A DNA stretch of 64,000 bases from Nakamurella flavida (GTDB lineage Bacteria > Actinomycetota > Actinomycetes > Mycobacteriales > Nakamurellaceae). This document shows, one piece after another, positions 1 to 64,000 of this stretch. The stretch spans positions 4,138,880 through 4,202,879 of the forward strand of contig NZ_JAUSQV010000001.1 of assembly GCF_030811475.1 (NCBI RefSeq). The letters are read 5' to 3'. The translations under genes were made by a program, and so were the position numbers. The notes below the pieces were generated by a model. The model saw only the letters and a program-made list of their open reading frames with translations. It made no database searches and was not told where the DNA came from. How positions within the stretch are numbered: position 1 is the first letter of the stretch; every line of letters starts with the position of its first letter.

Positions 1-135
1 GGCGCCGCCGGCGGCCAGCGCGCCGATCTTCGCGGCCGCGGCCCGGGGGGCCGCGCGTCGGGGCGGGGGAGTCGTGCGGGCAGGCTTCGCGGCAGTCACG
101 TGCGCATTGTCGCGTGCCGACGCCCGCGGTGTCAT
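1..135 (-). CDS. Possible 5' end of a leftward gene cut by the window edge
   Basis: On the minus strand an open frame runs from an ATG at 135 (or a GTG at 99) to the left edge without a stop. The readable start is rich in Ala, Arg, Pro and Thr, ending in an Ala/Gly-rich stretch that could begin a hydrophobic segment. No clear ribosome binding site precedes either start. The family cannot be recognised from about 45 residues, and chance open frames are common at this base composition. Confidence 0.2.
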   Translation of the reverse strand, partial: MTPRASARDNAHVTAAKPARTTPPPRRAAPRAAAAKIGALAAGGA

Positions 136-268
136 GCCCGCAGGTGAACCGGGGGTGAACCGGAGGGGACGATCACCGCCGGGGCTCTCCGGCGGACCCG
201 CCCGTCGGGTGTCCCGGTCGCCGGCCGACCCGCTCCGGCCTGCGCCGGATGCCGCGGGGCCGGGGGCT

Positions 269-274
269 TAGGGT
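269..274 (+). promoter_or_regulatory. Candidate -10 box upstream of plsC
   Basis: TAGGGT fits the actinobacterial TAnnnT -10 pattern also seen before ddl. It would start a transcript with a leader of about 120 nt before the plsC GTG. No convincing -35 is visible. Confidence 0.3.
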
Positions 275-401
275 GGTCGGACGGCCGGGCGGACCACTCC
301 GCCCCCGTGCAGCCCTGCGGCGGCGCGGCCCGTCTCCGCCGGGAACGGTGCGCCGCGACCGCGTCCCGTCCTGTTCCCGTCCCACCCGAGAGGAGCCGAC
401 C

Positions 402-1157
402 GTGGCCCGCAGTCCGGTCCATGAGCCCGGCGGTGCCTGGGTGAGGATCTGCGAGATCGTGATGTTCCCGATGGCCGGGCTGCTGGCCCGCCGGGACTAC
501 CGGGGGACCGAGAAACTCGTGCGCGGCGGCCCGATGCTCGTCGTCGGCAACCACATCTCGCACCTGGACCCGGTCTTCGACGCCACGATGATCCGCCGGG
601 CCGGGCGCCTGCCGCACATCCTGGCCAAGGCCTCGTTGTGGAAGCTGCCCGTGGTCGGCAATGTCATGCGTGGCACGCAGCAGATCCCGGTGGACCGCGG
701 CGGCGGCGCCGGCCAGGCCAGTCTGACCGCGGCCACCCGGTCGCTGGCCGACGGCCAGGTCCTGCTGATCTATCCCGAGGGCACCATCACCCGCGACCCG
801 GACCGGTGGCCGATGCGCCCGCGACCGGGAGTCGCCGCCCTCGCCCTGTCCGGGGACTTCCCGGTCGTGCCCATCGCCCATTGGGGCACGCATCAGGTCT
901 ACGACTCCTACGCCCCGACGCGGAAGTTCCGTCCCTGGCCCCGCAAGACGGTGACCATCGCGATCGGTGACCCGGTGGACCTCGACGACCTCCGCGCCCG
1001 GCCGCACGACGCACGCTCCATCCGCGACGCCTCCCTGCGGATCATGACCGCGGTGCGGGAACTGCTCGAGGAGGTACGGCAGGAGGAGGCCCCGAGCGCC
1101 TTCTACGACCCCAAGAAGGCCGGTCGGCCCCCGGCCGGCCCGGTGGCGCGCGGGTGA
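402..1157 (+). CDS. plsC: 1-acyl-sn-glycerol-3-phosphate acyltransferase (PlsC family)
   Basis: Predicted 251-aa membrane-associated acyltransferase that acylates lysophosphatidic acid to phosphatidic acid in phospholipid synthesis. The family HX4D catalytic motif is visible as NHISHLD (H51, D56), and the second substrate motif as PEGT (125-128). The GTG start at 402 is chosen because AGAGGAG lies just upstream and the hydrophobic N-terminus follows directly; an in-frame start at 249 would add Arg-rich low-complexity residues. It overlaps gpsA by 4 nt (GTGA), which suggests coupled translation of two glycerolipid genes: GpsA makes the glycerol-3-phosphate backbone and PlsC acylates its product. 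Exact acyl acceptor is not determinable here. Confidence 0.9.
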
Positions 1158-2197
1158 GTCCCGCAGCGGCCGCCGACGGGTTGTTCCCCGACTCCGTCCC
1201 CCAGCGCATCGCCGTCCTCGGCGCCGGCTCGTGGGGGACCACCTTCGCGAAGGTGCTGGCCGATGCCGGCCGGGACGTCGTGCTGTGGGCACGCCGTGAA
1301 TCGGTCGCCGAGTCGATCCGGGACCGCCGGGAGAACGAGCAGTACCTGCCCGGTGTGCTGCTCCCCGCGGGCGTCGAGGCCGACACCGACTTCGACCGCG
1401 CCCTGGACGGGGCCGACGCCGTCGCCCTCGCCGTCCCCAGCCAGTCGCTCCGGGAGAACATGGGGGTCTTCCGCGACTCGCTACCGCCGGACGTCCCGCT
1501 CATCTCCCTGGCCAAGGGGGTCGAGATCGGGACGGGGCTGCGGATGAGCGAGGTGATCGCGAGGGTCGGGCATCTCGACCCCGCCCGCATCGTGGTCCTC
1601 AGCGGGCCGAACCTGGCCGTGGAGATCGCCGCCGGGCGGCCGACCGCGACCGCGCTGGCGTGCACCGACCACGACCGGGCGGTGGCCGTCCAGCACGCCT
1701 GCGCCACCCCGTACTTCCGGCCGTTCACCATCACCGATGTCGTCGGGGCCGAGATCGCCGGCACCGGCAAGAACGTCATCGCGCTGGCCTGCGGCATCTC
1801 CGACGGGCTCGGGTTGGGGCTCAACACCACCGCCTCCCTCATCACCCGCGGATTGCACGAGGTGACCCGGCTGGGGGAGGCGCTGGGGGCGGTGCCGGCG
1901 ACGTTCGCCGGGTTGTCCGGCCTGGGGGACCTGGTGGCGACCTGCTCGTCCCCGCTGTCGCGCAACCGCACCCTGGGACGGCGGCTGGCCGAGGGGCTCG
2001 GCCTGGACGCCGCGCTGGCCGCCGGTGGCGGTCAGGTCGCCGAAGGGGTGGTCAGTTGTCGATCGGTCCGGGATCTCGCGCACCGGCACCGCGTCGACAT
2101 GCCGATCACCGAGGCTGTGTACCGGGTCTGCTACCAGCACCTCCCGCCCACGGCGATGATCGACTTCATGATGGACCAGCCGCACTCGCCGGAATGA
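1154..2197 (+). CDS. gpsA: Glycerol-3-phosphate dehydrogenase [NAD(P)+]
   Basis: 347-aa cytosolic enzyme reducing dihydroxyacetone phosphate to sn-glycerol-3-phosphate for phospholipid synthesis. The Rossmann signature GAGSWGT spans residues 23-29, and the GTGKN motif around K206 matches the family's catalytic lysine region. Length is normal for the family. The GTG start overlaps the plsC stop (GTGA). The order plsC-gpsA-ddl-DUF3515-thiL-ung resembles, from memory, the mycobacterial gpdA2-ddlA region, supporting orthology. Confidence 0.96.
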
Positions 2198-2289
2198 TCG
2201 TCGGCGGTGACCCGCACCCGCCCGGTGACCCTGGGTGAGCGACGAGCGTGACATCGGTGCGGTTGGCCCTGTCGGGGCACGGTGCCCTC

Positions 2290-2295
2290 TAGGGT
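2290..2295 (+). promoter_or_regulatory. -10 box for leaderless ddl
   Basis: TAGGGT ends 7 nt before the ddl ATG at 2303, the spacing expected if transcription starts at the A of ATG. No Shine-Dalgarno sequence lies between. This also argues against the upstream in-frame GTG at 2282, which would precede the -10 box. Confidence 0.5.
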
Positions 2296-2302
2296 TCCGA
2301 CC

Positions 2303-3406
2303 ATGAGTTCCCAGCGCATCCGGGTGGCCGTCCTGTTCGGCGGCCGCAGCGGTGAGCACCCGGTGTCCTGCATCTCGGCGGCCGGTGTGCTGTCCCACCT
2401 GGACCCCGCGGTGTTCGACGTGTCGGCCATCGGGATCACCCCGGACGGGGCCTGGGTCCGGGTCGATCCCGCGGCGGCCATCGCCGCGGCGGAGACTCCG
2501 TTGCCGCAGATCACCACGGGTGTGTCCGTCGTGCTGTCGCCGGACCCGACCTCCGCGGTGATCACCCCGGCCGGCGAAGGTCCCGGGTCGTCCGGGGTGG
2601 ACCTCTCCGCCGCGCTGGACGTGGACGTGGTCTTCCCGGTCCTGCACGGTCCGTGGGGTGAGGACGGCACCGTCCAGGGACTGCTCGAGCTGGCCGGCGT
2701 GCCCTACGTCGGGAACGGCGTGCTCGCCTCCGCGGCGGGCATGGACAAGGAGTTCACCAAGAAGCTGCTCGCCGCGGAGGGTCTCGCCGTCGGTGACTAC
2801 GTGGTGCTGCGCCGCGGCCGGGACACCGTGGCGCAGGCCGACCGGGCCCGGCTCGGGCTGCCGGTGTTCGTCAAGCCCGCCCGCGCCGGTTCCTCCCTGG
2901 GAGTGAGCCGGGTCGACGACTGGGCCGAGCTCGACGCAGCCATCGCCGAGGCCCGGGCCATCGATCCGAAGGTGCTGGTCGAGGCGGCCCGGATCGGTCG
3001 CGAGATCGAGTGCGGCGTCCTGGAGTTCCCGGACGGACGGGTCGAGGCGTCGCCCACCGCCGAGATCGGCATGCCCGCCGGGCACGAGTTCTACGACTTC
3101 CAGGCCAAGTACGTCGACGACGTGGCCACGTTCTCCATCCCCGCCGAGCTGCCCGACGTGGTGACCAAGCAGATCCAGGACATGGCTCTGCGGGCCTTCA
3201 CGGCGCTGGACGCGCAGGGGCTGGCCCGGGTCGACTTCTTCGTGACCGACGGCGATCAGGTGGTCATCAACGAGGTGAACACCCTGCCGGGCTTCACGCC
3301 CATCTCGATGTTCCCGCGGATGTGGGCGGCCGCCGGTGTCGGCTACGCCGAGCTGGTCGAACTGCTCATCCGTACCGCGCTGGCCCGGGGCACCGGGTTG
3401 CGCTGA
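2303..3406 (+). CDS. ddl: D-alanine--D-alanine ligase
   Basis: 367-aa ATP-grasp enzyme that joins two D-alanines for peptidoglycan precursors in the cytosol. It begins with the family N-terminal motif [12 protein letters not shown]. The ATP-grasp core follows, with ARVDFF and the C-terminal [10 protein letters not shown] metal/substrate loop. The ATG at 2303 is chosen because a TAGGGT box sits 7 nt upstream and the conserved sequence starts within 8 residues. It probably has its own promoter, as the gap to gpsA is 105 bp. Confidence 0.96.
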
Positions 3407-3469
3407 GCCCGCCGGGCACGGCCCGCTGCGGGCGAGCTCGGCCGTACCGGGGCTCGCACGGGGTGGCGA

Positions 3470-4066
3470 TCAGCCCTCGGTGGGGACCAGCACCCCGTCG
3501 CGGCAGATGTCCCGGGCCGGCAGGGTGGCGGCGACGATGTCCGAGATCTCCTGCAGGGAGCCCGATCCCGACTGCTCGGTCAGGGTCAGGGCGATCCGCA
3601 CGGAACGGTCCACGGCCAGGAAGGTGGTCTGCCCCCCACTGCTGAGCGGCAGCCAGGCCACCCCGTTCACCTGCTGCAGAGCCGCGCTGCAGGTGAGCTC
3701 GGCGGGGTCGGGCAGGCCGCACCGGAACACCACGGGCGGCTGCCCCCAGGCCTCCGCGGACTCGGGTGGGTCCTTGAGGGTCCGCCGGGGCAGGCCGGCG
3801 AGGGTGTCCGGCAGGGCCTGGACGACCGAGAGGCAGGACGCGGACCCGGAGTCCGGGGACTCGACGGGCAGCAGCGCCAGCGGTGCGTCCGCCCCGGGGT
3901 CGGGAGCGGACCGGACCACCGAGGCCAGCACGAGCAGCACCACGACGGCGAGGATGGGCAGCGCGATCGCGGCGGCCAGGCGCCACCGGGGTGGGCCGGT
4001 GGGCTCGTCGGGGACGGGCGGTCCGCCGGGCCCGGGGGAGGGCGCGACCGCTGCGGGATCGACCAC
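3470..4066 (-). CDS. DUF3515 family membrane-anchored protein
   Basis: 198-aa protein with a Pro/Gly-rich cytosolic N-terminus, one transmembrane segment (about 29-51) and an extracytoplasmic domain of about 140 residues. That domain contains four cysteines (CLSV, FRCG, LTCS, DICRD regions), which could form two disulfides. It matches the actinobacterial DUF3515 family, whose function is unknown and which typically sits between ddl and thiL as here. The GTG start lies 2 nt after the stop of the upstream Lrp-like gene, so the two are probably cotranscribed. It converges on ddl. Confidence 0.8.
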   Translation of the reverse strand: MVDPAAVAPSPGPGGPPVPDEPTGPPRWRLAAAIALPILAVVVLLVLASVVRSAPDPGADAPLALLPVESPDSGSASCLSVVQALPDTLAGLPRRTLKDPPESAEAWGQPPVVFRCGLPDPAELTCSAALQQVNGVAWLPLSSGGQTTFLAVDRSVRIALTLTEQSGSGSLQEISDIVAATLPARDICRDGVLVPTEG

Positions 4067-4068
4067 CG

Positions 4069-4302
4069 TCAGAGGTGGACCACCGGGCAGGTCAGCGTGC
4101 GCGTGATGCCCTTGACGTTCTGCACGCGGGCCACCACCAGCTTGCCCAGCTCGTCGACGGTGTGCGCCTCGGCGCGGACGATGACGTCGTAGGGGCCGGT
4201 GACGTCCTCAGCGCTGGTGACGCCCTCGAGTTCGGCGATGGCCGCGGCGACGGCGGCGGCCTGGCCGACCTCCGTCTGGATGAGGATGAATGCCTGCACC
4301 AC
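4069..4302 (-). CDS. Lrp/AsnC-type ligand-binding (RAM) domain protein
   Basis: 77-aa stand-alone RAM (regulation of amino acid metabolism) domain without the usual helix-turn-helix. It starts VVQAFILIQTEVG and ends with a beta strand before VVHL. Such single-domain proteins form dimers or higher oligomers that bind amino acids, and may pair with full Lrp proteins; the ligand cannot be read from sequence. The start is set by AAAGGGG upstream of tandem GTG codons at 4302 and 4299. It is followed at 2 nt by the DUF3515 gene and is divergent from thiL. Confidence 0.85.
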   Translation of the reverse strand: MVQAFILIQTEVGQAAAVAAAIAELEGVTSAEDVTGPYDVIVRAEAHTVDELGKLVVARVQNVKGITRTLTCPVVHL

Positions 4303-4475
4303 GGTGTGCCCCTTTCGACGTGACAGCGGACGCGAGCTTAACCGTCCGGACGGGGCGGGGAGCACCGCTGTCCGGTCGTCCCCCGCCCGTGCTCCTCGTG
4401 CTCCGGCCACTCCTGCCCGCGGTCATCCTGCCCATCCCGACCTGGCCCGACCGCCGCCGGCGGGGGTGGGGCAGG

Positions 4476-5573
4476 ATGGCCGTGCCCCCGTACGGCCCGA
4501 CGGACGCCGCCGCGCCGGCGGCCCCGCCCGACCGATCCGCCCGTCCCCGCCGGCCCAGCAGAAGAGGTTCCGCCATCAGCACCCCCGCCCGCCCGTCCGC
4601 CGGCCGACCCGAGCCCGAGGCCGGGACCCTGGCCGCCACCGGCGAGTTCGCCGTCATCGCCGCCGTGGTCGCCGGCTCCGCGCAGGTGCCCACCACGCTG
4701 CTCGGGCCGGGGGACGACGGCGCCGTGGTCTCCGCCGCCGACGGTCGGGTGGTGGCCAGCGTCGACGTGCTCGTCGACGGGGTGCACTTCCGGACCGACT
4801 GGGCCAGTGCCGAGCAGATCGGCCGACGTGCCGCGTTGGCCTCGATGGCCGACATCGCCGCCATGGGCGCGGTTCCCACCGCGCTGCTGGTCGGGGTGTG
4901 CGCGCCGCCGACCCTGGCGACGGCCTGGATCGCCGAGGTCGGCCGTGGACTGCAGGCCGCCGCCGCGGAGGCCGGGGCCGCGGTGGTCGGCGGCGATCTG
5001 ACCCGTTCGGACGTCCTCACCCTCTCGGTCACCGTTCTGGGCGACCTGGCCGGTCGGCCCCCGGTGGTCCGGTCCGGCGCCGGGGTGGGCGACGTGGTGG
5101 CCGTGGCCGGTCGGCTGGGCTGGGCCGCCGCCGGCCTGGCCGTGCTCTCCCGCGGGTTCCGGTCGCCGGTCGCCGCGGTGTCGGCCTATCGGGTCCCGGA
5201 GCCCCCGCTGGCCGCCGGACCGCAGGCCGCGCTGGCCGGAGCCACCTCCATGATCGACATCTCGGACGGCCTGCTCGCCGATCTCGGCCATGTGGCGCGC
5301 GCGTCCGGGGTGGGGATCGACCTGCACGCGGCCGACCTGCCCGTCACACCGCGTCTGGTCGAGGTGGCGTCCGCACTCGGCCGCACCTGGCAGGAGTGGG
5401 TGCTGACCGGCGGCGACGACCACGCCCTGGTCGCCACCTTCCCGGCCGGGGTGCCGCTGCCCGACGGGTGGACCGCCATCGGCTCCGTGGGCCCGACGCC
5501 GGAGCAGGGTCCGGCCGTCACCCTGGACGGTGTCGGCTGGGAGTCCGCGGCCGGGTGGGACCACTTCGGCTGA
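4476..5573 (+). CDS. thiL: Thiamine-monophosphate kinase
   Basis: ATP-dependent kinase converting thiamine monophosphate to thiamine diphosphate. The AIR-synthase-like fold shows LGPGDDGAV (nucleotide/metal loop), SVDVLVDGVHF, ASMADIAAMGA, VVGGDLTRS, MIDISDGLLADL and LTGGDDHALVATF, all family hallmarks. From the ATG at 4476 the protein is 365 aa with an Ala/Pro-rich extra N-terminus. A start near 4575 would give about 332 aa, close to the size I recall for mycobacterial ThiL. At 4575 there is only an ATC codon, but it is preceded by AGAAGAGG at normal spacing. The kinase assignment is firm; the start is not. Confidence 0.93.
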   Translation: MAVPPYGPTDAAAPAAPPDRSARPRRPSRRGSAISTPARPSAGRPEPEAGTLAATGEFAVIAAVVAGSAQVPTTLLGPGDDGAVVSAADGRVVASVDVLVDGVHFRTDWASAEQIGRRAALASMADIAAMGAVPTALLVGVCAPPTLATAWIAEVGRGLQAAAAEAGAAVVGGDLTRSDVLTLSVTVLGDLAGRPPVVRSGAGVGDVVAVAGRLGWAAAGLAVLSRGFRSPVAAVSAYRVPEPPLAAGPQAALAGATSMIDISDGLLADLGHVARASGVGIDLHAADLPVTPRLVEVASALGRTWQEWVLTGGDDHALVATFPAGVPLPDGWTAIGSVGPTPEQGPAVTLDGVGWESAAGWDHFG

Positions 5574-5617
5574 CCCCGTACGGCCACCCGTCGGCCCGAG
5601 ACCGTCCACCGGGCGGG

Positions 5618-5623
5618 TAGTTT
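5618..5623 (+). promoter_or_regulatory. -10 box for leaderless ung
   Basis: TAGTTT ends 6 nt before the ung ATG. No ribosome binding site is present between them, so a leaderless transcript is likely. Confidence 0.45.
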
Positions 5624-5629
5624 CGCGGC

Positions 5630-6304
5630 ATGCCTGTGCCGCTGCGCGACCAGATCGATCCCGGCTGGGCCGAGGCCCTGGCCCCGGTCGCCGACCGCAT
5701 CACCGCCATGGGCGACTTCCTGCGCGCGGAGGTGGCCGCGGGGCGGTCCTACCTGCCCGCCGGGGAGAACGTCCTGCGGGCGTTCCGGGCGCCGATGGAC
5801 CGGGTCCGGGTGCTCATCGTCGGCCAGGACCCGTACCCCACCCCCGGACACCCGATCGGGTTGTCCTTCGCGGTCGACGCCCACGTGCGGCCGTTGCCCC
5901 GGTCGCTGCGGAACATCTACACCGAGCTGGCCAGTGATCGGGGGATCACCCCGCCGGCCCACGGCGACCTGTCGGGGTGGACGGACTCCGGCGTGCTGCT
6001 CCTCAACCGGGTGCTCACCGTCGCCCCCGGCGCCCCCGCGTCGCACCGCGGCAAGGGGTGGGAGGCGGTGACCGGCGCCGCCATCGACGCGCTGGTCGCC
6101 CGGGGAGGCCCGCTCGTCGCGATCCTGTGGGGCAAGGACGCCCAGGGACTGACCAAGGCGCTCGGCGACGTCCCGATCGTCGCGTCCGTGCACCCGTCCC
6201 CGCTCTCGGCCGACCGCGGCTTCTTCGGGTCCCGTCCGTTCTCCCGCGCGAACGAGCTGCTGGTGGCCCAGGGCGGCGAGCCGGTGGACTGGTCGCTCAC
6301 GTGA
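5630..6304 (+). CDS. ung: Uracil-DNA glycosylase (family 1)
   Basis: 224-aa base-excision repair enzyme removing uracil from DNA. The catalytic motif GQDPYP is at residues 65-70, with Asp67 as the water-activating residue. The DNA-intercalation motif HPSPLS begins at H188. Length is typical of family 1. The ATG at 5630 follows a TAGTTT box by 6 nt. It lies just after thiL, as I recall for mycobacteria. Confidence 0.97.
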
Positions 6305-6471
6305 CCGGTGGTCCGGCGGCGGGTGTCGACGCCCGCCGCGACGGCCACGTCCACGGACACGGCCGTTGCGACGTTCCGGTCGGGACCGCCGCCCCCACCC
6401 GCCCGCATCCGGTGACACCCCGCCCGCACCCAGTGACCGGACGGCCGGTCCCGCGATGACCGGACGCTGAC

Positions 6472-7695
6472 GTGGCCGGGTTCGGGGGTGCCGACCCGGC
6501 GTCCCGGCGGTTGACCCAGGCCCTGTTCTGCGGCGGGGTCGCGACGTTCTCCGAGCTGTACGCGGTGCAGGCCGTCCTCCCCGCCGTGGCCGCCCAGTTC
6601 CGCCTGTCCGTCGCGCAGGCCTCCCTGTCGGTGTCGGTCGCCACCGGGGCGTTGGCCCTCTCGGTGCTGCCGTGGGCGGCGGTGGCCGACCGCATCGGCC
6701 GGGGCCGCGCGATGCGCATCTCGGTGGTGACCGCGGCCGTCTGCGGGGTGCTCGTCCCGTTCAGCCCGTCGTTCACCGTCCTGCTGCTGCTGCGGGCGAT
6801 CTCCGGGCTGGCGCTGGGGGCCGTCCCCGCCCTGGCCATGGCCCACCTGGTCGAGCAGACCGCGGCCCGCCGGGTCGCCGCCGTGGCCGGGGTCTACGTC
6901 GCCGGCACCACCATCGGCGGGCTGATCGGACGGGTGCTCGCCGGAGTGGTGGCCGGCGGGCTGGGCTGGCGGTGGGGGCTGGCCGTGGTCGGCGTCCTGG
7001 TGGCAGCGGCCGCCGCGGCCATGGTGGTGCTGATGCCCCGGTCGGGCCGGCCGCGGGAGCCCCTGGGGCGATCCGTCCCACCCACCGGGTCGCCACCCTC
7101 CGGTCGCATCCGTGCCGCACTGCGCGACGACACCGCGTGGGTCTTCTACCTGCAGGCGTTCCTGCTGATGGGCGCCTTCGTCACGCTCTACAACCTGCTG
7201 GGGTTCCGGCTCGTCCGGGCCCCCTACGATCTGCCGCCCGCCGTGGTGAGCCTGCTGTTCCTGAGCTACCTCACCGGCACGGTCGGCTCGTCGGTGGTGG
7301 GTCGGCTGGTCGCGCGGACCGGCCGGCGACGGCTGCTGGTCGCCGCCGGTGCCGGGATGGCGGCCGGGGCGCTGGTCATGCTGGCCACGCCGCTGGCACT
7401 GGTGGTCGCCGGTCTGCTGCTGGCCACGTTCTGCTTCTTCGTGGCCCACGCGGTCGCCTCGTCCTGGGCCGGCCAGCAGGTCCCGCACGCCCGTTCCCAG
7501 GCATCCGCGCTGTACTCGCTGGCCTACTACGCCGGATCGAGCGCGGTCGGTTTGCTCGGCGGGTGGATCTTCGCCCGGTCGGGCTGGGCCGCCGCGGTGC
7601 TGCTGATCGCCGGTTGTGCGGGCACGGCCGCCGCCCTGGCCGCGTGGCGGGCCCCCCGCGATCCGGTTCCGCGCTCGGTCAGCACCCTGCGCTGA
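6472..7695 (+). CDS. Major facilitator superfamily transporter (drug-efflux-like)
   Basis: 407-aa polytopic membrane protein with about 12 predicted transmembrane segments in two halves separated by a cytosolic loop (about residues 190-215). The MFS motif A-like loop between helices 2 and 3 reads AVADRIGRGRAM, typical of H+-coupled exporters. Overall layout resembles the YnfM/arabinose-efflux permease group. The substrate cannot be deduced. GTG start; a 167-bp gap separates it from ung, and it converges on the cobT-like gene 50 bp away. Confidence 0.85.
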   Translation: MAGFGGADPASRRLTQALFCGGVATFSELYAVQAVLPAVAAQFRLSVAQASLSVSVATGALALSVLPWAAVADRIGRGRAMRISVVTAAVCGVLVPFSPSFTVLLLLRAISGLALGAVPALAMAHLVEQTAARRVAAVAGVYVAGTTIGGLIGRVLAGVVAGGLGWRWGLAVVGVLVAAAAAAMVVLMPRSGRPREPLGRSVPPTGSPPSGRIRAALRDDTAWVFYLQAFLLMGAFVTLYNLLGFRLVRAPYDLPPAVVSLLFLSYLTGTVGSSVVGRLVARTGRRRLLVAAGAGMAAGALVMLATPLALVVAGLLLATFCFFVAHAVASSWAGQQVPHARSQASALYSLAYYAGSSAVGLLGGWIFARSGWAAAVLLIAGCAGTAAALAAWRAPRDPVPRSVSTLR

Positions 7696-7745
7696 CCGAC
7701 GGCCAACACGCCCGCTCCGTGTTCCCGCTGCCCGTCCGGACGCAC

Positions 7746-9149
7746 TCAGAGCAGATCGGCATCCCAGCTGCGGATGGAGCCGGACGTCCGGGAGGCAGGA
7801 TGCTCGGGGATTGCGTCGACGGCCGCGGCCGCGGCCCGCAGGGCGGGGACCAGCAGCAGGGCGCCCGTCCCGATGCCGCCGGTGATGCCCCACTCGACCA
7901 TCGGTTCCCGGCCGAGCAGCTCCAGCAACCGGCCGTGGCCGCGTTCCGGCGCGAGGGAGGTGGCCAGGAAGTAGGCATCCGCCCCCGGGGCGAGGCGGTG
8001 GGCGAGCACCGCGCACACGGTGCTCGTGACGTCGTGGACCAGGACGGGGACACGGCGGACCGCCGCCTGCGCGAGCAGGCCGGTGAGGAAGGCGAGATCG
8101 GCGCCGCCGGCCGTGCGCAGCATGGTCAGCACATCGGTTCCGGCGGTGTGCAGGCGGAACAGGGCATCGCGGACCGCGGCGGTCTTGGCGATCCACCCCG
8201 CGTCGTCGATCCCCGAACCACGGGTGGTGGTGTCCACCGGTTCCATCCCGGTGATCGCGGCGACCAGCGTGGCCGTGCAGGTGCTGACCCCGACCCCGCA
8301 GGTTGCTCCGATGAGCATGTCCGCCCCGGCGTCGATCTCGGCGTCGGCCACGGCTCGCCCGGCCTGCACGGCGTCGGCGGCCTGCTCCACGGTGAGGGCG
8401 TCGTGCGTGTCGATGCGCCCGGAACCGCGTCGGCCCAGGGCGGTCTCGTCCAGCTCACCGGCGGGGCCGTCGGCCAGCAGGCCCACGTCCAGCACCCGCA
8501 CCCCGACCTGGGTGGCAGCCGCGAGGGCGGCGACGGCCCCGGCCCCGCGGGCGAGATCGACGGCCCGGCGGCGGCTCTCCCGCATGTCGTACGCCGACAC
8601 CGCCAGCGCGGCGGCGATGCCGTGGTCCGCCGCCGCGACGATCAGACGGACCCGACGGGGCCCGAGCGGTGGGACGGCCGAACCCCGGGCGGCGGCGAGG
8701 GCGTCGACCAGCGGGCCGAGCACGCCGAGGGCGTTGACCCCCAGGCCCTCCCGGCGCCGGGTCACCTCAGCGGCAGCCGCGGCGTCCAGCGGCGGCACGT
8801 CGGCCAGGTCGTTGGAGGCCGGCCGCGGGGTCTGCCGGGTCGGGTCGTCCCGCTGGGTGTCGTCCTCGGCCTGGGGTTGCTCGGCCTGGGGTCGCTCGGT
8901 CGGGATCTGCTGGGCCTGAGCCTGCTCGGTCGGGATCTGCTCGGCCTGAGCCTGTTCGGCCTGAGCCTGCTCGTCCGGAGTCTGCTCGGTCGGCACCTGC
9001 TCGGCCGGAGTCCGCTCGACCGGAGACTCCTCGGTCGGGGGCGTGGCCACCGGGATGCCGTCGTCCGTCCGGGCGGGGTCCATCGGCGACAAACCGGGCG
9101 GCACCGGCCCGGTGGGTCCGGCAGGAGCGGCGCTCGTCTCTGACGGCAT
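7746..9149 (-). CDS. cobT: CobT-like nicotinate-nucleotide:dimethylbenzimidazole phosphoribosyltransferase with repeat-rich N-terminus
   Basis: 467-aa protein whose last 350 residues match the CobT family, which makes alpha-ribazole phosphate for the lower ligand of cobalamin. Visible blocks are AADHGIAA, IGATCGVG, RGSGIDDAGW and GGIGTGALLL. The first 120 residues are extra. Residues 39-95 are a degenerate P-T-E-Q / A-Q-A-E-Q repeat, probably disordered. In the C-terminal LGEGTGA block of typical CobT the catalytic Glu appears replaced by Ile (GGIGTGA), and the GEMGIGNTT block reads ADMLIGATC. Activity is therefore uncertain. No other cobalamin gene is adjacent. The ATG at 9149 is preferred to the longer frame to 9275, because a TAGCGT box at 9214-9219 lies between them. 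Confidence 0.8.
   Translation of the reverse strand: MPSETSAAPAGPTGPVPPGLSPMDPARTDDGIPVATPPTEESPVERTPAEQVPTEQTPDEQAQAEQAQAEQIPTEQAQAQQIPTERPQAEQPQAEDDTQRDDPTRQTPRPASNDLADVPPLDAAAAAEVTRRREGLGVNALGVLGPLVDALAAARGSAVPPLGPRRVRLIVAAADHGIAAALAVSAYDMRESRRRAVDLARGAGAVAALAAATQVGVRVLDVGLLADGPAGELDETALGRRGSGRIDTHDALTVEQAADAVQAGRAVADAEIDAGADMLIGATCGVGVSTCTATLVAAITGMEPVDTTTRGSGIDDAGWIAKTAAVRDALFRLHTAGTDVLTMLRTAGGADLAFLTGLLAQAAVRRVPVLVHDVTSTVCAVLAHRLAPGADAYFLATSLAPERGHGRLLELLGREPMVEWGITGGIGTGALLLVPALRAAAAAVDAIPEHPASRTSGSIRSWDADLL
8865..9035 (-). repeat. In-frame 15-bp-type degenerate repeat in the cobT-like gene
   Basis: About eleven imperfect repeats of a five-residue unit (variants of AEQAQ, TEQIP, AEQVP) encode residues 39-95 of the CobT-like protein. 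On the plus strand the unit reads as variants of CTCGGCCTGAGCCTG. Such repeats are prone to slippage and copy-number change. Confidence 0.75.
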
Positions 9150-9213
9150 GACCGCCCACCTCCGAAGTCCGTGCGCCACACCGGGGGCTGGTCCGCCCGG
9201 GCCGCGCGGCCTC

Positions 9214-9223
9214 ACGCTACCGT
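9214..9223. promoter_or_regulatory. Overlapping divergent -10 boxes (cobT-like / small gene)
   Basis: ACGCTACCGT reads TACCGT on the plus strand (9218-9223) and TAGCGT on the minus strand (9219-9214), sharing the central TA. Both fit TAnnnT. The plus box would serve the 68-aa gene at 9266 and the minus box the CobT-like gene, with short leaders of about 40-60 nt. Confidence 0.35.
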
Positions 9224-9265
9224 CGCCCCGCCCCCGGATCGCCGGGGCGGGAGCGGCGGGGGACA

Positions 9266-9472
9266 GTGGTGGCATTCCTGTGGCGGTACGTGGACGAGGC
9301 CGGTGTGGTGGCCGACGGTCCCGCGGTGACCTTCCCGTCCCAGGAATCGGCCGAGGACTGGCTCGACGAGCAGGAGTCGGCGCTGCTCGACGACGGGGTC
9401 AGCGCGGTCATCCTCTTCGACGAGCAGCAGGCACTGTCCGGCCCGCTGCCGCTCGGCGCCGATCGCGCCTGA
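9266..9472 (+). CDS. Conserved small actinobacterial protein
   Basis: 68-aa acidic soluble protein starting MVAFLWRYVDEAG, with a central FPSQESAEDWL segment and a hydrophobic strand AVILFDE. I recall similar 60-70-aa proteins in many actinobacteria annotated only as hypothetical, sharing the AFLWRY start and the ESAExWL helix. No function is known to me. GTG start, preceded by a GGGGGA stretch. It is divergent from the CobT-like gene and convergent with the secreted protein. Confidence 0.7.
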   Translation: MVAFLWRYVDEAGVVADGPAVTFPSQESAEDWLDEQESALLDDGVSAVILFDEQQALSGPLPLGADRA

Positions 9473-9519
9473 GTTCCCGTCGCCGCAGCGGATCGACGTG
9501 CGGCGACGGGTCGGCCCGG

Positions 9520-12219
9520 TCAGTTGACCGTGACGTCCCTGCACCCCAACTGAGTGTTCCCGACTCCGCCGCCGGTGGTGATGGCGTAGGCGCAGACGGT
9601 GTGCTTCCCCCGCCCGGTGAGGGGGATCGTGGCGAGATACCCGTGGGCGGTGCCGAAACCGAACCCGGCGAGATCGGCCCGGTTCCCCCCGGCGACGAAG
9701 CCGGGGTAGCCGCGGGTCCCCGACGGGCCCTGGTCGTAGACGTGGATCTCCGCCGGCTCGCCGGGCCGGTTGGGGTTGATGGCCCACCCGCCGGCGGTCG
9801 CGGTGCTCCCGTTCACGGCGACGACGTCCAGGGACCCGAAGTCGTTCCGCACGGTCACCGACCGGCAGCCCAGGGGCGGGTTGTTCCGCGGGGCGTTGAC
9901 GTTGATGGCGAACGCGCACACCTGGTTCACGCCCTCGCCCATCGCCGGCACCGAGCCCTGCCAGCCCGAGCGGGGACCGGCGAAGGGTACGACTCGGGCG
10001 ACGTCGTCCCGCGGCTGTCCGGTGCGCAACGCGGTTCCCCGGGTACCGGCCGGGCCGCTCACGTAGACGTGGACGTCCTCCGCGGCGGCGGGGGCATCGG
10101 GGTCGGCGGCCCAGCCGGCCACCGACAGCAGGCCTACCCGGTCGCTGGCCGCGCCGTCGACCGAACCGTCGGGCCCCGGGACGTCGACGTCGCGGCAGCC
10201 CAGCAGGGTGTTGTCCCCGCTGCCCACGTTGATCCCGAACACGCAGACCTGATGTCGGCCCGCGCCGGGCAACCGGAAGGCGTTGGCGTAGGCGTGCCGG
10301 CCGCCCGCTCCCGGATAGGCGGCGGCGATGTCGCTGCGGTCACCGTCGGCGGTGAGCCGGACCCCGACGCGGGAGCCGTCCGGCCGGGTGTCGTACACGT
10401 CGACGGACAGGGAGCGGGCCGGGTCGTCCTGATCCAGCGTCCAGCCGGCGACGGTGTAGGTCGTCCCGGCCAGGGAAGCGATGTCGAGCGACCCGACGGG
10501 GTTGCGGGCGGGCGGGGCCGCGCCGGCCCCACCGGACCCGACCACGAGCACGCCGCCGGCGTAGGCGCTGGTCGAGGTGGCGCCGCGGGTGATGGTCAGG
10601 CAGAGCCAGTAGCGGCCCGCGGGAACGCCCGCGGTGTTCCACGACGTGGTGTTGACCCCCTGCGCGACGGGGCTGCCACCGGTCACCGTGACGCCGTTGC
10701 ACCCGGAACGGTCGGTGTCGGCGACGATGCGCGCGGTTCCTCCCGGCCGGAACGCGTTGTCCTGCCAGGTGATCGGGAATGTCCCCGTGGTCGCGAAGTC
10801 CGAGCGCAACTGCACGTCGTCGACCCACCAGCGGCGGGTGCCGGGGTCCTCGTTGGGATCCCACCGGAAGGCGGAGGCGGGGGCGGCGGAGGCGAAGGAG
10901 TAGTTGTTCGGGGTGTCCGGCTCCAGCAGCACGTTGTCCGCTGCGCCCAGATCGACCGAGACGGTGCGGGTCCCGGAGTAGGTGAGGATGTCGTCCGTCG
11001 AGCCGGGGTTGGCGGAGCCCGGCCGGGCCCAGACCACCCGGGCCATGCTCCCGCCGCCGGGGTTGCCGCTGAGATCAAAACCGCCGTCGTACCCGGAGGT
11101 GACGGTCAGGTTGCGGTAGACCCGGGAGTCCAGGCCCCGTCCGGTGGGGAAGAGGACGTAGGGGTCGCCCGGCCCCCGGGTGTTCGTCGCGGAGAGTCGG
11201 CCGCCGGCGTAGGAGACGGCGGTGGCGTTGCCGATCGCAGCCACGTCGTCGGGACCGTTCATGTCCCAGGGGTTGCCGAGCACGTCGGTCGCGAAGTCCC
11301 TGTCGCCGACGGCGTTCGGGGTGAGGACGGCGGGCAGGGGGGCGTCGAGGTAGACCACCGTCCACTGGGTGGAGCGGGAGGTGCGCACGCCGATGCGGTA
11401 GCTCCCGGCCGGGAGGACGGACAGGTCGACGGTGCCCGACCGCGCCGACGACGTGGTCAGTACACCCCAGCCGGGTCGGTCGCCGGTGTTGTTGTCCGAG
11501 GAGGGGTCCGCGTCCCACAGGATGTCGGCCGACCCGCCGTCCGGGTTGGTCCAGTTCTGCTCGGCGCCCGAGCCGGGCTCGACCACCCGGAACCAGTCCA
11601 GGGCGATCTCCGCGCCGCCGGCGCCGGGCGAGGCGGCCAGGCGCAGCCCGGTCAGGGATCCCCGCCAGGCCACCGGCCACCCGGAGAAGACCGAGGCGCC
11701 CGGCGACAGCTGATAGGTGTGCCAACCGGCCCGGAGGGCGAAGGGCAGGCCGCCGCCGCAGGTGTTGCTCACCCCGCCACCGGGACAGGCGAACCAGAAC
11801 AGCCCGGCCGAGACGTCCCGGTCCGCGTAGGCGCTGAAGGAGACCGTGCGGTACCGGTCGGCGTTCAGCTGGTTCTGCGGCGCGGCCCCGTCCCGGCCGA
11901 GCAGGACCGAGCCGCCGTACCCGGGCCAGAGGGGGGAGAGGTAGCCCGCTTCCCCGACGCGTCCGCGGACCACGCCGTCCTGCATGCGCAGGTTGCTCAT
12001 GCTCCCGGCGGGACCGGGGTCCAGCAGCATGTCGTCGGAGTTCGAGTAGTCCATCGGGTCACCCAGGACGTCGGTCGCGTAGTCGTGGCCGGCCGATCCG
12101 GGGGCGGCCGCCACGGCGGCGACCGTGGCGGCCGGCGGCGGGGTGGCGGACACCGGGGTGGCCGTCGAGGCCAGCACGGTCAGGGCGACCAGCAGACCGA
12201 CGGCGGGGCGGACGGGCAT
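9520..12219 (-). CDS. Large secreted modular protein with three GSLD/AGW repeats
   Basis: 899-aa exported protein. A Sec signal peptide (1-26, ending PVSA) is followed by two related N-terminal modules, each opening with ATDVLG[D/N]P (48-55 and 310-317) and rich in Gly, Asp and aromatic residues like beta-sandwich domains. The C-terminus holds three repeats of about 105 residues (576-680, 685-790, 794-898), each with G-S-L-D or equivalent, AGW/GGWA, a VHVY strand, and a paired-cysteine ending VCxFxIN...LGCRxVxV. I recall such repeats at the end of actinobacterial secreted hydrolases, but no catalytic domain is recognisable here. It may bind cell wall or glycan. The ATG at 12219 follows CCAGGAGG closely, which decides the start. 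Confidence 0.8.
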   Translation of the reverse strand: MPVRPAVGLLVALTVLASTATPVSATPPPAATVAAVAAAPGSAGHDYATDVLGDPMDYSNSDDMLLDPGPAGSMSNLRMQDGVVRGRVGEAGYLSPLWPGYGGSVLLGRDGAAPQNQLNADRYRTVSFSAYADRDVSAGLFWFACPGGGVSNTCGGGLPFALRAGWHTYQLSPGASVFSGWPVAWRGSLTGLRLAASPGAGGAEIALDWFRVVEPGSGAEQNWTNPDGGSADILWDADPSSDNNTGDRPGWGVLTTSSARSGTVDLSVLPAGSYRIGVRTSRSTQWTVVYLDAPLPAVLTPNAVGDRDFATDVLGNPWDMNGPDDVAAIGNATAVSYAGGRLSATNTRGPGDPYVLFPTGRGLDSRVYRNLTVTSGYDGGFDLSGNPGGGSMARVVWARPGSANPGSTDDILTYSGTRTVSVDLGAADNVLLEPDTPNNYSFASAAPASAFRWDPNEDPGTRRWWVDDVQLRSDFATTGTFPITWQDNAFRPGGTARIVADTDRSGCNGVTVTGGSPVAQGVNTTSWNTAGVPAGRYWLCLTITRGATSTSAYAGGVLVVGSGGAGAAPPARNPVGSLDIASLAGTTYTVAGWTLDQDDPARSLSVDVYDTRPDGSRVGVRLTADGDRSDIAAAYPGAGGRHAYANAFRLPGAGRHQVCVFGINVGSGDNTLLGCRDVDVPGPDGSVDGAASDRVGLLSVAGWAADPDAPAAAEDVHVYVSGPAGTRGTALRTGQPRDDVARVVPFAGPRSGWQGSVPAMGEGVNQVCAFAINVNAPRNNPPLGCRSVTVRNDFGSLDVVAVNGSTATAGGWAINPNRPGEPAEIHVYDQGPSGTRGYPGFVAGGNRADLAGFGFGTAHGYLATIPLTGRGKHTVCAYAITTGGGVGNTQLGCRDVTVN

Positions 12220-12554
12220 GGAGCCTCCTGGAGGACAGCGGTCGCGGCCGGGGTCAGCATGCGGGGGCGCCGCCGGCCACGGGAGTGCTCTGACGGGAAG
12301 GTCACGTCCAGGACCGGACAAATGCACTATCCGTCATCAATATCCACCCGACGGTAATGACCCGGCGTGCTGCGGGACCGGCCCGCCGCGCATTTCATCC
12401 CCGTGGCCGGCAGGTGCACCCACCCGGGACGGCGGCGCCCGCCGACGGACAGCGCGGCGTGACCCCCGTGGCAGCGGGGGCGGGGCATTCGGGGGTCGCG
12501 AGGTCGGTCCGGGACGGTCCGGGCCGTTCGGGCCCCCCGCCTAGACTTCATCCC
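12220..12554. other. Divergent intergenic region, secreted protein / valS
   Basis: 335 bp without a gene. It carries the ribosome binding site of the leftward secreted-protein gene at its left end and the TAGACT box of valS at its right end. Around 12320-12358 there is an unusually AT-rich patch for this sequence, with GATAGT on the minus strand as a possible -10 for the secreted protein. No other structure was found. Confidence 0.5.
12542..12547 (+). promoter_or_regulatory. -10 box for leaderless valS
   Basis: TAGACT ends 7 nt before the GTG at 12555. No Shine-Dalgarno sequence is present, so transcription probably begins at the GTG. Confidence 0.5.
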
Positions 12555-15242
12555 GTGACGACACCACCCGAGGACCAGGATCGACCGAGCCGCGCCCTGC
12601 CGGCCCAGTACGACCCGGCGGCGGTGGAGGTAGCCCTCTACCAGCAGTGGCGGGAGGCCGGCTACTTCGCCGCCGACCCCGCCCGGGTCCTGTCCGGCGA
12701 GCGCCAGCCCTTCTCGATCGTGCTTCCCCCACCCAACGTCACCGGCAACCTGCACGTCGGCCATGCGCTCGACCACACCCTGATGGACGTCCTCGCCCGC
12801 TGGCACCGGATGTCCGGCGACGAGGTGCTCTGGCTGCCCGGCATGGACCACGCCGGCATCGCCACGCAGGCCGTGGTCGAGAAGCAGTTGGCCGCCGACG
12901 GGAAGACCCGGCACGACCTGGGCCGCGAGGCGTTCGTCCAGCGGGTCTGGGACTGGAAGGCCGAGTCCGGCGGGGCGATCCTCGGGCAGATGGCCCGGCT
13001 CGGTGACTCGGTCGACTGGGACCGCGAGCGGTTCACCCTGGACGAGGGTCTGTCCGCCGCGGTGCAGACGATCTTCAAGAAGCTGTACGACGACGGGCTG
13101 ATCTACCAGGCCGAACGGATCATCAACTGGTCGCCGGTCGGCCGCACCGCCCTGTCCGACATCGAGGTGGACCACTTCGAGGTCGACGGCGAGCTCGTGT
13201 CCATCCGGTACGGCGGCAGCGGCCCGGACGACCCGGAGATCGTGGTGGCCACCACCCGGGTGGAGACCATGCTCGGCGACACCGCCATCGCCGTGCACCC
13301 GGACGACGAGCGCTATGCGCACCTGGTCGGCAGCACCGTCGTCCTGCCCCTGGTCGACCGGCGCATCCCGATCGTCGGCGACGCGCACGTCGACCCGGCG
13401 TTCGGCACCGGCGCGGTCAAGGTCACCCCGGCGCACGACCCCAACGACTTCGAGATCGGCCGCCGGCACGACCTCCCGATGATCTCGATCTTCACCGTGG
13501 ACGCCCGCGTCGAGGGCACCGGGACCCGGTTCGACGGGATGGACCGGTTCGACGCCCGTCGCGAGGTCCGCGAGGAGCTCCGCGCGCAGGGTCGGATCGT
13601 GGCCGAGAAGCGGCCCTATCGGCACTCGGTCGGGCACTCCTCGCGCACCGACGAGCCCATCGAGCCGCGCCTGTCCACGCAGTGGTTCGTCAAGGTCGCC
13701 CCGCTGGCCCAGGCCGCCGCGGATGCCGTCCGGGAGGGTCGGACGGACATCTCGCCGCCCGAGCTGGCCGCCCGGTACTTCGACTGGGTCGACAACATGC
13801 ACGACTGGACGATCAGCCGCCAGCTCTGGTGGGGCCACCGGATCCCGGTCTGGTACGGGCCGGACGGCGAGGTGCGCTGTGTGGGGCCGGACGAGGAACC
13901 GCCCGGTGACGGCTGGACGCAGGACCCGGACGTGCTGGACACCTGGTTCTCCTCCGGGCTGTGGCCGTTCTCCACCATGGGCTGGCCCGGGCGCACCGAC
14001 ACCCTGAAGGCCTTCTACCCGACGTCGGTCCTGGTCACGGGATACGACATCCTGTTCTTCTGGGTGGCCCGGATGATGATGTTCGGCACCTACGCGTTCG
14101 CGGGGGAGCTCGAGAACGCGGTGCCGTTCCGCACCGTCGCCCTGCACGGCCTGGTCCGTGACCAGTTCGGCAAGAAGATGTCGAAGTCCAAGGGCAATGT
14201 GGTCGACCCGCTGGCCTGGATCGAGCTGTACGGCGCCGACGCGCTGCGGCTGACCCTGGCCCGCGGCGCCAACCCCGGCGCCGATCAGGCCATCGCGGAG
14301 GAGTGGGTCAAGGGTTCCCGCAACTTCTGCACCAAGCTGTTCAACGCCACCCGGTTCGCCCAGGCCAACGGGGCCGTGGTGACCGGGACGCCGTGCCGGG
14401 CCGAGGATCTCGGGCCGGCCGACCGGTGGATCCTGGGCCGGCTGGACGCGGTCGTCGAGCAGACCGGCGCGCTGCTGGCCGAGTTCCAGTTCGGCAAGGC
14501 GGCCGAGGCGCTCTACCACTTCGCCTGGGACGAGGTCTGCGACTGGTACCTCGAGCTGTCCAAGGTCGCCCTGCAGACCGGCACCCCGGAGCAGGCCCGG
14601 GCCACCCGGGAGGCGCTCGGCGAGGTGCTGGACACCCTCCTGCGGCTGCTGCACCCGTTCACCCCGTTCGTCACCGAGACGCTGTGGACCGCGCTCACCG
14701 GCGGGGAGTCCCTGGTGATCGCCGCCTGGCCGCAGGTCTCGCCGCGCGGTCAGGAGCCCGCCGCCGACCGCTGGGTGCAGGACGTGCAGGGAGTGACCAC
14801 CGAGGTGCGCCGACTCAAGGCCGACCAGAAGATCCTGCCCACCAAGCCGGTGCCCGCGGCGCCGTGGGCGGTCGATCCGAGCCGGCGGTGGGACGGCGAG
14901 CTGCAGGCCGCGGTGCGCTTCCTGACCCGGTTGACCGATCCCGAGGACGGATACGTCGCCACCATCGCCGTCCCCGTCCGCACCTCGTCCGGGACCGTGA
15001 CGGTCGAACTGGACACCTCCGGCGTGATCGACGTGGCCGCCGAGATCGCCCGGGCGACCAAGGATCTGCAGGCCGCGGAGAAGGAGGTCGCCGAGGCGGA
15101 GCGCAAGCTGGGCAACGAGAACTTCGTCCAGCGGGCCAAGCCGGAGGCGGTCGAGAAGATCCGGCAGCGGCTGGCGCAGGCGCAGGACGACGTGACCCGG
15201 CTGACCGCACGGTTGGCCGAACTGGGCGGGGGAGCGGCATGA
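12555..15242 (+). CDS. valS: Valyl-tRNA synthetase
   Basis: 895-aa class I aminoacyl-tRNA synthetase charging tRNA-Val. The HIGH-type motif is HVGH (67-70) within [13 protein letters not shown], and KMSKS is at 541-545. The editing domain lies between, with [12 protein letters not shown], and a C-terminal coiled-coil arm runs from about 825 to the end. GTG at 12555 is chosen from the TAGACT-N7-GTG arrangement and the conserved ALPAQYDP start; the frame is open upstream to 12357 but looks non-coding. It overlaps folC by 4 nt (ATGA). Confidence 0.96.
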
Positions 15243-16885
15243 CGGTGATCGGCGACGGACCCCCCGGGGCCCCGGATGACGACCGCGACAGGGACGGCCG
15301 GGATGGTGACGACCAAGCCGAGCGGGACACCTCCGAGCAGGTCGCCCGTCGTCGCCGGGCCGCCGAGGACGCGGCGGACGGCACCGCGGACATCGTCCCG
15401 GGTGACGACCTGATCGGCGCCCCGCACGTGGGTGACACCAGCATCCCGGACGATCTCGTGCGCGAGGTCTCCGGGGACGACATCGCCGCGGCGACCGCCG
15501 ATCTCGACGACGACGCACCCCTGGTGCCGGACTCCCCGCCGCTGACCCTGTCGGTGGTGGAGAGCCTGCTGGACCGGCGTCGCAACGAGGTGCAGATCTC
15601 GCCGACGCTGACCCGGATCACCGCCCTGCTCGACCTGATCGGCAATCCCCAGCAGGCCTACCCGGTGGTGCAGGTCGCCGGCACCAACGGCAAGACCTCC
15701 ACGGTGCGGATGGTCGACGCCCTGCTGACCTCGTTCGGGCTGCGCACCGGCCGGTTCACCTCCCCGCACCTGCAGCTGGTCACCGAGCGCATCGCGCTGG
15801 ACGGCGCCCCGATCGACCCCGACACCTACGTCGCGGCGTACGACGACCTGGCCCCGTACATCGATCTCGTGGACGCGGCGAGCGAGCGGGACGGCGGGGC
15901 CCCGCTGAGCAAGTTCGAGGTGCTGACGGCGATGGCCTACGCCGCGTTCGCCGACGCCCCGGTCGACGTCGCGGTCATCGAGACCGGCCTGGGTGGGACG
16001 TGGGACTCGACCACCGTGGCCGACGCCCGGATCGCCGCGATCACCCCCATCGGCATCGACCACGTCGAGTTCCTGGGTGACACGCTCGCCGAGATCGCGG
16101 GCAACAAGGCCGGCATCGTCAAGAAGGACGCGACGGCGATCATCGGCCCGCAGGAGCCGGCCGCGATGGAGGTGCTCATCCGGCGGGCCATCGAGGTCGA
16201 CGCCACCGTCGCCCGGTACGGCAGCGAGTTCAGCGTGCTGGACCGGGCCGTGGCCGTCGGTGGGCAGAAGCTCACGTTGCAGGGTCTGAGCGGTGTCTAC
16301 GAGGACGTGTTCCTGCCGCTGTCCGGCGAGCACCAGGCGGTCAACGCCAGTGTCGCGCTGGCCTGCGTCGAGGCCTTCTTCGGCGCCGGCGCCGGGACCC
16401 AGCTGGATCTGGGCGTGGTCCAGGACGCGTTCGCGTCCGTGTCCACCCCGGGTCGCCTCGAACGGGTCCGGACCTCGCCGACGATCCTGGTCGACGCGGC
16501 GCACAACCCGCACGGTGCGGCCGCTCTCGCGGCCGCCCTGGCCGCCGAGTTCTCCTTCGCCCGCCTCGTCGGCGTCATCGCCGTGATGGGCGACAAGGAC
16601 GTGCGGGCGCTGCTCGAGGCGCTGGTCGACACCTTCGACGAGGTCGTCGTCACGGTGAACTCCTCGCCCCGGTCGATGCCGCTGGAGGACCTGCACGACC
16701 TGGCCGTCGACGTGTTCGGCGAGGAGCGGGTGCACACCGCGGCCCGGATGGACGAGGCCATCGGGCTGGCCGTGGACCTCACCGAGGACGGTGCCGACGA
16801 CATGTCCGGCACCGGTGTGGTCGTCACCGGCTCGGTGGTCTCCGCGGGGGACGCCCGCACGCTGACCGGGTTGTCGCCGTCATGA
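15239..16885 (+). CDS. folC: Folylpolyglutamate synthase / dihydrofolate synthase with acidic N-terminal extension
   Basis: 548-aa Mur-ligase-family enzyme adding glutamates to folates. The P-loop AGTNGKTS (147-154) is followed by [17 protein letters not shown] (a family signature), VDAAHNPHG and the C-terminal ligase domain. The first ~95 residues are extra, highly charged (Asp-rich, then Arg) and low in complexity; the conserved domain begins near residue 103. The ATG overlaps the valS stop. The valS-folC order is common in actinobacteria and Bacillus. The extension is probably disordered and its role unknown. Confidence 0.94.
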
Positions 16886-17301
16886 CCGCCGCCGCTGAAC
16901 CCGCCGGCGACGAGACCCCCCGCCGCAGACCGGCCGATCCCGAACGCGGTCTGCGCGGCATCATCTCGGCCACGCTCTTCCTCGAGGCCATCGTCATCCT
17001 GCTGGCCATCCCGGTGGCGGTGAACACCGGCAACGAGGTGGGCCCCCTCGGGGTCGTGCTGATCTGCGTCCTGGCCGTCCTGCACATCGGGGCGTGCGCG
17101 GTGGTGTCCCGCCCCTGGGTGTTCACGATGATCTTCGTGCTGCAGGCCCTGGTCATCGCCGGGTGGGCGCTGTCCGGCTCGCTCGGGGTGATGGGTGTGG
17201 TGTTCGCCCTGGTGTGGGGGCTGATCCTCTGGTTCCGCACCGAGTTCCGGCGCCGGCAGGCCGCCGGTACGCTGCCCTCGCAGCAGCCCCCGCCCGACTG
17301 A
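16882..17301 (+). CDS. DUF4233 family integral membrane protein
   Basis: 139-aa protein with an Arg-rich cytosolic N-terminus and four predicted transmembrane helices (about 27-47, 54-73, 78-97, 100-118), followed by a basic tail. It matches DUF4233, which in actinobacteria lies between folC and ndk, as here. Function unknown. The ATG overlaps the folC stop by 4 nt, so it is the third gene of the valS-folC operon. A hairpin terminator follows 6 nt after its stop. Confidence 0.8.
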
Positions 17302-17306
17302 ACCCC

Positions 17307-17333
17307 GGAAGCCGTTCCCGCGGAACGGTTTCC
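17307..17333 (+). terminator. Hairpin terminator after the valS-folC-DUF4233 operon
   Basis: A 12-bp stem (17307-17318 with 17322-17333, one G-U pair) closes a 3-nt loop. No U-run follows, as is usual for actinobacterial terminators. Confidence 0.6.
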
Positions 17334-17426
17334 GCCGCGGACCGCCCGTTCGGTGCGCAGCAGGACGGGTGTGCGCCGCACATCCGGGAACGCGGCCCGA
17401 CCGGGCCGCCGAGCAAGGAGATCGCC

Positions 17427-17837
17427 GTGGCAGAACGCACGCTCGTCCTCGTCAAGCCCGACGCCGTCGGGCGCTCGTTGATCGGGGAGGTGCTGGTCCG
17501 CATCGAGCGCAAGGGCCTGCGGGTCGTCGCCCTTGAGATGCGCACCGCCACCACCGAGGTCGCCGCCCAGCACTACGCCGAGCACCAGGGCAAGCCGTTC
17601 TACGACGGGCTGCTGCAGTTCATCACCTCCGCGCCGCTCGTCGCCGCCGTGGTCGAGGGGCCGCGGGCCATCACCGCTTTCCGGCAGCTGGCCGGCGGCA
17701 CCGATCCGGTCGAGAAGGCCGCCACCGGTTCCATCCGCGGCGACTTCGGCCTGGAGACCCAGCTCAACCTGGTGCACGGGTCGGATTCGCCGGAGTCCGC
17801 GGCCCGGGAGATCGCTCTGTGGTTCCCCTCCCTGTGA
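17427..17837 (+). CDS. ndk: Nucleoside-diphosphate kinase
   Basis: 136-aa enzyme exchanging terminal phosphates among nucleoside di- and triphosphates. It begins [13 protein letters not shown] and carries the phosphohistidine in NLVHGSDS (H117). Length is exactly that of the bacterial family. AAGGAG stands 8 nt before the GTG at 17427, which decides the start. It overlaps the GNAT gene by 4 nt (GTGA). Confidence 0.97.
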
Positions 17838-18445
17838 CCGAACCCGCGCCGGTGTCGCTGGGCGCACCGCAGGACGGCGACGCCCCGGGTGTGGTGCTCA
17901 GCCGGGTCGGTCCCGGCAGTCCGCTCGCGTCCGACAGCGCCTTCGGAGTCGCCGTGGTGACGTTGTGGCACCGGGTCTCCGCCGCCGGCGGCGCCGTCGG
18001 CTTCCCGGTGCAGGTCACCCGGGCCGAGGTGGCCGCCCGGGTCGCCGGGGTCGTCGACGACATCCGGATGGGGCGGCTGATCGCCGTCGCCGCGACGGTC
18101 AAGCGCCGGCTGGTCGGTCTGGTCGTCCTGCGGCCGGGCACCGGGATCGTCGCGCACACCGGATGGATCCGTTCGCTGATGGTCGACCCGGACGAGCAGG
18201 GCCGGGGCACCGGGGTGCGGTTGATGGAGGCGGTCATCGCCCTGGCCCGCGAGCGGGGACTGGAGCTCGTCGACCTCTCCGTGCGCGACGGGCAGGGGCT
18301 GGAGTCGTTCTACCGTCGGTTCGGGTTCACCGAGTGGGGTCGCCGGCCGGGCTGGCTCCGGCCCGCCCCCGGCGACGACCGCGACGAGATCTTCCTGATC
18401 CTGCGCCTGGCCGACGCCCCCGAGTCCCCGGCGGCGCAGCGATGA
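17834..18445 (+). CDS. GNAT-family N-acetyltransferase
   Basis: 203-aa protein with the acetyl-CoA loop in [18 protein letters not shown] and the C-terminal FYRRFGF motif typical of GNAT enzymes. Substrate unknown; the domain could acetylate a small molecule or a protein. The GTG at 17834 overlaps the ndk stop, and its own stop overlaps the start of the cyclase gene (ATGA). ndk, this gene and the cyclase therefore form a tightly coupled trio. Confidence 0.85.
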
Positions 18446-19101
18446 CGGGCCGACGCGTGGTCGATCTCGCGCACCCGGTCGTCGAGGGGATGATCACCTA
18501 CCCCGGCATCCCGGGGCCCGCGCTGGGTTCGCACCTGTCGTTCGCCGACTCCCGCGCGATCTACGCGCCGGGCACCGAGTTCTCCATCGGCACCATCGCG
18601 ATGGCGGCGAACACCGGGACCTACCTGGACACCCCGGCCCACCGGTACGACGGGGGTGACGACCTGTCGGTGGTCCCGCTGGCCCGGATGGTCGACCTGG
18701 ACGGGCTGGTCGTCCGGGCGCACGGTGTGCCGTCCGTCGGTCCCGAGGTGCTGGACGGTCTGGACGTGCGCGGCCGGGCCGTGCTGGTCGACACCGGGCA
18801 CAGCCGCCACTGGGGCACCGAGGCGTACGCCGTCGATCACCCCAGTCTGTCCACGGCCCTGGCCGAGAGACTGGTGGCGCTGGGTGCGACGCTCGTGGGC
18901 ATCGACTCGCTGAACATCGACGCGACCCGGGGCGGGGAGCGGCCCGTGCACTCGGCGCTCCTGGCCGCGGGCATCCCGGTGGTGGAACACCTGCGGGGTC
19001 TGGGGGACCTGCCGGACGCCGGTTTCCGGTTCTCCGCGGCTCCCCCCGCCGTGGTGGGCATGGCCACCTTCACGGTGCGGGCGTTCGCGGTGGTGGGCTG
19101 A
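18442..19101 (+). CDS. Cyclase-family (kynurenine formamidase-like) hydrolase with altered metal motif
   Basis: 219-aa protein of the PF04199 family, which includes kynurenine formamidases and isatin hydrolases. It opens VVDLAHPVVEGMITYPGIPGP and contains the block ANTGTYLDTPAHRY. Classical members have HxGTHxDxP with two His and one Asp as metal ligands; here the His positions read Asn and Tyr. The Asp and the later His remain. A subgroup with NTGTYLD is, from memory, widespread, so this is probably a distinct functional class rather than a broken gene. No tryptophan-catabolic gene is nearby. It overlaps the GNAT stop (ATGA). Confidence 0.8.
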   Translation: MTGRRVVDLAHPVVEGMITYPGIPGPALGSHLSFADSRAIYAPGTEFSIGTIAMAANTGTYLDTPAHRYDGGDDLSVVPLARMVDLDGLVVRAHGVPSVGPEVLDGLDVRGRAVLVDTGHSRHWGTEAYAVDHPSLSTALAERLVALGATLVGIDSLNIDATRGGERPVHSALLAAGIPVVEHLRGLGDLPDAGFRFSAAPPAVVGMATFTVRAFAVVG

Positions 19102-19138
19102 CCGACCGACGCGTGCGGTCGCCGTCGGATCCGCGCCG

Positions 19139-20344
19139 TCAGTCGGGCAGCAGCGGCATCTCCACCGCCGCCCGACCGACCAGGGCGGCCCGGGTGAGCG
19201 ATGCGCCGCCGAACCGCTTGCGGACGACGTCCATCGCCGTGTCCAGAGCCGTGCCGTCGGCCTGGTCGAACGGGAGGGCGAGCTGGGTCTCGCCGTCGGA
19301 GTCCAGGTTGCCGACGGACACCCCGATCAGGGTCAGCCCACGGTCCAGGATCATCGGCCCGGCCTCGACCAGCAGTCGGCGAGCGGCACCGAGCACGGTG
19401 TCGGTGTGGTCGGTGGCCCGGTCCAGGGTGTGCGAGCGGGTCGCGCGGGTGTAGTCGGCGAACCGGAACCGCAGCGTCACCGTGCGACCGGCCCGCTCGG
19501 CCGTCCGCATGCGTCGGGTCACCCGGTCGACCAGACCGGCCAGGGTCGCCTCGATCTCGGCCAGGTCCGTCCGGCGCCGGCCCAGGGCGCACTGGGCCCC
19601 CATCGACCGACGACGCCGCCCGACCTGGACCGGCCGGGGATCGTGGTTGTGGGCCAGCGCGTGCAGGTGGCGACCTGATCCCGGACTGAGCAGGGCGACC
19701 AGGGCCGCCTCGCCGACCGCCGCGACATCGCCCACGGTGCGCAGCCCGCACCCGTGGAGTCGGGCCGTGGTCACCGCGCCGACCCCCCACAGCCGCTGCA
19801 CGGCCAGCGGGTGCAGGAACTCCAGCTCGCCGTCCGGCGGGACGACGAGCAGTCCGTCCGGCTTGGCCACCCCGCTGGCCACCTTGGCCAGGAACTTCGT
19901 CCGGGCCACCCCGACGGTGATGGCCAGGCCCACCCGCTCCTGCACCGCGCGGCGCAACCGGGCGGCGATCTCCGGCGGGCTGCCGGAGACCCGACGCAGG
20001 CCGCCGACGTCCAGGAACGCCTCGTCGATGGAGATGCCCTCCACCAGTGGAGTGGTGTCGTGGAAGACCGTGAAGACGTCCCGGCTGGCCTGCGTGTAGG
20101 CCTCGAACCGGGGTGGCACCACGATGGCCTCCGGACACGCGCGCCGGGCCGCCGATCCCGCCATCGCCGTCCGCACGCCGCGCGCCTTCGCCTCGTAGCT
20201 GGCGGCGAGCACCACCCCGCCGCCCACGATCACCGGTCGGCCGCGCAGGCCCGGATCGTCCCGCTGCTCGACGGAGGCGAAGAACGCGTCCAGATCCGCG
20301 TGCAGGATGCTGGCCCCGCGGGCAGTGGCGACGGACACGAACAC
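19139..20344 (-). CDS. dinB: DNA polymerase IV (Y-family translesion polymerase)
   Basis: 401-aa lesion-bypass polymerase. Catalytic carboxylates are in ILHADLDAFFASVEQ (about D18) and GISIDEAFLDV; LWGVG and the helix-hairpin-helix follow, then the little-finger domain. It ends in a hydrophobic, non-canonical tail (EMPLLPD) with a possible beta-clamp motif TQLALPF nearby. The GTG start at 20344 lies inside a LexA box (20338-20351), so expression is very likely DNA-damage-inducible. It converges on the cyclase gene. SOS control of a Y-family polymerase is expected, which supports the call. Confidence 0.95.
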   Translation of the reverse strand: MFVSVATARGASILHADLDAFFASVEQRDDPGLRGRPVIVGGGVVLAASYEAKARGVRTAMAGSAARRACPEAIVVPPRFEAYTQASRDVFTVFHDTTPLVEGISIDEAFLDVGGLRRVSGSPPEIAARLRRAVQERVGLAITVGVARTKFLAKVASGVAKPDGLLVVPPDGELEFLHPLAVQRLWGVGAVTTARLHGCGLRTVGDVAAVGEAALVALLSPGSGRHLHALAHNHDPRPVQVGRRRRSMGAQCALGRRRTDLAEIEATLAGLVDRVTRRMRTAERAGRTVTLRFRFADYTRATRSHTLDRATDHTDTVLGAARRLLVEAGPMILDRGLTLIGVSVGNLDSDGETQLALPFDQADGTALDTAMDVVRKRFGGASLTRAALVGRAAVEMPLLPD

Positions 20345-20351
20345 ATGTTCG
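20338..20351 (-). promoter_or_regulatory. LexA (SOS) box overlapping the dinB start codon
   Basis: CGAAC-N4-GTTCG is a perfect dyad matching the actinobacterial/Bacillus-type LexA consensus. On the minus strand the right half-site itself supplies the GTGTTCG that begins dinB. TATGCG just upstream is a possible -10 box. LexA bound here would cover promoter and start codon together. Confidence 0.8.
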
Positions 20352-20356
20352 CATAC

Positions 20357-20370
20357 CCGTTCGTGAACGG
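20357..20370. repeat. Perfect short palindrome beside the LexA box
   Basis: CCGTTC-GT-GAACGG lies 5 bp beyond the LexA box, in the dinB upstream region. Its half-sites are in the opposite orientation to a LexA box, so it is not a second copy by consensus. It may be another operator or a chance dyad. Confidence 0.35.
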
Positions 20371-20427
20371 CCAGGACGGAGCCGGCCGGGGCGGGGTGCG
20401 ATCAGGGGCAGGGTGGAGTCGGATCGG

Positions 20428-21300
20428 TCAGTCGGCGGTCAGCCACCCCCGGGTGGCGCCCAGGACCCGGTCGCCGTCCAGATCGGCCAGCGACAGGCCG
20501 GCGAACGCGCGCGCCGCCGTCCCGGTCTGCCAGCGGAAGCGGGGTGTGGTCGTGGTGGACGCCTCGACCACCACGGCGGCCGCGTCCTCGGGTGCCTGGG
20601 CGGCGGCGAACGCCGCGGCCGACCGGCTCAGGTAGGCGGCGAGCAGCGGGTGGTAGTCCGCCGGCAGGTCGGCGGGCATGGGCGATGCGTCCGTGGGGCC
20701 GGCGCCGGGCAGACCGACCGCGTTGGCGACGAAGTCACTGGCCACCGCGGCCGGTTCCACCACGCTGACCGTGATGCCGAACCGGGCCACCACGGGGGCC
20801 AGGGACTGCATCAGGCCCTCGACGGCGAACTTCGCCCCGCAGTACGCGTCCGCGAAGGGCTGCCCGACCACGCCTCCGACGCTGGTCACCGTGACGATCC
20901 GGCCCGACCCGCGCCGGCGCATCCCCGGCAGGACCAGCCGGGTCAGGGCGGCGACCGCCAGGTAGTTGACGTCCAGTTGGTCCCGCAGGTCAGCGGTGCT
21001 CAGCTGCTCCAGGGTGGCCACCGACCCGCGTCCGGCGTTGTTGACCAGCACGTCGATGCCCCCGTGGTCGGCCTCGATCGCCTGGACGAGCTCGGCGGCG
21101 CCGTGCTCGTCGGTGACGTCCAGCGCTCGGACGTCCAGCCGGTCGGCGGCCGGCCCGGCCAGGCGGCGCACCGTGTCGGCGCGGGTGGTGTCGCGGACGG
21201 TGGCCACCACCCGGGCGCCCGAGCGGGCGAACTGTGCGGCGGCGTGGGCGCCGATACCGCTGGAGGTGCCGGTCACCAGCACCACGGGTCCGTCGGTCAT
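20428..21300 (-). CDS. Short-chain dehydrogenase/reductase
   Basis: 290-aa classical-type SDR. The cofactor motif TGTSSGIG is at about residues 10-17, NNAG near 85, catalytic Ser in VTSVGG and the YxxxK pair in AYCGAKFAVE. The Arg in the next segment (TVRD) suggests NADP(H) preference. Substrate unknown. An AGGAGG element precedes the ATG at 21300, which rules out the longer in-frame start at 21408. It lies upstream of dinB on the same strand with an 83-bp gap holding dinB's own control region. Confidence 0.85.
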   Translation of the reverse strand: MTDGPVVLVTGTSSGIGAHAAAQFARSGARVVATVRDTTRADTVRRLAGPAADRLDVRALDVTDEHGAAELVQAIEADHGGIDVLVNNAGRGSVATLEQLSTADLRDQLDVNYLAVAALTRLVLPGMRRRGSGRIVTVTSVGGVVGQPFADAYCGAKFAVEGLMQSLAPVVARFGITVSVVEPAAVASDFVANAVGLPGAGPTDASPMPADLPADYHPLLAAYLSRSAAAFAAAQAPEDAAAVVVEASTTTTPRFRWQTGTAARAFAGLSLADLDGDRVLGATRGWLTAD

Positions 21301-21660
21301 CTGTCCTCCTGGTCCACGGGGGCGTGGGTCGGTTCCCGCCCCGCCCGGAATGATCCACACCGGCGGTCGTTGCCCGGTGTGGGACGGACCGTGTGGGATA
21401 CTGAGCACGGTCCGTCATCGGTCTCACCGATGTGGACCCGGCAGGGTCGGGCTCCCGACCGGGCTGATCAGGTGCGTGTGACACCGGGTCGGCTGGGGTG
21501 GGTCGCGTCGATCGGCCGGCAGACCGACCGAAGACTTCCCGCACTCCGCGGGTCCGATGATCGCTCATCGTGGCCGCGGGACGGCGGACCAGAACATTTC
21601 AGGGTTCCTGTGCGGCCGCGTCCAGAACGCGCCCGGGGCCCCCGGAGAGGAACCGTATTC
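21301..21660. other. Divergent control region, SDR / rne, with dyads
   Basis: 360 bp without a gene. It holds the SDR ribosome binding site, an 11-bp perfect inverted repeat at 21383-21416 whose 12-nt spacer contains GATACT, and a second small dyad at 21416-21432 (CATCGGT-CTC-ACCGATG). A long rne leader of about 250 nt is possible. On the minus strand GATCAT could be the SDR -10. Confidence 0.5.
21383..21416. repeat. 11-bp perfect inverted repeat, candidate operator for rne
   Basis: GACGGACCGTG at 21383-21393 is repeated inverted at 21406-21416. The intervening 12 nt contain GATACT, a possible rne -10 box. The layout fits either a dimeric repressor site over a promoter or a 5' UTR hairpin. 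Confidence 0.5.
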
Positions 21661-24600
21661 ATGCCCGATGTCCCCACCACCGCACTCGACGAGGCCCTGG
21701 CCGCGTTGCCCGCCCGTCCCCGGGTGCACCAGCTCGCCAAGGCCGCCGGCCTGACGACCAAGCAGCTGCTCCCGTTGCTGGCCGCTCGCGGGATCACCGT
21801 GACCTCCGTCCAGGCCGCGGTCGACGGCGCCGTCGCCCGGGAGCTGCTGGGTGAGCTGGTCGGTGGTGCCCCCGCGGCCGCCACCACCGCGCCCGCGCCG
21901 GAGGTCCCCGCCGTGCCGGAGACGCCGCCCATCCTCGGTGCCGCCATCTCGCCCCTCTTCCTGCCGCCCGCGGCCGGGGAGACGCCGGCCCGCGCGACGC
22001 CCGGAGACGAGGCCACCGACGAGCCTGCCCCGCGCCGCCGCCGGGGCCGGACCCCGCGACGCGCGGCGGAGTCGGACGACCAGGCCACCCTGGAGAGCAC
22101 CACGACCGACGGGGCCGATGCCGGCGCGCCGGTGGCCGACAGCACCCCGCCCGCCACCGCCGAGACCACCGCCTCGACCGACACCTCTTCGACCGACACC
22201 ACTTCGACCGACACCACCGGTGACGACCGGGGTGGCGACGAGGACGCCGCCGCACTCGACGACGAGGCGGGCGGGCGGGGCCGCCGCCGCCGCCGCGGCC
22301 GCCGTGGCCGGGGCCGCGTGCAGGACGACGACAGCACCACCACGGACGCCGACGACACCGTGGGCGAGGACGGCGGCGACGCCCCGGCCACCGCTCCCGA
22401 CTCCGAGGCGGACACCGACGACGCCCCGGAGGAGGTCGCCACCGGGCGAACCCCCCGGGCGCGCCGCTCCCGCCGCCGTTCCGGCCGCGGCGGGCAGGCC
22501 GACACCGGGGACGACGCCTCCACCGACGACGCCGCCGGTGACGACGAGGACGAGGACGCGGACCGGCGTCCCGGCTCGGACGGCCGCCCCGCAGAGGATT
22601 CCGACCGTGGCGGCGCCGCCCGTGACGACGACGGGGACGACGAGAAGGACGACGACGAGAAGGACCGTGACGACAAGGACGGTGAGGAGGACGACGACCG
22701 CACCGGTCAGGGCACCCGCCGCCGCCGTCGCCGCCGCCGTCGCAGCACCAACGACGACGCTCCGCACGAGGACGATCCCGACAACACCGTCGTGCACGTC
22801 CGCGAACCCCGCGCCCCGCGCACCGAGGTGGCGCTGCAGTCGGCCGCCTCCGCCGCGTCCGAGGTGCAGGGCATCCGCGGGTCGACCCGGCTCGAGGCCA
22901 AACGCCAGCGTCGCCGGGACTCCCGGGACTCCTCCCGTCGCCGTCCGGCGATCCTGTCCGAGGCCGAGTTCCTGGCCCGCCGGGAATCGGTGGAGCGCGT
23001 CATGGCCGTCCGGCAGCGCGGTGACCTGGCCCAGGTCGCCCTGCTCGAGGACGGTGGGCTCGTCGAGCACTTCGTCTCCCGGGCCGGCACCGCGTCGATG
23101 ATCGGCAGCATCTTCCTGGGCAAGGTGCAGAACGTGCTGCCCTCCATGGAGGCGGCGTTCGTCGACATCGGGCGCGGCCGCAACGCCGTGCTCTACGCCG
23201 GTGAGGTCAACTGGGAGCTGGCCGGCCTGCACGGCAAGGCCCGGCGCATCGAGACCGCGCTGTCCAGCGGCGACACCGTGCTGGCCCAGGTCTCCAAGGA
23301 CCCGGTCGGGCACAAGGGCGCCCGGCTCACCACCCAGATCTCGCTGCCCGGACGCTTCCTGGTCTACGTCCCGGCCGGCGGGGCCACCGGCATCTCCCGC
23401 AAGCTCCCGGACACCGAGCGCAAGCGCCTCAAGGGCATCCTCGACCGCATCGTGCCCGCCGACGCCGGGGTGATCATCCGCACGGCCGCCGAGGGGGTTC
23501 CCGAGGAGGAGCTGATCCGCGACGTCGAGCGGTTGACCGCGCAGTGGCAGGACATCACCACCCGCGCCGAGGCCAAGCAGGCCGCGCCGACCCAGCTGTC
23601 CGAGGAGCCCGACACCCTCATCAAGGTCATCCGTGACCTGTTCAACTCCGACATCTCGGCGCTGGTCATCGACGGTGAGCAGGCCTACGACTCGGTGAAG
23701 CAGTACGTCGACCAGGTCGCGCCGGAATTGGCCGACCGGGTCTCCCGTTACTCCGGCGACCACGCTGACGTGTTCGCCGCCTACCGAGTGGACGAGCAGA
23801 TCGCCAAGGCCCTGGAACGCAAGGTCCACCTGCCCTCGGGCGGATCGTTGGTCATCGACCGCACCGAGGCCATGACGGTCATCGACGTCAACACCGGGAA
23901 GTACACCGGCTCGGGCGGCAACCTCGAGGAGACCGTCACCAAGAACAACCTGGAGGCGGCCGAGGAGGTCGTCCGCCAGCTCCGCCTGCGGGACATCGGC
24001 GGCATCATCGTCGTCGACTTCATCGACATGGTGCTCGAAGCGAACCGGGAGCTGGTCATGCGCCGGCTCACCGAGTGCCTGGGCCGGGACCGCAGTCGCC
24101 ACCAGGTCGCCGAGGTGACCTCGCTGGGTCTGGTGCAGATGACCCGCAAGCGGATGGGCACCGGGCTGGTGGAGGCGTTCTCCGAGCCCTGTCCGACCTG
24201 CCACGGTCGTGGTGTCGTGCTGCACGACGAGCCGGTCGACCCCGCGACGATCGAGGAGGCCCCGCAGGAGCGGCGCGCCCCCAAGGCCCGCCGCGGACGT
24301 GGCCGCGAGGTCGCGGACACCCCGCCGGTACGCACGGTCCCCGTCGCCGCCGTCCGCCCGCCGGATCTGCGCGGCCCCAAGCCGCGGACCCGTCGGGAGG
24401 AGACCGGCGAGGACCTGCTCGAGCTCGTCGCCGACCTGGACGGGCGGTCCTCCGAGGGGACCCCCGCGGGAACGGACGCGAGTCACGAGATCGAGCCGCT
24501 CGACCTGACGGCGCTCGGCCTGGACGCCCTGATCCCGGAGGCGGAGGCCGAGCTGGTCGACGACGGGCCCGCGACCGCGGTCGACGCCGGGCCGGCCGAG

Positions 24601-25308
24601 GTGCCGGACGCGCCGACCATGGAACTGGGCGCGGACGAGGTGGGCGCGGTGGAGATCGCCGTCCCGGCCGGCGCCGACGCGACGGACGACGGCGAGCGGC
24701 CGGGGCGTGGCCGGCGCGGTGCGCGTCGGGGCCGCCCCACCCAGGACGACTCCTGGTCTCGGGACGCCGCCGCTTCCGCGGCGGTCGCCGCGGTGCAGTC
24801 GGCCGGTCCCAGCTCGCTGGCCACCGTCGAACGCCCGGTCCGGCGCAGCAACCGGATCGCCGGGGCGCCCGACACCTCGACCGACGCCGAAGCGGGGCGT
24901 GCGGACCGTTCGCCCGTCCCGGAGACCGGCACGTCCGGTCCGTCCGAATCCGCTGTGGCGACACCCGCAGCGGCGGCCGCGACCGAGCCGGCGGCGGCCC
25001 GGCCCCGGCGTCGACGGGCCGCGGGTCGTCCCGCCGGAGCGCCGGCCACCGCCGCGGCCGTCGACATCGTGCTGACGCCCCCGACGGAGGTCCGGGTCGA
25101 CCCGGCACCGGCGACGCCGCCCCCGGCGGCGCCGGGCGACAGCCAGCAGGCCGACACCCCGCAGACCGACAGCCAGCAGACCGAGGCCCCGCAGGTCGGC
25201 ACGGACACACCGGCGGCGGCGGCCGCTCCGCGTCGTCGGCGGGCCGCGTCGCGGCCGGCCGGCCCGGCAGCCACCGTCCCGGCACCGGACACGGCGGGGC
25301 CGGCATGA
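21661..25308 (+). CDS. rne: Ribonuclease E/G with IF2_N-like N-terminus and long disordered arms
   Basis: 1215-aa endoribonuclease for mRNA turnover and rRNA/tRNA processing. Order: an IF2_N-like helical domain (about 10-60, with VHQLAKAAGLTTKQLL); an Asp/Glu/Arg/Thr-rich disordered region (about 80-430); an S1 RNA-binding domain (about 478-560); and the RNase E/G catalytic core. Core metal ligands are D742 (VIDVNTG) and D786 (VVDFID). The zinc-link CPTCHGRG (C844, C847) follows, then a second low-complexity arm to the end. Actinobacterial RNase E usually has the catalytic core central like this. Upstream GAGAGG supports the ATG at 21661. Short T-D-T-T/S repeats near residue 175 come from a 15-bp DNA repeat. 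Confidence 0.95.
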   Translation: MPDVPTTALDEALAALPARPRVHQLAKAAGLTTKQLLPLLAARGITVTSVQAAVDGAVARELLGELVGGAPAAATTAPAPEVPAVPETPPILGAAISPLFLPPAAGETPARATPGDEATDEPAPRRRRGRTPRRAAESDDQATLESTTTDGADAGAPVADSTPPATAETTASTDTSSTDTTSTDTTGDDRGGDEDAAALDDEAGGRGRRRRRGRRGRGRVQDDDSTTTDADDTVGEDGGDAPATAPDSEADTDDAPEEVATGRTPRARRSRRRSGRGGQADTGDDASTDDAAGDDEDEDADRRPGSDGRPAEDSDRGGAARDDDGDDEKDDDEKDRDDKDGEEDDDRTGQGTRRRRRRRRRSTNDDAPHEDDPDNTVVHVREPRAPRTEVALQSAASAASEVQGIRGSTRLEAKRQRRRDSRDSSRRRPAILSEAEFLARRESVERVMAVRQRGDLAQVALLEDGGLVEHFVSRAGTASMIGSIFLGKVQNVLPSMEAAFVDIGRGRNAVLYAGEVNWELAGLHGKARRIETALSSGDTVLAQVSKDPVGHKGARLTTQISLPGRFLVYVPAGGATGISRKLPDTERKRLKGILDRIVPADAGVIIRTAAEGVPEEELIRDVERLTAQWQDITTRAEAKQAAPTQLSEEPDTLIKVIRDLFNSDISALVIDGEQAYDSVKQYVDQVAPELADRVSRYSGDHADVFAAYRVDEQIAKALERKVHLPSGGSLVIDRTEAMTVIDVNTGKYTGSGGNLEETVTKNNLEAAEEVVRQLRLRDIGGIIVVDFIDMVLEANRELVMRRLTECLGRDRSRHQVAEVTSLGLVQMTRKRMGTGLVEAFSEPCPTCHGRGVVLHDEPVDPATIEEAPQERRAPKARRGRGREVADTPPVRTVPVAAVRPPDLRGPKPRTRREETGEDLLELVADLDGRSSEGTPAGTDASHEIEPLDLTALGLDALIPEAEAELVDDGPATAVDAGPAEVPDAPTMELGADEVGAVEIAVPAGADATDDGERPGRGRRGARRGRPTQDDSWSRDAAASAAVAAVQSAGPSSLATVERPVRRSNRIAGAPDTSTDAEAGRADRSPVPETGTSGPSESAVATPAAAAATEPAAARPRRRRAAGRPAGAPATAAAVDIVLTPPTEVRVDPAPATPPPAAPGDSQQADTPQTDSQQTEAPQVGTDTPAAAAAPRRRRAASRPAGPAATVPAPDTAGPA

Positions 25309-25395
25309 CCGGGCTCGCGTGACCGGACGAGCGTGACGGACGGCGTCCCCGGCGGTTTGCCGGGGACGTCCCCGATCGCGTATCGTCAGAGGTCG

Positions 25396-25415
25396 GCCCG
25401 CTGCGTGCAGCGGGC
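25396..25415 (+). promoter_or_regulatory. Stable hairpin in the rplU leader
   Basis: An 8-bp perfect stem (GCCCGCTG / CAGCGGGC) with the 4-nt loop CGTG lies 126 nt before rplU. No U-run follows, so it is not an obvious terminator for rne. It may be the rne terminator or part of an L21/L27 autoregulatory leader. Confidence 0.4.
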
Positions 25416-25540
25416 TTCGCGGTGCCCAGGACCGGCTCACGTCGTCCGGGCGCCCACCGAGGACACATCCGCAGGCCCATTCCGGCCGGCAGGGTGCGAA
25501 CACCACAGGCAGATTCGACAGGCAGGAAGGCGCGTTCACG

Positions 25541-25858
25541 ATGTACGCGATCGTCAAGACCGGCGGCAAGCAGTACAAGGTCGCCGAGGGTGACGTCATC
25601 GAGATCGAGAAGCTCGAGGGTGAGCCCGGCGTTGCCGTGACCCTGCCGGCTGTCCTGGTCGTCGACGGCGCAGAGGTGACCGCGGACGCGGCCGCACTGG
25701 CCGGTGTCACGGTGTCCGGCGAGGTCGTCGCCCACACCAAGGGCCCCAAGATCGTCATCCACAAGTTCAAGAACAAGACCGGGTACCACAAGCGCCAGGG
25801 GCACCGCCAGCCGCTGACGCAGGTCCTGGTCACCGGCATCGCCGTCTCCGCCGGCTGA
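25541..25858 (+). CDS. rplU: 50S ribosomal protein L21
   Basis: 105-aa large-subunit protein binding 23S rRNA. It starts [18 protein letters not shown] and contains the [16 protein letters not shown] basic signature. Length normal. AGGAAGG lies upstream. It is followed after 14 bp by rpmA and then obgE, the near-universal L21-L27-Obg order. Confidence 0.98.
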
Positions 25859-25872
25859 GAGAGGGATTCGAC

Positions 25873-26166
25873 ATGGCACACAAAAAGGGCGCATCCAGCT
25901 CTCGCAACGGTCGCGACTCCAACGCCCAGTACCTGGGCGTGAAGCGCTTCGGCGGCCAGACCGTCGGCGCCGGCGAGATCCTCATCCGCCAGCGCGGCAC
26001 CAAGTTCCACCCGGGAGTCGGCGTGGGCCGCGGCAAGGACGACACCCTGTTCGCCCTCACCGCCGGTGTCGTCGAGTTCGGCAGCAAGCGTGGCCGCAAG
26101 ACCGTCAACATCGCGATCCCGGCCGCTCCGGTCGCCGAGCTCGTCACCGCCGACGCGGGCGTCTGA
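25873..26166 (+). CDS. rpmA: 50S ribosomal protein L27
   Basis: 97-aa protein near the peptidyl-transferase centre. It begins [16 protein letters not shown], so it lacks the cleavable N-terminal extension seen in Firmicutes. The [14 protein letters not shown] block is conserved. GAGAGGG serves as ribosome binding site. A strong terminator follows 24 nt after its stop. Confidence 0.98.
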
Positions 26167-26190
26167 GTTCGGGCACGGTCGACAGACCCT

Positions 26191-26229
26191 CGCCAGGGGC
26201 GGTCCCGTTCTACGGGGCCGCCCCTGGCG
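26191..26229 (+). terminator. Strong hairpin terminator after rplU-rpmA
   Basis: A 12-bp perfect stem (26191-26202 with 26218-26229) encloses a further 5-bp stem CCCGT/ACGGG. It separates the ribosomal genes from obgE, which then needs its own promoter or read-through. Confidence 0.8.
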
Positions 26230-26378
26230 GCATTTCCGGGCCCGGATCCTCGGGTGCGGTGCAGGACAGGGCCGCGTGGGGTTCGCCCGCCACGCAGTCC
26301 AGCCGGACATTCCGGTGAAGCGATCGGGGACCGGTCGGGTGCGAGCCCGACCGGTGCCCAGCACAGAAGGAGAACTCC

Positions 26379-27848
26379 ATGGCACGGTTCGTGGATCGTG
26401 CCGTTCTGCACCTGCAGGCCGGCGACGGCGGTGACGGATGTTCCTCCGTCCATCGCGAGAAGTTCCGGCCGCTGGGCGGCCCCGACGGCGGTGACGGGGG
26501 CAATGGCGGTGACGTGACGCTGACCGTCGACGCCAATGTGCACACCCTGCTGGACTTCCACTTCCGGCCCCACGCGAAGGCCGGTAACGGGAAGCCCGGT
26601 GCCGGGGACAGTCGCGACGGAGCCAACGGCACCAGCCTCGACCTGGCCGTGCCGGACGGCACCGTCGTGCTGTCCGAGTCCGGCGAGATGCTGGCCGACC
26701 TCACCGGGGCCGGCACCCAGTACGTCGCCGCCCGCGGTGGCCGCGGTGGGCTCGGCAATGCCGCGCTGGCCTCCCGTGCCCGCCGCGCCCCCGGCTTCGC
26801 CCTCCTCGGCGAGGAGGGCGAGATCGCCGAGATCGTGCTCGAGCTGAAGTCCGTGGCCGACGTGGGTCTCGTCGGCTTCCCCAGTGCGGGCAAGTCGTCC
26901 CTGGTCTCGGTGCTGTCCGCGGCCCGGCCGAAGGTGGCCGACTACCCGTTCACCACCCTGGAGCCCAACCTGGGTGTGGTGACCGCCGGAGAGCAGGTCT
27001 TCACCATCGCCGACGTGCCCGGTCTCATCCCGGGCGCGAGCCAGGGCCGTGGGCTCGGGCTGGAGTTCCTCCGGCACATCGAGCGGTGCTCCGTGCTGGC
27101 CCACGTGGTGGACTGCGCGACGTTCGAGGGCAACCGCGACCCGGCCGGCGACATCGCCGCGCTGGAGTCCGAGTTGGCCCAGTACACCCCGTCGCTGGCC
27201 ACCGATCTGGCCGACAAGCCCCGCCTGGTGGTGCTGAACAAGATCGACATCCCCGAGGCCCGGGAGCTGGCGGAGTTCGTCAAGCCCGATCTCGAGGCGG
27301 CCGGCTACCAGGTCTTCATGATCTCGACCGCGACGCACGAGGGGCTGCCCGCCCTGCGGTACGCGCTCGCCCAGGCCGTCGTGGCCGACCGGGTCAACCG
27401 GCCCGCCGCTCCGGCGGCACGCATCGTGCTGCGTCCCCGGGCGGTCAACGACCAGCAGTTCGAGGTGTTGCCCGATCCGGAGCAGGACGGCGCGTTCATC
27501 GTGCTCGGGGAACGCCCGGTGCGCTGGATCCGGCAGACCGACTTCAACAACGACGAGGCCATCGGGTATCTGGCCGACCGGTTGGCCCGGCTCGGTGTCG
27601 AGGACGCGCTGGCCAAGGCGGGCGCGGTCGCGGGTGCCCCGGTCACCATCGGCGGCATCACCTTCGACTGGGAACCGACCACCGGCGGTGGCATGGCGTA
27701 CATCAAGAGCGAACGCGGCACCGACATCCGGTTGGACCAGACCGACCGGATCGGCGCCCTGGAGCGCAAGGCGCTGCACCGGTTGCGGCGCGGCCTGGAC
27801 GTCGACGACTACCGGACCGACCAGGAGCCCCCGGGCAGTCGACGCTGA
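26379..27848 (+). CDS. obgE: GTPase Obg/CgtA
   Basis: 489-aa essential ribosome-associated GTPase. The glycine-rich Obg fold covers residues 1-158 ([19 protein letters not shown]). The G domain has G1 GFPSAGKSS (166-174), G2 TTLEPNLG, G3 DVPGL (212-216) and G4 NKID. A C-terminal OCT domain spans about 345-430. GAAGGAGA precedes the ATG. The order L21-L27-Obg-ProB-ProA is conserved in actinobacteria. Confidence 0.98.
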
Positions 27849-27849
27849 G

Positions 27850-27877
27850 GACTCGCGAGCCGGGAGGTTCGCGAGTC
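27850..27877 (+). terminator. Hairpin between obgE and proB
   Basis: GACTCGCGA at 27850-27858 pairs perfectly with TCGCGAGTC at 27869-27877 around a 10-nt loop. It starts 2 nt after the obgE stop, so it is a terminator or partial attenuator ahead of proB. Confidence 0.5.
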
Positions 27878-27921
27878 GCGTGGTCGACGAGCTGGGGTCA
27901 GGAGCAGAGGGCAGTGAGGGC

Positions 27922-29181
27922 ATGACGGTGAGCCAGGGTGCGACCGGGGTCGTCCCCGGCGTCGATGCCGTCATGCCGGACGCCGGTGCGGAGCGGGCGA
28001 CCCGGCAGGCCGTGGGTCGCGCCAGGGTCGTGGTCGTCAAGGTCGGTTCCTCGTCGCTGACCACCGCGCTCGGCGGGCTGGACCCCAGCCGGCTGGACGG
28101 TCTGGTGGACGCCGTCGCCGGACGCGTCCGGCAGGGCAGCCAGGTCGTGCTGGTGTCCTCCGGCGCCATCGCGGCCGGGCTGGCCCCGCTCGGGCTCAAG
28201 CGGCGCCCGCGCGATCTGGCCACCCAGCAGGCGGCGGCCTCCGTGGGCCAGCAGTTGCTCGCCGAGCGGTACGCCGTCTCCTTCGCCCGGCACGACCTCA
28301 CGGTCGGGCAGGTCCTGCTCACCAGCGACGACGTCGTGCGTCGTGCGCACTACCGCAACGCCCAGCGCACCTTCGGCAAGCTGTTGTCCTTCGGGGTCGT
28401 CCCCGTGGTCAACGAGAACGACACGGTGGCCACTGCGGAGATCCGGTTCGGTGACAACGACCGACTGGCCGCCCTCGTCGCCCATCTGGTCGGCGCGCAG
28501 GCGCTGGTCCTGCTCTCCGACGTGGACTCTCTCTACACCGGCCATCCGGCGCTGCCGTCCTCCCGGCGGATCGGGTACGTGCCGGACGCCGCCGCGCTGA
28601 TTGGGGTGTCCGCCGACGCCCGGGGCAGCGACGTCGGGACCGGGGGGATGGCGTCCAAGCTGACCTCCGCGCTCACCGCCACCGGTGCGGGCATCCCGGT
28701 GCTGCTGGCCTCGGCCGGCCAGGCCGCGGCTGCCCTCGCGGTCGGCGCCGGGTCCGATCCGGCCGACCGCTCGGACACGGACACCGGTCCGACCGTCGGC
28801 ACCGTCTTCGCCCCGGCCCACCGGCGCACGTCGGCACGGTTGTTCTGGCTCCGGCACGCCGCCCACCCGGTCGGGTCCCTCGTGCTGGACGACGGCGCGG
28901 TCGCCGCCGTGACCGGCCGCCGCAAGTCCCTGCTGCCGGCCGGGATCACCGCCGTACGTGGCGATTTCGGCTCCGGCGACGTCGTCGAGCTGGTGTCCGG
29001 TGACGGCACCGTGGTCGCCCGGGGCTTCGTCGGGCACGACTCCACGGAGCTGCCGGCGATCATGGGCCGCTCGCTGTCGGCACTGCCCGAGGAGTTGCAG
29101 CACGAGGTCGTGCACGCCGACGACCTGGTCGTCGTCACCGAGCCCGCCACCGCACCCGCCCCCTCGATCCCGGGAGTCTGA
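27922..29181 (+). CDS. proB: Glutamate 5-kinase
   Basis: 419-aa enzyme phosphorylating glutamate in the first step of proline synthesis. The amino-acid-kinase fold shows [32 protein letters not shown] and the GTGGMASKL loop. A C-terminal PUA domain starts near residue 325. About 30 residues before the kinase domain are poorly conserved, so a start at the ATG of 27973 cannot be excluded; AGTGAGGG favours 27922. proA begins 1 nt after the stop. Confidence 0.95.
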
Positions 29182-29182
29182 G

Positions 29183-30526
29183 ATGGTCACGCCCACGGTG
29201 GTCCCCGCGACCGGCCCGGTCGACACCGGTGCGCCGGTCGAACCGTTGCTGCGCACCGCATCCGGGGCGGAGGTGCTGGACTGCGCCCGCGCGGCCCGGC
29301 CCGCCGCCCGGGCCCTGGCCCAGCTGACGAGTACGGCCAAGAACGCGGCCCTGCTGGCCATGGCGGCGGCCCTGCGCGAGCGCGGATCCGAGATCCTCGC
29401 CGCCAACACCCGGGACGTGGAGCGGGCCGAGCGGGCCGGGACGGCCGCCTCCCTGGTCGACCGGCTGCGGTTGACCCCGGCCCGGGTCGAGGCCATGGCC
29501 CAGGGGCTGGTCGACCTGGTCGCCCTGCCCGACCCCGTCGGCACGGTCCTGCGCGGGTCGGTGCTGCCCAACGGTCTGCAGCTGACCCAGGTCCGGGTCC
29601 CGCTCGGCGTGGTCGCCATCGTCTACGAGGCCCGTCCCAATGTCACCGTCGACGCCGCCGGCATCGCGGTCAAGTCCGGGAATGCCGCCCTGCTGCGCGG
29701 CAGCGCCTCGGCCGCGGCGTCCAACGCCGTCCTCGTCGAGATCCTCGCCACCGCAGGGCGTTCCGCCGGGCTGCCGGATGCCGCCGTCCAGCTCGTCCCG
29801 GGCACCGACCGGGACTCGGTCACCCACCTGATGACCGCGCGCGGTCTGGTCGACGTGATCATCCCGCGGGGTGGGGCCGGGCTCATCCAGGCCGTGGTGA
29901 ACGGTTCCACCGTGCCCGTCATCGAGACCGGTGTCGGCAACTGTCACGTCTTCGTCGACGCCGATGCCGATCCGGCGATGGCGCTCGAGATCCTGCTGAA
30001 CTCCAAGACCCGTCGGCCCTCGGTGTGCAACGCGGCCGAGACCCTGCTCGTGCACGCCGATGTCGCCCGATCGTTCGTGCCGGCGGCGGTCCGCGCCCTG
30101 GTCGGGGCCGGCGTCACCGTGCACGCCGATACCGCCGTGCTGGATCTCGTCGGCCCGCAGGACGGGGTCGTGCCCGCCGTGGACGCCGACTGGGACACCG
30201 AGTTCCTGTCCCTGGACATCGCCGTCGCCGTCGTCGCCGATCTGGACGCGGCGGTGGAGCACATCGGCCGCCACGGCACCGGTCACACCGAGGCCATCGT
30301 CACCGGGTCGCTGACCTCCGCCCAGGCGTTCACCGCCCGGGTCGACGCGGCGGCCGTCATGGTCAACGCCTCGACCGCGTTCACCGACGGCGGCGAGTTC
30401 GGCTTCGGCGCCGAGATCGGCATCTCCACCCAGAAACTGCACGCCCGGGGGCCGATGGGCCTGGCCGAGCTGACCAGCAGCAAGTACGTCGTCACCGGGA
30501 CCGGTCAGACGCGGGACGCCTCGTGA
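29183..30526 (+). CDS. proA: Gamma-glutamyl phosphate reductase
   Basis: 447-aa NADPH-dependent reductase giving glutamate semialdehyde, the second proline step. Aldehyde-dehydrogenase-type fold with [31 protein letters not shown] and the catalytic Cys in [13 protein letters not shown]. Length slightly above 420 because of a short N-terminal extension. Starts 1 nt after proB; its stop overlaps nadD (GTGA). Confidence 0.97.
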
Positions 30527-31236
30527 CGACCGCGACCCGGCCCACCGGCCGCCGGATCGGCGTCATGGGTGGCACCTTCGACCCGATCCACCACGGGCAC
30601 CTGGTGGCCGCCTCGGAGGTGGCGCACCGGTTCGACCTGGACGAGGTGGTGTTCGTCCCCACCGGTCAGCCGTACCAGAAGAGCCGGGTCAGCCCGGCCG
30701 AGCACCGTTATCTGATGGCGGTCATCGCCACCGCCGCCAACCCCCGGTTCACCGTGTCCCGGGTCGACATCGAACGCCCCGGGCCGACCTACACCCGGGA
30801 CACCCTGCGGGACCTGCGCACGGCCGAGCCCGACGCGCAGTGGTTCTTCATCACCGGCGCCGACGCCCTGAACGCGATCACCGGGTGGAAGGACGTCGGC
30901 GAGGTGTTCGGCATGGCCCACTTCATCGGCGTCACCCGCCCGGGTTTCGAGATCGACCTGGCCGACATCGCCCTACCGGACAACTCGGTGACCCTCATCG
31001 AGATCCCGGCCATGGCCATCTCGTCGACGGACTGCCGGCAACGGGTCGGCCGGGGGGCGCCGGTCTGGTACCTCGTACCCGACGGCGTCGTGCAGTACAT
31101 CGGCAAGCACGGCCTCTACGCCCCCACGTCCGACCACCCGGGCCATCCCCGAACCACCCCCATCGCCACCGTCGACCACGGTGGCGTCCCGGCCGGTCGA
31201 GAGACGACCAGCCGCAGTATCGAAGGAGAACTGTGA
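30523..31236 (+). CDS. nadD: Nicotinate-nucleotide adenylyltransferase
   Basis: 237-aa nucleotidyltransferase making deamido-NAD+. The signature [11 protein letters not shown] (16-26) and the C-terminal ISSTDCRQR (SSTxxR) motif are present. The last 40 residues are His/Pro/Thr-rich and beyond the normal end of the family. The GTG at 30523 overlaps the proA stop. proA-nadD-rsfS is a common actinobacterial order. Confidence 0.96.
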
Positions 31237-31886
31237 CCGCCACCGAGCGTGCACTGACCCTGGCGCAGACCGCTGCCCAGGCCGCGGCCGACAAGCTGGC
31301 CAAGGACATCCTGATCATCGACGTGTCCGATCGGTTGGCCATCACCGACTGCTTCGTCGTGGTCACCGGCACCAACGAGCGACAGGTGTCGTCCATCGTC
31401 GACGCCGTCGAGGAGAAGATGCGCGAGGCGGGCGAGAAGCCCGTGCGTCGCGAGGGTGAGCGGGACGGGCGCTGGGTGCTGCTGGACTTCCTGGACGTCG
31501 TCGTGCACGTCCAGCACTCCGAGGAGCGGGTGTTCTACGCCCTGGACCGACTGTGGAAGGACTGCCCGTCGATCCCGTTCGTCGACGCCGACGCGCCGGC
31601 CGTGGAGCAGTCCGCCGCCCCCGCCGTGACCCCCGTCGCGAACGAGGGCGCCGACAGCCCGGCCGCCGATCTGTCCGCCGGGGCTGTCACCGGTGACGAT
31701 CTCACCGTCGACGGTGGCCTGGACGCCGAGGGCCTCGACGCCCAGGGGGTGCGTGCGGACGGTGTCCGCGACGACACCGGCGCCACCGGTGAGGGCGACG
31801 ACCCGACCGACGACACCCTCGACGTCGCCGACGAGGCCGGGGATCTCGCGGCCGGTGGCCCGGAAGGTGCCGGGAGCGGTCGGTGA
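31233..31886 (+). CDS. rsfS: Ribosomal silencing factor RsfS with acidic C-terminal tail
   Basis: 217-aa protein whose first ~117 residues are the RsfS/Iojap domain. RsfS binds L14 and blocks subunit joining in stationary phase. Conserved blocks are [21 protein letters not shown] and [14 protein letters not shown]. From residue 118 there is a 100-residue Asp/Ala/Gly-rich acidic tail absent from most homologues, probably disordered. AAGGAGAA precedes the GTG, which overlaps the nadD stop; its stop overlaps the phosphatase. Confidence 0.94.
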
Positions 31887-32530
31887 CCCTGGAACACCTC
31901 ATCGTGCTCCGGCACGGGGAGACCGAGTGGAACGCCGCCCACCGGCTGCAGGGCCACCGAGACACCCAGCTGAACGCGCGTGGGCGTCGACAGGCCCGGG
32001 AGGCGGCTCCGTCGGTGGTCGCCCTGGCGCCCGAGGTCATCGTGTCCTCCGACCTGATGCGGGCCCGCGAGACCGCGTCGGCGGTCGCCGTGCTCACCGA
32101 CCTCGCCGTGTCCACTGACCCACGCCTGCGGGAGACCTCCCTGGGCCTGTGGGAGGGACTGACCCGCGACGAGGTCGAGGCGGGTTGGCCCGACGAGTGG
32201 CAGGCATGGCGGACGACGACCAGTCATGCCGCACCGCCCGAGGGGGAGTCGCGCTGGCAGGTCGCGCAGCGGGCGGTCGAGGTGGTGCGCGAGCTGGACG
32301 CCGGCCCGGCCCGCCGCGCCCTGCTGGTCGCCCACGGCGGCCTCATCGTCGGGCTCACCGGGCTGCTGCTCGGTCTGCCGGAGACCTCCTGGTCGACCCT
32401 GGTCGGGGTGGGCAACTGCCACTGGGTGGCGTTGCACCGGATGGACGGGCGGTGGCGGTTGCACGCGTACAACGCGGGACTGGGTGGCGTCGTGCTGCCC
32501 ACCGAGGACGACGAGGTCGCCGGACTCTGA
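31883..32530 (+). CDS. Histidine phosphatase family protein (GpgP-like)
   Basis: 215-aa phosphatase of the phosphoglycerate-mutase-like superfamily. The catalytic motif LRHGETEWN has the phosphorylated His11; a second His is in LVAHGGLIVG, and the acid is in the RLRETSLGLWEG loop. In mycobacteria the gene after rsfS is, from memory, gpgP, the glucosyl-3-phosphoglycerate phosphatase of methylglucose lipopolysaccharide synthesis. The same position supports that role, but sequence alone does not fix the substrate. GTG start overlaps the rsfS stop. Confidence 0.88.
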   Translation: MTLEHLIVLRHGETEWNAAHRLQGHRDTQLNARGRRQAREAAPSVVALAPEVIVSSDLMRARETASAVAVLTDLAVSTDPRLRETSLGLWEGLTRDEVEAGWPDEWQAWRTTTSHAAPPEGESRWQVAQRAVEVVRELDAGPARRALLVAHGGLIVGLTGLLLGLPETSWSTLVGVGNCHWVALHRMDGRWRLHAYNAGLGGVVLPTEDDEVAGL

Positions 32531-32635
32531 CGGCGCCGGACTCCTACCGGTGTCGGTCGGCGCGTGCGGTTGTCCCCATGACCGGGTTCCATCCCCACCC
32601 CGGGCCGAGGACGCCCCGGCCGGGGGCGCGGTCCC

Positions 32636-32641
32636 TACCGT
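32636..32641 (+). promoter_or_regulatory. -10 box for leaderless comEA
   Basis: TACCGT ends 6 nt before the comEA ATG at 32648, with no ribosome binding site between. Confidence 0.45.
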
Positions 32642-32647
32642 CGGTCC

Positions 32648-34051
32648 ATGCCCTCCCGTCCGGATTCCCGACCGCGCCTGCAGGCCCTGCGCGCCGTGTC
32701 GCCCGAACCGCCCGGGGCCCCACCGCCGACCGGTGGAAAGCCGCGCCCGGCAGCCGGGTGGACCCCGTGGTCCGACGTCCCCGTCGGCTCCGGCCCCGTT
32801 CCCGGCGGCGGTTCCGTCGGTGACCCGGCCGGGACATGGGCCGCGGACGAGGCCGGCGTCCCGGGGGTGACGACGGGTCCTCCCGGGGAGGGAGAACCAG
32901 GCCGCCGGACGGTCCGCTCGCCCGCGACGGGCGGTCGGGTCCCCGGTGTGTCCTCTGCCTCCGGGCCCGCGACCGCCGACCGGTCACCCTCCGATCGCGT
33001 CCGGCCGGCCGCCGACCGGACGGATCGCCACTGCGTCCCGCCGATCGACGACTGGTCGGATGCCGACTGGTCGGATCCCGACACGTCGGCCCCCGGCCGG
33101 CTCCCGTCCGAGGGGGCGGGTGACCGGGGCCATGATCACGATGGCGACCACCAGGCCGACCTCGGGGACGAGGACGGGGGCGGGGAGTCACCGGTCCGGT
33201 GGCGGGCGCGGCGTATCCGCCGCCGGTCCTGGGGTCGGCTCGCCGAGCGCTGGGTGCCGGAACCGATCCGTGAGGCGCGGGTCGACCCGGGGCGTCGCGG
33301 AGCGGTGGTCTTCGTGTCCGTGGCCCTGGTCGCCGGAGTGGTCGCCGCTGTGGCCGTGTGGACGGGCGGGCCGACCCCGCAGCCGGTCGCCGCGACCGTC
33401 CTGGCGCCGGTGACCGACCCGGGGTCGGCGTCGTCCGGCGACGTGGCACCGACAGGTGCACACACCGGAGCAGGTCCCGCCCCGACCGCCCCCGGCGGTG
33501 TCGCCTCCGGGTCGTCGGCGGCGTCGGGTTCGCCGGCCGACCCGGCTCCGGCTGCTCCGGTGCCGGTGCCGGTGCCGGTGGAGGTCGTGGTCTCGGTGAC
33601 CGGTCGGGTGGTCGCACCCGGCCTGGTCACCCTGCCGCCGGGCTCCCGGGTCGCCGACGCGGTCGCCGCCGCAGGTGGGCCGACGGCCGAGGCCGATCTC
33701 ACCGGCCTGAACCTGGCGGCCAGGTTGGCCGACGGCGATTCGGTGGTCATCGGGTCCGCCGCCGAGCCTGCGCCGGCCGGGGTGTCCCGGGTGGCTCCCG
33801 GGAGCGCTCCCTCATCGGTCGGCGCGGCCGGTGCAGTGGGCGCGGCAGGTGGAGGCACCGGCCTGCTCGATCTGAACTCCGCCGATCAGGCGGCCCTGGA
33901 GGACCTTCCCGGTGTCGGGCCGGTGATGGCGCAGGCCATCCTCGCCTGGCGCACCGAGCACGGCCCGTTCACCGATGTCGGCCAGCTGCAGGAGGTCTCG
34001 GGTATCGGCCCCGCCCGCTACGCGCAGCTGCAGCCGTTGGTGACCGTGTGA
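32648..34051 (+). CDS. comEA: ComEA family DNA-binding protein with long N-terminal region
   Basis: 467-aa membrane-anchored protein. A charged, Pro/Asp-rich cytosolic region (1-215) leads to one transmembrane helix (218-238). A Gly/Ala/Pro linker follows, then an SLBB domain (313-370) and a C-terminal helix-hairpin-helix pair (406-467, LNSADQAALEDLPGVGPVMA). ComEA binds incoming DNA at the cell surface during natural transformation. The cytosolic region is far longer than in Bacillus. It overlaps comEC (GTGA), so a two-gene DNA-uptake operon is likely. Whether the organism is competent is unknown. Confidence 0.9.
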   Translation: MPSRPDSRPRLQALRAVSPEPPGAPPPTGGKPRPAAGWTPWSDVPVGSGPVPGGGSVGDPAGTWAADEAGVPGVTTGPPGEGEPGRRTVRSPATGGRVPGVSSASGPATADRSPSDRVRPAADRTDRHCVPPIDDWSDADWSDPDTSAPGRLPSEGAGDRGHDHDGDHQADLGDEDGGGESPVRWRARRIRRRSWGRLAERWVPEPIREARVDPGRRGAVVFVSVALVAGVVAAVAVWTGGPTPQPVAATVLAPVTDPGSASSGDVAPTGAHTGAGPAPTAPGGVASGSSAASGSPADPAPAAPVPVPVPVEVVVSVTGRVVAPGLVTLPPGSRVADAVAAAGGPTAEADLTGLNLAARLADGDSVVIGSAAEPAPAGVSRVAPGSAPSSVGAAGAVGAAGGGTGLLDLNSADQAALEDLPGVGPVMAQAILAWRTEHGPFTDVGQLQEVSGIGPARYAQLQPLVTV

Positions 34052-36504
34052 GCTGCGCAGTGCGGGTGTGGCGGTCCGCGGCTCCCGGCGGGAGCAACAC
34101 GACCGACCCGGACGTCGGCCGGGCGTGGCGCCGGCGGCTCCCGCGGGACCAGCGGCCGGCCGACCCCGACCACGAGGACGTCGTCGCCCCCCTCGATCTC
34201 CGCTCACTCGGCCCGGCTGCCGCCGTGTGGGCCGGTGCGCTGCTCGGTCCGTCGGCCGGGATGCGGTGGTGGGTCGTTCCGGCCGGGGCGGGGGTGCTGT
34301 TCCTGGTCCGCCGCTCACCGCGGCGTTGGGCCTGGATCGCCGTGGTCGCCTGCTTGACGGGGTCGGCGTGGGTCAGCGGTCTGCACAGCGACCGGCGTGC
34401 GGCCGACCCGGTGAGTGTCGCCGCCCGGGCCGGATCCGCGGCCGAGCTCACGGTCGAGGTGACCTCCTTCCCGCGGGCGGTCGTCGGTGGGCCGGGCGGG
34501 GGCGCCGAGGGTTCGGACGGATCGGCGCCGGCCGCACCCCGGTGGCGGGTGACCGTGCACGCGCTGACCTCGCAGCAGGACGGACCGGTCGACGCCGACG
34601 TCCAGGTGTTCGCGACCGGGGCCGACTGGCGCACCGTGGTTCCCGGCGCGCAACTGACGGTGCGCGGCCGGTTGAGCGCCGGGGAGTGGGCGGGCCTGCC
34701 GACCATCACCCTGCAGGCCCGGGGTGGCCCGGACCTCCGCCGGACCGCGCCGTGGTACCAGGGCGCCGCCGCCACGGTGCGGGAGAACCTGCGAGACAGT
34801 GCATCCAGTCTGCCGCCCGAGGCCGGTGCGCTGCTCGTCGGTCTGGTCGTCGGGGACACCAGCGGCGTCGAGCCTCAGCTGGACGCGGACGCCAAGGCCA
34901 CCGGCCTGGCCCATCTGCTCGCGGTCTCCGGGTCGCACTTCACCGTGGTGTGCGGCGCCGTCGTCCTGCTCCTGCGTCGGGTGGGTCTGCGCACCGCCGT
35001 CGTCGGGGGAGCGGTGGTGACCGTCGCGTTGGTCCTCGTCGTCGGTGCGCAGCCGTCCGTGATGCGCGCCGCGGTCATGGGGAGCATCGGTCTGGTCGCC
35101 CTGCTGCTCGGCCGGGGGCGCACGGCGCTCCCGGCCCTGTGCTGGGCGGTGATCGCCCTTCTCCTGACGGACCCGGATCTGGCGCTGTCGGCGGGTTTCG
35201 CCCTGTCCGTGCTGGCCACCGCCGGACTCGTGCTGCTCGTACCGGTCTGGACCCGGTCCCTGCGCGACCGGGGCTGGCCGGTGGGGTGGGCGACGGTGTT
35301 GGCCGTTCCGGTGGCGGCGCAGATCGTCACCATGCCGGTCATCGTCGCGCTCAGCGGATCGGTGTCCCTGGTGTCGATCCCGGCGAACATGGCTGTCGCA
35401 CCGGTGGTGGCCCTCGCCCTGCTGTTCGGGGTGCTGTGCGCGGCGGTGGGGCCGTGGTGGCCGGACGCGGGGGTGGTGCTCGCGCACTGCGCCGCGCCCC
35501 TGCTGCAGTGGATGGCGTTCGTGGCCCACACCCTGGCTCGGTGGCCCGATGCCGTCCTCCCGTGGCCCGCCTCACCGGGCGGGGTGGCCGTGCTGACCTC
35601 GGTGACGGTGGTGCTCGTCCTCGTCCTGCGGAATCGACGGATCCGTGCCCTGGCCGCAGCCGTCCTGGTCGGTGGGGTGTCGGTGCTGCTGCCGGCGCAG
35701 GTGGTCGAGCCGGGGTGGCCGGTCGCCGGGTGGGTAGTGGTGGCCTGCGAGGTCGGCCAGGGCGACGCGCTGGTGCTGTCCACGGGCGAACCCGGTGTGG
35801 GGGTGGTGATCGACACCGGGCCCGACCCCATCCTGATGGACGGGTGTCTGGACCGGTTGGGCATCACCCGGGTCCCCCTGGCCGTGCTCACCCATCTGCA
35901 CGCCGATCACGTGGACGGCCTCGCCGGCGTGCTCGACGGCCGGCAGGTCGACGCCGTCGGGGTCGGCCTGAACCGCGCCCCGGCTCCGGCGTGGACGGCC
36001 ATCCCCGGCACCCTGGGCCCGGTCCCGCTGGTGTCGCTCCCGGCCGGGACCGTCTGGCGCAGCGGGAACCTCACCCTGGAAGTGCTGGGTCCGACCCAGC
36101 CCTTCCGTGGCACCGCGTCCGATCCCAACAACGAGTCGGTGGTGATGATGGCGACGGTGGCCGGGGTGCGCATCCTGCTCACCGGGGACATCGAGCCGGA
36201 GGCGCAGACCGTCCTGCTCGACGCGGGTGCCGATCTCCGTGCGGACGTGCTCAAGACCCCGCACCACGGATCGGCGCGGGTCACCGCGGATTTCCTGGCC
36301 GCGGTGGCCGCACCGGTGGTGCTCATCGGGGTCGGCGTCGACAACGACTACGGCCACCCCGCCCCGTCGTTGCTCGATGCGGTGGCTGCCGCGGGGGCCG
36401 AGGTGGTGCTCCGCACCGACCTCGACGGGGATGTGGCGGTCACCAGCCAGGACGGCCACCTGGCCACCGCCGAGCGCGGGGCAGGGCTCCAGGTGCAGGG
36501 ATGA
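34048..36504 (+). CDS. comEC: ComEC/Rec2 DNA-uptake channel protein
   Basis: 818-aa polytopic inner-membrane protein forming the channel for single-stranded DNA in transformation. An N-terminal DUF4131-like region with hydrophobic helices is followed by the competence domain (LLAVSGSHFTVVCG; about ten membrane helices). A C-terminal metallo-beta-lactamase-type domain carries the THLHADHVDGL metal motif and LTGDIE. The three-domain layout is complete. The GTG overlaps the comEA stop. In mycobacteria comEC precedes holA; here the heme locus and other genes lie between. Confidence 0.93.
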   Translation: MSCAVRVWRSAAPGGSNTTDPDVGRAWRRRLPRDQRPADPDHEDVVAPLDLRSLGPAAAVWAGALLGPSAGMRWWVVPAGAGVLFLVRRSPRRWAWIAVVACLTGSAWVSGLHSDRRAADPVSVAARAGSAAELTVEVTSFPRAVVGGPGGGAEGSDGSAPAAPRWRVTVHALTSQQDGPVDADVQVFATGADWRTVVPGAQLTVRGRLSAGEWAGLPTITLQARGGPDLRRTAPWYQGAAATVRENLRDSASSLPPEAGALLVGLVVGDTSGVEPQLDADAKATGLAHLLAVSGSHFTVVCGAVVLLLRRVGLRTAVVGGAVVTVALVLVVGAQPSVMRAAVMGSIGLVALLLGRGRTALPALCWAVIALLLTDPDLALSAGFALSVLATAGLVLLVPVWTRSLRDRGWPVGWATVLAVPVAAQIVTMPVIVALSGSVSLVSIPANMAVAPVVALALLFGVLCAAVGPWWPDAGVVLAHCAAPLLQWMAFVAHTLARWPDAVLPWPASPGGVAVLTSVTVVLVLVLRNRRIRALAAAVLVGGVSVLLPAQVVEPGWPVAGWVVVACEVGQGDALVLSTGEPGVGVVIDTGPDPILMDGCLDRLGITRVPLAVLTHLHADHVDGLAGVLDGRQVDAVGVGLNRAPAPAWTAIPGTLGPVPLVSLPAGTVWRSGNLTLEVLGPTQPFRGTASDPNNESVVMMATVAGVRILLTGDIEPEAQTVLLDAGADLRADVLKTPHHGSARVTADFLAAVAAPVVLIGVGVDNDYGHPAPSLLDAVAAAGAEVVLRTDLDGDVAVTSQDGHLATAERGAGLQVQG

Positions 36505-36520
36505 CCCAGGACCACGACGT

Positions 36521-36625
36521 GCACCCGCCCGACATGCACCCGCCCGACCGGCACCTGCCCGACCGGCACCTGCCCGACCGGCACCTGCCCGACCGGCACC
36601 TGCCCGACCGGCACCCGCCCGACCA
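36521..36625. repeat. Seven tandem 15-bp repeats after comEC
   Basis: Seven units of GCACC[T/C]GCCCGACC[G], the central four identical, lie between comEC (stop 36504) and the convergent DUF6319-like gene (stop 36663). Length is a multiple of three and the plus frame that overlaps the comEC stop (ATG 36501) reads them as repeated H-L-P-D-R. A VNTR-type array; no spacers, so not CRISPR. Confidence 0.9.
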
Positions 36626-36662
36626 GCACCGGCACACGTCAGCGGCGGGTGCTGCGTCGGAC

Positions 36663-37823
36663 TCAGCGGTGGGGCGCCGCCGGCAGCGAGTCGAGTTCGG
36701 CCTGGACGCCGGCGAGTTCGGCGGCCAGGGCCTCGGCCCGGGCCTGGGTCAGCCGTCGGTGCTCGTCCAGCAGGGCGCCGACCGCGGTGGTCAGGGCCGG
36801 GGTCCGCATGCCCTCGACCATGTCCCACACCCGCGCCGCGGAGACCGCCTCGGAACGGACGACGGCCTTGGCTCCGACCTTGGCGTCGATCCGCCACTGG
36901 GTGGGTTCGTCGGCCGTCGTCGACACCGTGATGCTCACGGCCGGCAGACGGCCACCACGACGTGGCGCGGTCGACGGGTCACCGCCGGCCGGGGCGCCCG
37001 GGGCGGCTGCCGTCGGAGACCCGGTGGCGGCGGCGCGTGCAGCGCGGGCCCGCGGCTTGGCCGGAGCGGCCTGGCTGCTCGCCGTGTCGGTGGCCGGGTC
37101 GGCAGCTGCGCCGGTGGTGTCCGTGGGGTCGGGGACGATCGCGACCGATCGGCGCGCGGGGCGCCGCCGGGTCGGTGGGACCGGGGCGGGGGCGTCGCCG
37201 CGCACCTCGGCCGCGGGACGGGAGTCCACCCCGGCCAGTGCAGCAGCGGGGTCGAGGTTCGGGACCGGGGCCAGGGGCGACCCGGATCGGTCGGTGGATG
37301 TGGTCCGCGAGGAGGTCGCGGTCGTCAGCGGGTCGGCCGCCGGTTCGGGGAGCGCGCTCCCGGCCGGTTCCTGTGCCTCGAAGAACATGGTGTGCGACGC
37401 ACCGGCCGAACCGAGCCCGGTGCGGGCGTCCCCGGCGAGGCCGCTGCGGGAGGCGAGATGAGCGGCTGCGGAACCGTTCCGCGCCCGCACGTCCGACGGG
37501 CTGACCTCGGTCCCGATCCCGGGCAGGGCGACGAGGTCCGGCACCGCGCGGGCCGTCCGGGCAGCGCGGGTGACCGGCCGGAGGTCCCCGGGAGCGAACG
37601 GCAGGACGTCCCGGGCGCCGTTCACCGTGACCTCGACCTGCAGGAATTCCTCGCCGTCGGTCGCCGGGTCACCGATCGTGCGGACCCGACCGGATCCGCC
37701 CTCGGGGAACTGCGCGGACGGCGCCAGCCCCACCCGCACGATCGACCCGGCGGACAACCGCTCGCGCAGGGCGGCCAGATCGATCGGTGGCGGGGCCGGG
37801 ACGGTTCGACGGCGGGGCGGCAT
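36663..37823 (-). CDS. DUF6319-like protein, function unknown
   Basis: 386-aa soluble protein. The N-terminal ~90 residues are compact and conserved-looking: IDLAALRERLSAGSIVRVGL, a beta-rich segment and LPFAPGDLRP. The middle (about 90-290) is Ala/Pro/Ser/Arg-rich and probably disordered. The C-terminal ~90 residues contain VSITVSTTADEPTQWRIDAKVGAKAVVRSEAV and a predicted coiled coil. I associate this layout with actinobacterial DUF6319 proteins, of unknown function; moderate confidence. The ATG at 37823 follows GAGGAG. It is leftward and separated from the heme operon by two hairpins. Confidence 0.65.
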   Translation of the reverse strand: MPPRRRTVPAPPPIDLAALRERLSAGSIVRVGLAPSAQFPEGGSGRVRTIGDPATDGEEFLQVEVTVNGARDVLPFAPGDLRPVTRAARTARAVPDLVALPGIGTEVSPSDVRARNGSAAAHLASRSGLAGDARTGLGSAGASHTMFFEAQEPAGSALPEPAADPLTTATSSRTTSTDRSGSPLAPVPNLDPAAALAGVDSRPAAEVRGDAPAPVPPTRRRPARRSVAIVPDPTDTTGAAADPATDTASSQAAPAKPRARAARAAATGSPTAAAPGAPAGGDPSTAPRRGGRLPAVSITVSTTADEPTQWRIDAKVGAKAVVRSEAVSAARVWDMVEGMRTPALTTAVGALLDEHRRLTQARAEALAAELAGVQAELDSLPAAPHR

Positions 37824-37932
37824 GGCGGACTCCTCGGCACGGTGCAGGGTGGGGCGGGTGCTCCGGCGCAGGTCGGCGCATCCGTGACCGACTCTGGCAC
37901 AGGGCACCGACAGTGGGCCGGCCGGACACGGT

Positions 37933-37962
37933 CACCGGCCGGGTGAGTCGTCCCGGCCGGTG
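37933..37962 (-). terminator. Second hairpin downstream of the heme operon
   Basis: Perfect 11-bp stem CACCGGCCGGG / CCCGGCCGGTG around an 8-nt loop, in the 222-bp gap after hemL. Possibly a backup terminator or part of the DUF6319-like gene's control region. Confidence 0.45.
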
Positions 37963-38007
37963 TCCGCGGGTCGACACCGGTCGGTGCCCGGGCGCGTGCC
38001 GGTGACC

Positions 38008-38034
38008 GGGCCACCGGGCGGCCCCCGGTGGCCC
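38008..38034 (-). terminator. Terminator of the hemE-hemL operon
   Basis: Perfect 11-bp stem GGGCCACCGGG / CCCGGTGGCCC with a 5-nt loop, 11 nt after the hemL stop on the minus strand. Confidence 0.65.
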
Positions 38035-38045
38035 GTCCCCCCGGG

Positions 38046-39425
38046 TCAGCCCTGGACGGCCGCCGCCGCCCGGGCCGCCGCGGGCAGCGCGTCGGCGATC
38101 TCCTGGACGGCGTCGTCGTCGTGCGCGGCCGAGACGAACCAGGCCTCGTACGCCGACGGCGGCAGGTACACCCCCTGCTCCAACATGGAGTGGAAGAACG
38201 CGGCATAGGCGGCGACGTCCTGGGTGCGGGCCTGGTCGTAGTTCTGCACAGGATCACCGGTGAAGAACACGGAGAACAGCGTGCCCGCCCGCTGGACGAC
38301 GTGCGCGACCCCGGCCGCGGCGAGCGCCTCGGACGCGAGATCCCCTACCTGTCGAGCCTTCTCGTCCAGGTGACGGTAGACCTCGTCGGTGCAGCCCTGC
38401 AGGTTGGCCAGACCCGCGGCGGTGGCCACCGGATTCCCGGACAGCGTTCCCGCCTGGTACACCGGGCCCAGTGGCGCGAGATACGCCATGATGTCGGCCC
38501 GCCCGCCGAAGGCGCCGACGGGCAGCCCGCCACCGATGACCTTGCCGAAGGTCATCAGATCCGGCGCCCAGCCCTCGACCGCGCCGTCCAAGCCGTACAT
38601 GCCGCTGCGACTGGCCCGGAAGCCGGTCATCACCTCGTCGGTGACGAGCAGAGCGCCGTCGGCGTGGGCGATCTCCGCCAGCCCGGCGTTGAAGCCCGGC
38701 AGCGGCGTCACCACGCCCATGTTGGCCGCGGCCGCCTCGGTGATCACCGCGGCGATCTCCCCGGGGTGGGCGGCGAACGCGGCCCGCACGGCGTCCAGGT
38801 CGTTGTACGGCAGCACCAGGACCTCGGCGGTGGTCGCCGCGGTCACCCCGGCGGAGTCCGGCAGGGCGAACGTCGCCACCCCGGAACCCGCTGCGGCGAG
38901 CAGGGCGTCGACGTGCCCGTGGTAGCAGCCGGCGAACTTCACGATCTTGGAGCGACCGGTGAAGCCACGGGCCAGCCGCATGGCCGACATCGTCGCCTCG
39001 GTCCCGGAGGAGACCAGGCGAACCTGTTCCACCGGACCGACCCGGTTCACGATCTCCTCGGCCAGCGCCACCTCGCCCTCACCGGGCGTGCCGAACGAGA
39101 GCCCGCGCCCCGCCGCCTCGTGCACGGCCGCGATGACCGGGGGGTGGGAGTGGCCCAGGATCATCGGCCCCCAGGACCCGACGAGATCGACGTAGGTGTT
39201 CCCGTCGGCGTCGGTGATCCGGGGCCCGTCCCCGGACACCATGAACCGTGGGGTGCCGCCGACGGAGCGGAACGCCCGCACCGGCGAGTTCACCCCACCG
39301 GGGATCACCCTGGACGCCCGGGCGAACAGGGCCGCGCTGCGGCGGGCCACCGCGTCGGACGGATGGGGGAGCAGCGCCGGGTCGACCGGGCTGTCCTCCA
39401 CCGGGGCACTCGTCGGTTCGGTCAT
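38046..39425 (-). CDS. hemL: Glutamate-1-semialdehyde 2,1-aminomutase
   Basis: 459-aa PLP enzyme turning glutamate-1-semialdehyde into 5-aminolevulinate, the second step of C5-route heme synthesis. Class-III aminotransferase fold with [27 protein letters not shown] and the PLP lysine K295 in [20 protein letters not shown] precedes the ATG at 39425, which shares 1 nt with the hemB stop (TGATG). Last gene of the leftward heme operon. Confidence 0.97.
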
Positions 39426-40420
39426 CACCACTCCTGTCCGCCGCGGAGTCGCTGTGCGACCTCCACGGCCCAATAGGTCAACACGATCTGGGCTCCGGCC
39501 CGTTTGATGGACGTCAGCGACTCGAACACCGCACGATCGCGATCGATCCAGCCGTTGGCCGCGGCCGCCTCGATCATCGCGTACTCACCCGAGATCTGGT
39601 ACGCGGCAACCGGAACCGTGACCGCCGGGTCGCCGGCGATGTCGGCGAGGATATCCAGGTAGCTCATGGCCGGTTTGACCATCACCAGGTCCGCGCCCTC
39701 GGCGATGTCCAGCGCGACCTCGCGGCGGGCCTCGGTGCGGTTGGCCGGGTCCTGCTGGTAGCTGCGCCGGTCGCCGACCAGCGCGGAGTCGACCGCCTCG
39801 CGGAACGGGCCGTAGAACGCCGAGGCGTACTTGGCCCCGTAGGCGAACACCCCGGTGTCGGTGGCGCCCACCGCGTCCAGCGCCGCACGCACCGCGCCGA
39901 CCTGGCCGTCCATCATCCCGGAGGTGCCGACGAGGTCGGCCCCGGCGGCACTCTGCGCCACGGCCATGTCGCGGTAGCGCTGCAGGGTCGCGTCGTTGTC
40001 GACGGCGCCGTCGGCCCGCAGTACCCCGCAGTGGCCGTGATCGGTGAACTCGTCCAGGCACAGGTCGGCCATCAGCACGGTGTCGCCGCCGACCTCCGCG
40101 GCCAGATCGGCCAGGGCCAGGTTGAGGATGCCGTCGGGCTCGGTGGCCGCGCTGCCCACGGCGTCCCGCTCGGTGGGGATGCCGAAGATCATCAGCCCGC
40201 CGACACCGGCCGCGACCGCCTCGACGGCGGCGGCCTTCAGCGAGTCCCGGGTGTGCTGCACCACCCCCGGCATCGACTGCAGGGCCTGCGGCTGCGTCAG
40301 CGACTCCTTGACGAACATGGGCAGGACGAGATCGGCCGGGTGCAGCCGGGTCTGGGCGACCAGGCGGCGGATGGCCGGGGTGCGGCGCAGCCGGCGGGGG
40401 CGTTCGGTGGGGAAGGGCAT
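39425..40420 (-). CDS. hemB: Delta-aminolevulinic acid dehydratase (porphobilinogen synthase)
   Basis: 331-aa enzyme condensing two 5-aminolevulinates to porphobilinogen. Schiff-base lysines are K197 (YGAKYAS) and K249 (MVKPAMSY). The metal-site segment reads [15 protein letters not shown]121, D123, C131, a two-Cys/one-Asp version between the three-Cys zinc type and the Asp/Mg type. From memory this is usual in actinobacteria. Starts 2 nt after the hemD stop. Confidence 0.97.
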
Positions 40421-40422
40421 CG

Positions 40423-41223
40423 TCAGCGCTCCGGGTGGGTGGGTTCGAGGGAGGAGGTGGGTGCGCGCCGGTGCGGGACGGCGTCGAGCAGGGCGTCGAG
40501 CAGACCGGTGTCGGACGGGCGCTCGGCAATGCGGTGGACGGTCAGCCCGGCTGCCACCGCGGCCTGCGCGGTGGCGGCGCCGATGGCCACCACGATCACC
40601 CCGGCCGCCAGGGGGGTCGCGGCCAGGGCGGTGGCCGTGCTGGTCGAGGTGAGGAGCACCGCGCCGAGGTCGCCGCTGCGCAGATCGGCGGCGATGCGGT
40701 CCGGGACCGGATGCACGGTGGTGCGGTAGGCATCGACCTCGGTGACGGTCCACCCCCTGCCCCGCAGCGCCTCCGGGAGGTCGTCGGCGGCCAGCGCCGA
40801 TCGCGGGAGGAGGACGGTGCCGTCGCCGGTGGGCCAGACGCGAGCGAGCTCGGCCGCCGAGCCGGCCCCCGGGGGCTGCAGATCGACGGGGAGCCCGGCG
40901 GCCCGGACGGCGTCCGCGGTGGACCGCCCGACCACGGCGACCCGGGTGTCCGCCGGGACCAGGGGATGGACGGCGAGAGCGGCCGCCCGGGACAGCACGG
41001 CGTCCACGGCGGTGACCGAGGTCAGCGCCACCCAGTCCCACGTCCCGGCGGCCAGATCGAGCACGGCCAGATCCAGGCGTCCGGGATCGGCGGGGGGCTC
41101 GAAGGAGATGAGCGGGACGGCCTCCACCTGTGCGCCGGCCTCGTGCAGCAGACCGGTCAGCGCGGTCCCGCGGCCCGGCGGGCGGGGGACGAGCACCCGC
41201 ACGCCGGCCAGCGGTCCCGTCAC
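40423..41223 (-). CDS. hemD: Uroporphyrinogen-III synthase
   Basis: 266-aa enzyme that cyclises and inverts ring D of hydroxymethylbilane. The family is weakly conserved, but the two-lobed layout is visible: [11 protein letters not shown] at the start, [34 protein letters not shown] and [11 protein letters not shown]. Position between hemC and hemB settles the call. Its GTG overlaps the hemC stop. It is not fused to a methyltransferase, unlike in many actinobacteria. Confidence 0.92.
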
Positions 41224-42185
41224 GTCCGGGGTGCGGCCAGCAGGGCGGCCGCCCCGGCGGACAGCATCCGCCGGGCCAGGGCGGCACCCACCTCGGCCGC
41301 GTCGGCCACCGGACCCCTGATCTCGTCACGGATCTCGCGCGACCCGTCGACGGCCAACACGGTCCCGGCCAGGGCGAGCTCACCGTCGTGGACCGCGGCG
41401 AAGGCGCCCAGCGGCGCGGTGCACCCGGCCTCCAGGACCGACAGCAGGGCCCGCTCGGCGACCACGGCGGCCCGGGTGTCCTGGTCGTCGACCGCTCGCA
41501 GCGCGCCGGCGAACGGGCCGTCGTCGGCGGCGATGGTCAACGCCTCCACGGCGAGCGCTCCCTGTGCGGGTGCGGGCAGCATCTCGTCCGGGCCGAACTG
41601 CTGGGTGATGCGCTCCGTGCGGTCCAGCCGGGCCAACCCGGCCACGGCCAGCACGACCGCGTCCACCGTTCCGGAGGTGACCAGGCCCAGTCGGGTGTCG
41701 ACGTTGCCGCGGACCGGCACGACCTCCAGATCGGGCCGGCGCAGCAGGAGCTGCGCGGCACGACGGGGGGACCCGGTACCCACCCGGGCACCGCTCGGCA
41801 GGGTGTCCAGGGTGAGACCGTCCCGGGCGCACAAGGCGTCGAACGGGTTCTCCCGCACCGGCACCGAGGCCAGCGCGATGCCGTCCGCCGCCGCGGTCGG
41901 CAGATCCTTGAGCGAGTGCACGATCACGTCCACCCGGCCGGCCAGCAGGGCCGTGCGGACCCCGGTGACGAACACCCCGGTGCCGCCGATGCTGGCCAGC
42001 GGGCCGAGATTCACGTCGCCCTCGGTCCGCACGGTCACCAGGTCGACCGATGTCCGGGCGTGCCCGGCGATCCGCCCGGCGATCTGGCCGGACTGGGCCA
42101 GCGCCAGCGCGCTGCCCCGGGTGCCGACGCGCAGCACACCGGGACCACCCGCCGGCTCGCCGAGCGGTGCAGGGGAGGAGGTCAC
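41220..42185 (-). CDS. hemC: Hydroxymethylbilane synthase (porphobilinogen deaminase)
   Basis: 321-aa enzyme polymerising four porphobilinogens. [13 protein letters not shown] opens the fold; catalytic Asp is in VHSLKDLP, cofactor-binding basic residues in [10 protein letters not shown], and the dipyrromethane-carrying C255 in [14 protein letters not shown] start at 42185 overlaps the hemH stop, and the stop overlaps hemD (GTGA at both ends). Confidence 0.97.
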
Positions 42186-43465
42186 GCCGGCAGGGTCCCC
42201 GGGATGCCGGAGGCGACCAGGGCGGACCCGGTGACCTCGAGGCCGGCCCAGTCGGCCGCGGAATCGACGGCGGCGGTGGTGGGCTTGGCGCCGCGGGAGT
42301 TCCGGCAGCAGCCCGGCGCGCAGAAGTCCGGTCGGGCCGGCAGGTCCACGGCGCTGGCATCCACGCCGGCGCCGTAGCCGACCGTCGTCCCGGACAGTCG
42401 GCGGACGACGAGATCGGCGAGATCGGCGACGAAACGCGGATCGGTGCCCGGGGTCCGGACGCGGCGGAAGAACAGCTCGTGCTTCTCCGCCGTCTCCAGG
42501 GCCTCGTTGTCCAGATCCCAGATGACCTCGACGTGATCGGAGACGAAGCCGATCGGGACCACGATCACCCCGCGACGCCCGGCGGCGGCGAGATCGTCGA
42601 TGATGTCGTTGATGTCGGGCTCCAGCCACGGCATCGACGGCGGGCCGGACCGCGACTGGTAGCCCAGCTGCCAGGTCGGCACCGCAGCGCCCAGCGCCTT
42701 CTCCGCCTGCGCCATGACCTCCCGGGCCACCGCGAGGTGCTGCGTGACGTAGGCGCCACCGTTGCCGTGGTCGTCCAGGGTGGCCGACCCCGATGAGTCG
42801 CCCATGGTGTTCGGCACCGAGTGGGTGGTGAAGACGACCTCGAGATCGGTTGCCGCCAGGCCCTTCTCGGACGCCTCGCGCAGCGCCTCGACGGTGCCGT
42901 CGACGAACGGGGCCAGGAAACCGGGCTGGTCGAAGTACGGCCGGACCTTGTCGACCCGTACCGACCCCACGAGGCCGGTGCGCTCCAGGGCCATGCCGAA
43001 GTCCTCCCGGTACTGCCGGCACGAGGAGTACGACGAGTAGGCGGACGTGGCCACGCCGAGCAGCCGGACGAGCCCGTCCCGGTGGGCCTGGGTGATGGTG
43101 TCGCCGACGAACGGTGCCCAGTTGCGGTTGCCCCACAGGACCGGGACGTCGATCCCGCGGCCACGCAGCTCGGCCTCCAGGGCCTCGCGCAGTGCGCGGC
43201 TCTGGGCGTTGATCGGGGAGACCCCGCCCAGGGCCTGGTAGTGGTGGGACACCTCGATGAGACGCTCCTCCGGGATCCCGCGGCCGCGGGTCACGTTGCG
43301 CAGGAACGGCATCACATCGTCCGGGCCCTCCGGCCCGCCGAACCCGGCCAGCAGCACGGCGTCGTAGCCGGGCACGCCGGGACCGCTCGCGGTACCGGCA
43401 GTGGTCGCGGTGACGGAGCCGGTGGCGCCGGGACCGGTCCCGGGGGCGGCAGCGAGATCGGTCAT
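42182..43465 (-). CDS. hemH: Coproporphyrin III ferrochelatase
   Basis: 427-aa ferrochelatase; with HemQ next door it should insert iron into coproporphyrin III (CpfC role). Catalytic His215 (TTHSVPNT) and an acidic partner in SDHVEV are present. C149 (SSYSSCRQY) and the C-terminal C382/C386/C387 (FCAPGCC) match the positions of [2Fe-2S] ligands known in actinobacterial ferrochelatases. The first ~32 residues are an Ala/Gly/Thr-rich extension. ATG overlaps the hemQ stop. Confidence 0.95.
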   Translation of the reverse strand: MTDLAAAPGTGPGATGSVTATTAGTASGPGVPGYDAVLLAGFGGPEGPDDVMPFLRNVTRGRGIPEERLIEVSHHYQALGGVSPINAQSRALREALEAELRGRGIDVPVLWGNRNWAPFVGDTITQAHRDGLVRLLGVATSAYSSYSSCRQYREDFGMALERTGLVGSVRVDKVRPYFDQPGFLAPFVDGTVEALREASEKGLAATDLEVVFTTHSVPNTMGDSSGSATLDDHGNGGAYVTQHLAVAREVMAQAEKALGAAVPTWQLGYQSRSGPPSMPWLEPDINDIIDDLAAAGRRGVIVVPIGFVSDHVEVIWDLDNEALETAEKHELFFRRVRTPGTDPRFVADLADLVVRRLSGTTVGYGAGVDASAVDLPARPDFCAPGCCRNSRGAKPTTAAVDSAADWAGLEVTGSALVASGIPGTLPA

Positions 43466-44232
43466 GACAGCACCTCGACCACACCGGCCTCGTCGACCCG
43501 GCGGCCGGAGAAGAACGGGGTCTCCTCGCGCACGTGCATGCGGGCACCGGAGGCACGGAGATGGCGCATCAGGTCGACGGTGTCGTGCAGCTCGTCGGCC
43601 TCCAGGGCCAGCAGCCACTCGTAGTCGCCGAGCGCGAACGCGGCGACGGTGTTGGACAACACCTGGTCGTAGGCCCGGCCCATCATGCCGTGCTCCACCA
43701 GCATGCTGCGGCGCTCCTGGTCCGGCAGCAGGTACCACTCGAAGGAACGGACGAACGGGTACACGGTGGCCCACTCCTTGGCGGGCATGCCGGCCAGGAA
43801 CGCGGGTACGTGCCCCTTGTTGAACTCGGCGGGCCGGTGCAGGCCCATGGCCGACCAGAACGGGGTGAGCGTCCGGCCCACGGCGGTGCGGCGCAGCGCG
43901 CGGGCGGCGTCCTGCAGCTTCTCCGGGGTGGCGGCGTGCCACCAGACCATGAGATCGGCGTCCGCACGCAGACCGGAGACGTCGTAGAAGCCGCGGATGA
44001 CGACGTCCTGCTCGGCCAGGTCGGCGACGAGCTGGGTGAGCTCCTCGACGGCCTTCTCGGTCGGGGAGTCGAACTCGGCGGTGCGGCGGTAGACGGCATA
44101 GGTGGTGTAACGGATCTGCGCGTTGATCTCCCGCGCAGTGGGGCCGCGGCGCGCCGCCGGATCGGCGGGAGCGGCCGCTGCGGGGGCGTGCGCGTCCGGG
44201 GCCTGCGGAGCCCCGTCGGTCTGCGATGTCAT
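43462..44232 (-). CDS. hemQ: Coproheme decarboxylase (HemQ/ChdC)
   Basis: 256-aa member of the chlorite-dismutase fold that decarboxylates coproheme to heme b, the last step of the coproporphyrin-dependent route. Family blocks include YAVYRRT, ADLMVWWHA, GLHRPAEFNKGHVPAF, VYPFVRSFEWYLLP and the probable proximal heme ligand H181 in VEHGMMGRAY. About 30 N-terminal residues are low-complexity Ala/Pro. The ATG at 44232 is preferred to one 18 nt upstream because GGGAGGATGG lies just before it. Confidence 0.96.
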   Translation of the reverse strand: MTSQTDGAPQAPDAHAPAAAAPADPAARRGPTAREINAQIRYTTYAVYRRTAEFDSPTEKAVEELTQLVADLAEQDVVIRGFYDVSGLRADADLMVWWHAATPEKLQDAARALRRTAVGRTLTPFWSAMGLHRPAEFNKGHVPAFLAGMPAKEWATVYPFVRSFEWYLLPDQERRSMLVEHGMMGRAYDQVLSNTVAAFALGDYEWLLALEADELHDTVDLMRHLRASGARMHVREETPFFSGRRVDEAGVVEVLS

Positions 44233-44313
44233 GACTCCATCCTCCCCCAATCCCCGGCGGGCCCCCGGGTCACGGGGGCGGATGTGGTCGAGATGACGTG
44301 CCGGGGTCCAGGG

Positions 44314-45813
44314 TCAGCCGGCCGGCCGGGTGTCGACCTGGTCCGCGGCGGGGCCGGGGGCGTCCACGGCCGGGGTGGGATCCAGCAACCGTCGAGCGGT
44401 CTCCCGGGCGTCGGCGACCGTCGCGGCCAGTCCGGTGCCGGCGACGAAGGTGCCCGTCACCGCGAGCGGGTGCTCCGGACCCAGCGCCGCCAGGGCCGCC
44501 CGGAGACGGGCGACCGCGGCCCGCTGGCCGACCCGGGGCGCCGGCAGCACGGACTCCCACGTGACGACGGCGGTGTCCAGCACCTGGCCCGGCCGCAGCG
44601 GGACCCCCAACAGATCGGCGGCGTCCGCCAGGGCGAGCGCGGGGAGGTCGGCCGGATCGGGCAGATCGGGCCCGCCGGACCCGGCAGAGCACTGTCCCTC
44701 GTCCCGGCCGTAGGACAACCGCAGCACGTGGACACCGGATCCGGCCCGTTCGGCCAGCCACGACCACTTGGCCGTGGCGTGGGTCAGGGCCTTAGCCCGC
44801 ACCCCGGTCACCCCCGGGGCGACGAGCACGCCGGTGCCGCGGGGGGCGCGGTGCAGCTCCGGGGCGCGCACCACCAGGGTGGCCAGGCGGACCGGGGTGC
44901 TGGCCGCGGCGACGCCGGCCCGGGCCTCGTCGGGGACCAGGCCGGCCAGCAGACCGTCGGCGGTCCCGCCGGGGACGGCGAGCACGACCGCCGCCGCAGC
45001 GATCGTCGTCGACCCGAGATCGACGACCCATCCGGCGGCGTCGCGGCGCACGGCCCGGACGGCCGCCCCGGTGCGCAGTTCGGCGCCCGCCGCGGTCGCG
45101 GCGCGGGTCAGCGCGTCGGTCAACGTGTTCATCCCGCCGTGCAGCCCGGCGACGGCCGATCCGCTGCGTCCGGCGGCTCCGCGGATGCGCCCCGCACCCG
45201 CGGAGAGTGATCCGGTCCCGGCCACCGCGGCACGCAGGCCGGGGGTCACCGTGTCCATCTCCAGCGTCGACGGATCGGCGGAGTAGACGCCACCCGCCAC
45301 CGGCCGGACCAGGCGCTCGAGCACCCGGGAGCCCAGCCGTCCGCGCACCGCGCTGCCCAGGGTGGCCCGTGGTCCCATCGCCGTCCCGGCGGGCAGCACG
45401 CGGTCCAGGCTCGCCCGGGCTGCGCCGGCCAGGCCGATCACCCGTCGGACGTCGGCGGTCCACGGTCGGGACGGGATGCCCAGCAGGCCGTTCGCGGGCA
45501 GCGGGGCGGCGCCGGCGCGGTGCCGGACCCACGCGCCCACCGGGTTCGGTGCCACCACCGCGTCGTCCAGGGCGAGATCGGCGATCAGCAGGGTGACCGC
45601 CGGTCGGGTCAGGGCGTAGGAGTCGGCACCGGCGTCGACGGCCAGACCGCCGACCCGGTGCGCGGTGACCGCGCCGCCGAGCCGGGACCCGGCCTCCAGC
45701 AGCAGGGTGCGGCGGCCGGCCGCCGCGGCCTCCCAGGCGACGAGCAGACCGGCCACCCCGCCGCCGACGACCACGACGTCCCACCGTCCCGTCGCCACCG
45801 CAGGCCCGGTCAC
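44314..45813 (-). CDS. hemY: Coproporphyrinogen III oxidase (HemY/CgoX)
   Basis: 499-aa FAD flavoprotein. In an organism with HemQ it should oxidise coproporphyrinogen III to coproporphyrin III. The dinucleotide-binding motif VVVGGGVAGL is at about 14-23, followed by the LLEAGSRLGGAVTAH loop and VDAGADSYALTRP. A C-terminal FAD-binding block is TGTFVAGTGLAATVADARETAR. GTG start overlaps the hemE stop; 81 bp separate it from hemQ. Confidence 0.94.
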   Translation of the reverse strand: MTGPAVATGRWDVVVVGGGVAGLLVAWEAAAAGRRTLLLEAGSRLGGAVTAHRVGGLAVDAGADSYALTRPAVTLLIADLALDDAVVAPNPVGAWVRHRAGAAPLPANGLLGIPSRPWTADVRRVIGLAGAARASLDRVLPAGTAMGPRATLGSAVRGRLGSRVLERLVRPVAGGVYSADPSTLEMDTVTPGLRAAVAGTGSLSAGAGRIRGAAGRSGSAVAGLHGGMNTLTDALTRAATAAGAELRTGAAVRAVRRDAAGWVVDLGSTTIAAAAVVLAVPGGTADGLLAGLVPDEARAGVAAASTPVRLATLVVRAPELHRAPRGTGVLVAPGVTGVRAKALTHATAKWSWLAERAGSGVHVLRLSYGRDEGQCSAGSGGPDLPDPADLPALALADAADLLGVPLRPGQVLDTAVVTWESVLPAPRVGQRAAVARLRAALAALGPEHPLAVTGTFVAGTGLAATVADARETARRLLDPTPAVDAPGPAADQVDTRPAG

Positions 45814-46901
45814 GGCTGGTCGTGGATGAACGCCACCAGCCGGGTCAGCACCTCCGGGTCGGTGGTCGGCGGCACGCCGTGACCGAGGTTGACCACGTGT
45901 CCGGGCGCCGCGCGACCGCGCTCGATGACCTCGGCGGCGTGGGCGTGCAGGGCGTCGTCCCCGGCGAACAGCAGGGCGGGATCGATGTTGCCCTGCAACG
46001 GGGTCCGGCCGCCGAGCCGGGAGTTGGCCACGTCCAGCGGGATGCGATGGTCGATGCCCATCGCGTCCGCACCGGCGTCGCGCATGGCGACCAGCAGCTC
46101 ACCGGTCCCCACCCCGAAGTGCAGCCGGGGGACGCCCAGCTCGCCGATCCGGCTCAGCACCCCGGCCGAGTGCGGGGCCACGAAGGCCTGGTAGTCGGCC
46201 AGCGACAGCGCGCCGGCCCAGGAGTCGAAGAGCTGCACGGCGGACGCCCCGGCCAGCACCTGGGCGTGCAGGAACTGCGAGGTGATGCCGGCGACCCAGT
46301 CGGCCAGAGCGTGCCAGCTCGCCGGGTCGGCGTGCATCATCGCCTTGGTGTGCAGGTGCTCCCGGCTCGGACCCCCCTCGACCAGGTAGGACGCCAGGGT
46401 GAACGGCGCGCCGGCGAAGCCGACCAGGGGGGTGGTGCCCAGCTGGGCGACGGTCCGGGCGACCGCCTCCGCGACCGGGGCGAGCGCCGCCGGATCCAGG
46501 ACGGGCAGTGCGGCGACGTCGGCCGCGGTCCGGACGGGGTGGGCGACCACCGGGCCGGTGCCGGGGACGATGTCCACGTCCACGCCCGCCAGTTTGAGCG
46601 GAACCACGATGTCGCTGAACAGGACGGCCGCGTCCACCCCGTGGCGGCGCACCGGCTGCAGGGTGATCTCGCTGGCCAGGTCCGGGTCCAGGCAGGAGTC
46701 GAGCATGGCGACCCCGGCGCGGATCGCGCGGTACTCGGGCAGCGAGCGGCCGGCCTGCCGCATGAACCACACGGGGTGACCGGCGGTCGGCCGGCCGGCC
46801 AGCGCGGTGACCAGGGCGGAATCCGTGGTGCGGCCGTCCCGGAGCGGGTGGTCGACGGGCAGGGCTGGGTGGGCGGGGGCGTGATCCGTGCGGGTGTCCA
46901 T
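45810..46901 (-). CDS. hemE: Uroporphyrinogen decarboxylase
   Basis: 363-aa enzyme removing four carboxyls from uroporphyrinogen III to give coproporphyrinogen III. The signature PVWFMRQAGRSLPEYR is at 43-58; catalytic Asp is in LFSDIVVP, and GFAGAPFTLASYL and HFGVGTGELL follow. The ATG at 46901 gives the usual length; a longer frame to 47105 runs through the divergent promoter region and is rejected. First gene of the leftward heme operon, divergent from hemA. Confidence 0.97.
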   Translation of the reverse strand: MDTRTDHAPAHPALPVDHPLRDGRTTDSALVTALAGRPTAGHPVWFMRQAGRSLPEYRAIRAGVAMLDSCLDPDLASEITLQPVRRHGVDAAVLFSDIVVPLKLAGVDVDIVPGTGPVVAHPVRTAADVAALPVLDPAALAPVAEAVARTVAQLGTTPLVGFAGAPFTLASYLVEGGPSREHLHTKAMMHADPASWHALADWVAGITSQFLHAQVLAGASAVQLFDSWAGALSLADYQAFVAPHSAGVLSRIGELGVPRLHFGVGTGELLVAMRDAGADAMGIDHRIPLDVANSRLGGRTPLQGNIDPALLFAGDDALHAHAAEVIERGRAAPGHVVNLGHGVPPTTDPEVLTRLVAFIHDQP

Positions 46902-47099
46902 GGTGCCCCCATCGTCCCAGAGCGGTGGGAGTGCCCGGCCGGGCCGTCGCGGAAAGGTGATCTGGACCGCGTCCAAACTGGCCGTTTCCACCGCCCGGTG
47001 TGCATCCGGCCAGCTCAGCCGATGTGACCTGCGCCGGTGGTGCCCGGGGCGGATCATCTGGTAAGGGTCGCCTTCGTGGAGACGCGCCGTTCGCGTCGC

Positions 47100-47105
47100 T
47101 AGCAT
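47100..47105 (+). promoter_or_regulatory. Promoter of leaderless hemA
   Basis: TAGCAT ends 7 nt before the hemA ATG at 47113. TGGAGA (47077-47082) sits 17 nt upstream as a 4/6 match to TTGACA. This is the best -35/-10 pair seen in the window. Confidence 0.55.
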
Positions 47106-47112
47106 TCAGATC

Positions 47113-48393
47113 ATGCTCATGGTTCTCGGTGCCAGTCACCACGACCTCGAGCTCACCCATCTCGAACGGCTGACCACCGGCGGCGATCTGCTCGATCGCG
47201 CCGTGCTGGAGCTCGTCCGGTCGGGCTCCGACACCTCCTTGGACGCGCCCGTCCTCGGGGCAGTGGTCGTGGCGACCTGCAACCGCCTGGAGATCTACCT
47301 CGAGGCGCGTCGTTTCCACGACGCGATCGACGCGGTGGCCGCCGCCGTGGCCACCGCCGCCGGCATCGAACCCGACGAGGCCACCGCCCTGCTCAAGGTG
47401 CGGGTGGGCGCCCCGGTCGCCGCCCATCTGTTCTCGGTCGTCAGCGGCCTGGACTCGATGGTCGTCGGCGAGGCCGAGATCGCCGGTCAGGTCGGCCGCG
47501 CCTTCCGCACGGCCCAGCTCGCCGGCACCACGACCACCCTGCTCAACGCGCTCTTCCAGTCCGCCGCCCGGACCGCCAAGCAGGTCACCTCGACCACGTC
47601 GCTGGGTGCCGCCGGACGGTCCATCGCCTCGGTGGCCCTGGACGTCGCCGAGGAGCGGTTCCGCGTCCCGGCCACCGCGCTGGTCGTGGGCACCGGTGCC
47701 TATGCCCGCGTCGTCGCGGCCGAGCTGCGCACCCGGGGCTGCCAGGATCTGCAGGTCTTCTCGCCCAGCGGCCGCGCCGACTCGTTCGCCGCACGCCACC
47801 ACGCCGTCCCGGTCGGTCAGGACGCCCTGGTGGACGTGCTGGCCAAGGTCGACATGGTCGTCACGTGCAGTGGCGGTTCCGGTGACGCACTGGCCGCGGA
47901 GACCCTCCGTGAGGCCGTGGCCCGGCGCGACACCTCGCTGCCCATCGTGGATCTCGCTCTCCGGCCGGACGTCTCCGAGCCGGCCCGCGCGGTGCCCGGG
48001 GTGCAGGTCATCGATCTGCGCACCGTCTCCGAGCGGGTCGACCCGATGCACGCCGGGCAGTTGACGGCGGCCCAGGACATCGTGATCGCCGCGGTCGCCG
48101 CCTTCGAGGAGGAGCAGGTCGTCCGCCGGCTGGACCCGGCCGTGGTCGCCCTGCGTCGGCACGTCACCGCCGCCGTGGAGAAGGAACTGACCCGACTGCG
48201 CGGGAAGTACGACGACGCGGTGGCCGCCGACGTCGAGCTGGCCATGCACCGGGTGACCCAGTCGCTGCTGCACACCCCCACGCTGCGGGCCAAGGAGCTG
48301 GCCCGGACGGGGGAGGGTGCCGGTTACGTACAGGCCCTGCACACCCTGTTCGGCATCGAGGTTCCCGCCGACCAGGACGCCCACACCCACTGA
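47113..48393 (+). CDS. hemA: Glutamyl-tRNA reductase
   Basis: 426-aa NADPH-dependent enzyme reducing glutamyl-tRNA to glutamate-1-semialdehyde, the committed step of heme synthesis. Catalytic C56 is in VVATCNRLEIYLE; VVSGLDSMVVGEAEIAGQV, the NADPH loop LVVGTGAYARV and a C-terminal dimerisation helix follow. The ATG at 47113 is supported by the TAGCAT box 7 nt upstream; a second ATG at 47119 is possible. Divergent from hemE, so both arms of the pathway could be controlled from one 211-bp region. Confidence 0.97.
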   Translation: MLMVLGASHHDLELTHLERLTTGGDLLDRAVLELVRSGSDTSLDAPVLGAVVVATCNRLEIYLEARRFHDAIDAVAAAVATAAGIEPDEATALLKVRVGAPVAAHLFSVVSGLDSMVVGEAEIAGQVGRAFRTAQLAGTTTTLLNALFQSAARTAKQVTSTTSLGAAGRSIASVALDVAEERFRVPATALVVGTGAYARVVAAELRTRGCQDLQVFSPSGRADSFAARHHAVPVGQDALVDVLAKVDMVVTCSGGSGDALAAETLREAVARRDTSLPIVDLALRPDVSEPARAVPGVQVIDLRTVSERVDPMHAGQLTAAQDIVIAAVAAFEEEQVVRRLDPAVVALRRHVTAAVEKELTRLRGKYDDAVAADVELAMHRVTQSLLHTPTLRAKELARTGEGAGYVQALHTLFGIEVPADQDAHTH

Positions 48394-48400
48394 GTGCCGG

Positions 48401-48460
48401 TGTCCGCGAAGTGCTGGTGTCGGTGGGGTGCGATGTCCGCGGAGCGCTGAAGTCCGCGGA
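48401..48460. repeat. Short direct repeats between hemA and the cysO-like gene
   Basis: TGTCCGCGAAGTGCTG (48401) recurs as TGTCCGCGGAGCGCTG (48434), with a third partial copy AGTCCGCGGA (48451), inside a 78-bp convergent gap. The palindromic TCCGCGGA core could form a weak bidirectional terminator. Confidence 0.4.
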
Positions 48461-48471
48461 CCGGCGGCGCG

Positions 48472-48747
48472 TCAGCCCCCGGCCACCGCCGGGATGACCG
48501 CCACCGTCGACCCGATCGGGACGACCGTCTGCAGTCCGTCACCGAAACGCACGTCGTCCTCGTCGACGTACACGTTGACGAACCTCCGCAGCACGCCGCG
48601 CTCGTCCAGCACCCGCCCGGCGATGCCCGGGAAGCGGGTGTCCAGATCGGCCAGCACATCGGCCACGGTGGCGCCGTCGGCGTCCACCGTGGCCTGCCCG
48701 CCGGTGTAGGTGCGCAGCACCGTCGGGATGCGGACGGTGACGCTCAC
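48472..48747 (-). CDS. MoaD/ThiS-family sulfur carrier protein (CysO-like)
   Basis: 91-aa ubiquitin-like protein ending PAVAGG, with the C-terminal Gly-Gly needed for adenylation and thiocarboxylate formation. It starts VTVRIPTVLRTYTGGQ and contains RFVNVYVDEDDVRF. From memory this is close to mycobacterial CysO, which delivers sulfide for cysteine synthesis with CysM and is cleaved by Mec+. No moa, thi or cysM gene is nearby. Its GTG overlaps the stop of the upstream threonine synthase-like gene, so the pair is translationally coupled and shares the SAM riboswitch. Confidence 0.9.
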   Translation of the reverse strand: MSVTVRIPTVLRTYTGGQATVDADGATVADVLADLDTRFPGIAGRVLDERGVLRRFVNVYVDEDDVRFGDGLQTVVPIGSTVAVIPAVAGG

Positions 48748-50033
48748 ACCAGGCCGGCCTGCTCGAACGCGGCCAGCGTCGGCTTGATCGTGGCGGTGGG
48801 GCCGACGGAGGAGGCGATCGCGTCCAGGGTCTTCAGGCCGTCACCGGTGTTGAAGATGACCGTCTCCTCGTCGGGATCCAGCGCGCCGGTGGCCAGCAGC
48901 TTGCGCAGGGTGGCCACGGTGACGCCGCCCGCGGTCTCCGCGAAGATGCCTTCGGTCCGGGCCAGCAGCTTGATCGCGTCGATGACGTCGTCGTCGCTCA
49001 CGTCCTCCACGGCCCCGCCGGTGCGGCGGACCACGTCCAGCACGTACGGGCCGTCGGCCGGGTTGCCGATGGCCAGCGACTTGGCGATGGTGTCCGGCCG
49101 GACCGGGCGCACCACGTCCTCGCCGGCCTTGAACGCGGCCGCCACGGGGGAGCAGCCGGTGGCCTGGGCGCCGAAGACCTTGTACGGGCTGGCGTCCACC
49201 AGGCCCAGCTCGACCAGCTCGGTGAACCCCTTGTCGATCTTGACCAGCTGCGCGCCGGACGCGATGGGGATGACGACCTGCTTCGGCAGGCGCCAGCCCA
49301 GCTGCTCGGCCACCTCGTAGCCCAGGGTCTTGGAGCCCTCGGCGTAGTACGGCCGGACGTTGACGTTGACGAACGCCCAGTCCTCCTGCTCGGCCGCGAT
49401 CTGGCCGGCCAGCCGGTTGATGTCGTCGTAGTTGCCGTCGACGGCGACCAGGGTGCCGCCGTACGCGGCGGTGGTCAGGATCTTCTGCTGTTCGAGGTTG
49501 CTGGGCACCAGGACGACCGAGCGGATGCCGGCCCGGGCGGCCGCGGCGGCCACTGCGTTGGCCAGGTTTCCGGTGGACGGGCAGGCCAGCACCGAGAAGC
49601 CGAGTTCACGGGCGGCGGCCAGCGCCACGGCGACGACACGGTCCTTGAAGGAGTGCGTGGGGTTACCGCTGTCGTCCTTGACCCACAGGGTCTTCATGCC
49701 CAGCTCGCGGGCCAGGTTGTCCGCCCGGATCAGCTTGGTGTTGCCCGGGTTGATGTTCGGGGTGGAGGCGATGCCCGGGGGGACCGGCAGCAGGGGGGCC
49801 CACCGCCAGATGTTGTCCGGGCCGGCCTCGATCGCCGCGCGCAGCTCCTCGCCACTGCTGGCGAACTGGTAGGCGACCTCGAGGGGGCCGAAGCACTCGG
49901 TGCAGGCGTAGAACGGGCCGAGATCGACGCGGTGGCCGCACTCCCGACAGGAGAGCGCCACGGCGGGGCCGAGGTCGATCGTGGGGGCGCCGTCGGTCGC
50001 GGGGGACGTGGACAGCGTGGCAGAGGTGGTCAT
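48744..50033 (-). CDS. thrC: Threonine synthase-family PLP enzyme (possible homocysteine synthase)
   Basis: 429-aa fold-type II PLP enzyme of the threonine synthase family. An N-terminal zinc-ribbon-like Cys4 set (C29, C32, C44, C47) precedes the PLP lysine K130 in PTHSFKDRVV, the phosphate loop and ETAGGVTVATLRKL. The family replaces the phosphate of O-phosphohomoserine. It is not next to hom or thrB; instead it is coupled to a sulfur carrier and controlled by a SAM-I riboswitch. A sulfur-adding role (homocysteine from O-phosphohomoserine) is therefore an alternative to threonine synthesis. The ATG at 50033, after AGAAGGG, is the true start: the ATG at 50054 is inside riboswitch helix P1. 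Confidence 0.9.
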   Translation of the reverse strand: MTTSATLSTSPATDGAPTIDLGPAVALSCRECGHRVDLGPFYACTECFGPLEVAYQFASSGEELRAAIEAGPDNIWRWAPLLPVPPGIASTPNINPGNTKLIRADNLARELGMKTLWVKDDSGNPTHSFKDRVVAVALAAARELGFSVLACPSTGNLANAVAAAAARAGIRSVVLVPSNLEQQKILTTAAYGGTLVAVDGNYDDINRLAGQIAAEQEDWAFVNVNVRPYYAEGSKTLGYEVAEQLGWRLPKQVVIPIASGAQLVKIDKGFTELVELGLVDASPYKVFGAQATGCSPVAAAFKAGEDVVRPVRPDTIAKSLAIGNPADGPYVLDVVRRTGGAVEDVSDDDVIDAIKLLARTEGIFAETAGGVTVATLRKLLATGALDPDEETVIFNTGDGLKTLDAIASSVGPTATIKPTLAAFEQAGLV

Positions 50034-50040
50034 GGTGATG

Positions 50041-50047
50041 CCCTTCT
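50041..50047 (-). promoter_or_regulatory. thrC ribosome binding site beside riboswitch P1
   Basis: AGAAGGG lies 7 nt before the ATG at 50033 and only 2 nt after the closing helix of the SAM aptamer. This suggests control of translation initiation rather than transcription termination. Confidence 0.7.
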
Positions 50048-50049
50048 GG

Positions 50050-50186
50050 CTCATCTTCCCCGCGACGGTCGTCGCGGGACGGATGTGGCACCTGCTGCCG
50101 CCGACCGGATCGCTGGGCGATCGATGGTCGGGAGCCGTGGTTGCCGGGGCTTCATCGGGCCGTGTCCCTCTGCCCCTCTGGATGAG
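50050..50186 (-). ncRNA. SAM-I (S-box) riboswitch
   Basis: The minus strand folds to the S-box plan. P1 is CTCATC (50186-50181) with GATGAG (50055-50050). The P2 and core blocks read CAGAGGGGCAGAGGGAC, GGCCCGATGAAGCC and CGGCAACC. P3 is CCGACC...GGTCGG with an inner GATCGC/GCGATC helix. Then come AGGTGCCACATCC, a P4 hairpin CCCGCGAC/GTCGCGGG and the closing AAGATGAG. All invariant S-box segments are present. It senses S-adenosylmethionine and should repress when SAM is high. No terminator follows; the ribosome binding site does. Confidence 0.95.
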
Positions 50187-50295
50187 GTCGTATGCACTTG
50201 TGGGTGTGGCCGGGAGTGCTGGTGACGCGGACCGCGGGTCCGTGCCCGGTCGCCCGGAGCGGTGCGGTCGGTTGATCGTAACCGACGATCGGCGA

Positions 50296-50332
50296 CCCGC
50301 CGGGCGGTCGGGGAGACCGGCCGCCCGGCGGG
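50296..50332 (-). terminator. Terminator of the cyclophilin gene
   Basis: A perfect 12-bp stem (CCCGCCGGGCGG / CCGCCCGGCGGG), extended by about four inner pairs with a 5-nt loop, begins 11 nt after the cyclophilin stop on the minus strand. Confidence 0.75.
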
Positions 50333-50342
50333 GGCGGCGCCG

Positions 50343-51101
50343 TCAGCTGATGGTGACCGAGGAGATGGTGGCGTCGGCGGCGGGCAGCCCGTCCGGCCCG
50401 CCCCCGTTGGCCCCGGCCTGCGCGATGGCGTCGAGGGCCGCTTCACCGCCGGTGATCTGCCCGAAGACGGTGTAGTTCGGCGGGAGCGTCGAATCGCCGT
50501 AGACCAGGAAGAACTGCGAACCGTTGGTGTCCGGCCCGGCGTTGGCCATGGCGACGGTGCCGGCCGGGTAGGTCATGTCCGGCGAGGTCTCGTCAGCGAA
50601 CGAGTACCCGGGCCCGCCCCGGCCGGTCCCGGTCGGGTCGCCGCACTGCAGGACCTTGAGCGAGGCGGAGCTGGTCAGCCGGTGACACGTGGTGCCGTCG
50701 AAGTATCCGGCCTTGGCCAGGAAGGTGAAACTTCCCACCGTGCACGGGGTCTCGGCGCGATCCAGGGAGATGGTCAGGGCGCCGCCGGGCAGGGTGAGCT
50801 CGGCGGTGACGGGCGGGGTGGTCGGCTGCTGGGCCTCCGGGACACCCACGTCCTTGGCCGCGTCACCGGTCGGCACGTAGTCGCAGGACGCCGTTCCCGC
50901 TCCGGTGGCGGAGCCGGACGCGCCCGCGGTCGTCCCCGCGGAAGGGGCGGCCGAGGAGGCGGGGGAGGTGGAGGAGGGGGCGGCGGCCGGGGTGGACGAG
51001 CAGGCGGCCAGCACCACGAGGGCCGCTCCGGCGAGGGCGGTGGCCCGTCCGCCGATCCGTCGGGTCGCGCGGGGACGGCGGCTGGGCAGGGCTGTGGTCA
51101 C
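50343..51101 (-). CDS. Cyclophilin-type peptidyl-prolyl isomerase, lipoprotein
   Basis: 252-aa exported isomerase. A signal peptide ends in the lipobox LAAC (31-34), so C34 should be lipidated. A Ser/Ala/Thr/Pro-rich linker follows (35-72). The cyclophilin domain shows YFDGTTCHRL, GTGRGGPGYSFADE, GTVAMANAGPDTNGSQFF and TVFGQI. It probably helps fold cell-envelope proteins. The GTG at 51101 is preceded by AGGAAAGGA. It is divergent from holA. Confidence 0.9.
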   Translation of the reverse strand: MTTALPSRRPRATRRIGGRATALAGAALVVLAACSSTPAAAPSSTSPASSAAPSAGTTAGASGSATGAGTASCDYVPTGDAAKDVGVPEAQQPTTPPVTAELTLPGGALTISLDRAETPCTVGSFTFLAKAGYFDGTTCHRLTSSASLKVLQCGDPTGTGRGGPGYSFADETSPDMTYPAGTVAMANAGPDTNGSQFFLVYGDSTLPPNYTVFGQITGGEAALDAIAQAGANGGGPDGLPAADATISSVTIS

Positions 51102-51320
51102 GGTGGTCTCGTCCTTTCCTCGTCCCTGCGGCGGTGCACGACGGCACCACCACGGAGACGGAGCTGGGTCGCTCGACCACCCAGGGTAGGCGAGACGGGT
51201 CTGCTGTCCGGTTCCCTCCTGGCTCCCGGGCGTCCCTGGTCCGGCTCTCCCGGGGCGTGGCCGACCGTCCGACCGACCGCACCTTCGGAACCGGCACCAT
51301 CCGAGTGCGCGGTCCAGTGG

Positions 51321-51326
51321 CACCAT
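51321..51326 (+). promoter_or_regulatory. Weak -10 box for leaderless holA
   Basis: CACCAT ends 6 nt before the GTG at 51333. It keeps the A at position 2 and T at position 6 of the -10 consensus but not the first T. Confidence 0.25.
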
Positions 51327-51332
51327 GGGCGC

Positions 51333-52304
51333 GTGCCCGCTCCCGCCGCCCTGCCCGGTCCGCTGGTCCTGGTGTCCGGCGACGAGACGCTGCTGGTGGA
51401 TCGGGCCGTGCTGCGGGTGCTGGCCGCCGTCCGTCGGGCCGATCCGGAGGTCGAACGGCGGGAGGCCCCGGCCGCCGGGCTCAGCCCGGCCGGTTTCGAC
51501 GACCTGGTCGCTCCCAGCCTGTTCGCCGAGCCGCGCGTGGTCATCGTGCGGGACGCCCAGGACTGCCTGAAGGAGACCGCGGCCGCCGTCCAGCAGTACG
51601 TCGGCGATCCGGTCGACGGCGTGACCCTGGTCGTGCACCACTCCGGCGGTGCCCGGAACAAGCCGCTCGCCGATGCCCTGCGAAAGGCGAAGGCGACCAT
51701 CCTGACCTGCATGAAGGTGACGCGCCCGGCGGAGCGACTGGATTTCGTCCGTGCGGAGATCCGTGCGGCCGGCGGCACCACCACCCCCGACGCGGTCGCC
51801 GCCCTGGTCGACGCGGTCGGCTCGGATCTCCGTGAGCTGGCCTCGGCGGCCGGGCAGCTGGTCGCGGACACCGGTGGCCTGGTCGACGCCGGCGCGGTGC
51901 GCCGCTACCACCGGGGTCGGGCCGAGGTGAGCGGGTTCACCGTGGCCGATGCCGTCGTGGCCGGCGACCTGCCCGCCGCCCTGGAGGCGTGGCGCTGGGC
52001 GGGCGCCGTCGGTGTCGCCCCGGTGCTCGTCGCCGATGCCCTGGCCGGCGGGGTCCGCACGGTGGCCAAGGTGAGTGGGGCTCGGCCTGGCAGCGGGATG
52101 TCGCTGGCCGCCGAGCTCGGCATGCCGCCCTGGAAGATCGACCGGGCCCGCCCGGCGGCGCGGCAGTGGACGACGGCGGGTCTCGTGCACGGGTTGATGC
52201 TGGTGGCCGAGCTGAACGCGGCGGTCAAGGGGTCGGCCGCGGACGCCGACTACGCCATCGAGAAGGCGCTGCGCGATCTGGTCGAGGCCCGGTCCCGGGA
52301 CTGA
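51333..52304 (+). CDS. holA: DNA polymerase III subunit delta
   Basis: 323-aa clamp-loader subunit that opens the beta clamp. It starts LPGPLVLVSGDETLLVDRAV, followed by SLFAEPRVVIVRDAQDC, a degenerate ATPase fold and the C-terminal collar ending DADYAIEKALRDLVEARSR. Length is usual. In mycobacteria holA follows comEC and precedes rpsT; here rpsT follows convergently but comEC is 15 kb away. The start is set by the start of conserved sequence, with no clear ribosome binding site. Confidence 0.93.
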   Translation: MPAPAALPGPLVLVSGDETLLVDRAVLRVLAAVRRADPEVERREAPAAGLSPAGFDDLVAPSLFAEPRVVIVRDAQDCLKETAAAVQQYVGDPVDGVTLVVHHSGGARNKPLADALRKAKATILTCMKVTRPAERLDFVRAEIRAAGGTTTPDAVAALVDAVGSDLRELASAAGQLVADTGGLVDAGAVRRYHRGRAEVSGFTVADAVVAGDLPAALEAWRWAGAVGVAPVLVADALAGGVRTVAKVSGARPGSGMSLAAELGMPPWKIDRARPAARQWTTAGLVHGLMLVAELNAAVKGSAADADYAIEKALRDLVEARSRD

Positions 52305-52477
52305 CCGGTCAGCGGCGGGGCACCCGTCGGCTCGCCCCCGCGATTCGCTGCTCGCCAGCCCGGTGGGCCCGCGTGATCATGCCGGCTCTGCCCTCGTGCG
52401 GACGCGACGAACCCTCGTCCGGACACGACGAAACGGCGACGCTCACGAGGAGTGCCGCCGTGGTCGGAGACGAACGA

Positions 52478-52495
52478 CCCGGCGCGACCGCCGGG
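52478..52495 (-). terminator. Hairpin after rpsT
   Basis: CCCGGC / GCCGGG, 6-bp stem with a 6-nt loop, 7 nt past the rpsT stop on the minus strand and followed there by a T-containing tract. The rest of the 198-bp holA-rpsT gap shows only an imperfect 17-bp direct repeat. Confidence 0.5.
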
Positions 52496-52502
52496 CGGGG
52501 GA

Positions 52503-52763
52503 TCAGAGCGCGTTGACCTGAGCGGCCAGAGCGGACTTGCGGTTCGCGGCCTGGTTGGCGTGGATGACGCCCTTGGACACGGCCTTGTCCAGGCTGCGGG
52601 AGGCCGAGGCCAGCTCGGTGGCGGCGACGGTCTTGTCACCGGACTCGACGGCCGCGCGGACGCGACGGACCGCGGTCTTCAGGCCGGACTTGACGGACTT
52701 GTTGCGCAGGCGCGCCGCCTCGTTGGTACGGATGCGCTTGATCTGGGACTTGATGTTGGCCAC
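52503..52763 (-). CDS. rpsT: 30S ribosomal protein S20
   Basis: 86-aa basic small-subunit protein, [21 protein letters not shown] at the start and [18 protein letters not shown] at the end, all typical of S20. The GTG at 52763 gives the family length; a longer frame to 52901 has no conserved sequence. GAAGG lies upstream. Convergent with holA. Confidence 0.97.
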
Positions 52764-52923
52764 GCGGAATATGCCTTCGTTTCGTCTCGGGAACTCTGTA
52801 CCTCGCCCTGATCCCGAGCCGGCTGGCCGAGGACACGATCGAGGGGCGCCACGTCCGGCGCACGATGGGTCAGCATAGCGCAGCCCGGTCGGCCCACCCA
52901 AGTCGCCGGCGGCTCGCCCCGGC

Positions 52924-53982
52924 TCAGCAGGCCAGGGTGTCGGCCGACGGCCGTCCGCCCGAGGCGAGTGCGTCGAGGATCCACCGGCGGACCGACGGGT
53001 CGGCCAGCATCGACTCGTGGGGGGTCGTGGACGTCGGGCACTCGTCCTGCAGCAGGGCCCAGCTCACCCGGTCGACCGGACCGTCCGGGGTCTGTCGTTC
53101 CACCGGGGTGACGACCTGGTCCGCCCGGCTGGACACCGCCGCGTAGCGGACGTCACCGTCCAGTTCGCCGCCGGCGTCCAGCGCCTGCAGCAGGGTGGAG
53201 CCGGCCCGCTGGTCGACGCAGGAGGCGCACACCGCCGCCGGCACCCGGTCCAGCAGGGCCGCGGTGGTGCCGTGGTACGTCCCGGCGACCAGTACGAGAA
53301 CCCTGACCCGGTCGGCGATCCCGTCCTCGCGCAGGGCGGTCCGGGCGACCAGCGCACCTTGCGAGTACCCGACGAGATCGACCTGCGCGGCTCCGGTCGC
53401 ACCCAGCACCGCGCGGACGAAATCGGCCTGCTCGGCGGCGGTCTCGCGCACGGCCACGGTGCCGCCGAACCGGAAGGAGTGGGCGTACGGACAGAGCCCG
53501 GCGCGCTGCAGCTCCGGGATCAGGGCCGCGAAGTTCGACTCGACCGTGGACACCGTGCCCTGCAGCAGGACCACCGGCGGAGCGGCGGATCGGCAGTCGG
53601 GGTCGTTGAGGCCGGCCAGCCCGAGATCACCGCCGAGGTCGGCGGACGACGTCGGGGCCGAGGTGGCCGAGGTGGCCGACAGGGCCGAGGTGGACGGGAA
53701 CGGGGTGGTGGGCAACGGGGTCGACGCGGCGGTCCTGCGGCGGGTGGACGGCGTCGTCGAGGCGGGCGGACGCGCGGCGCCGGTGGTCGACGCCGTGGTC
53801 CGGGCCGTGATGGTCGACGTGGCCGGTGTCGGTGTCGGTGTCGATGTCGCGCCGGGAGCCCCGGTGGAGTCGGCCGTCGAGGCGTCGGGGGTGGTGGAGC
53901 AGCCGCCGACGAGCAGCAGCCCGAGGGCGAGCGCCGCGGCCCGGACGGGCGAACGGCGTCCCGGTACGGCGTTCCGGCTCAT
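52924..53982 (-). CDS. Secreted lipase/esterase-like lipoprotein
   Basis: 352-aa alpha/beta-hydrolase. The signal peptide ends in the lipobox VGGC, with C28 as lipidation site. A Thr/Ser/Pro-rich linker (29-115) is followed by the hydrolase domain: PPVVLLQGT, the nucleophile elbow [17 protein letters not shown] and a late acidic/His region ([13 protein letters not shown]). Resembles secreted triacylglycerol lipases with a disulfide (CASC, CPTS). Substrate unknown. Divergent from the DoxX-like gene. Confidence 0.85.
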
Positions 53983-54061
53983 GCCCGCAGGTTACGGCGG
54001 CCCGGCCGCGCCCGGCCGAGCTCCCGGCCGGGTCGTCACCCGGCCGGCCCCGGGCCGGGGG

Positions 54062-54067
54062 GACGAT
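54062..54067 (+). promoter_or_regulatory. Weak -10 box for the DoxX-like gene
   Basis: GACGAT ends 6 nt before the ATG at 54074. It matches the A2 and T6 positions of the -10 box only. Confidence 0.25.
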
Positions 54068-54073
54068 GTCCGC

Positions 54074-54454
54074 ATGTCCCGTCCGGTCGAGAAGTCCACC
54101 GTCGCCCTGATCGCCCTGTTCACCGGATCGGGGGTGCTGCACTTCGTCCGGCCCGGCCCGTTCGTGAGCATCGTGCCGCGCTCGTTGCCGCACAAGGAGC
54201 AGCTGGTGGCGGTCAGCGGGGTCGCCGAGCTGGTCTGCGCCGGTCTGTTGGCCGCCCCCCGGACGCGGGTGGTCGGTGGGCTGGCCTCCGCGGGTCTGCT
54301 GGCCGGGGTGTTCCCCGCCAACGTGTCCATGGCGCTGCGGTCGGGCCGGCGGCCCGCGGCCGTGCGGGCGATCGCCTGGGTGAGGCTGCCGCTCCAGGTG
54401 CCGCTGATCCTCGTGGCGCTGCGAGCCGGCCGGGGTGGTGGATCGGCGGGCTGA
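54074..54454 (+). CDS. DoxX-like membrane protein
   Basis: 126-aa protein with four predicted transmembrane segments and the motif SGVLHFVRPGPF near the N-terminus, as in DoxX/DUF4267-like small membrane proteins. Homologues are linked to thiosulfate or redox stress in some bacteria, but the family is broad and no role can be assigned. The short leader suggests a leaderless transcript. Convergent with the methyltransferase. Confidence 0.7.
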   Translation: MSRPVEKSTVALIALFTGSGVLHFVRPGPFVSIVPRSLPHKEQLVAVSGVAELVCAGLLAAPRTRVVGGLASAGLLAGVFPANVSMALRSGRRPAAVRAIAWVRLPLQVPLILVALRAGRGGGSAG

Positions 54455-54502
54455 GCCGGCGTCGACAGCGGAACGTGGCCGCACCGGACAGCTGGGGAGG
54501 GG

Positions 54503-55282
54503 TCACGGTGCGGCCCACACCGACACGTGCCGGGTGCTCTCGGCGGTCAGGGCGGACCGGTCCCACCCCGCCCAGCGGGACCGGAGGTGCAGGCCGGCGA
54601 TGCGGGCCATCAGATCCATCTCGGCGGGCCAGGCGTAGCGGAACGGGATCCGACGGAACCGTCCCTGTCCGTCGGCCGACACGCTGACATGGGTGGAGGT
54701 GAACTGCTGGGTCACCACGTCGTACTGGTCGAAACCGAGGGAGCCGCCGCCGCGGGGGTCGGGAGCAACGGTGAACGGGACGGTGTCCTGGCCGGGTGGG
54801 AGCCGCCGCAGGTCCGGCAGGCCGACCTCGACGACGAACAGGCCGCCGGGTCGCAGGTGCGCCGCGGCGTTGACGAACACCGCGACCTGACCGTCCTGGG
54901 TGGTGACGTTGCTGATCGTGTTGCACACCAGGTACACGAGGGAGAACGCACCCGGCACCCGGGTCGACGTCATGTCGCCGAGGACGACCCGGACCGCATC
55001 GCCGCCCGGTTTGCCGGACACCCGCAACGCCATCGCCCTGCTCAGTTCGATCCCGCTGACCGGGAGACCGCGGGCGGCCAGCGGGGCGGCGATCCGGCCG
55101 GTCCCGACGGCGAACTCGAGGAGCGGTCCGCCGTCGGCGAGCTCCGCCAGCACCCGGACCGCCGGGTCCACCACCGCCGGGGCGTTGTCCCCACCCGGGT
55201 CGTCGTATTCCGCAGCCACGCTCTCGGGGAACCAGCCGTCCCCCGGGTCGTCCCGCCCGTCCAGCGGTGTCCCGATGTCCAC
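54503..55282 (-). CDS. Class I SAM-dependent methyltransferase
   Basis: 259-aa methyltransferase. The SAM-binding motif I is LLEFAVGTGRIAAPLAARG, followed by SGIELSRAM, VVLGDMTS and LVYLVCNTISN, then HLRPGGLFVVEV. A beta-rich insert and a C-terminal AEMDLMARIAGLHLRSRW helix are typical of methyltransferase-25-type enzymes. Substrate unknown. The GTG at 55282 is supported by TAGCGT 8 nt upstream; the frame stays open to 55537 without conserved sequence. Confidence 0.85.
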   Translation of the reverse strand: MDIGTPLDGRDDPGDGWFPESVAAEYDDPGGDNAPAVVDPAVRVLAELADGGPLLEFAVGTGRIAAPLAARGLPVSGIELSRAMALRVSGKPGGDAVRVVLGDMTSTRVPGAFSLVYLVCNTISNVTTQDGQVAVFVNAAAHLRPGGLFVVEVGLPDLRRLPPGQDTVPFTVAPDPRGGGSLGFDQYDVVTQQFTSTHVSVSADGQGRFRRIPFRYAWPAEMDLMARIAGLHLRSRWAGWDRSALTAESTRHVSVWAAP

Positions 55283-55290
55283 AATCGGCG

Positions 55291-55296
55291 ACGCTA
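55291..55296 (-). promoter_or_regulatory. -10 box for the methyltransferase gene
   Basis: TAGCGT on the minus strand ends 8 nt before the GTG at 55282, again an essentially leaderless arrangement. It lies between this gene and the 3' end of the YjbR gene. Confidence 0.4.
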
Positions 55297-55770
55297 GGCG
55301 GACGGGGGCGCCTCCTCCATTGCTTTTCCGCCCCGCCGCGCGGGCACCCGACCGGCCGCCCGCACCCGACCGGCCGCCCGCACCCGGCCGAGCAGATCGG
55401 CCGGATCCAGCTCGGCCGCCGCCCGTCGGGTGACCAGCGACAGATAGGCACCCACCAGCAGCTCGGTCAGGTCGTCGACCACCGGCGTCGGCGGCCGCGG
55501 GTCCCGACCGGTGGCCCCCAGGACCACCCCCACCCACCCCTTGGGCCCGACGTACGGCGGGCGGAAGTAGTGCTCGGGGTCGGCCTGCAGGTACTCCTGC
55601 TGGACCGGTGGCTCGGCCTTCACCCAGATCTCGACGCGGCCGCTGCCGTGGTGGTCGTCCATCACCCAGCAGAAGATGCGGTCACGGTGGACGAAGGCCG
55701 GTGCGCCGTGCGACAGCTTCTCCGCCGTGCCGGGCAGGGCCAGGCACATGCTCCGGACATCGACGGCCAT
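55294..55770 (-). CDS. MmcQ/YjbR family DNA-binding-like protein
   Basis: 158-aa protein of the YjbR fold (double-wing-like, DUF419). Features: VRSMCLALPGTAEKLSHGAPAF, an IFCWVMDDH strand, VEIWVKAEP and the PPYVGPKGWVGV segment. Function is not established. The C-terminus carries a basic repeat (GRVRAA) from an 18-bp DNA repeat at 55344-55389. GGAGGG precedes the ATG; it starts 14 nt after the amidohydrolase stop, so it is in the same leftward unit. Confidence 0.85.
   Translation of the reverse strand: MAVDVRSMCLALPGTAEKLSHGAPAFVHRDRIFCWVMDDHHGSGRVEIWVKAEPPVQQEYLQADPEHYFRPPYVGPKGWVGVVLGATGRDPRPPTPVVDDLTELLVGAYLSLVTRRAAAELDPADLLGRVRAAGRVRAAGRVPARRGGKAMEEAPPSA
55344..55389 (-). repeat. 18-bp tandem repeat in the YjbR gene 3' end
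   Basis: Two exact copies of GCACCCGACCGGCCGCCC (55344-55361, 55362-55379) plus a partial third. In frame they encode the repeated GRVRAA tail, so copy changes keep the frame. Confidence 0.85.
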
Positions 55771-55784
55771 CGCGGGCCCTCCGA

Positions 55785-56975
55785 TCAGGCGGGGACGATG
55801 CGCCCGATGCGCGTCGCGCTGTCCCAGGTGTAGACCTCGCGGCCGGCGAGGAACACCCGTTCCGCACGCTGCATCGCGTCGAGCGGGTCGCCCGACCAGA
55901 TCGTCAGGTCCGCGCGCTTGCCGACGGTCAGCGAGCCGACCTCGTCCTGCACCCCCATGGCCCGGGCCGGATGCAGGGTGATCGACCGCAGGGCGGTGAC
56001 CGGATCGAGCCCCTCCTTGACGGCCAGGATCACCTGGTGCACCAGGAACTGGATGGGCACCACGGGGTGGTCGGTGATGATCGAGATCTCGACGCCGGCC
56101 GCGGCCAGCAGGCCCGGGTTGGCCAGCGAGCGGTTGCGGAGCTCCACCTTCGAGCGGGACGTCATCAGCGGGCCGATGAGCACCGGGATGTTCCGTTCCA
56201 CCAACAGATCGGCCAGCAGGTGGGCCTCGGTGCCGTGGTCGATGATCAGCCGGTAGCCGAACTCGTCGGCCACCCGGATGGCGGTGGCGATGTCGTCGGC
56301 GCGGTGGGAGTGCTGGCGCCACGGGATCTCCCGCTTGAGCACCGACCCCAGCGCCTCCATCTTCAGGTCGCGGGGCACGACGGTCTGCGGGCCGGCCTCG
56401 GTGCGCTTGTCCAGGTAGTTCTGGGCGTCGACGAACGCCCCGCGCAGCACCGCGGCGGTGCCCAGCCGGGTGGCCGGTCGCTGCTTCTTGTCGCCGTACA
56501 CCCGCTTGGGGTTCTCGCCGAGCGCCGCCTTCAGCCCGGACGGGGAGCGCAGCACCATCTCGTCGACGACGCGGCCGTGCACCGAGATGGCGACGGTCAG
56601 CCCGCCGATGACGTTGCCCGATCCGGGGTTCACGTTGACCGTGGTGATGCCGGCGGAGAGGGCGTCCCCGAAGCCGAGGTCGGTCGGGTTGATCGCGTCC
56701 AGGGCCCGGACGTCGGCGGTGTTCGGATCGGTGAGCTCGTTGGTGTCGTTGCCCGCCCAGCCCTCACCCTCCTCGTGGGTGCCGAGATGGGTGTGCGCGT
56801 CGATGAATCCCGGCAGGATCCACTTCCCCGCGGCGTCGATCACCCGGGCCTCCACGGGCGGATCGCCCGCGTCGACGGCGGTGATGCGTCCGTCGGTGAC
56901 CAGGACGGTGCCGTCGAAGGGGTCGCCGTCGATCGGGATCACGTGTGCGCCGGCGAAGGCGAGCAGTTCAGCCAT
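55785..56975 (-). CDS. Amidohydrolase (imidazolonepropionase-like)
   Basis: 396-aa metal-dependent hydrolase. Metal ligands H61 and H63 are in ILPGFIDAHTHLG, with later ligands in WRQHSHRADD, IIDHGTEAH and ITDHPVV. The C-terminal GSLTVGKRADLTIW block closes the composite beta-sandwich. Sequence resembles imidazolonepropionase-like amidohydrolases that act on unknown cyclic amides or peptides. No histidine-degradation genes are present, so hutI is unlikely. CACAGT 6 nt before the ATG may be its -10. Confidence 0.87.
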   Translation of the reverse strand: MAELLAFAGAHVIPIDGDPFDGTVLVTDGRITAVDAGDPPVEARVIDAAGKWILPGFIDAHTHLGTHEEGEGWAGNDTNELTDPNTADVRALDAINPTDLGFGDALSAGITTVNVNPGSGNVIGGLTVAISVHGRVVDEMVLRSPSGLKAALGENPKRVYGDKKQRPATRLGTAAVLRGAFVDAQNYLDKRTEAGPQTVVPRDLKMEALGSVLKREIPWRQHSHRADDIATAIRVADEFGYRLIIDHGTEAHLLADLLVERNIPVLIGPLMTSRSKVELRNRSLANPGLLAAAGVEISIITDHPVVPIQFLVHQVILAVKEGLDPVTALRSITLHPARAMGVQDEVGSLTVGKRADLTIWSGDPLDAMQRAERVFLAGREVYTWDSATRIGRIVPA

Positions 56976-57028
56976 GGGGTCACTGTGCCACCGGTGCCGG
57001 AGCGGGCCGGCCCCGCGTGCGCGTCGGT

Positions 57029-57034
57029 TAGCGT
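57029..57034 (+). promoter_or_regulatory. -10 box for leaderless yaaA
   Basis: TAGCGT ends 7 nt before the GTG at 57042. No ribosome binding site lies between. Confidence 0.45.
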
Positions 57035-57041
57035 CGATCAG

Positions 57042-57773
57042 GTGTTCGTCCTCCTTCCCCCGTCCGAGACCAAGGCCGTCGGTGGTCGGGCGGGCATGCC
57101 GACCATCGTCGGTTTCCCCGCGCTCGACCCCGCCCGCCGTCTCCTGCTCGATGCTCTCGCCACGCTCTCCGCCGACCTGCCCGCGGCCCGATCCGCGCTC
57201 GGGGTGACCGCGGCCAAGGACGCGGAGATCACCGCGAACGCCGCGCTGGCCACCGCGCCGACCCTGCCCGCCCTGCACCGGTACACCGGGGTGCTCTACG
57301 ACGCCCTGGACATCACCTCGTTGGGCAAGGCGTCCTGGCAACGCGCCCAGGACCGCATCCTCATCGGCTCGGCGCTCTTCGGCCTGGTGCGCGCGGCCGA
57401 CCGCATCCCGGCCTACCGGTTGTCCGCCGGTTCCCACCTGCCGGGTCTGCCCCGGCTGGCCGCGTTCTGGCGCCCGCAGCTGGCGCCCGTCCTGGCCGGG
57501 TTGTCCGAGCCGGTGCTCGACCTGCGGTCGGGTGCCTACGCCGCGTTCGCCCCGGTGCCCGGGGCGATCACCGTGCGGGTGCCCACCGAGAACGCCGCGG
57601 GTGCCCGGTCGGTGGTCAGTCACTTCAGCAAGGCGACCAAGGGCCTGCTGGCCCGGGCCCTGGTCGACTCCCGCGCCGGGATCGCCGACACCGCCGGGGT
57701 CGTCCGGGTGGCCAGGCGGGCCGGGCTGCGGGTCGAGAAGACGGGCCCACTGACCCTCGACGTCATCACCTGA
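57042..57773 (+). CDS. yaaA: YaaA family peroxide-stress protein
   Basis: 243-aa protein of the UPF0246/YaaA family. It opens FVLLPPSETKAVGG, contains LYDALDITSL and ILIGSALFGLVRAADRIPAYRL, and ends with SHFSKATKGLLARAL, all family features. In E. coli YaaA limits free iron and oxidative DNA damage; it binds DNA through a helix-hairpin-helix. Role here is by homology only. Divergent from the amidohydrolase. Confidence 0.9.
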   Translation: MFVLLPPSETKAVGGRAGMPTIVGFPALDPARRLLLDALATLSADLPAARSALGVTAAKDAEITANAALATAPTLPALHRYTGVLYDALDITSLGKASWQRAQDRILIGSALFGLVRAADRIPAYRLSAGSHLPGLPRLAAFWRPQLAPVLAGLSEPVLDLRSGAYAAFAPVPGAITVRVPTENAAGARSVVSHFSKATKGLLARALVDSRAGIADTAGVVRVARRAGLRVEKTGPLTLDVIT

Positions 57774-57866
57774 CCCGGCGGCGGCGACCGGGGCGGCGGC
57801 GGGACGGGCTCCCCGCCCCGCCGTGGGACGATGGGGTGTCCCTGTCCCTCCGCCGGAAAAGACCTC

Positions 57867-59738
<1,872 letters not shown>

Positions 59739-59825
59739 GTCCGACACCGGCCCGTGCGCCCGGTCGGCTCACCGGGGTCGATCACGTCCACGGATACGAT
59801 CACGGGGTCCCGTGAAGGCCCCGAC

Positions 59826-59840
59826 GTGCACCGCGTGCAC
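59826..59840. promoter_or_regulatory. Candidate operator before the molybdenum hydroxylase genes
   Basis: GTGCAC-CGC-GTGCAC, two palindromic hexamers one turn apart, lies in the 227-bp gap after lepA. TACGAT at 59795-59800 upstream could be the -10 box. The arrangement fits a dimeric regulator just downstream of the promoter. Confidence 0.35.
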
Positions 59841-59965
59841 CCCGGTGTCCGACCGGGACGACGTGCCGACGGGTCCCCGCAGGCGCAACCGCATGTCCGG
59901 TCGTGGTCGACCCGCGGGCGACCGTGGGCGCCGGTGACCGGTCTGGACGAGGGGCGGGCACCGCG

Positions 59966-60772
59966 ATGGATCTGCACACCGTGTCGGCCTACCGCACGGC
60001 GGTGGCCCCGGACGATCTGGTGCTGGCCCCCGGCGAGCGCTTCCTCGGCGGCGGGACGTGGCTGTTCTCCGAGCCGCAGGACGACATCACCGGCCTGGTC
60101 GACCTGTCCGGGATGGACTGGCCGGCCTGGGAGATCACTCCCGACGGCGGGCTGCGGGTGGGCGCCACCTGCACGATCGCCGAACTGGCCCGCATCCCGG
60201 CCCGGCCGGAGTGGCGGGCCCACCCGCTGTTCGCCCAGTGCACGCAGGCGCTGCTCGCGTCGTTCAAGGTCTGGAACTCCGCCACCGTGGGTGGCAACAT
60301 CTGCCGGTCCTACGCCGCGGCGGCCATCGTCTCCCTCTGCGCCGCCCTCGACGGGGTGGCCGAGATCTGGGCGGTCGACGCGACCCGGCGGTTCGTGCCC
60401 GTCGCCGACATCCCCACCGGCAACGGCACCAACGCCCTGGCCGTCGGTGACCTGTTGCGGGCCGTGGAGCTCCCGGCCGCAGCCCTGGCCGCGCGCACCG
60501 GGTTCCGGAAGATCGCGCTCAACTCGATCGGCCGGTCCGGCGCCGTGCTCACCGGCCGCGTCGACCCCGGGGGCGCGGCCGTCTTCGGTATCACCGCGGC
60601 CACGTCCCGCCCGACGGTGCTGCGGTACCCGGCCCTGCCGACGGCCGGTGAGCTGAGGACCGACGCGGCCGCCGTCACCACCTACTACACCGACCCCCTG
60701 GGCGTCGCGGACTGGCGCCGCCAGGTCAGCACCGTGCTGCTCGAGGAGATCCGTCAGGAGCTGGCCGCATGA
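59966..60772 (+). CDS. Molybdenum hydroxylase FAD-binding subunit
   Basis: 268-aa flavoprotein subunit of the xanthine dehydrogenase family. FAD motifs are [10 protein letters not shown] and the [16 protein letters not shown] loop. It passes electrons from the 2Fe-2S clusters to the acceptor. The ATG at 59966 has GAGGGG 9 nt upstream. Its stop overlaps the next gene (ATGA), which encodes the Moco and Fe-S parts, so the two form one enzyme. Confidence 0.9.
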
Positions 60773-63600
60773 GCATCACGGTGAACGGCACGGAGGTCGC
60801 CGGCGAGCCCCGTCCGGGGCAGTGCCTGCGCACGTACCTGCGCGAGCACGGCAGCTTCGACGTCAAGAAGGGCTGCGATTCCGGGGACTGCGGCGCCTGC
60901 ACCGTGCTGGTGGACGGCACGCCGGTGCATTCCTGCCTGACCCCCGCCCAGCGGATGACCGGCCGGTCGGTGACCACGGTGGCCGGGCTCGGCACCCCCG
61001 ACGATCTGCACCCGATGCAGCAGGCGTTCGTGGACAACTTCGGCTTCCAGTGCGGTTTCTGCACGGCCGGCATGGTCGTCACCGCCTCCACCCTGACGGC
61101 CGACCAGCTCCCCGAACTGCCCCGGTTGATGAAGGGAAACCTGTGCCGGTGCACGGGGTACCGCTCCATCCGGCAGTCCATCGCCGCCGGGCTGACCGAG
61201 CCGGGGCGCCCCGGCTGCGCCGCCCCGGGGACGGGGACCGCCATCGGTTGCTCCGCCCACCCGCCGGCCGCGGAGCGGGTGGTCACCGGGACCGAGCCGT
61301 ACACCCTCGACGTGGCCGTCCCCGGGCTGCTCCACCTCGCCGTGCTGGGCTCGCCGCACGCCCACGCCCGCATCCTGTCCATCGACACCACCGCGGCCCT
61401 GGCCCTGGACGGGGTCGAGGCCGTCCTGACCCACCAGGACGTGCCGGCCGGTCGGTTCTCCACCGCCCGGCACGAGAACCGGCTCGACGACCCGGACGAC
61501 ACCCGGGTGCTCGACGACGTCGTGCGTTTCGTCGGCCAGCGGGTCGCCGCTGTCGTCGCCGCCGACCGCGGGATCGCCGAGGCGGCGTGCCGGGCCATCG
61601 TCGTCGAGTACGAGATCCTGCCCGCCGTCCTGGATCCCGAGGCGGCGCGGGCGCCGGGTGCCCCGCTGGTGCATCCCGATCGGACCCCGGAGGACCGGGT
61701 CGCCGACGCGGGCCGGAACGTCGTCGCCGCCGTCCACGACGGCATCGGCGGTGACGTGACGCAGGCGCTCGACCGCGCCGAGGTGGTCGTCGACGGCACC
61801 TGGCAGACCCACCGGGTCAGCCACGCGCAGCTGGAGACGCACGCCAGCCTCGGCTGGCGGGACGGGGACGGCCGGCTGGTGCTGCGGACCAGTTCCCAGG
61901 TCCCGTTCCTGGTGCGCGACGAGCTGTGTCACCTGTTCGACCTGCCGCGGGAGCGCATCCGAGTCTTCACCAAGCGGGTGGGCGGCGGGTTCGGCGGCAA
62001 GCAGGAGATCCTCACCGAGGACCTCGTCGCGCTGGCGGTCCTGCGGACCGGGCGCCCGGTGGCCTACGAGATGACCCGCGACGAGGAGTTCGTCCGGGCC
62101 ACCGTGCGGCACCCGTTCCGGGTGCAGGTCTCGCTGGGGGCGACCCGGGAGGGCGAGCTCACCGCCATGAAGGTGACGGTGCTCAGCGACACCGGCGCCT
62201 ACGGCAACCACGCCATCGGCGTGCTGTTCCACAGCTGTGCCGAGTCGATCAGCCTGTACCGCTGCCCCGTCAAGCGGCTGGACGCCGAGGCGGTCTACAC
62301 CAACACGGTGCCGTCGGGAGCGTTCCGCGGGTACGGCCTCGGGCAGGTCATCCTCGGCGTCGAGTCGGCCATGGACGAGCTGGCCCACACCCTGGGCATC
62401 GACCCGTTCGAGCTGCGCCGGCGCAACGTGGTGCGCGAGGGCGAGCCGCTGCTCGTCGCCCATCCCGAGCCCGAGCCGGACCTGGTCTGGGGGAGCTACG
62501 GCCTGGACCAGTGCTTGGACCTCGCCCAGGACGCGCTGCGGCGGGGCAACGGGGTGAACCCACCTGTCGGCGACCACTGGCGCACGGGCGAGGGGATGGC
62601 CGTGGCGATGATCGCCACCATGGCCCCGCGCGGGCACATCGCCAAGGTCACCGTGACGCTGCGACCGGACGGCCGCTACGTCCTGGGCGTGGGGACCAGC
62701 GAGTTCGGCAACGGCACCACCACCGTGCACACCCAGATCGTGGCCACGGTGCTGAACACGGCGATGGAGCGCATCTCGCTCACCAACTCCGACACCGACG
62801 GCGCCGAGTACGACACCGGGGCGTTCGCCTCGGCCGGGACGACCGTCGCGGGAAAGGCCCTGCACGCCGCCGCGCTGGCGCTGCGCGAGATCCTGCTGAG
62901 TGCGGCGGCGGCGATCACCGGCGTCGATCCGGGGGAGTGCGTCGTCGGTCCGGACGGGGTGCGGGCGGCCGGCCGCACCCTCACCTTCGCCGAGCTCATC
63001 GCGGCCGCCCCGGCCGAGAACCGTTCCGGCGCAGATCTGGTCGCCTCGGGCAGCGAGTTCGGCGACGTCCGGTCGCTGGCGTTCAACGTGCAGGCGTTCC
63101 GGGTCGCGGTGGACGTGCGGACCGGTGAGGTGCGGATCCTGCAGTCGGTGCAGTCCGCCGACGCGGGCACGGTGATGAACCCCGAGCAGTGCCGCGGTCA
63201 GGTCGAGGGCGGGGTGGCCCAGGCCATCGGCTCGTCGCTGTACGAGGAGGTGCGACTGGCCGACGACGGCTCGGTGGTCAACCCCGCGTTCCGCGTCTAC
63301 CTGGTCCCCTCCATGGCCGACATCCCCGACACCGAGGTGTACTTCGCCCGCACCGCCGACGATCTCGGCCCGTTCGGGGCCAAGTCGATGAGCGAGAGCC
63401 CGTACAACCCGGTCGCGCCCGCGCTGGGCAACGCGATCCGCGCCGCCGTCGGGGTGCGTCTGTACGAGACGCCGTTCAGCCGGGACCGGGTGTGGCGGGC
63501 GATCGACCGGGGCGGGCAGCCCACCGACACCCCGGACGAGGGGGCCACCGAACTACCGTCATCGGTCCCGGAGACGGCCGGTTACCGGTGGCCGGCCTGA
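60769..63600 (+). CDS. Fused 2Fe-2S / molybdopterin subunit of a xanthine dehydrogenase-family hydroxylase
   Basis: 943-aa fusion. Residues 1-145 are the iron-sulfur subunit: plant-type cluster C36, C41, C44, C56 and second cluster C95, C98, C126, C128. From about 165 the Moco-binding domains follow, with [21 protein letters not shown] and NGTTTVHTQ. The catalytic Glu is retained (E876), but its usual GVGEP context reads SMSESP, marking a divergent branch. Substrate may be a purine or another heterocycle. No XdhC-type maturation gene is within the window. Confidence 0.9.
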
Positions 63601-63635
63601 CCGTCCGTCGGGCCGGTCGGGCGTCCGGTGCGCTC

Positions 63636-63641
63636 TACCCT
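63636..63641 (+). promoter_or_regulatory. -10 box for a leaderless 14-aa ORF
   Basis: TACCCT ends 6 nt before the ATG at 63648, matching the leaderless pattern seen elsewhere in the window. Confidence 0.4.
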
Positions 63642-63647
63642 GGAGCG

Positions 63648-63692
63648 ATGACCACCGCCACCCCCACCCCGACCGCCCCGGACGGGCGCTGA
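63648..63692 (+). CDS. 14-aa leaderless upstream ORF
   Basis: ATG-initiated frame encoding MTTATPTPTAPDGR. It directly follows a TACCCT box at 6 nt, and its stop is 1 nt before the GTG of the next small gene. It may be translated mainly to bring ribosomes to that gene. No conserved function is visible. Confidence 0.4.
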   Translation: MTTATPTPTAPDGR

Positions 63693-63693
63693 C

Positions 63694-63894
63694 GTGGGCG
63701 GCGTGCTCGACGCGATCGAGTCGTGGGTGGCCGGGCGGGGCTACTGGATCCAGGTCGTGGTGCTGCTCGCCGTGCTGCTGCCGCTGTGCTTCTGGCTGGC
63801 CGGCGTCATCGACCGGCTGGTCGAGAGGGTGCTCGGTCACGGTGACCCGGTGCGCACCCCGGCCGGCGGGGCCGCTGACGGGGGACGGTCGTGA
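63694..63894 (+). CDS. Small single-span membrane protein
   Basis: 66-aa protein with a short amphipathic start (LDAIESWVAGRGYW), one transmembrane helix (about 19-40) and a charged C-terminal tail. No family recognised. There is no good ribosome binding site for the GTG at 63694 (or 63703). Translation probably couples to the 14-aa ORF ending 1 nt upstream. Its stop overlaps the next ORF (GTGA). Confidence 0.6.
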   Translation: MGGVLDAIESWVAGRGYWIQVVVLLAVLLPLCFWLAGVIDRLVERVLGHGDPVRTPAGGAADGGRS

Positions 63895-63989
63895 AGCTCG
63901 GACCACTGCCCGCACTCACCCGGCGGTGGATGAGCATCGCCCTGCTCGTCATGGTCGCGGTGGCCGTCGTGGTGGCCGCCCTCCGCTGA
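63891..63989 (+). CDS. 32-aa membrane peptide
   Basis: GTG-initiated frame starting VKLGPLPALTRRW, then one hydrophobic helix (about 14-31) and a terminal Leu-Arg. It overlaps the preceding stop by 4 nt and is preceded by GGGGGACGG. The basic N-terminus suggests an N-in orientation. Coding status rests on the overlap and the membrane helix only. Confidence 0.5.
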   Translation: MKLGPLPALTRRWMSIALLVMVAVAVVVAALR

Positions 63990-64000
63990 TCCGCACCCGC

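Follow-up and report, generated by a model that had tools for sequence, protein, structure and literature searches.

Organization of the locus

The window, the 64,000-nucleotide stretch of DNA analysed here, carries on the minus strand of positions 48472–50188 a SAM-I riboswitch aptamer followed by a gene for a 429-residue PLP enzyme and a gene for a 91-residue ThiS-type protein. The aptamer (S box, RF00162; 50048–50188, minus strand) scored 67.5 bits with cmscan (gathering score 44.4; E = 1.4e-13 for the 64-kb window), and the match spans the full model, positions 1–108, so the complete SAM-I aptamer recognized in an earlier sequence-only reading of this DNA was borne out. It was the sole Rfam match at the gathering level within the 64-kb window. 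In the whole genome, a single contig of 4,320,333 bases, it was the only RF00162 match among those listed at E ≤ 0.001 under stricter filters. Directly 3' of it lies a Shine-Dalgarno-like AGAAGGG (50041–50047, minus strand), judged from its sequence to be a probable expression platform acting on translation. The first gene, metM (48744–50033, minus strand), starts with an ATG at 50033, 14 nt after the end of the riboswitch; an in-frame upstream ATG at 50054, inside the aptamer P1, is an unlikely start. From its profile matches and residues, the product is proposed to be an O-phosphohomoserine:thiocarboxylate homocysteine synthase resembling threonine synthase. The TGA stop of metM overlaps the GTG start of metO (48472–48747, minus strand) in the sequence GTGA, and metO encodes a sulfur carrier of the ThiS/MoaD type with a C-terminal Gly-Gly, as indicated by Pfam ThiS and the carrier tree. 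The unit is flanked by hemA (47113–48393, plus strand) and a peptidyl-prolyl-isomerase-like gene, both named by reading of the open reading frames, and is not a hom/thrB locus. A neighbourhood of heme genes (41220–48393 of the window) adjoins it, read in the same way as hemA, hemE, hemG-like, hemQ-like, hemH and hemC.

The enzyme, the carrier and the host genome

MetM matches Pfam PALP at 4e-72 and the NCBIfam thrC model TIGR00260 at 276.9 bits (cut-off 167.1), as a canonical ThrC would, and by sequence the solved structures most like it are threonine synthases (best E 4.8e-51). Together with the hemA and isomerase-like neighbours, the PALP and TIGR00260 matches agree with the earlier description of a PLP gene of the threonine synthase family away from hom/thrB. 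The TIGR00260 score and the structures would also fit a second, SAM-regulated threonine synthase, which we nevertheless consider very improbable. A canonical hom-thrC-thrB operon, foreseen by the sequence-only reading as something to look for, is present elsewhere in the genome (hom and thrB named by reading; ThrC 301.4 bits to TIGR00260), so that metM, which does not share this context, is not the only thrC. The two enzymes are 38% identical. By comparing 110 MetM with 30 ThrC sequences, the PLP-lysine motif was found to be common to both, whereas in some 50 columns conserved in ThrC (at least 90% of the 30) MetM conserves other residues (at least 95% of the 110). Residues G58, T88, S156, R161 and N189 of the organism's own ThrC, positions that we take from work on T. 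thermophilus ThrC to handle phosphate or water, correspond to H127, L157, N225, Y230 and S259 of MetM. The CxxC..CxxC segment at the MetM N-terminus appears zinc-ribbon-like by our reading. A SAM-I riboswitch upstream of nearly all MetM genes of the class (counts below) and a sulfur carrier as partner also argue against threonine synthesis. A plain threonine synthase was rejected because of the gene content of the genome, the association with the riboswitch and the differing residues.

The small GTGA-coupled carrier with a Gly-Gly end, also noticed from the sequence alone, was confirmed: the 91 residues of MetO match Pfam ThiS at 2.7e-16 and terminate in IPAVAGG. Among solved structures, those nearest to it are 4n6e_B ("ThiS/MoaD family protein") and 3dwg_C ("9.5 kDa culture filtrate antigen cfp10A"), which we take to be carriers solved with their partner enzymes, 3dwg_C presumably being CysO with CysM. 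The organism's own CysO aligns along the whole of MetO. In the carrier tree, the MetO of the window falls outside the CysO clade, and the MetO rows adjacent to metM do not form one clade; as this tree has only 91 columns and the window branch is long (0.87), only the separation from CysO was used. The possibility that the window carrier is the cysteine carrier CysO was rejected, since CysO has its own locus and clade. Among 87 MetO reading frames, 10 end in PAVAGGC, with an encoded Cys past the Gly-Gly (e.g., L042 and L052). Furthermore, the own CysO (L021:3597–3896) has a 9-residue extension after PAVAGG, itself ending in VAGG, and several other CysO frames extend past GG; thiocarboxylation may therefore require prior trimming.

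Over the cut-off, the genome has four matches to the ThiS family: MetO, CysO beside Mec and CysM, and two others that by our reading adjoin MoaA-like and ThiO/ThiG-like genes. The mec-cysO-cysM locus (mec and cysO named by reading) is separate, and metM-metO has no linkage to it. The sole ThiF-family match over the cut-off is a MoeZ equivalog (725.4 bits, cut-off 647) away from the window. In addition, the genome contains MetY (761.7 bits, cut-off 703), MetX (490.8 bits, cut-off 475), CBS (648.9 bits, cut-off 510.25) and a cystathionine gamma-synthase-type gene (637.6 bits, cut-off 513), and therefore the metM-metO unit need not be essential; MetX and MetY may mask a methionine requirement upon its loss. 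The search for metX, metY and metB suggested by the sequence-only reading thus recovered metX, metY and the cystathionine gamma-synthase-type gene, and the unit is not the sole homocysteine route here. A SAM-IV riboswitch (RF00634, 105.7 bits; L018:3146–3262, plus strand, outside the window) lies in the leader of metY-metX, a short way 5' of where metY probably starts (near L018:3345). With MetY/MetX under SAM-IV and metM under SAM-I, the organism has two homocysteine routes that differ in their class of SAM riboswitch, and the SAM control of metM in parallel with metYX supports a role in methionine synthesis.

Probable riboswitch control and the distribution of metM

The following Shine-Dalgarno and spacing counts refer to the 109 loci, out of 110, in which the P1 3' strand was identified. 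The distance from the P1 end to the first in-frame start codon is 11–21 nt in 84/109 loci; the other 25 distances (2, 33 or 36 nt) were left out as probably wrong start choices. In the window, the last base of the P1 motif is 16 nt from the ATG. In 82/109 loci, the first Shine-Dalgarno-like tetramer includes the final two or three bases of P1, a count that is an upper bound because the lenient pattern includes GAGA and GAGG, easily begun by the P1 end GAG. The tetramer begins 3–5 nt past P1 in 19 loci, the window included, and by this lenient pattern none was found in the remaining 8. Four or more T between P1 and the start occur in just 2/109 loci, and there is no terminator-like site at 48380–50330 of the window. 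A terminator-type expression platform was rejected, given its absence from the window and the little room for one in most loci. Because of the short distance from P1 to the first in-frame start, the riboswitch probably acts on translation, through a SAM-stabilised P1. In the unconstrained, ligand-free fold predicted for the window leader (z −2.64), four bases of the P1 5' strand pair with the start codon instead of the P1 3' strand; the centroid is without this pairing. At face value, the predicted fold would give no support for a start site that is open without SAM, but the ligand is outside the model and the fold is not decisive.

MetM was detected in 106 of 148 genomes of the class, the own genome included (E ≤ 1e-80). 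Of these 106 genes, 104 are preceded on the same strand by RF00162 within 800 nt, and the two exceptions are incomplete hits (G067, cut by a contig end, and G015, partial). When MetX is scored at E ≤ 1e-50, with 8 weak matches out of 78 (38–47% identity) counted as present, 43 of the 148 genomes have MetX and MetM, 63 have MetM alone, 35 have MetX alone and 7 have neither. MetX is absent from 63 of the 106 MetM genomes versus 7 of the 42 without MetM (Fisher p = 2.9e-6, not corrected for kinship). MetA (PF04204) was found in 4/148, and canonical ThrC in all 30 class genomes searched, the own genome included. Many Streptomyces are reportedly without canonical homocysteine genes.

In a draw from the phylum, 56 of 149 genomes contained MetM, 4 of these in the same class. 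Among the best-scoring 16 loci of the 52 MetM genomes from other classes, a carrier is adjacent in 14, so the metM-metO pairing looks ancestral; two of these 14 carriers score slightly higher with the CysO than with the MetO query and have no Mec or CysM nearby. RF00162 reaches the gathering level in 9 of the same 16 loci, and no match at that level was found in the other 7. The survey of homologue neighbours, another step laid out in the sequence-only reading, strengthened its case, with the class-wide riboswitch association and a carrier adjacent in 86 of 109 metM loci overall; the 23 loci without one, like the 7 without RF00162, count against it. These 109 combine 80 loci from the genome contig set (71 with carrier) and 29 class loci (15 with carrier), some genomes being represented in both. 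A contig labelled Spirochaetaceae MAG (L092) is probably mislabelled or mis-binned, because in the tree columns its MetM does not differ from the MetM of an actinobacterial genome (L034).

Several lineages keep the riboswitch and metM without an adjacent metO. No adjacent carrier was found in the 4 Pseudonocardiaceae loci of the set (Lentzea, Saccharothrix, Pseudonocardia, Actinokineospora), in a Nakamurella MAG, in the examined loci of families f10, f14 and f33, or in some Nocardioidaceae MAGs. The Nakamurella MAG holds the nearest named match to MetM (86% identity, in a listing that may omit records of the window's own genome); its metM and a hemA-like gene face each other, an arrangement also seen in the window, with no metO between the two, and only pieces of CysO were found in it. 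In a 72-row MetM tree made by a quick method, which retained only 8 Streptomyces rows from the genome contig set, the carrier label changes at least 6 times, 3 of them forced by well supported branches. The MetO query was run on 15 genomes of f10, f14 and f33, namely 14 with orphan metM and G058, whose metM contig ends before the spot. It matched in 13, and the best match in 13/13 was the CysO beside Mec and CysM; the draft genomes G119 and G074 gave no match at E ≤ 0.01. MetX is absent from 11 of the 15 (10 of the 14 orphan genomes), and none of these is among the four genomes with PF04204. CysO or pieces of it were present in all eight further genomes reached through their loci (G150 apparently equals G051).

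Some of these genomes carry other carriers as well. G012 and G035 have a further, different one besides CysO, and a distinct Gly-Gly carrier lies, by our reading, beside a sialidase/WD40-like beta-propeller gene in L067, L068, L162, L163, L164 and L166. Five of the eight further genomes hold this propeller-linked carrier (L162, L163, L164, L166 and, weakly, L168). The second carrier of some orphan-metM genomes (41–52% to MetO) was rejected as a MetO, as it has the beta-propeller-like neighbour and forms its own group with L168 in the tree.

The many MetM genes that retain the riboswitch without an adjacent carrier, the 13 genomes whose best MetO-query match is CysO, and the Nakamurella MAG could mean that the MetM of the window makes homocysteine mainly with CysO-COSH or free sulfide, MetO being accessory or working elsewhere. 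This is improbable, because metO overlaps metM in the window genome and a carrier adjoins most of the best-scoring loci of other classes. For the orphan lineages without MetO (the Pseudonocardiaceae seen, the Nakamurella MAG, and f10, f14 and f33), we tentatively hypothesize, at slightly less than even chances, that CysO supplies MetM and so feeds both cysteine synthesis from O-phosphoserine and homocysteine synthesis from O-phosphohomoserine, while the window organism has two carriers, a second homocysteine route and two SAM riboswitch classes. This hypothesis builds on gene content rather than biochemistry, and many of the genomes are drafts. In a partial search of the literature on MetM, carriers and SAM riboswitches, we recognized no statement of such sharing, and we do not claim that it is unpublished.

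Proposed function and comparison with known systems

We consider it very likely that metM and metO form an operon under a SAM-I riboswitch, serving carrier-supplied homocysteine synthesis that is shut off by SAM. The basis is anatomy, homology, gene content and riboswitch association, from which we infer the reaction, the role of MoeZ and translational control. In this pathway, MoeZ would adenylate and thiocarboxylate the C-terminal Gly-Gly of MetO, and Hom and ThrB would supply the O-phosphohomoserine bound by MetM. On PLP, MetM would eliminate phosphate and add sulfur from MetO-COSH at C-gamma, and the resulting homocysteine would go to methionine and SAM. High SAM would then stabilise the aptamer P1, the 3' strand of which lies right next to the ribosome-binding site, and translation would decrease. 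The unit would work in parallel with the MetX/MetY route under its own SAM-IV riboswitch. The sequence-only proposal of a homocysteine synthase using carrier sulfur under SAM feedback is thus supported, since homology and arrangement point to MetM/MetO function. A standard model labels the gene as threonine synthase, and the methionine prototrophy of many actinobacteria is therefore easily misjudged; SAM-I and the adjacent carrier correct this label. The window genome is a clean case of two homocysteine routes under different SAM riboswitch classes, and in orphan metM genomes the idea that cysteine and methionine synthesis share a carrier can be put to a direct test. The two SAM-controlled routes within a single genome, together with the lineages that have an orphan metM, most deserve the attention of specialists.

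Canonical ThrC and MetM share the fold family and the PLP-lysine motif SFKDR, with O-phosphohomoserine as the proposed common substrate, but differ in conserved residues and operon. The HcyS system of Wolinella succinogenes reportedly also uses a protein thiocarboxylate as sulfur donor for homocysteine, but with a MetY-type enzyme acting on O-acetylhomoserine and not one of the ThrC type. CysM uses O-phosphoserine and CysO (excerpts of PMC11361707), and is similar in combining a phospho-amino acid with a homologous carrier; its product is cysteine, and mec-cysO-cysM is a separate locus in the window genome.

Excerpts of PMC12172450 describe a Microcystis homologue that is 51.6% identical to Streptomyces albulus MetM, adjoins a metO-like carrier gene and has no riboswitch. 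It is reported there to have threonine deaminase activity and not to be fully functional as MetM in cells. By analogy, the window enzyme could be a threonine deaminase or another replacement enzyme, but this is extremely improbable: separate IlvA-like genes are present in the genome by our reading, the riboswitch-free Microcystis gene differs in control, and SAM control and the carrier would go unexplained. The Streptomyces gene SCO4293 is listed as bound by ArgR and as a putative threonine synthase (excerpts of PMC3293853 and PMC5839063). It is probably metM, because its ARG-box sequence as printed in them agrees with the beginning of metM loci from Streptomyces, L105 for example.

The homocysteine synthase function, offered as new by the sequence-only reading, had already been published in 2024 for Streptomyces, where Hasebe et al. 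identified MetM as a homocysteine synthase (Appl Environ Microbiol 90:e01247-24, as described in excerpts of PMC12172450). According to the same excerpts, S. albulus has the carrier MetO and a SAM riboswitch upstream of metM. The window shares with it a ThrC-like PLP enzyme beyond the canonical ThrC, an adjacent Gly-Gly carrier of the ThiS/MoaD type and an upstream SAM riboswitch. Its MetM is 67–70% identical to those of the Streptomyces loci compared, which have the same layout with a carrier next door. The riboswitch-controlled metM-metO unit is an already known kind of system found in another organism, which differs from S. albulus in that its genome also has metY-metX under SAM-IV.
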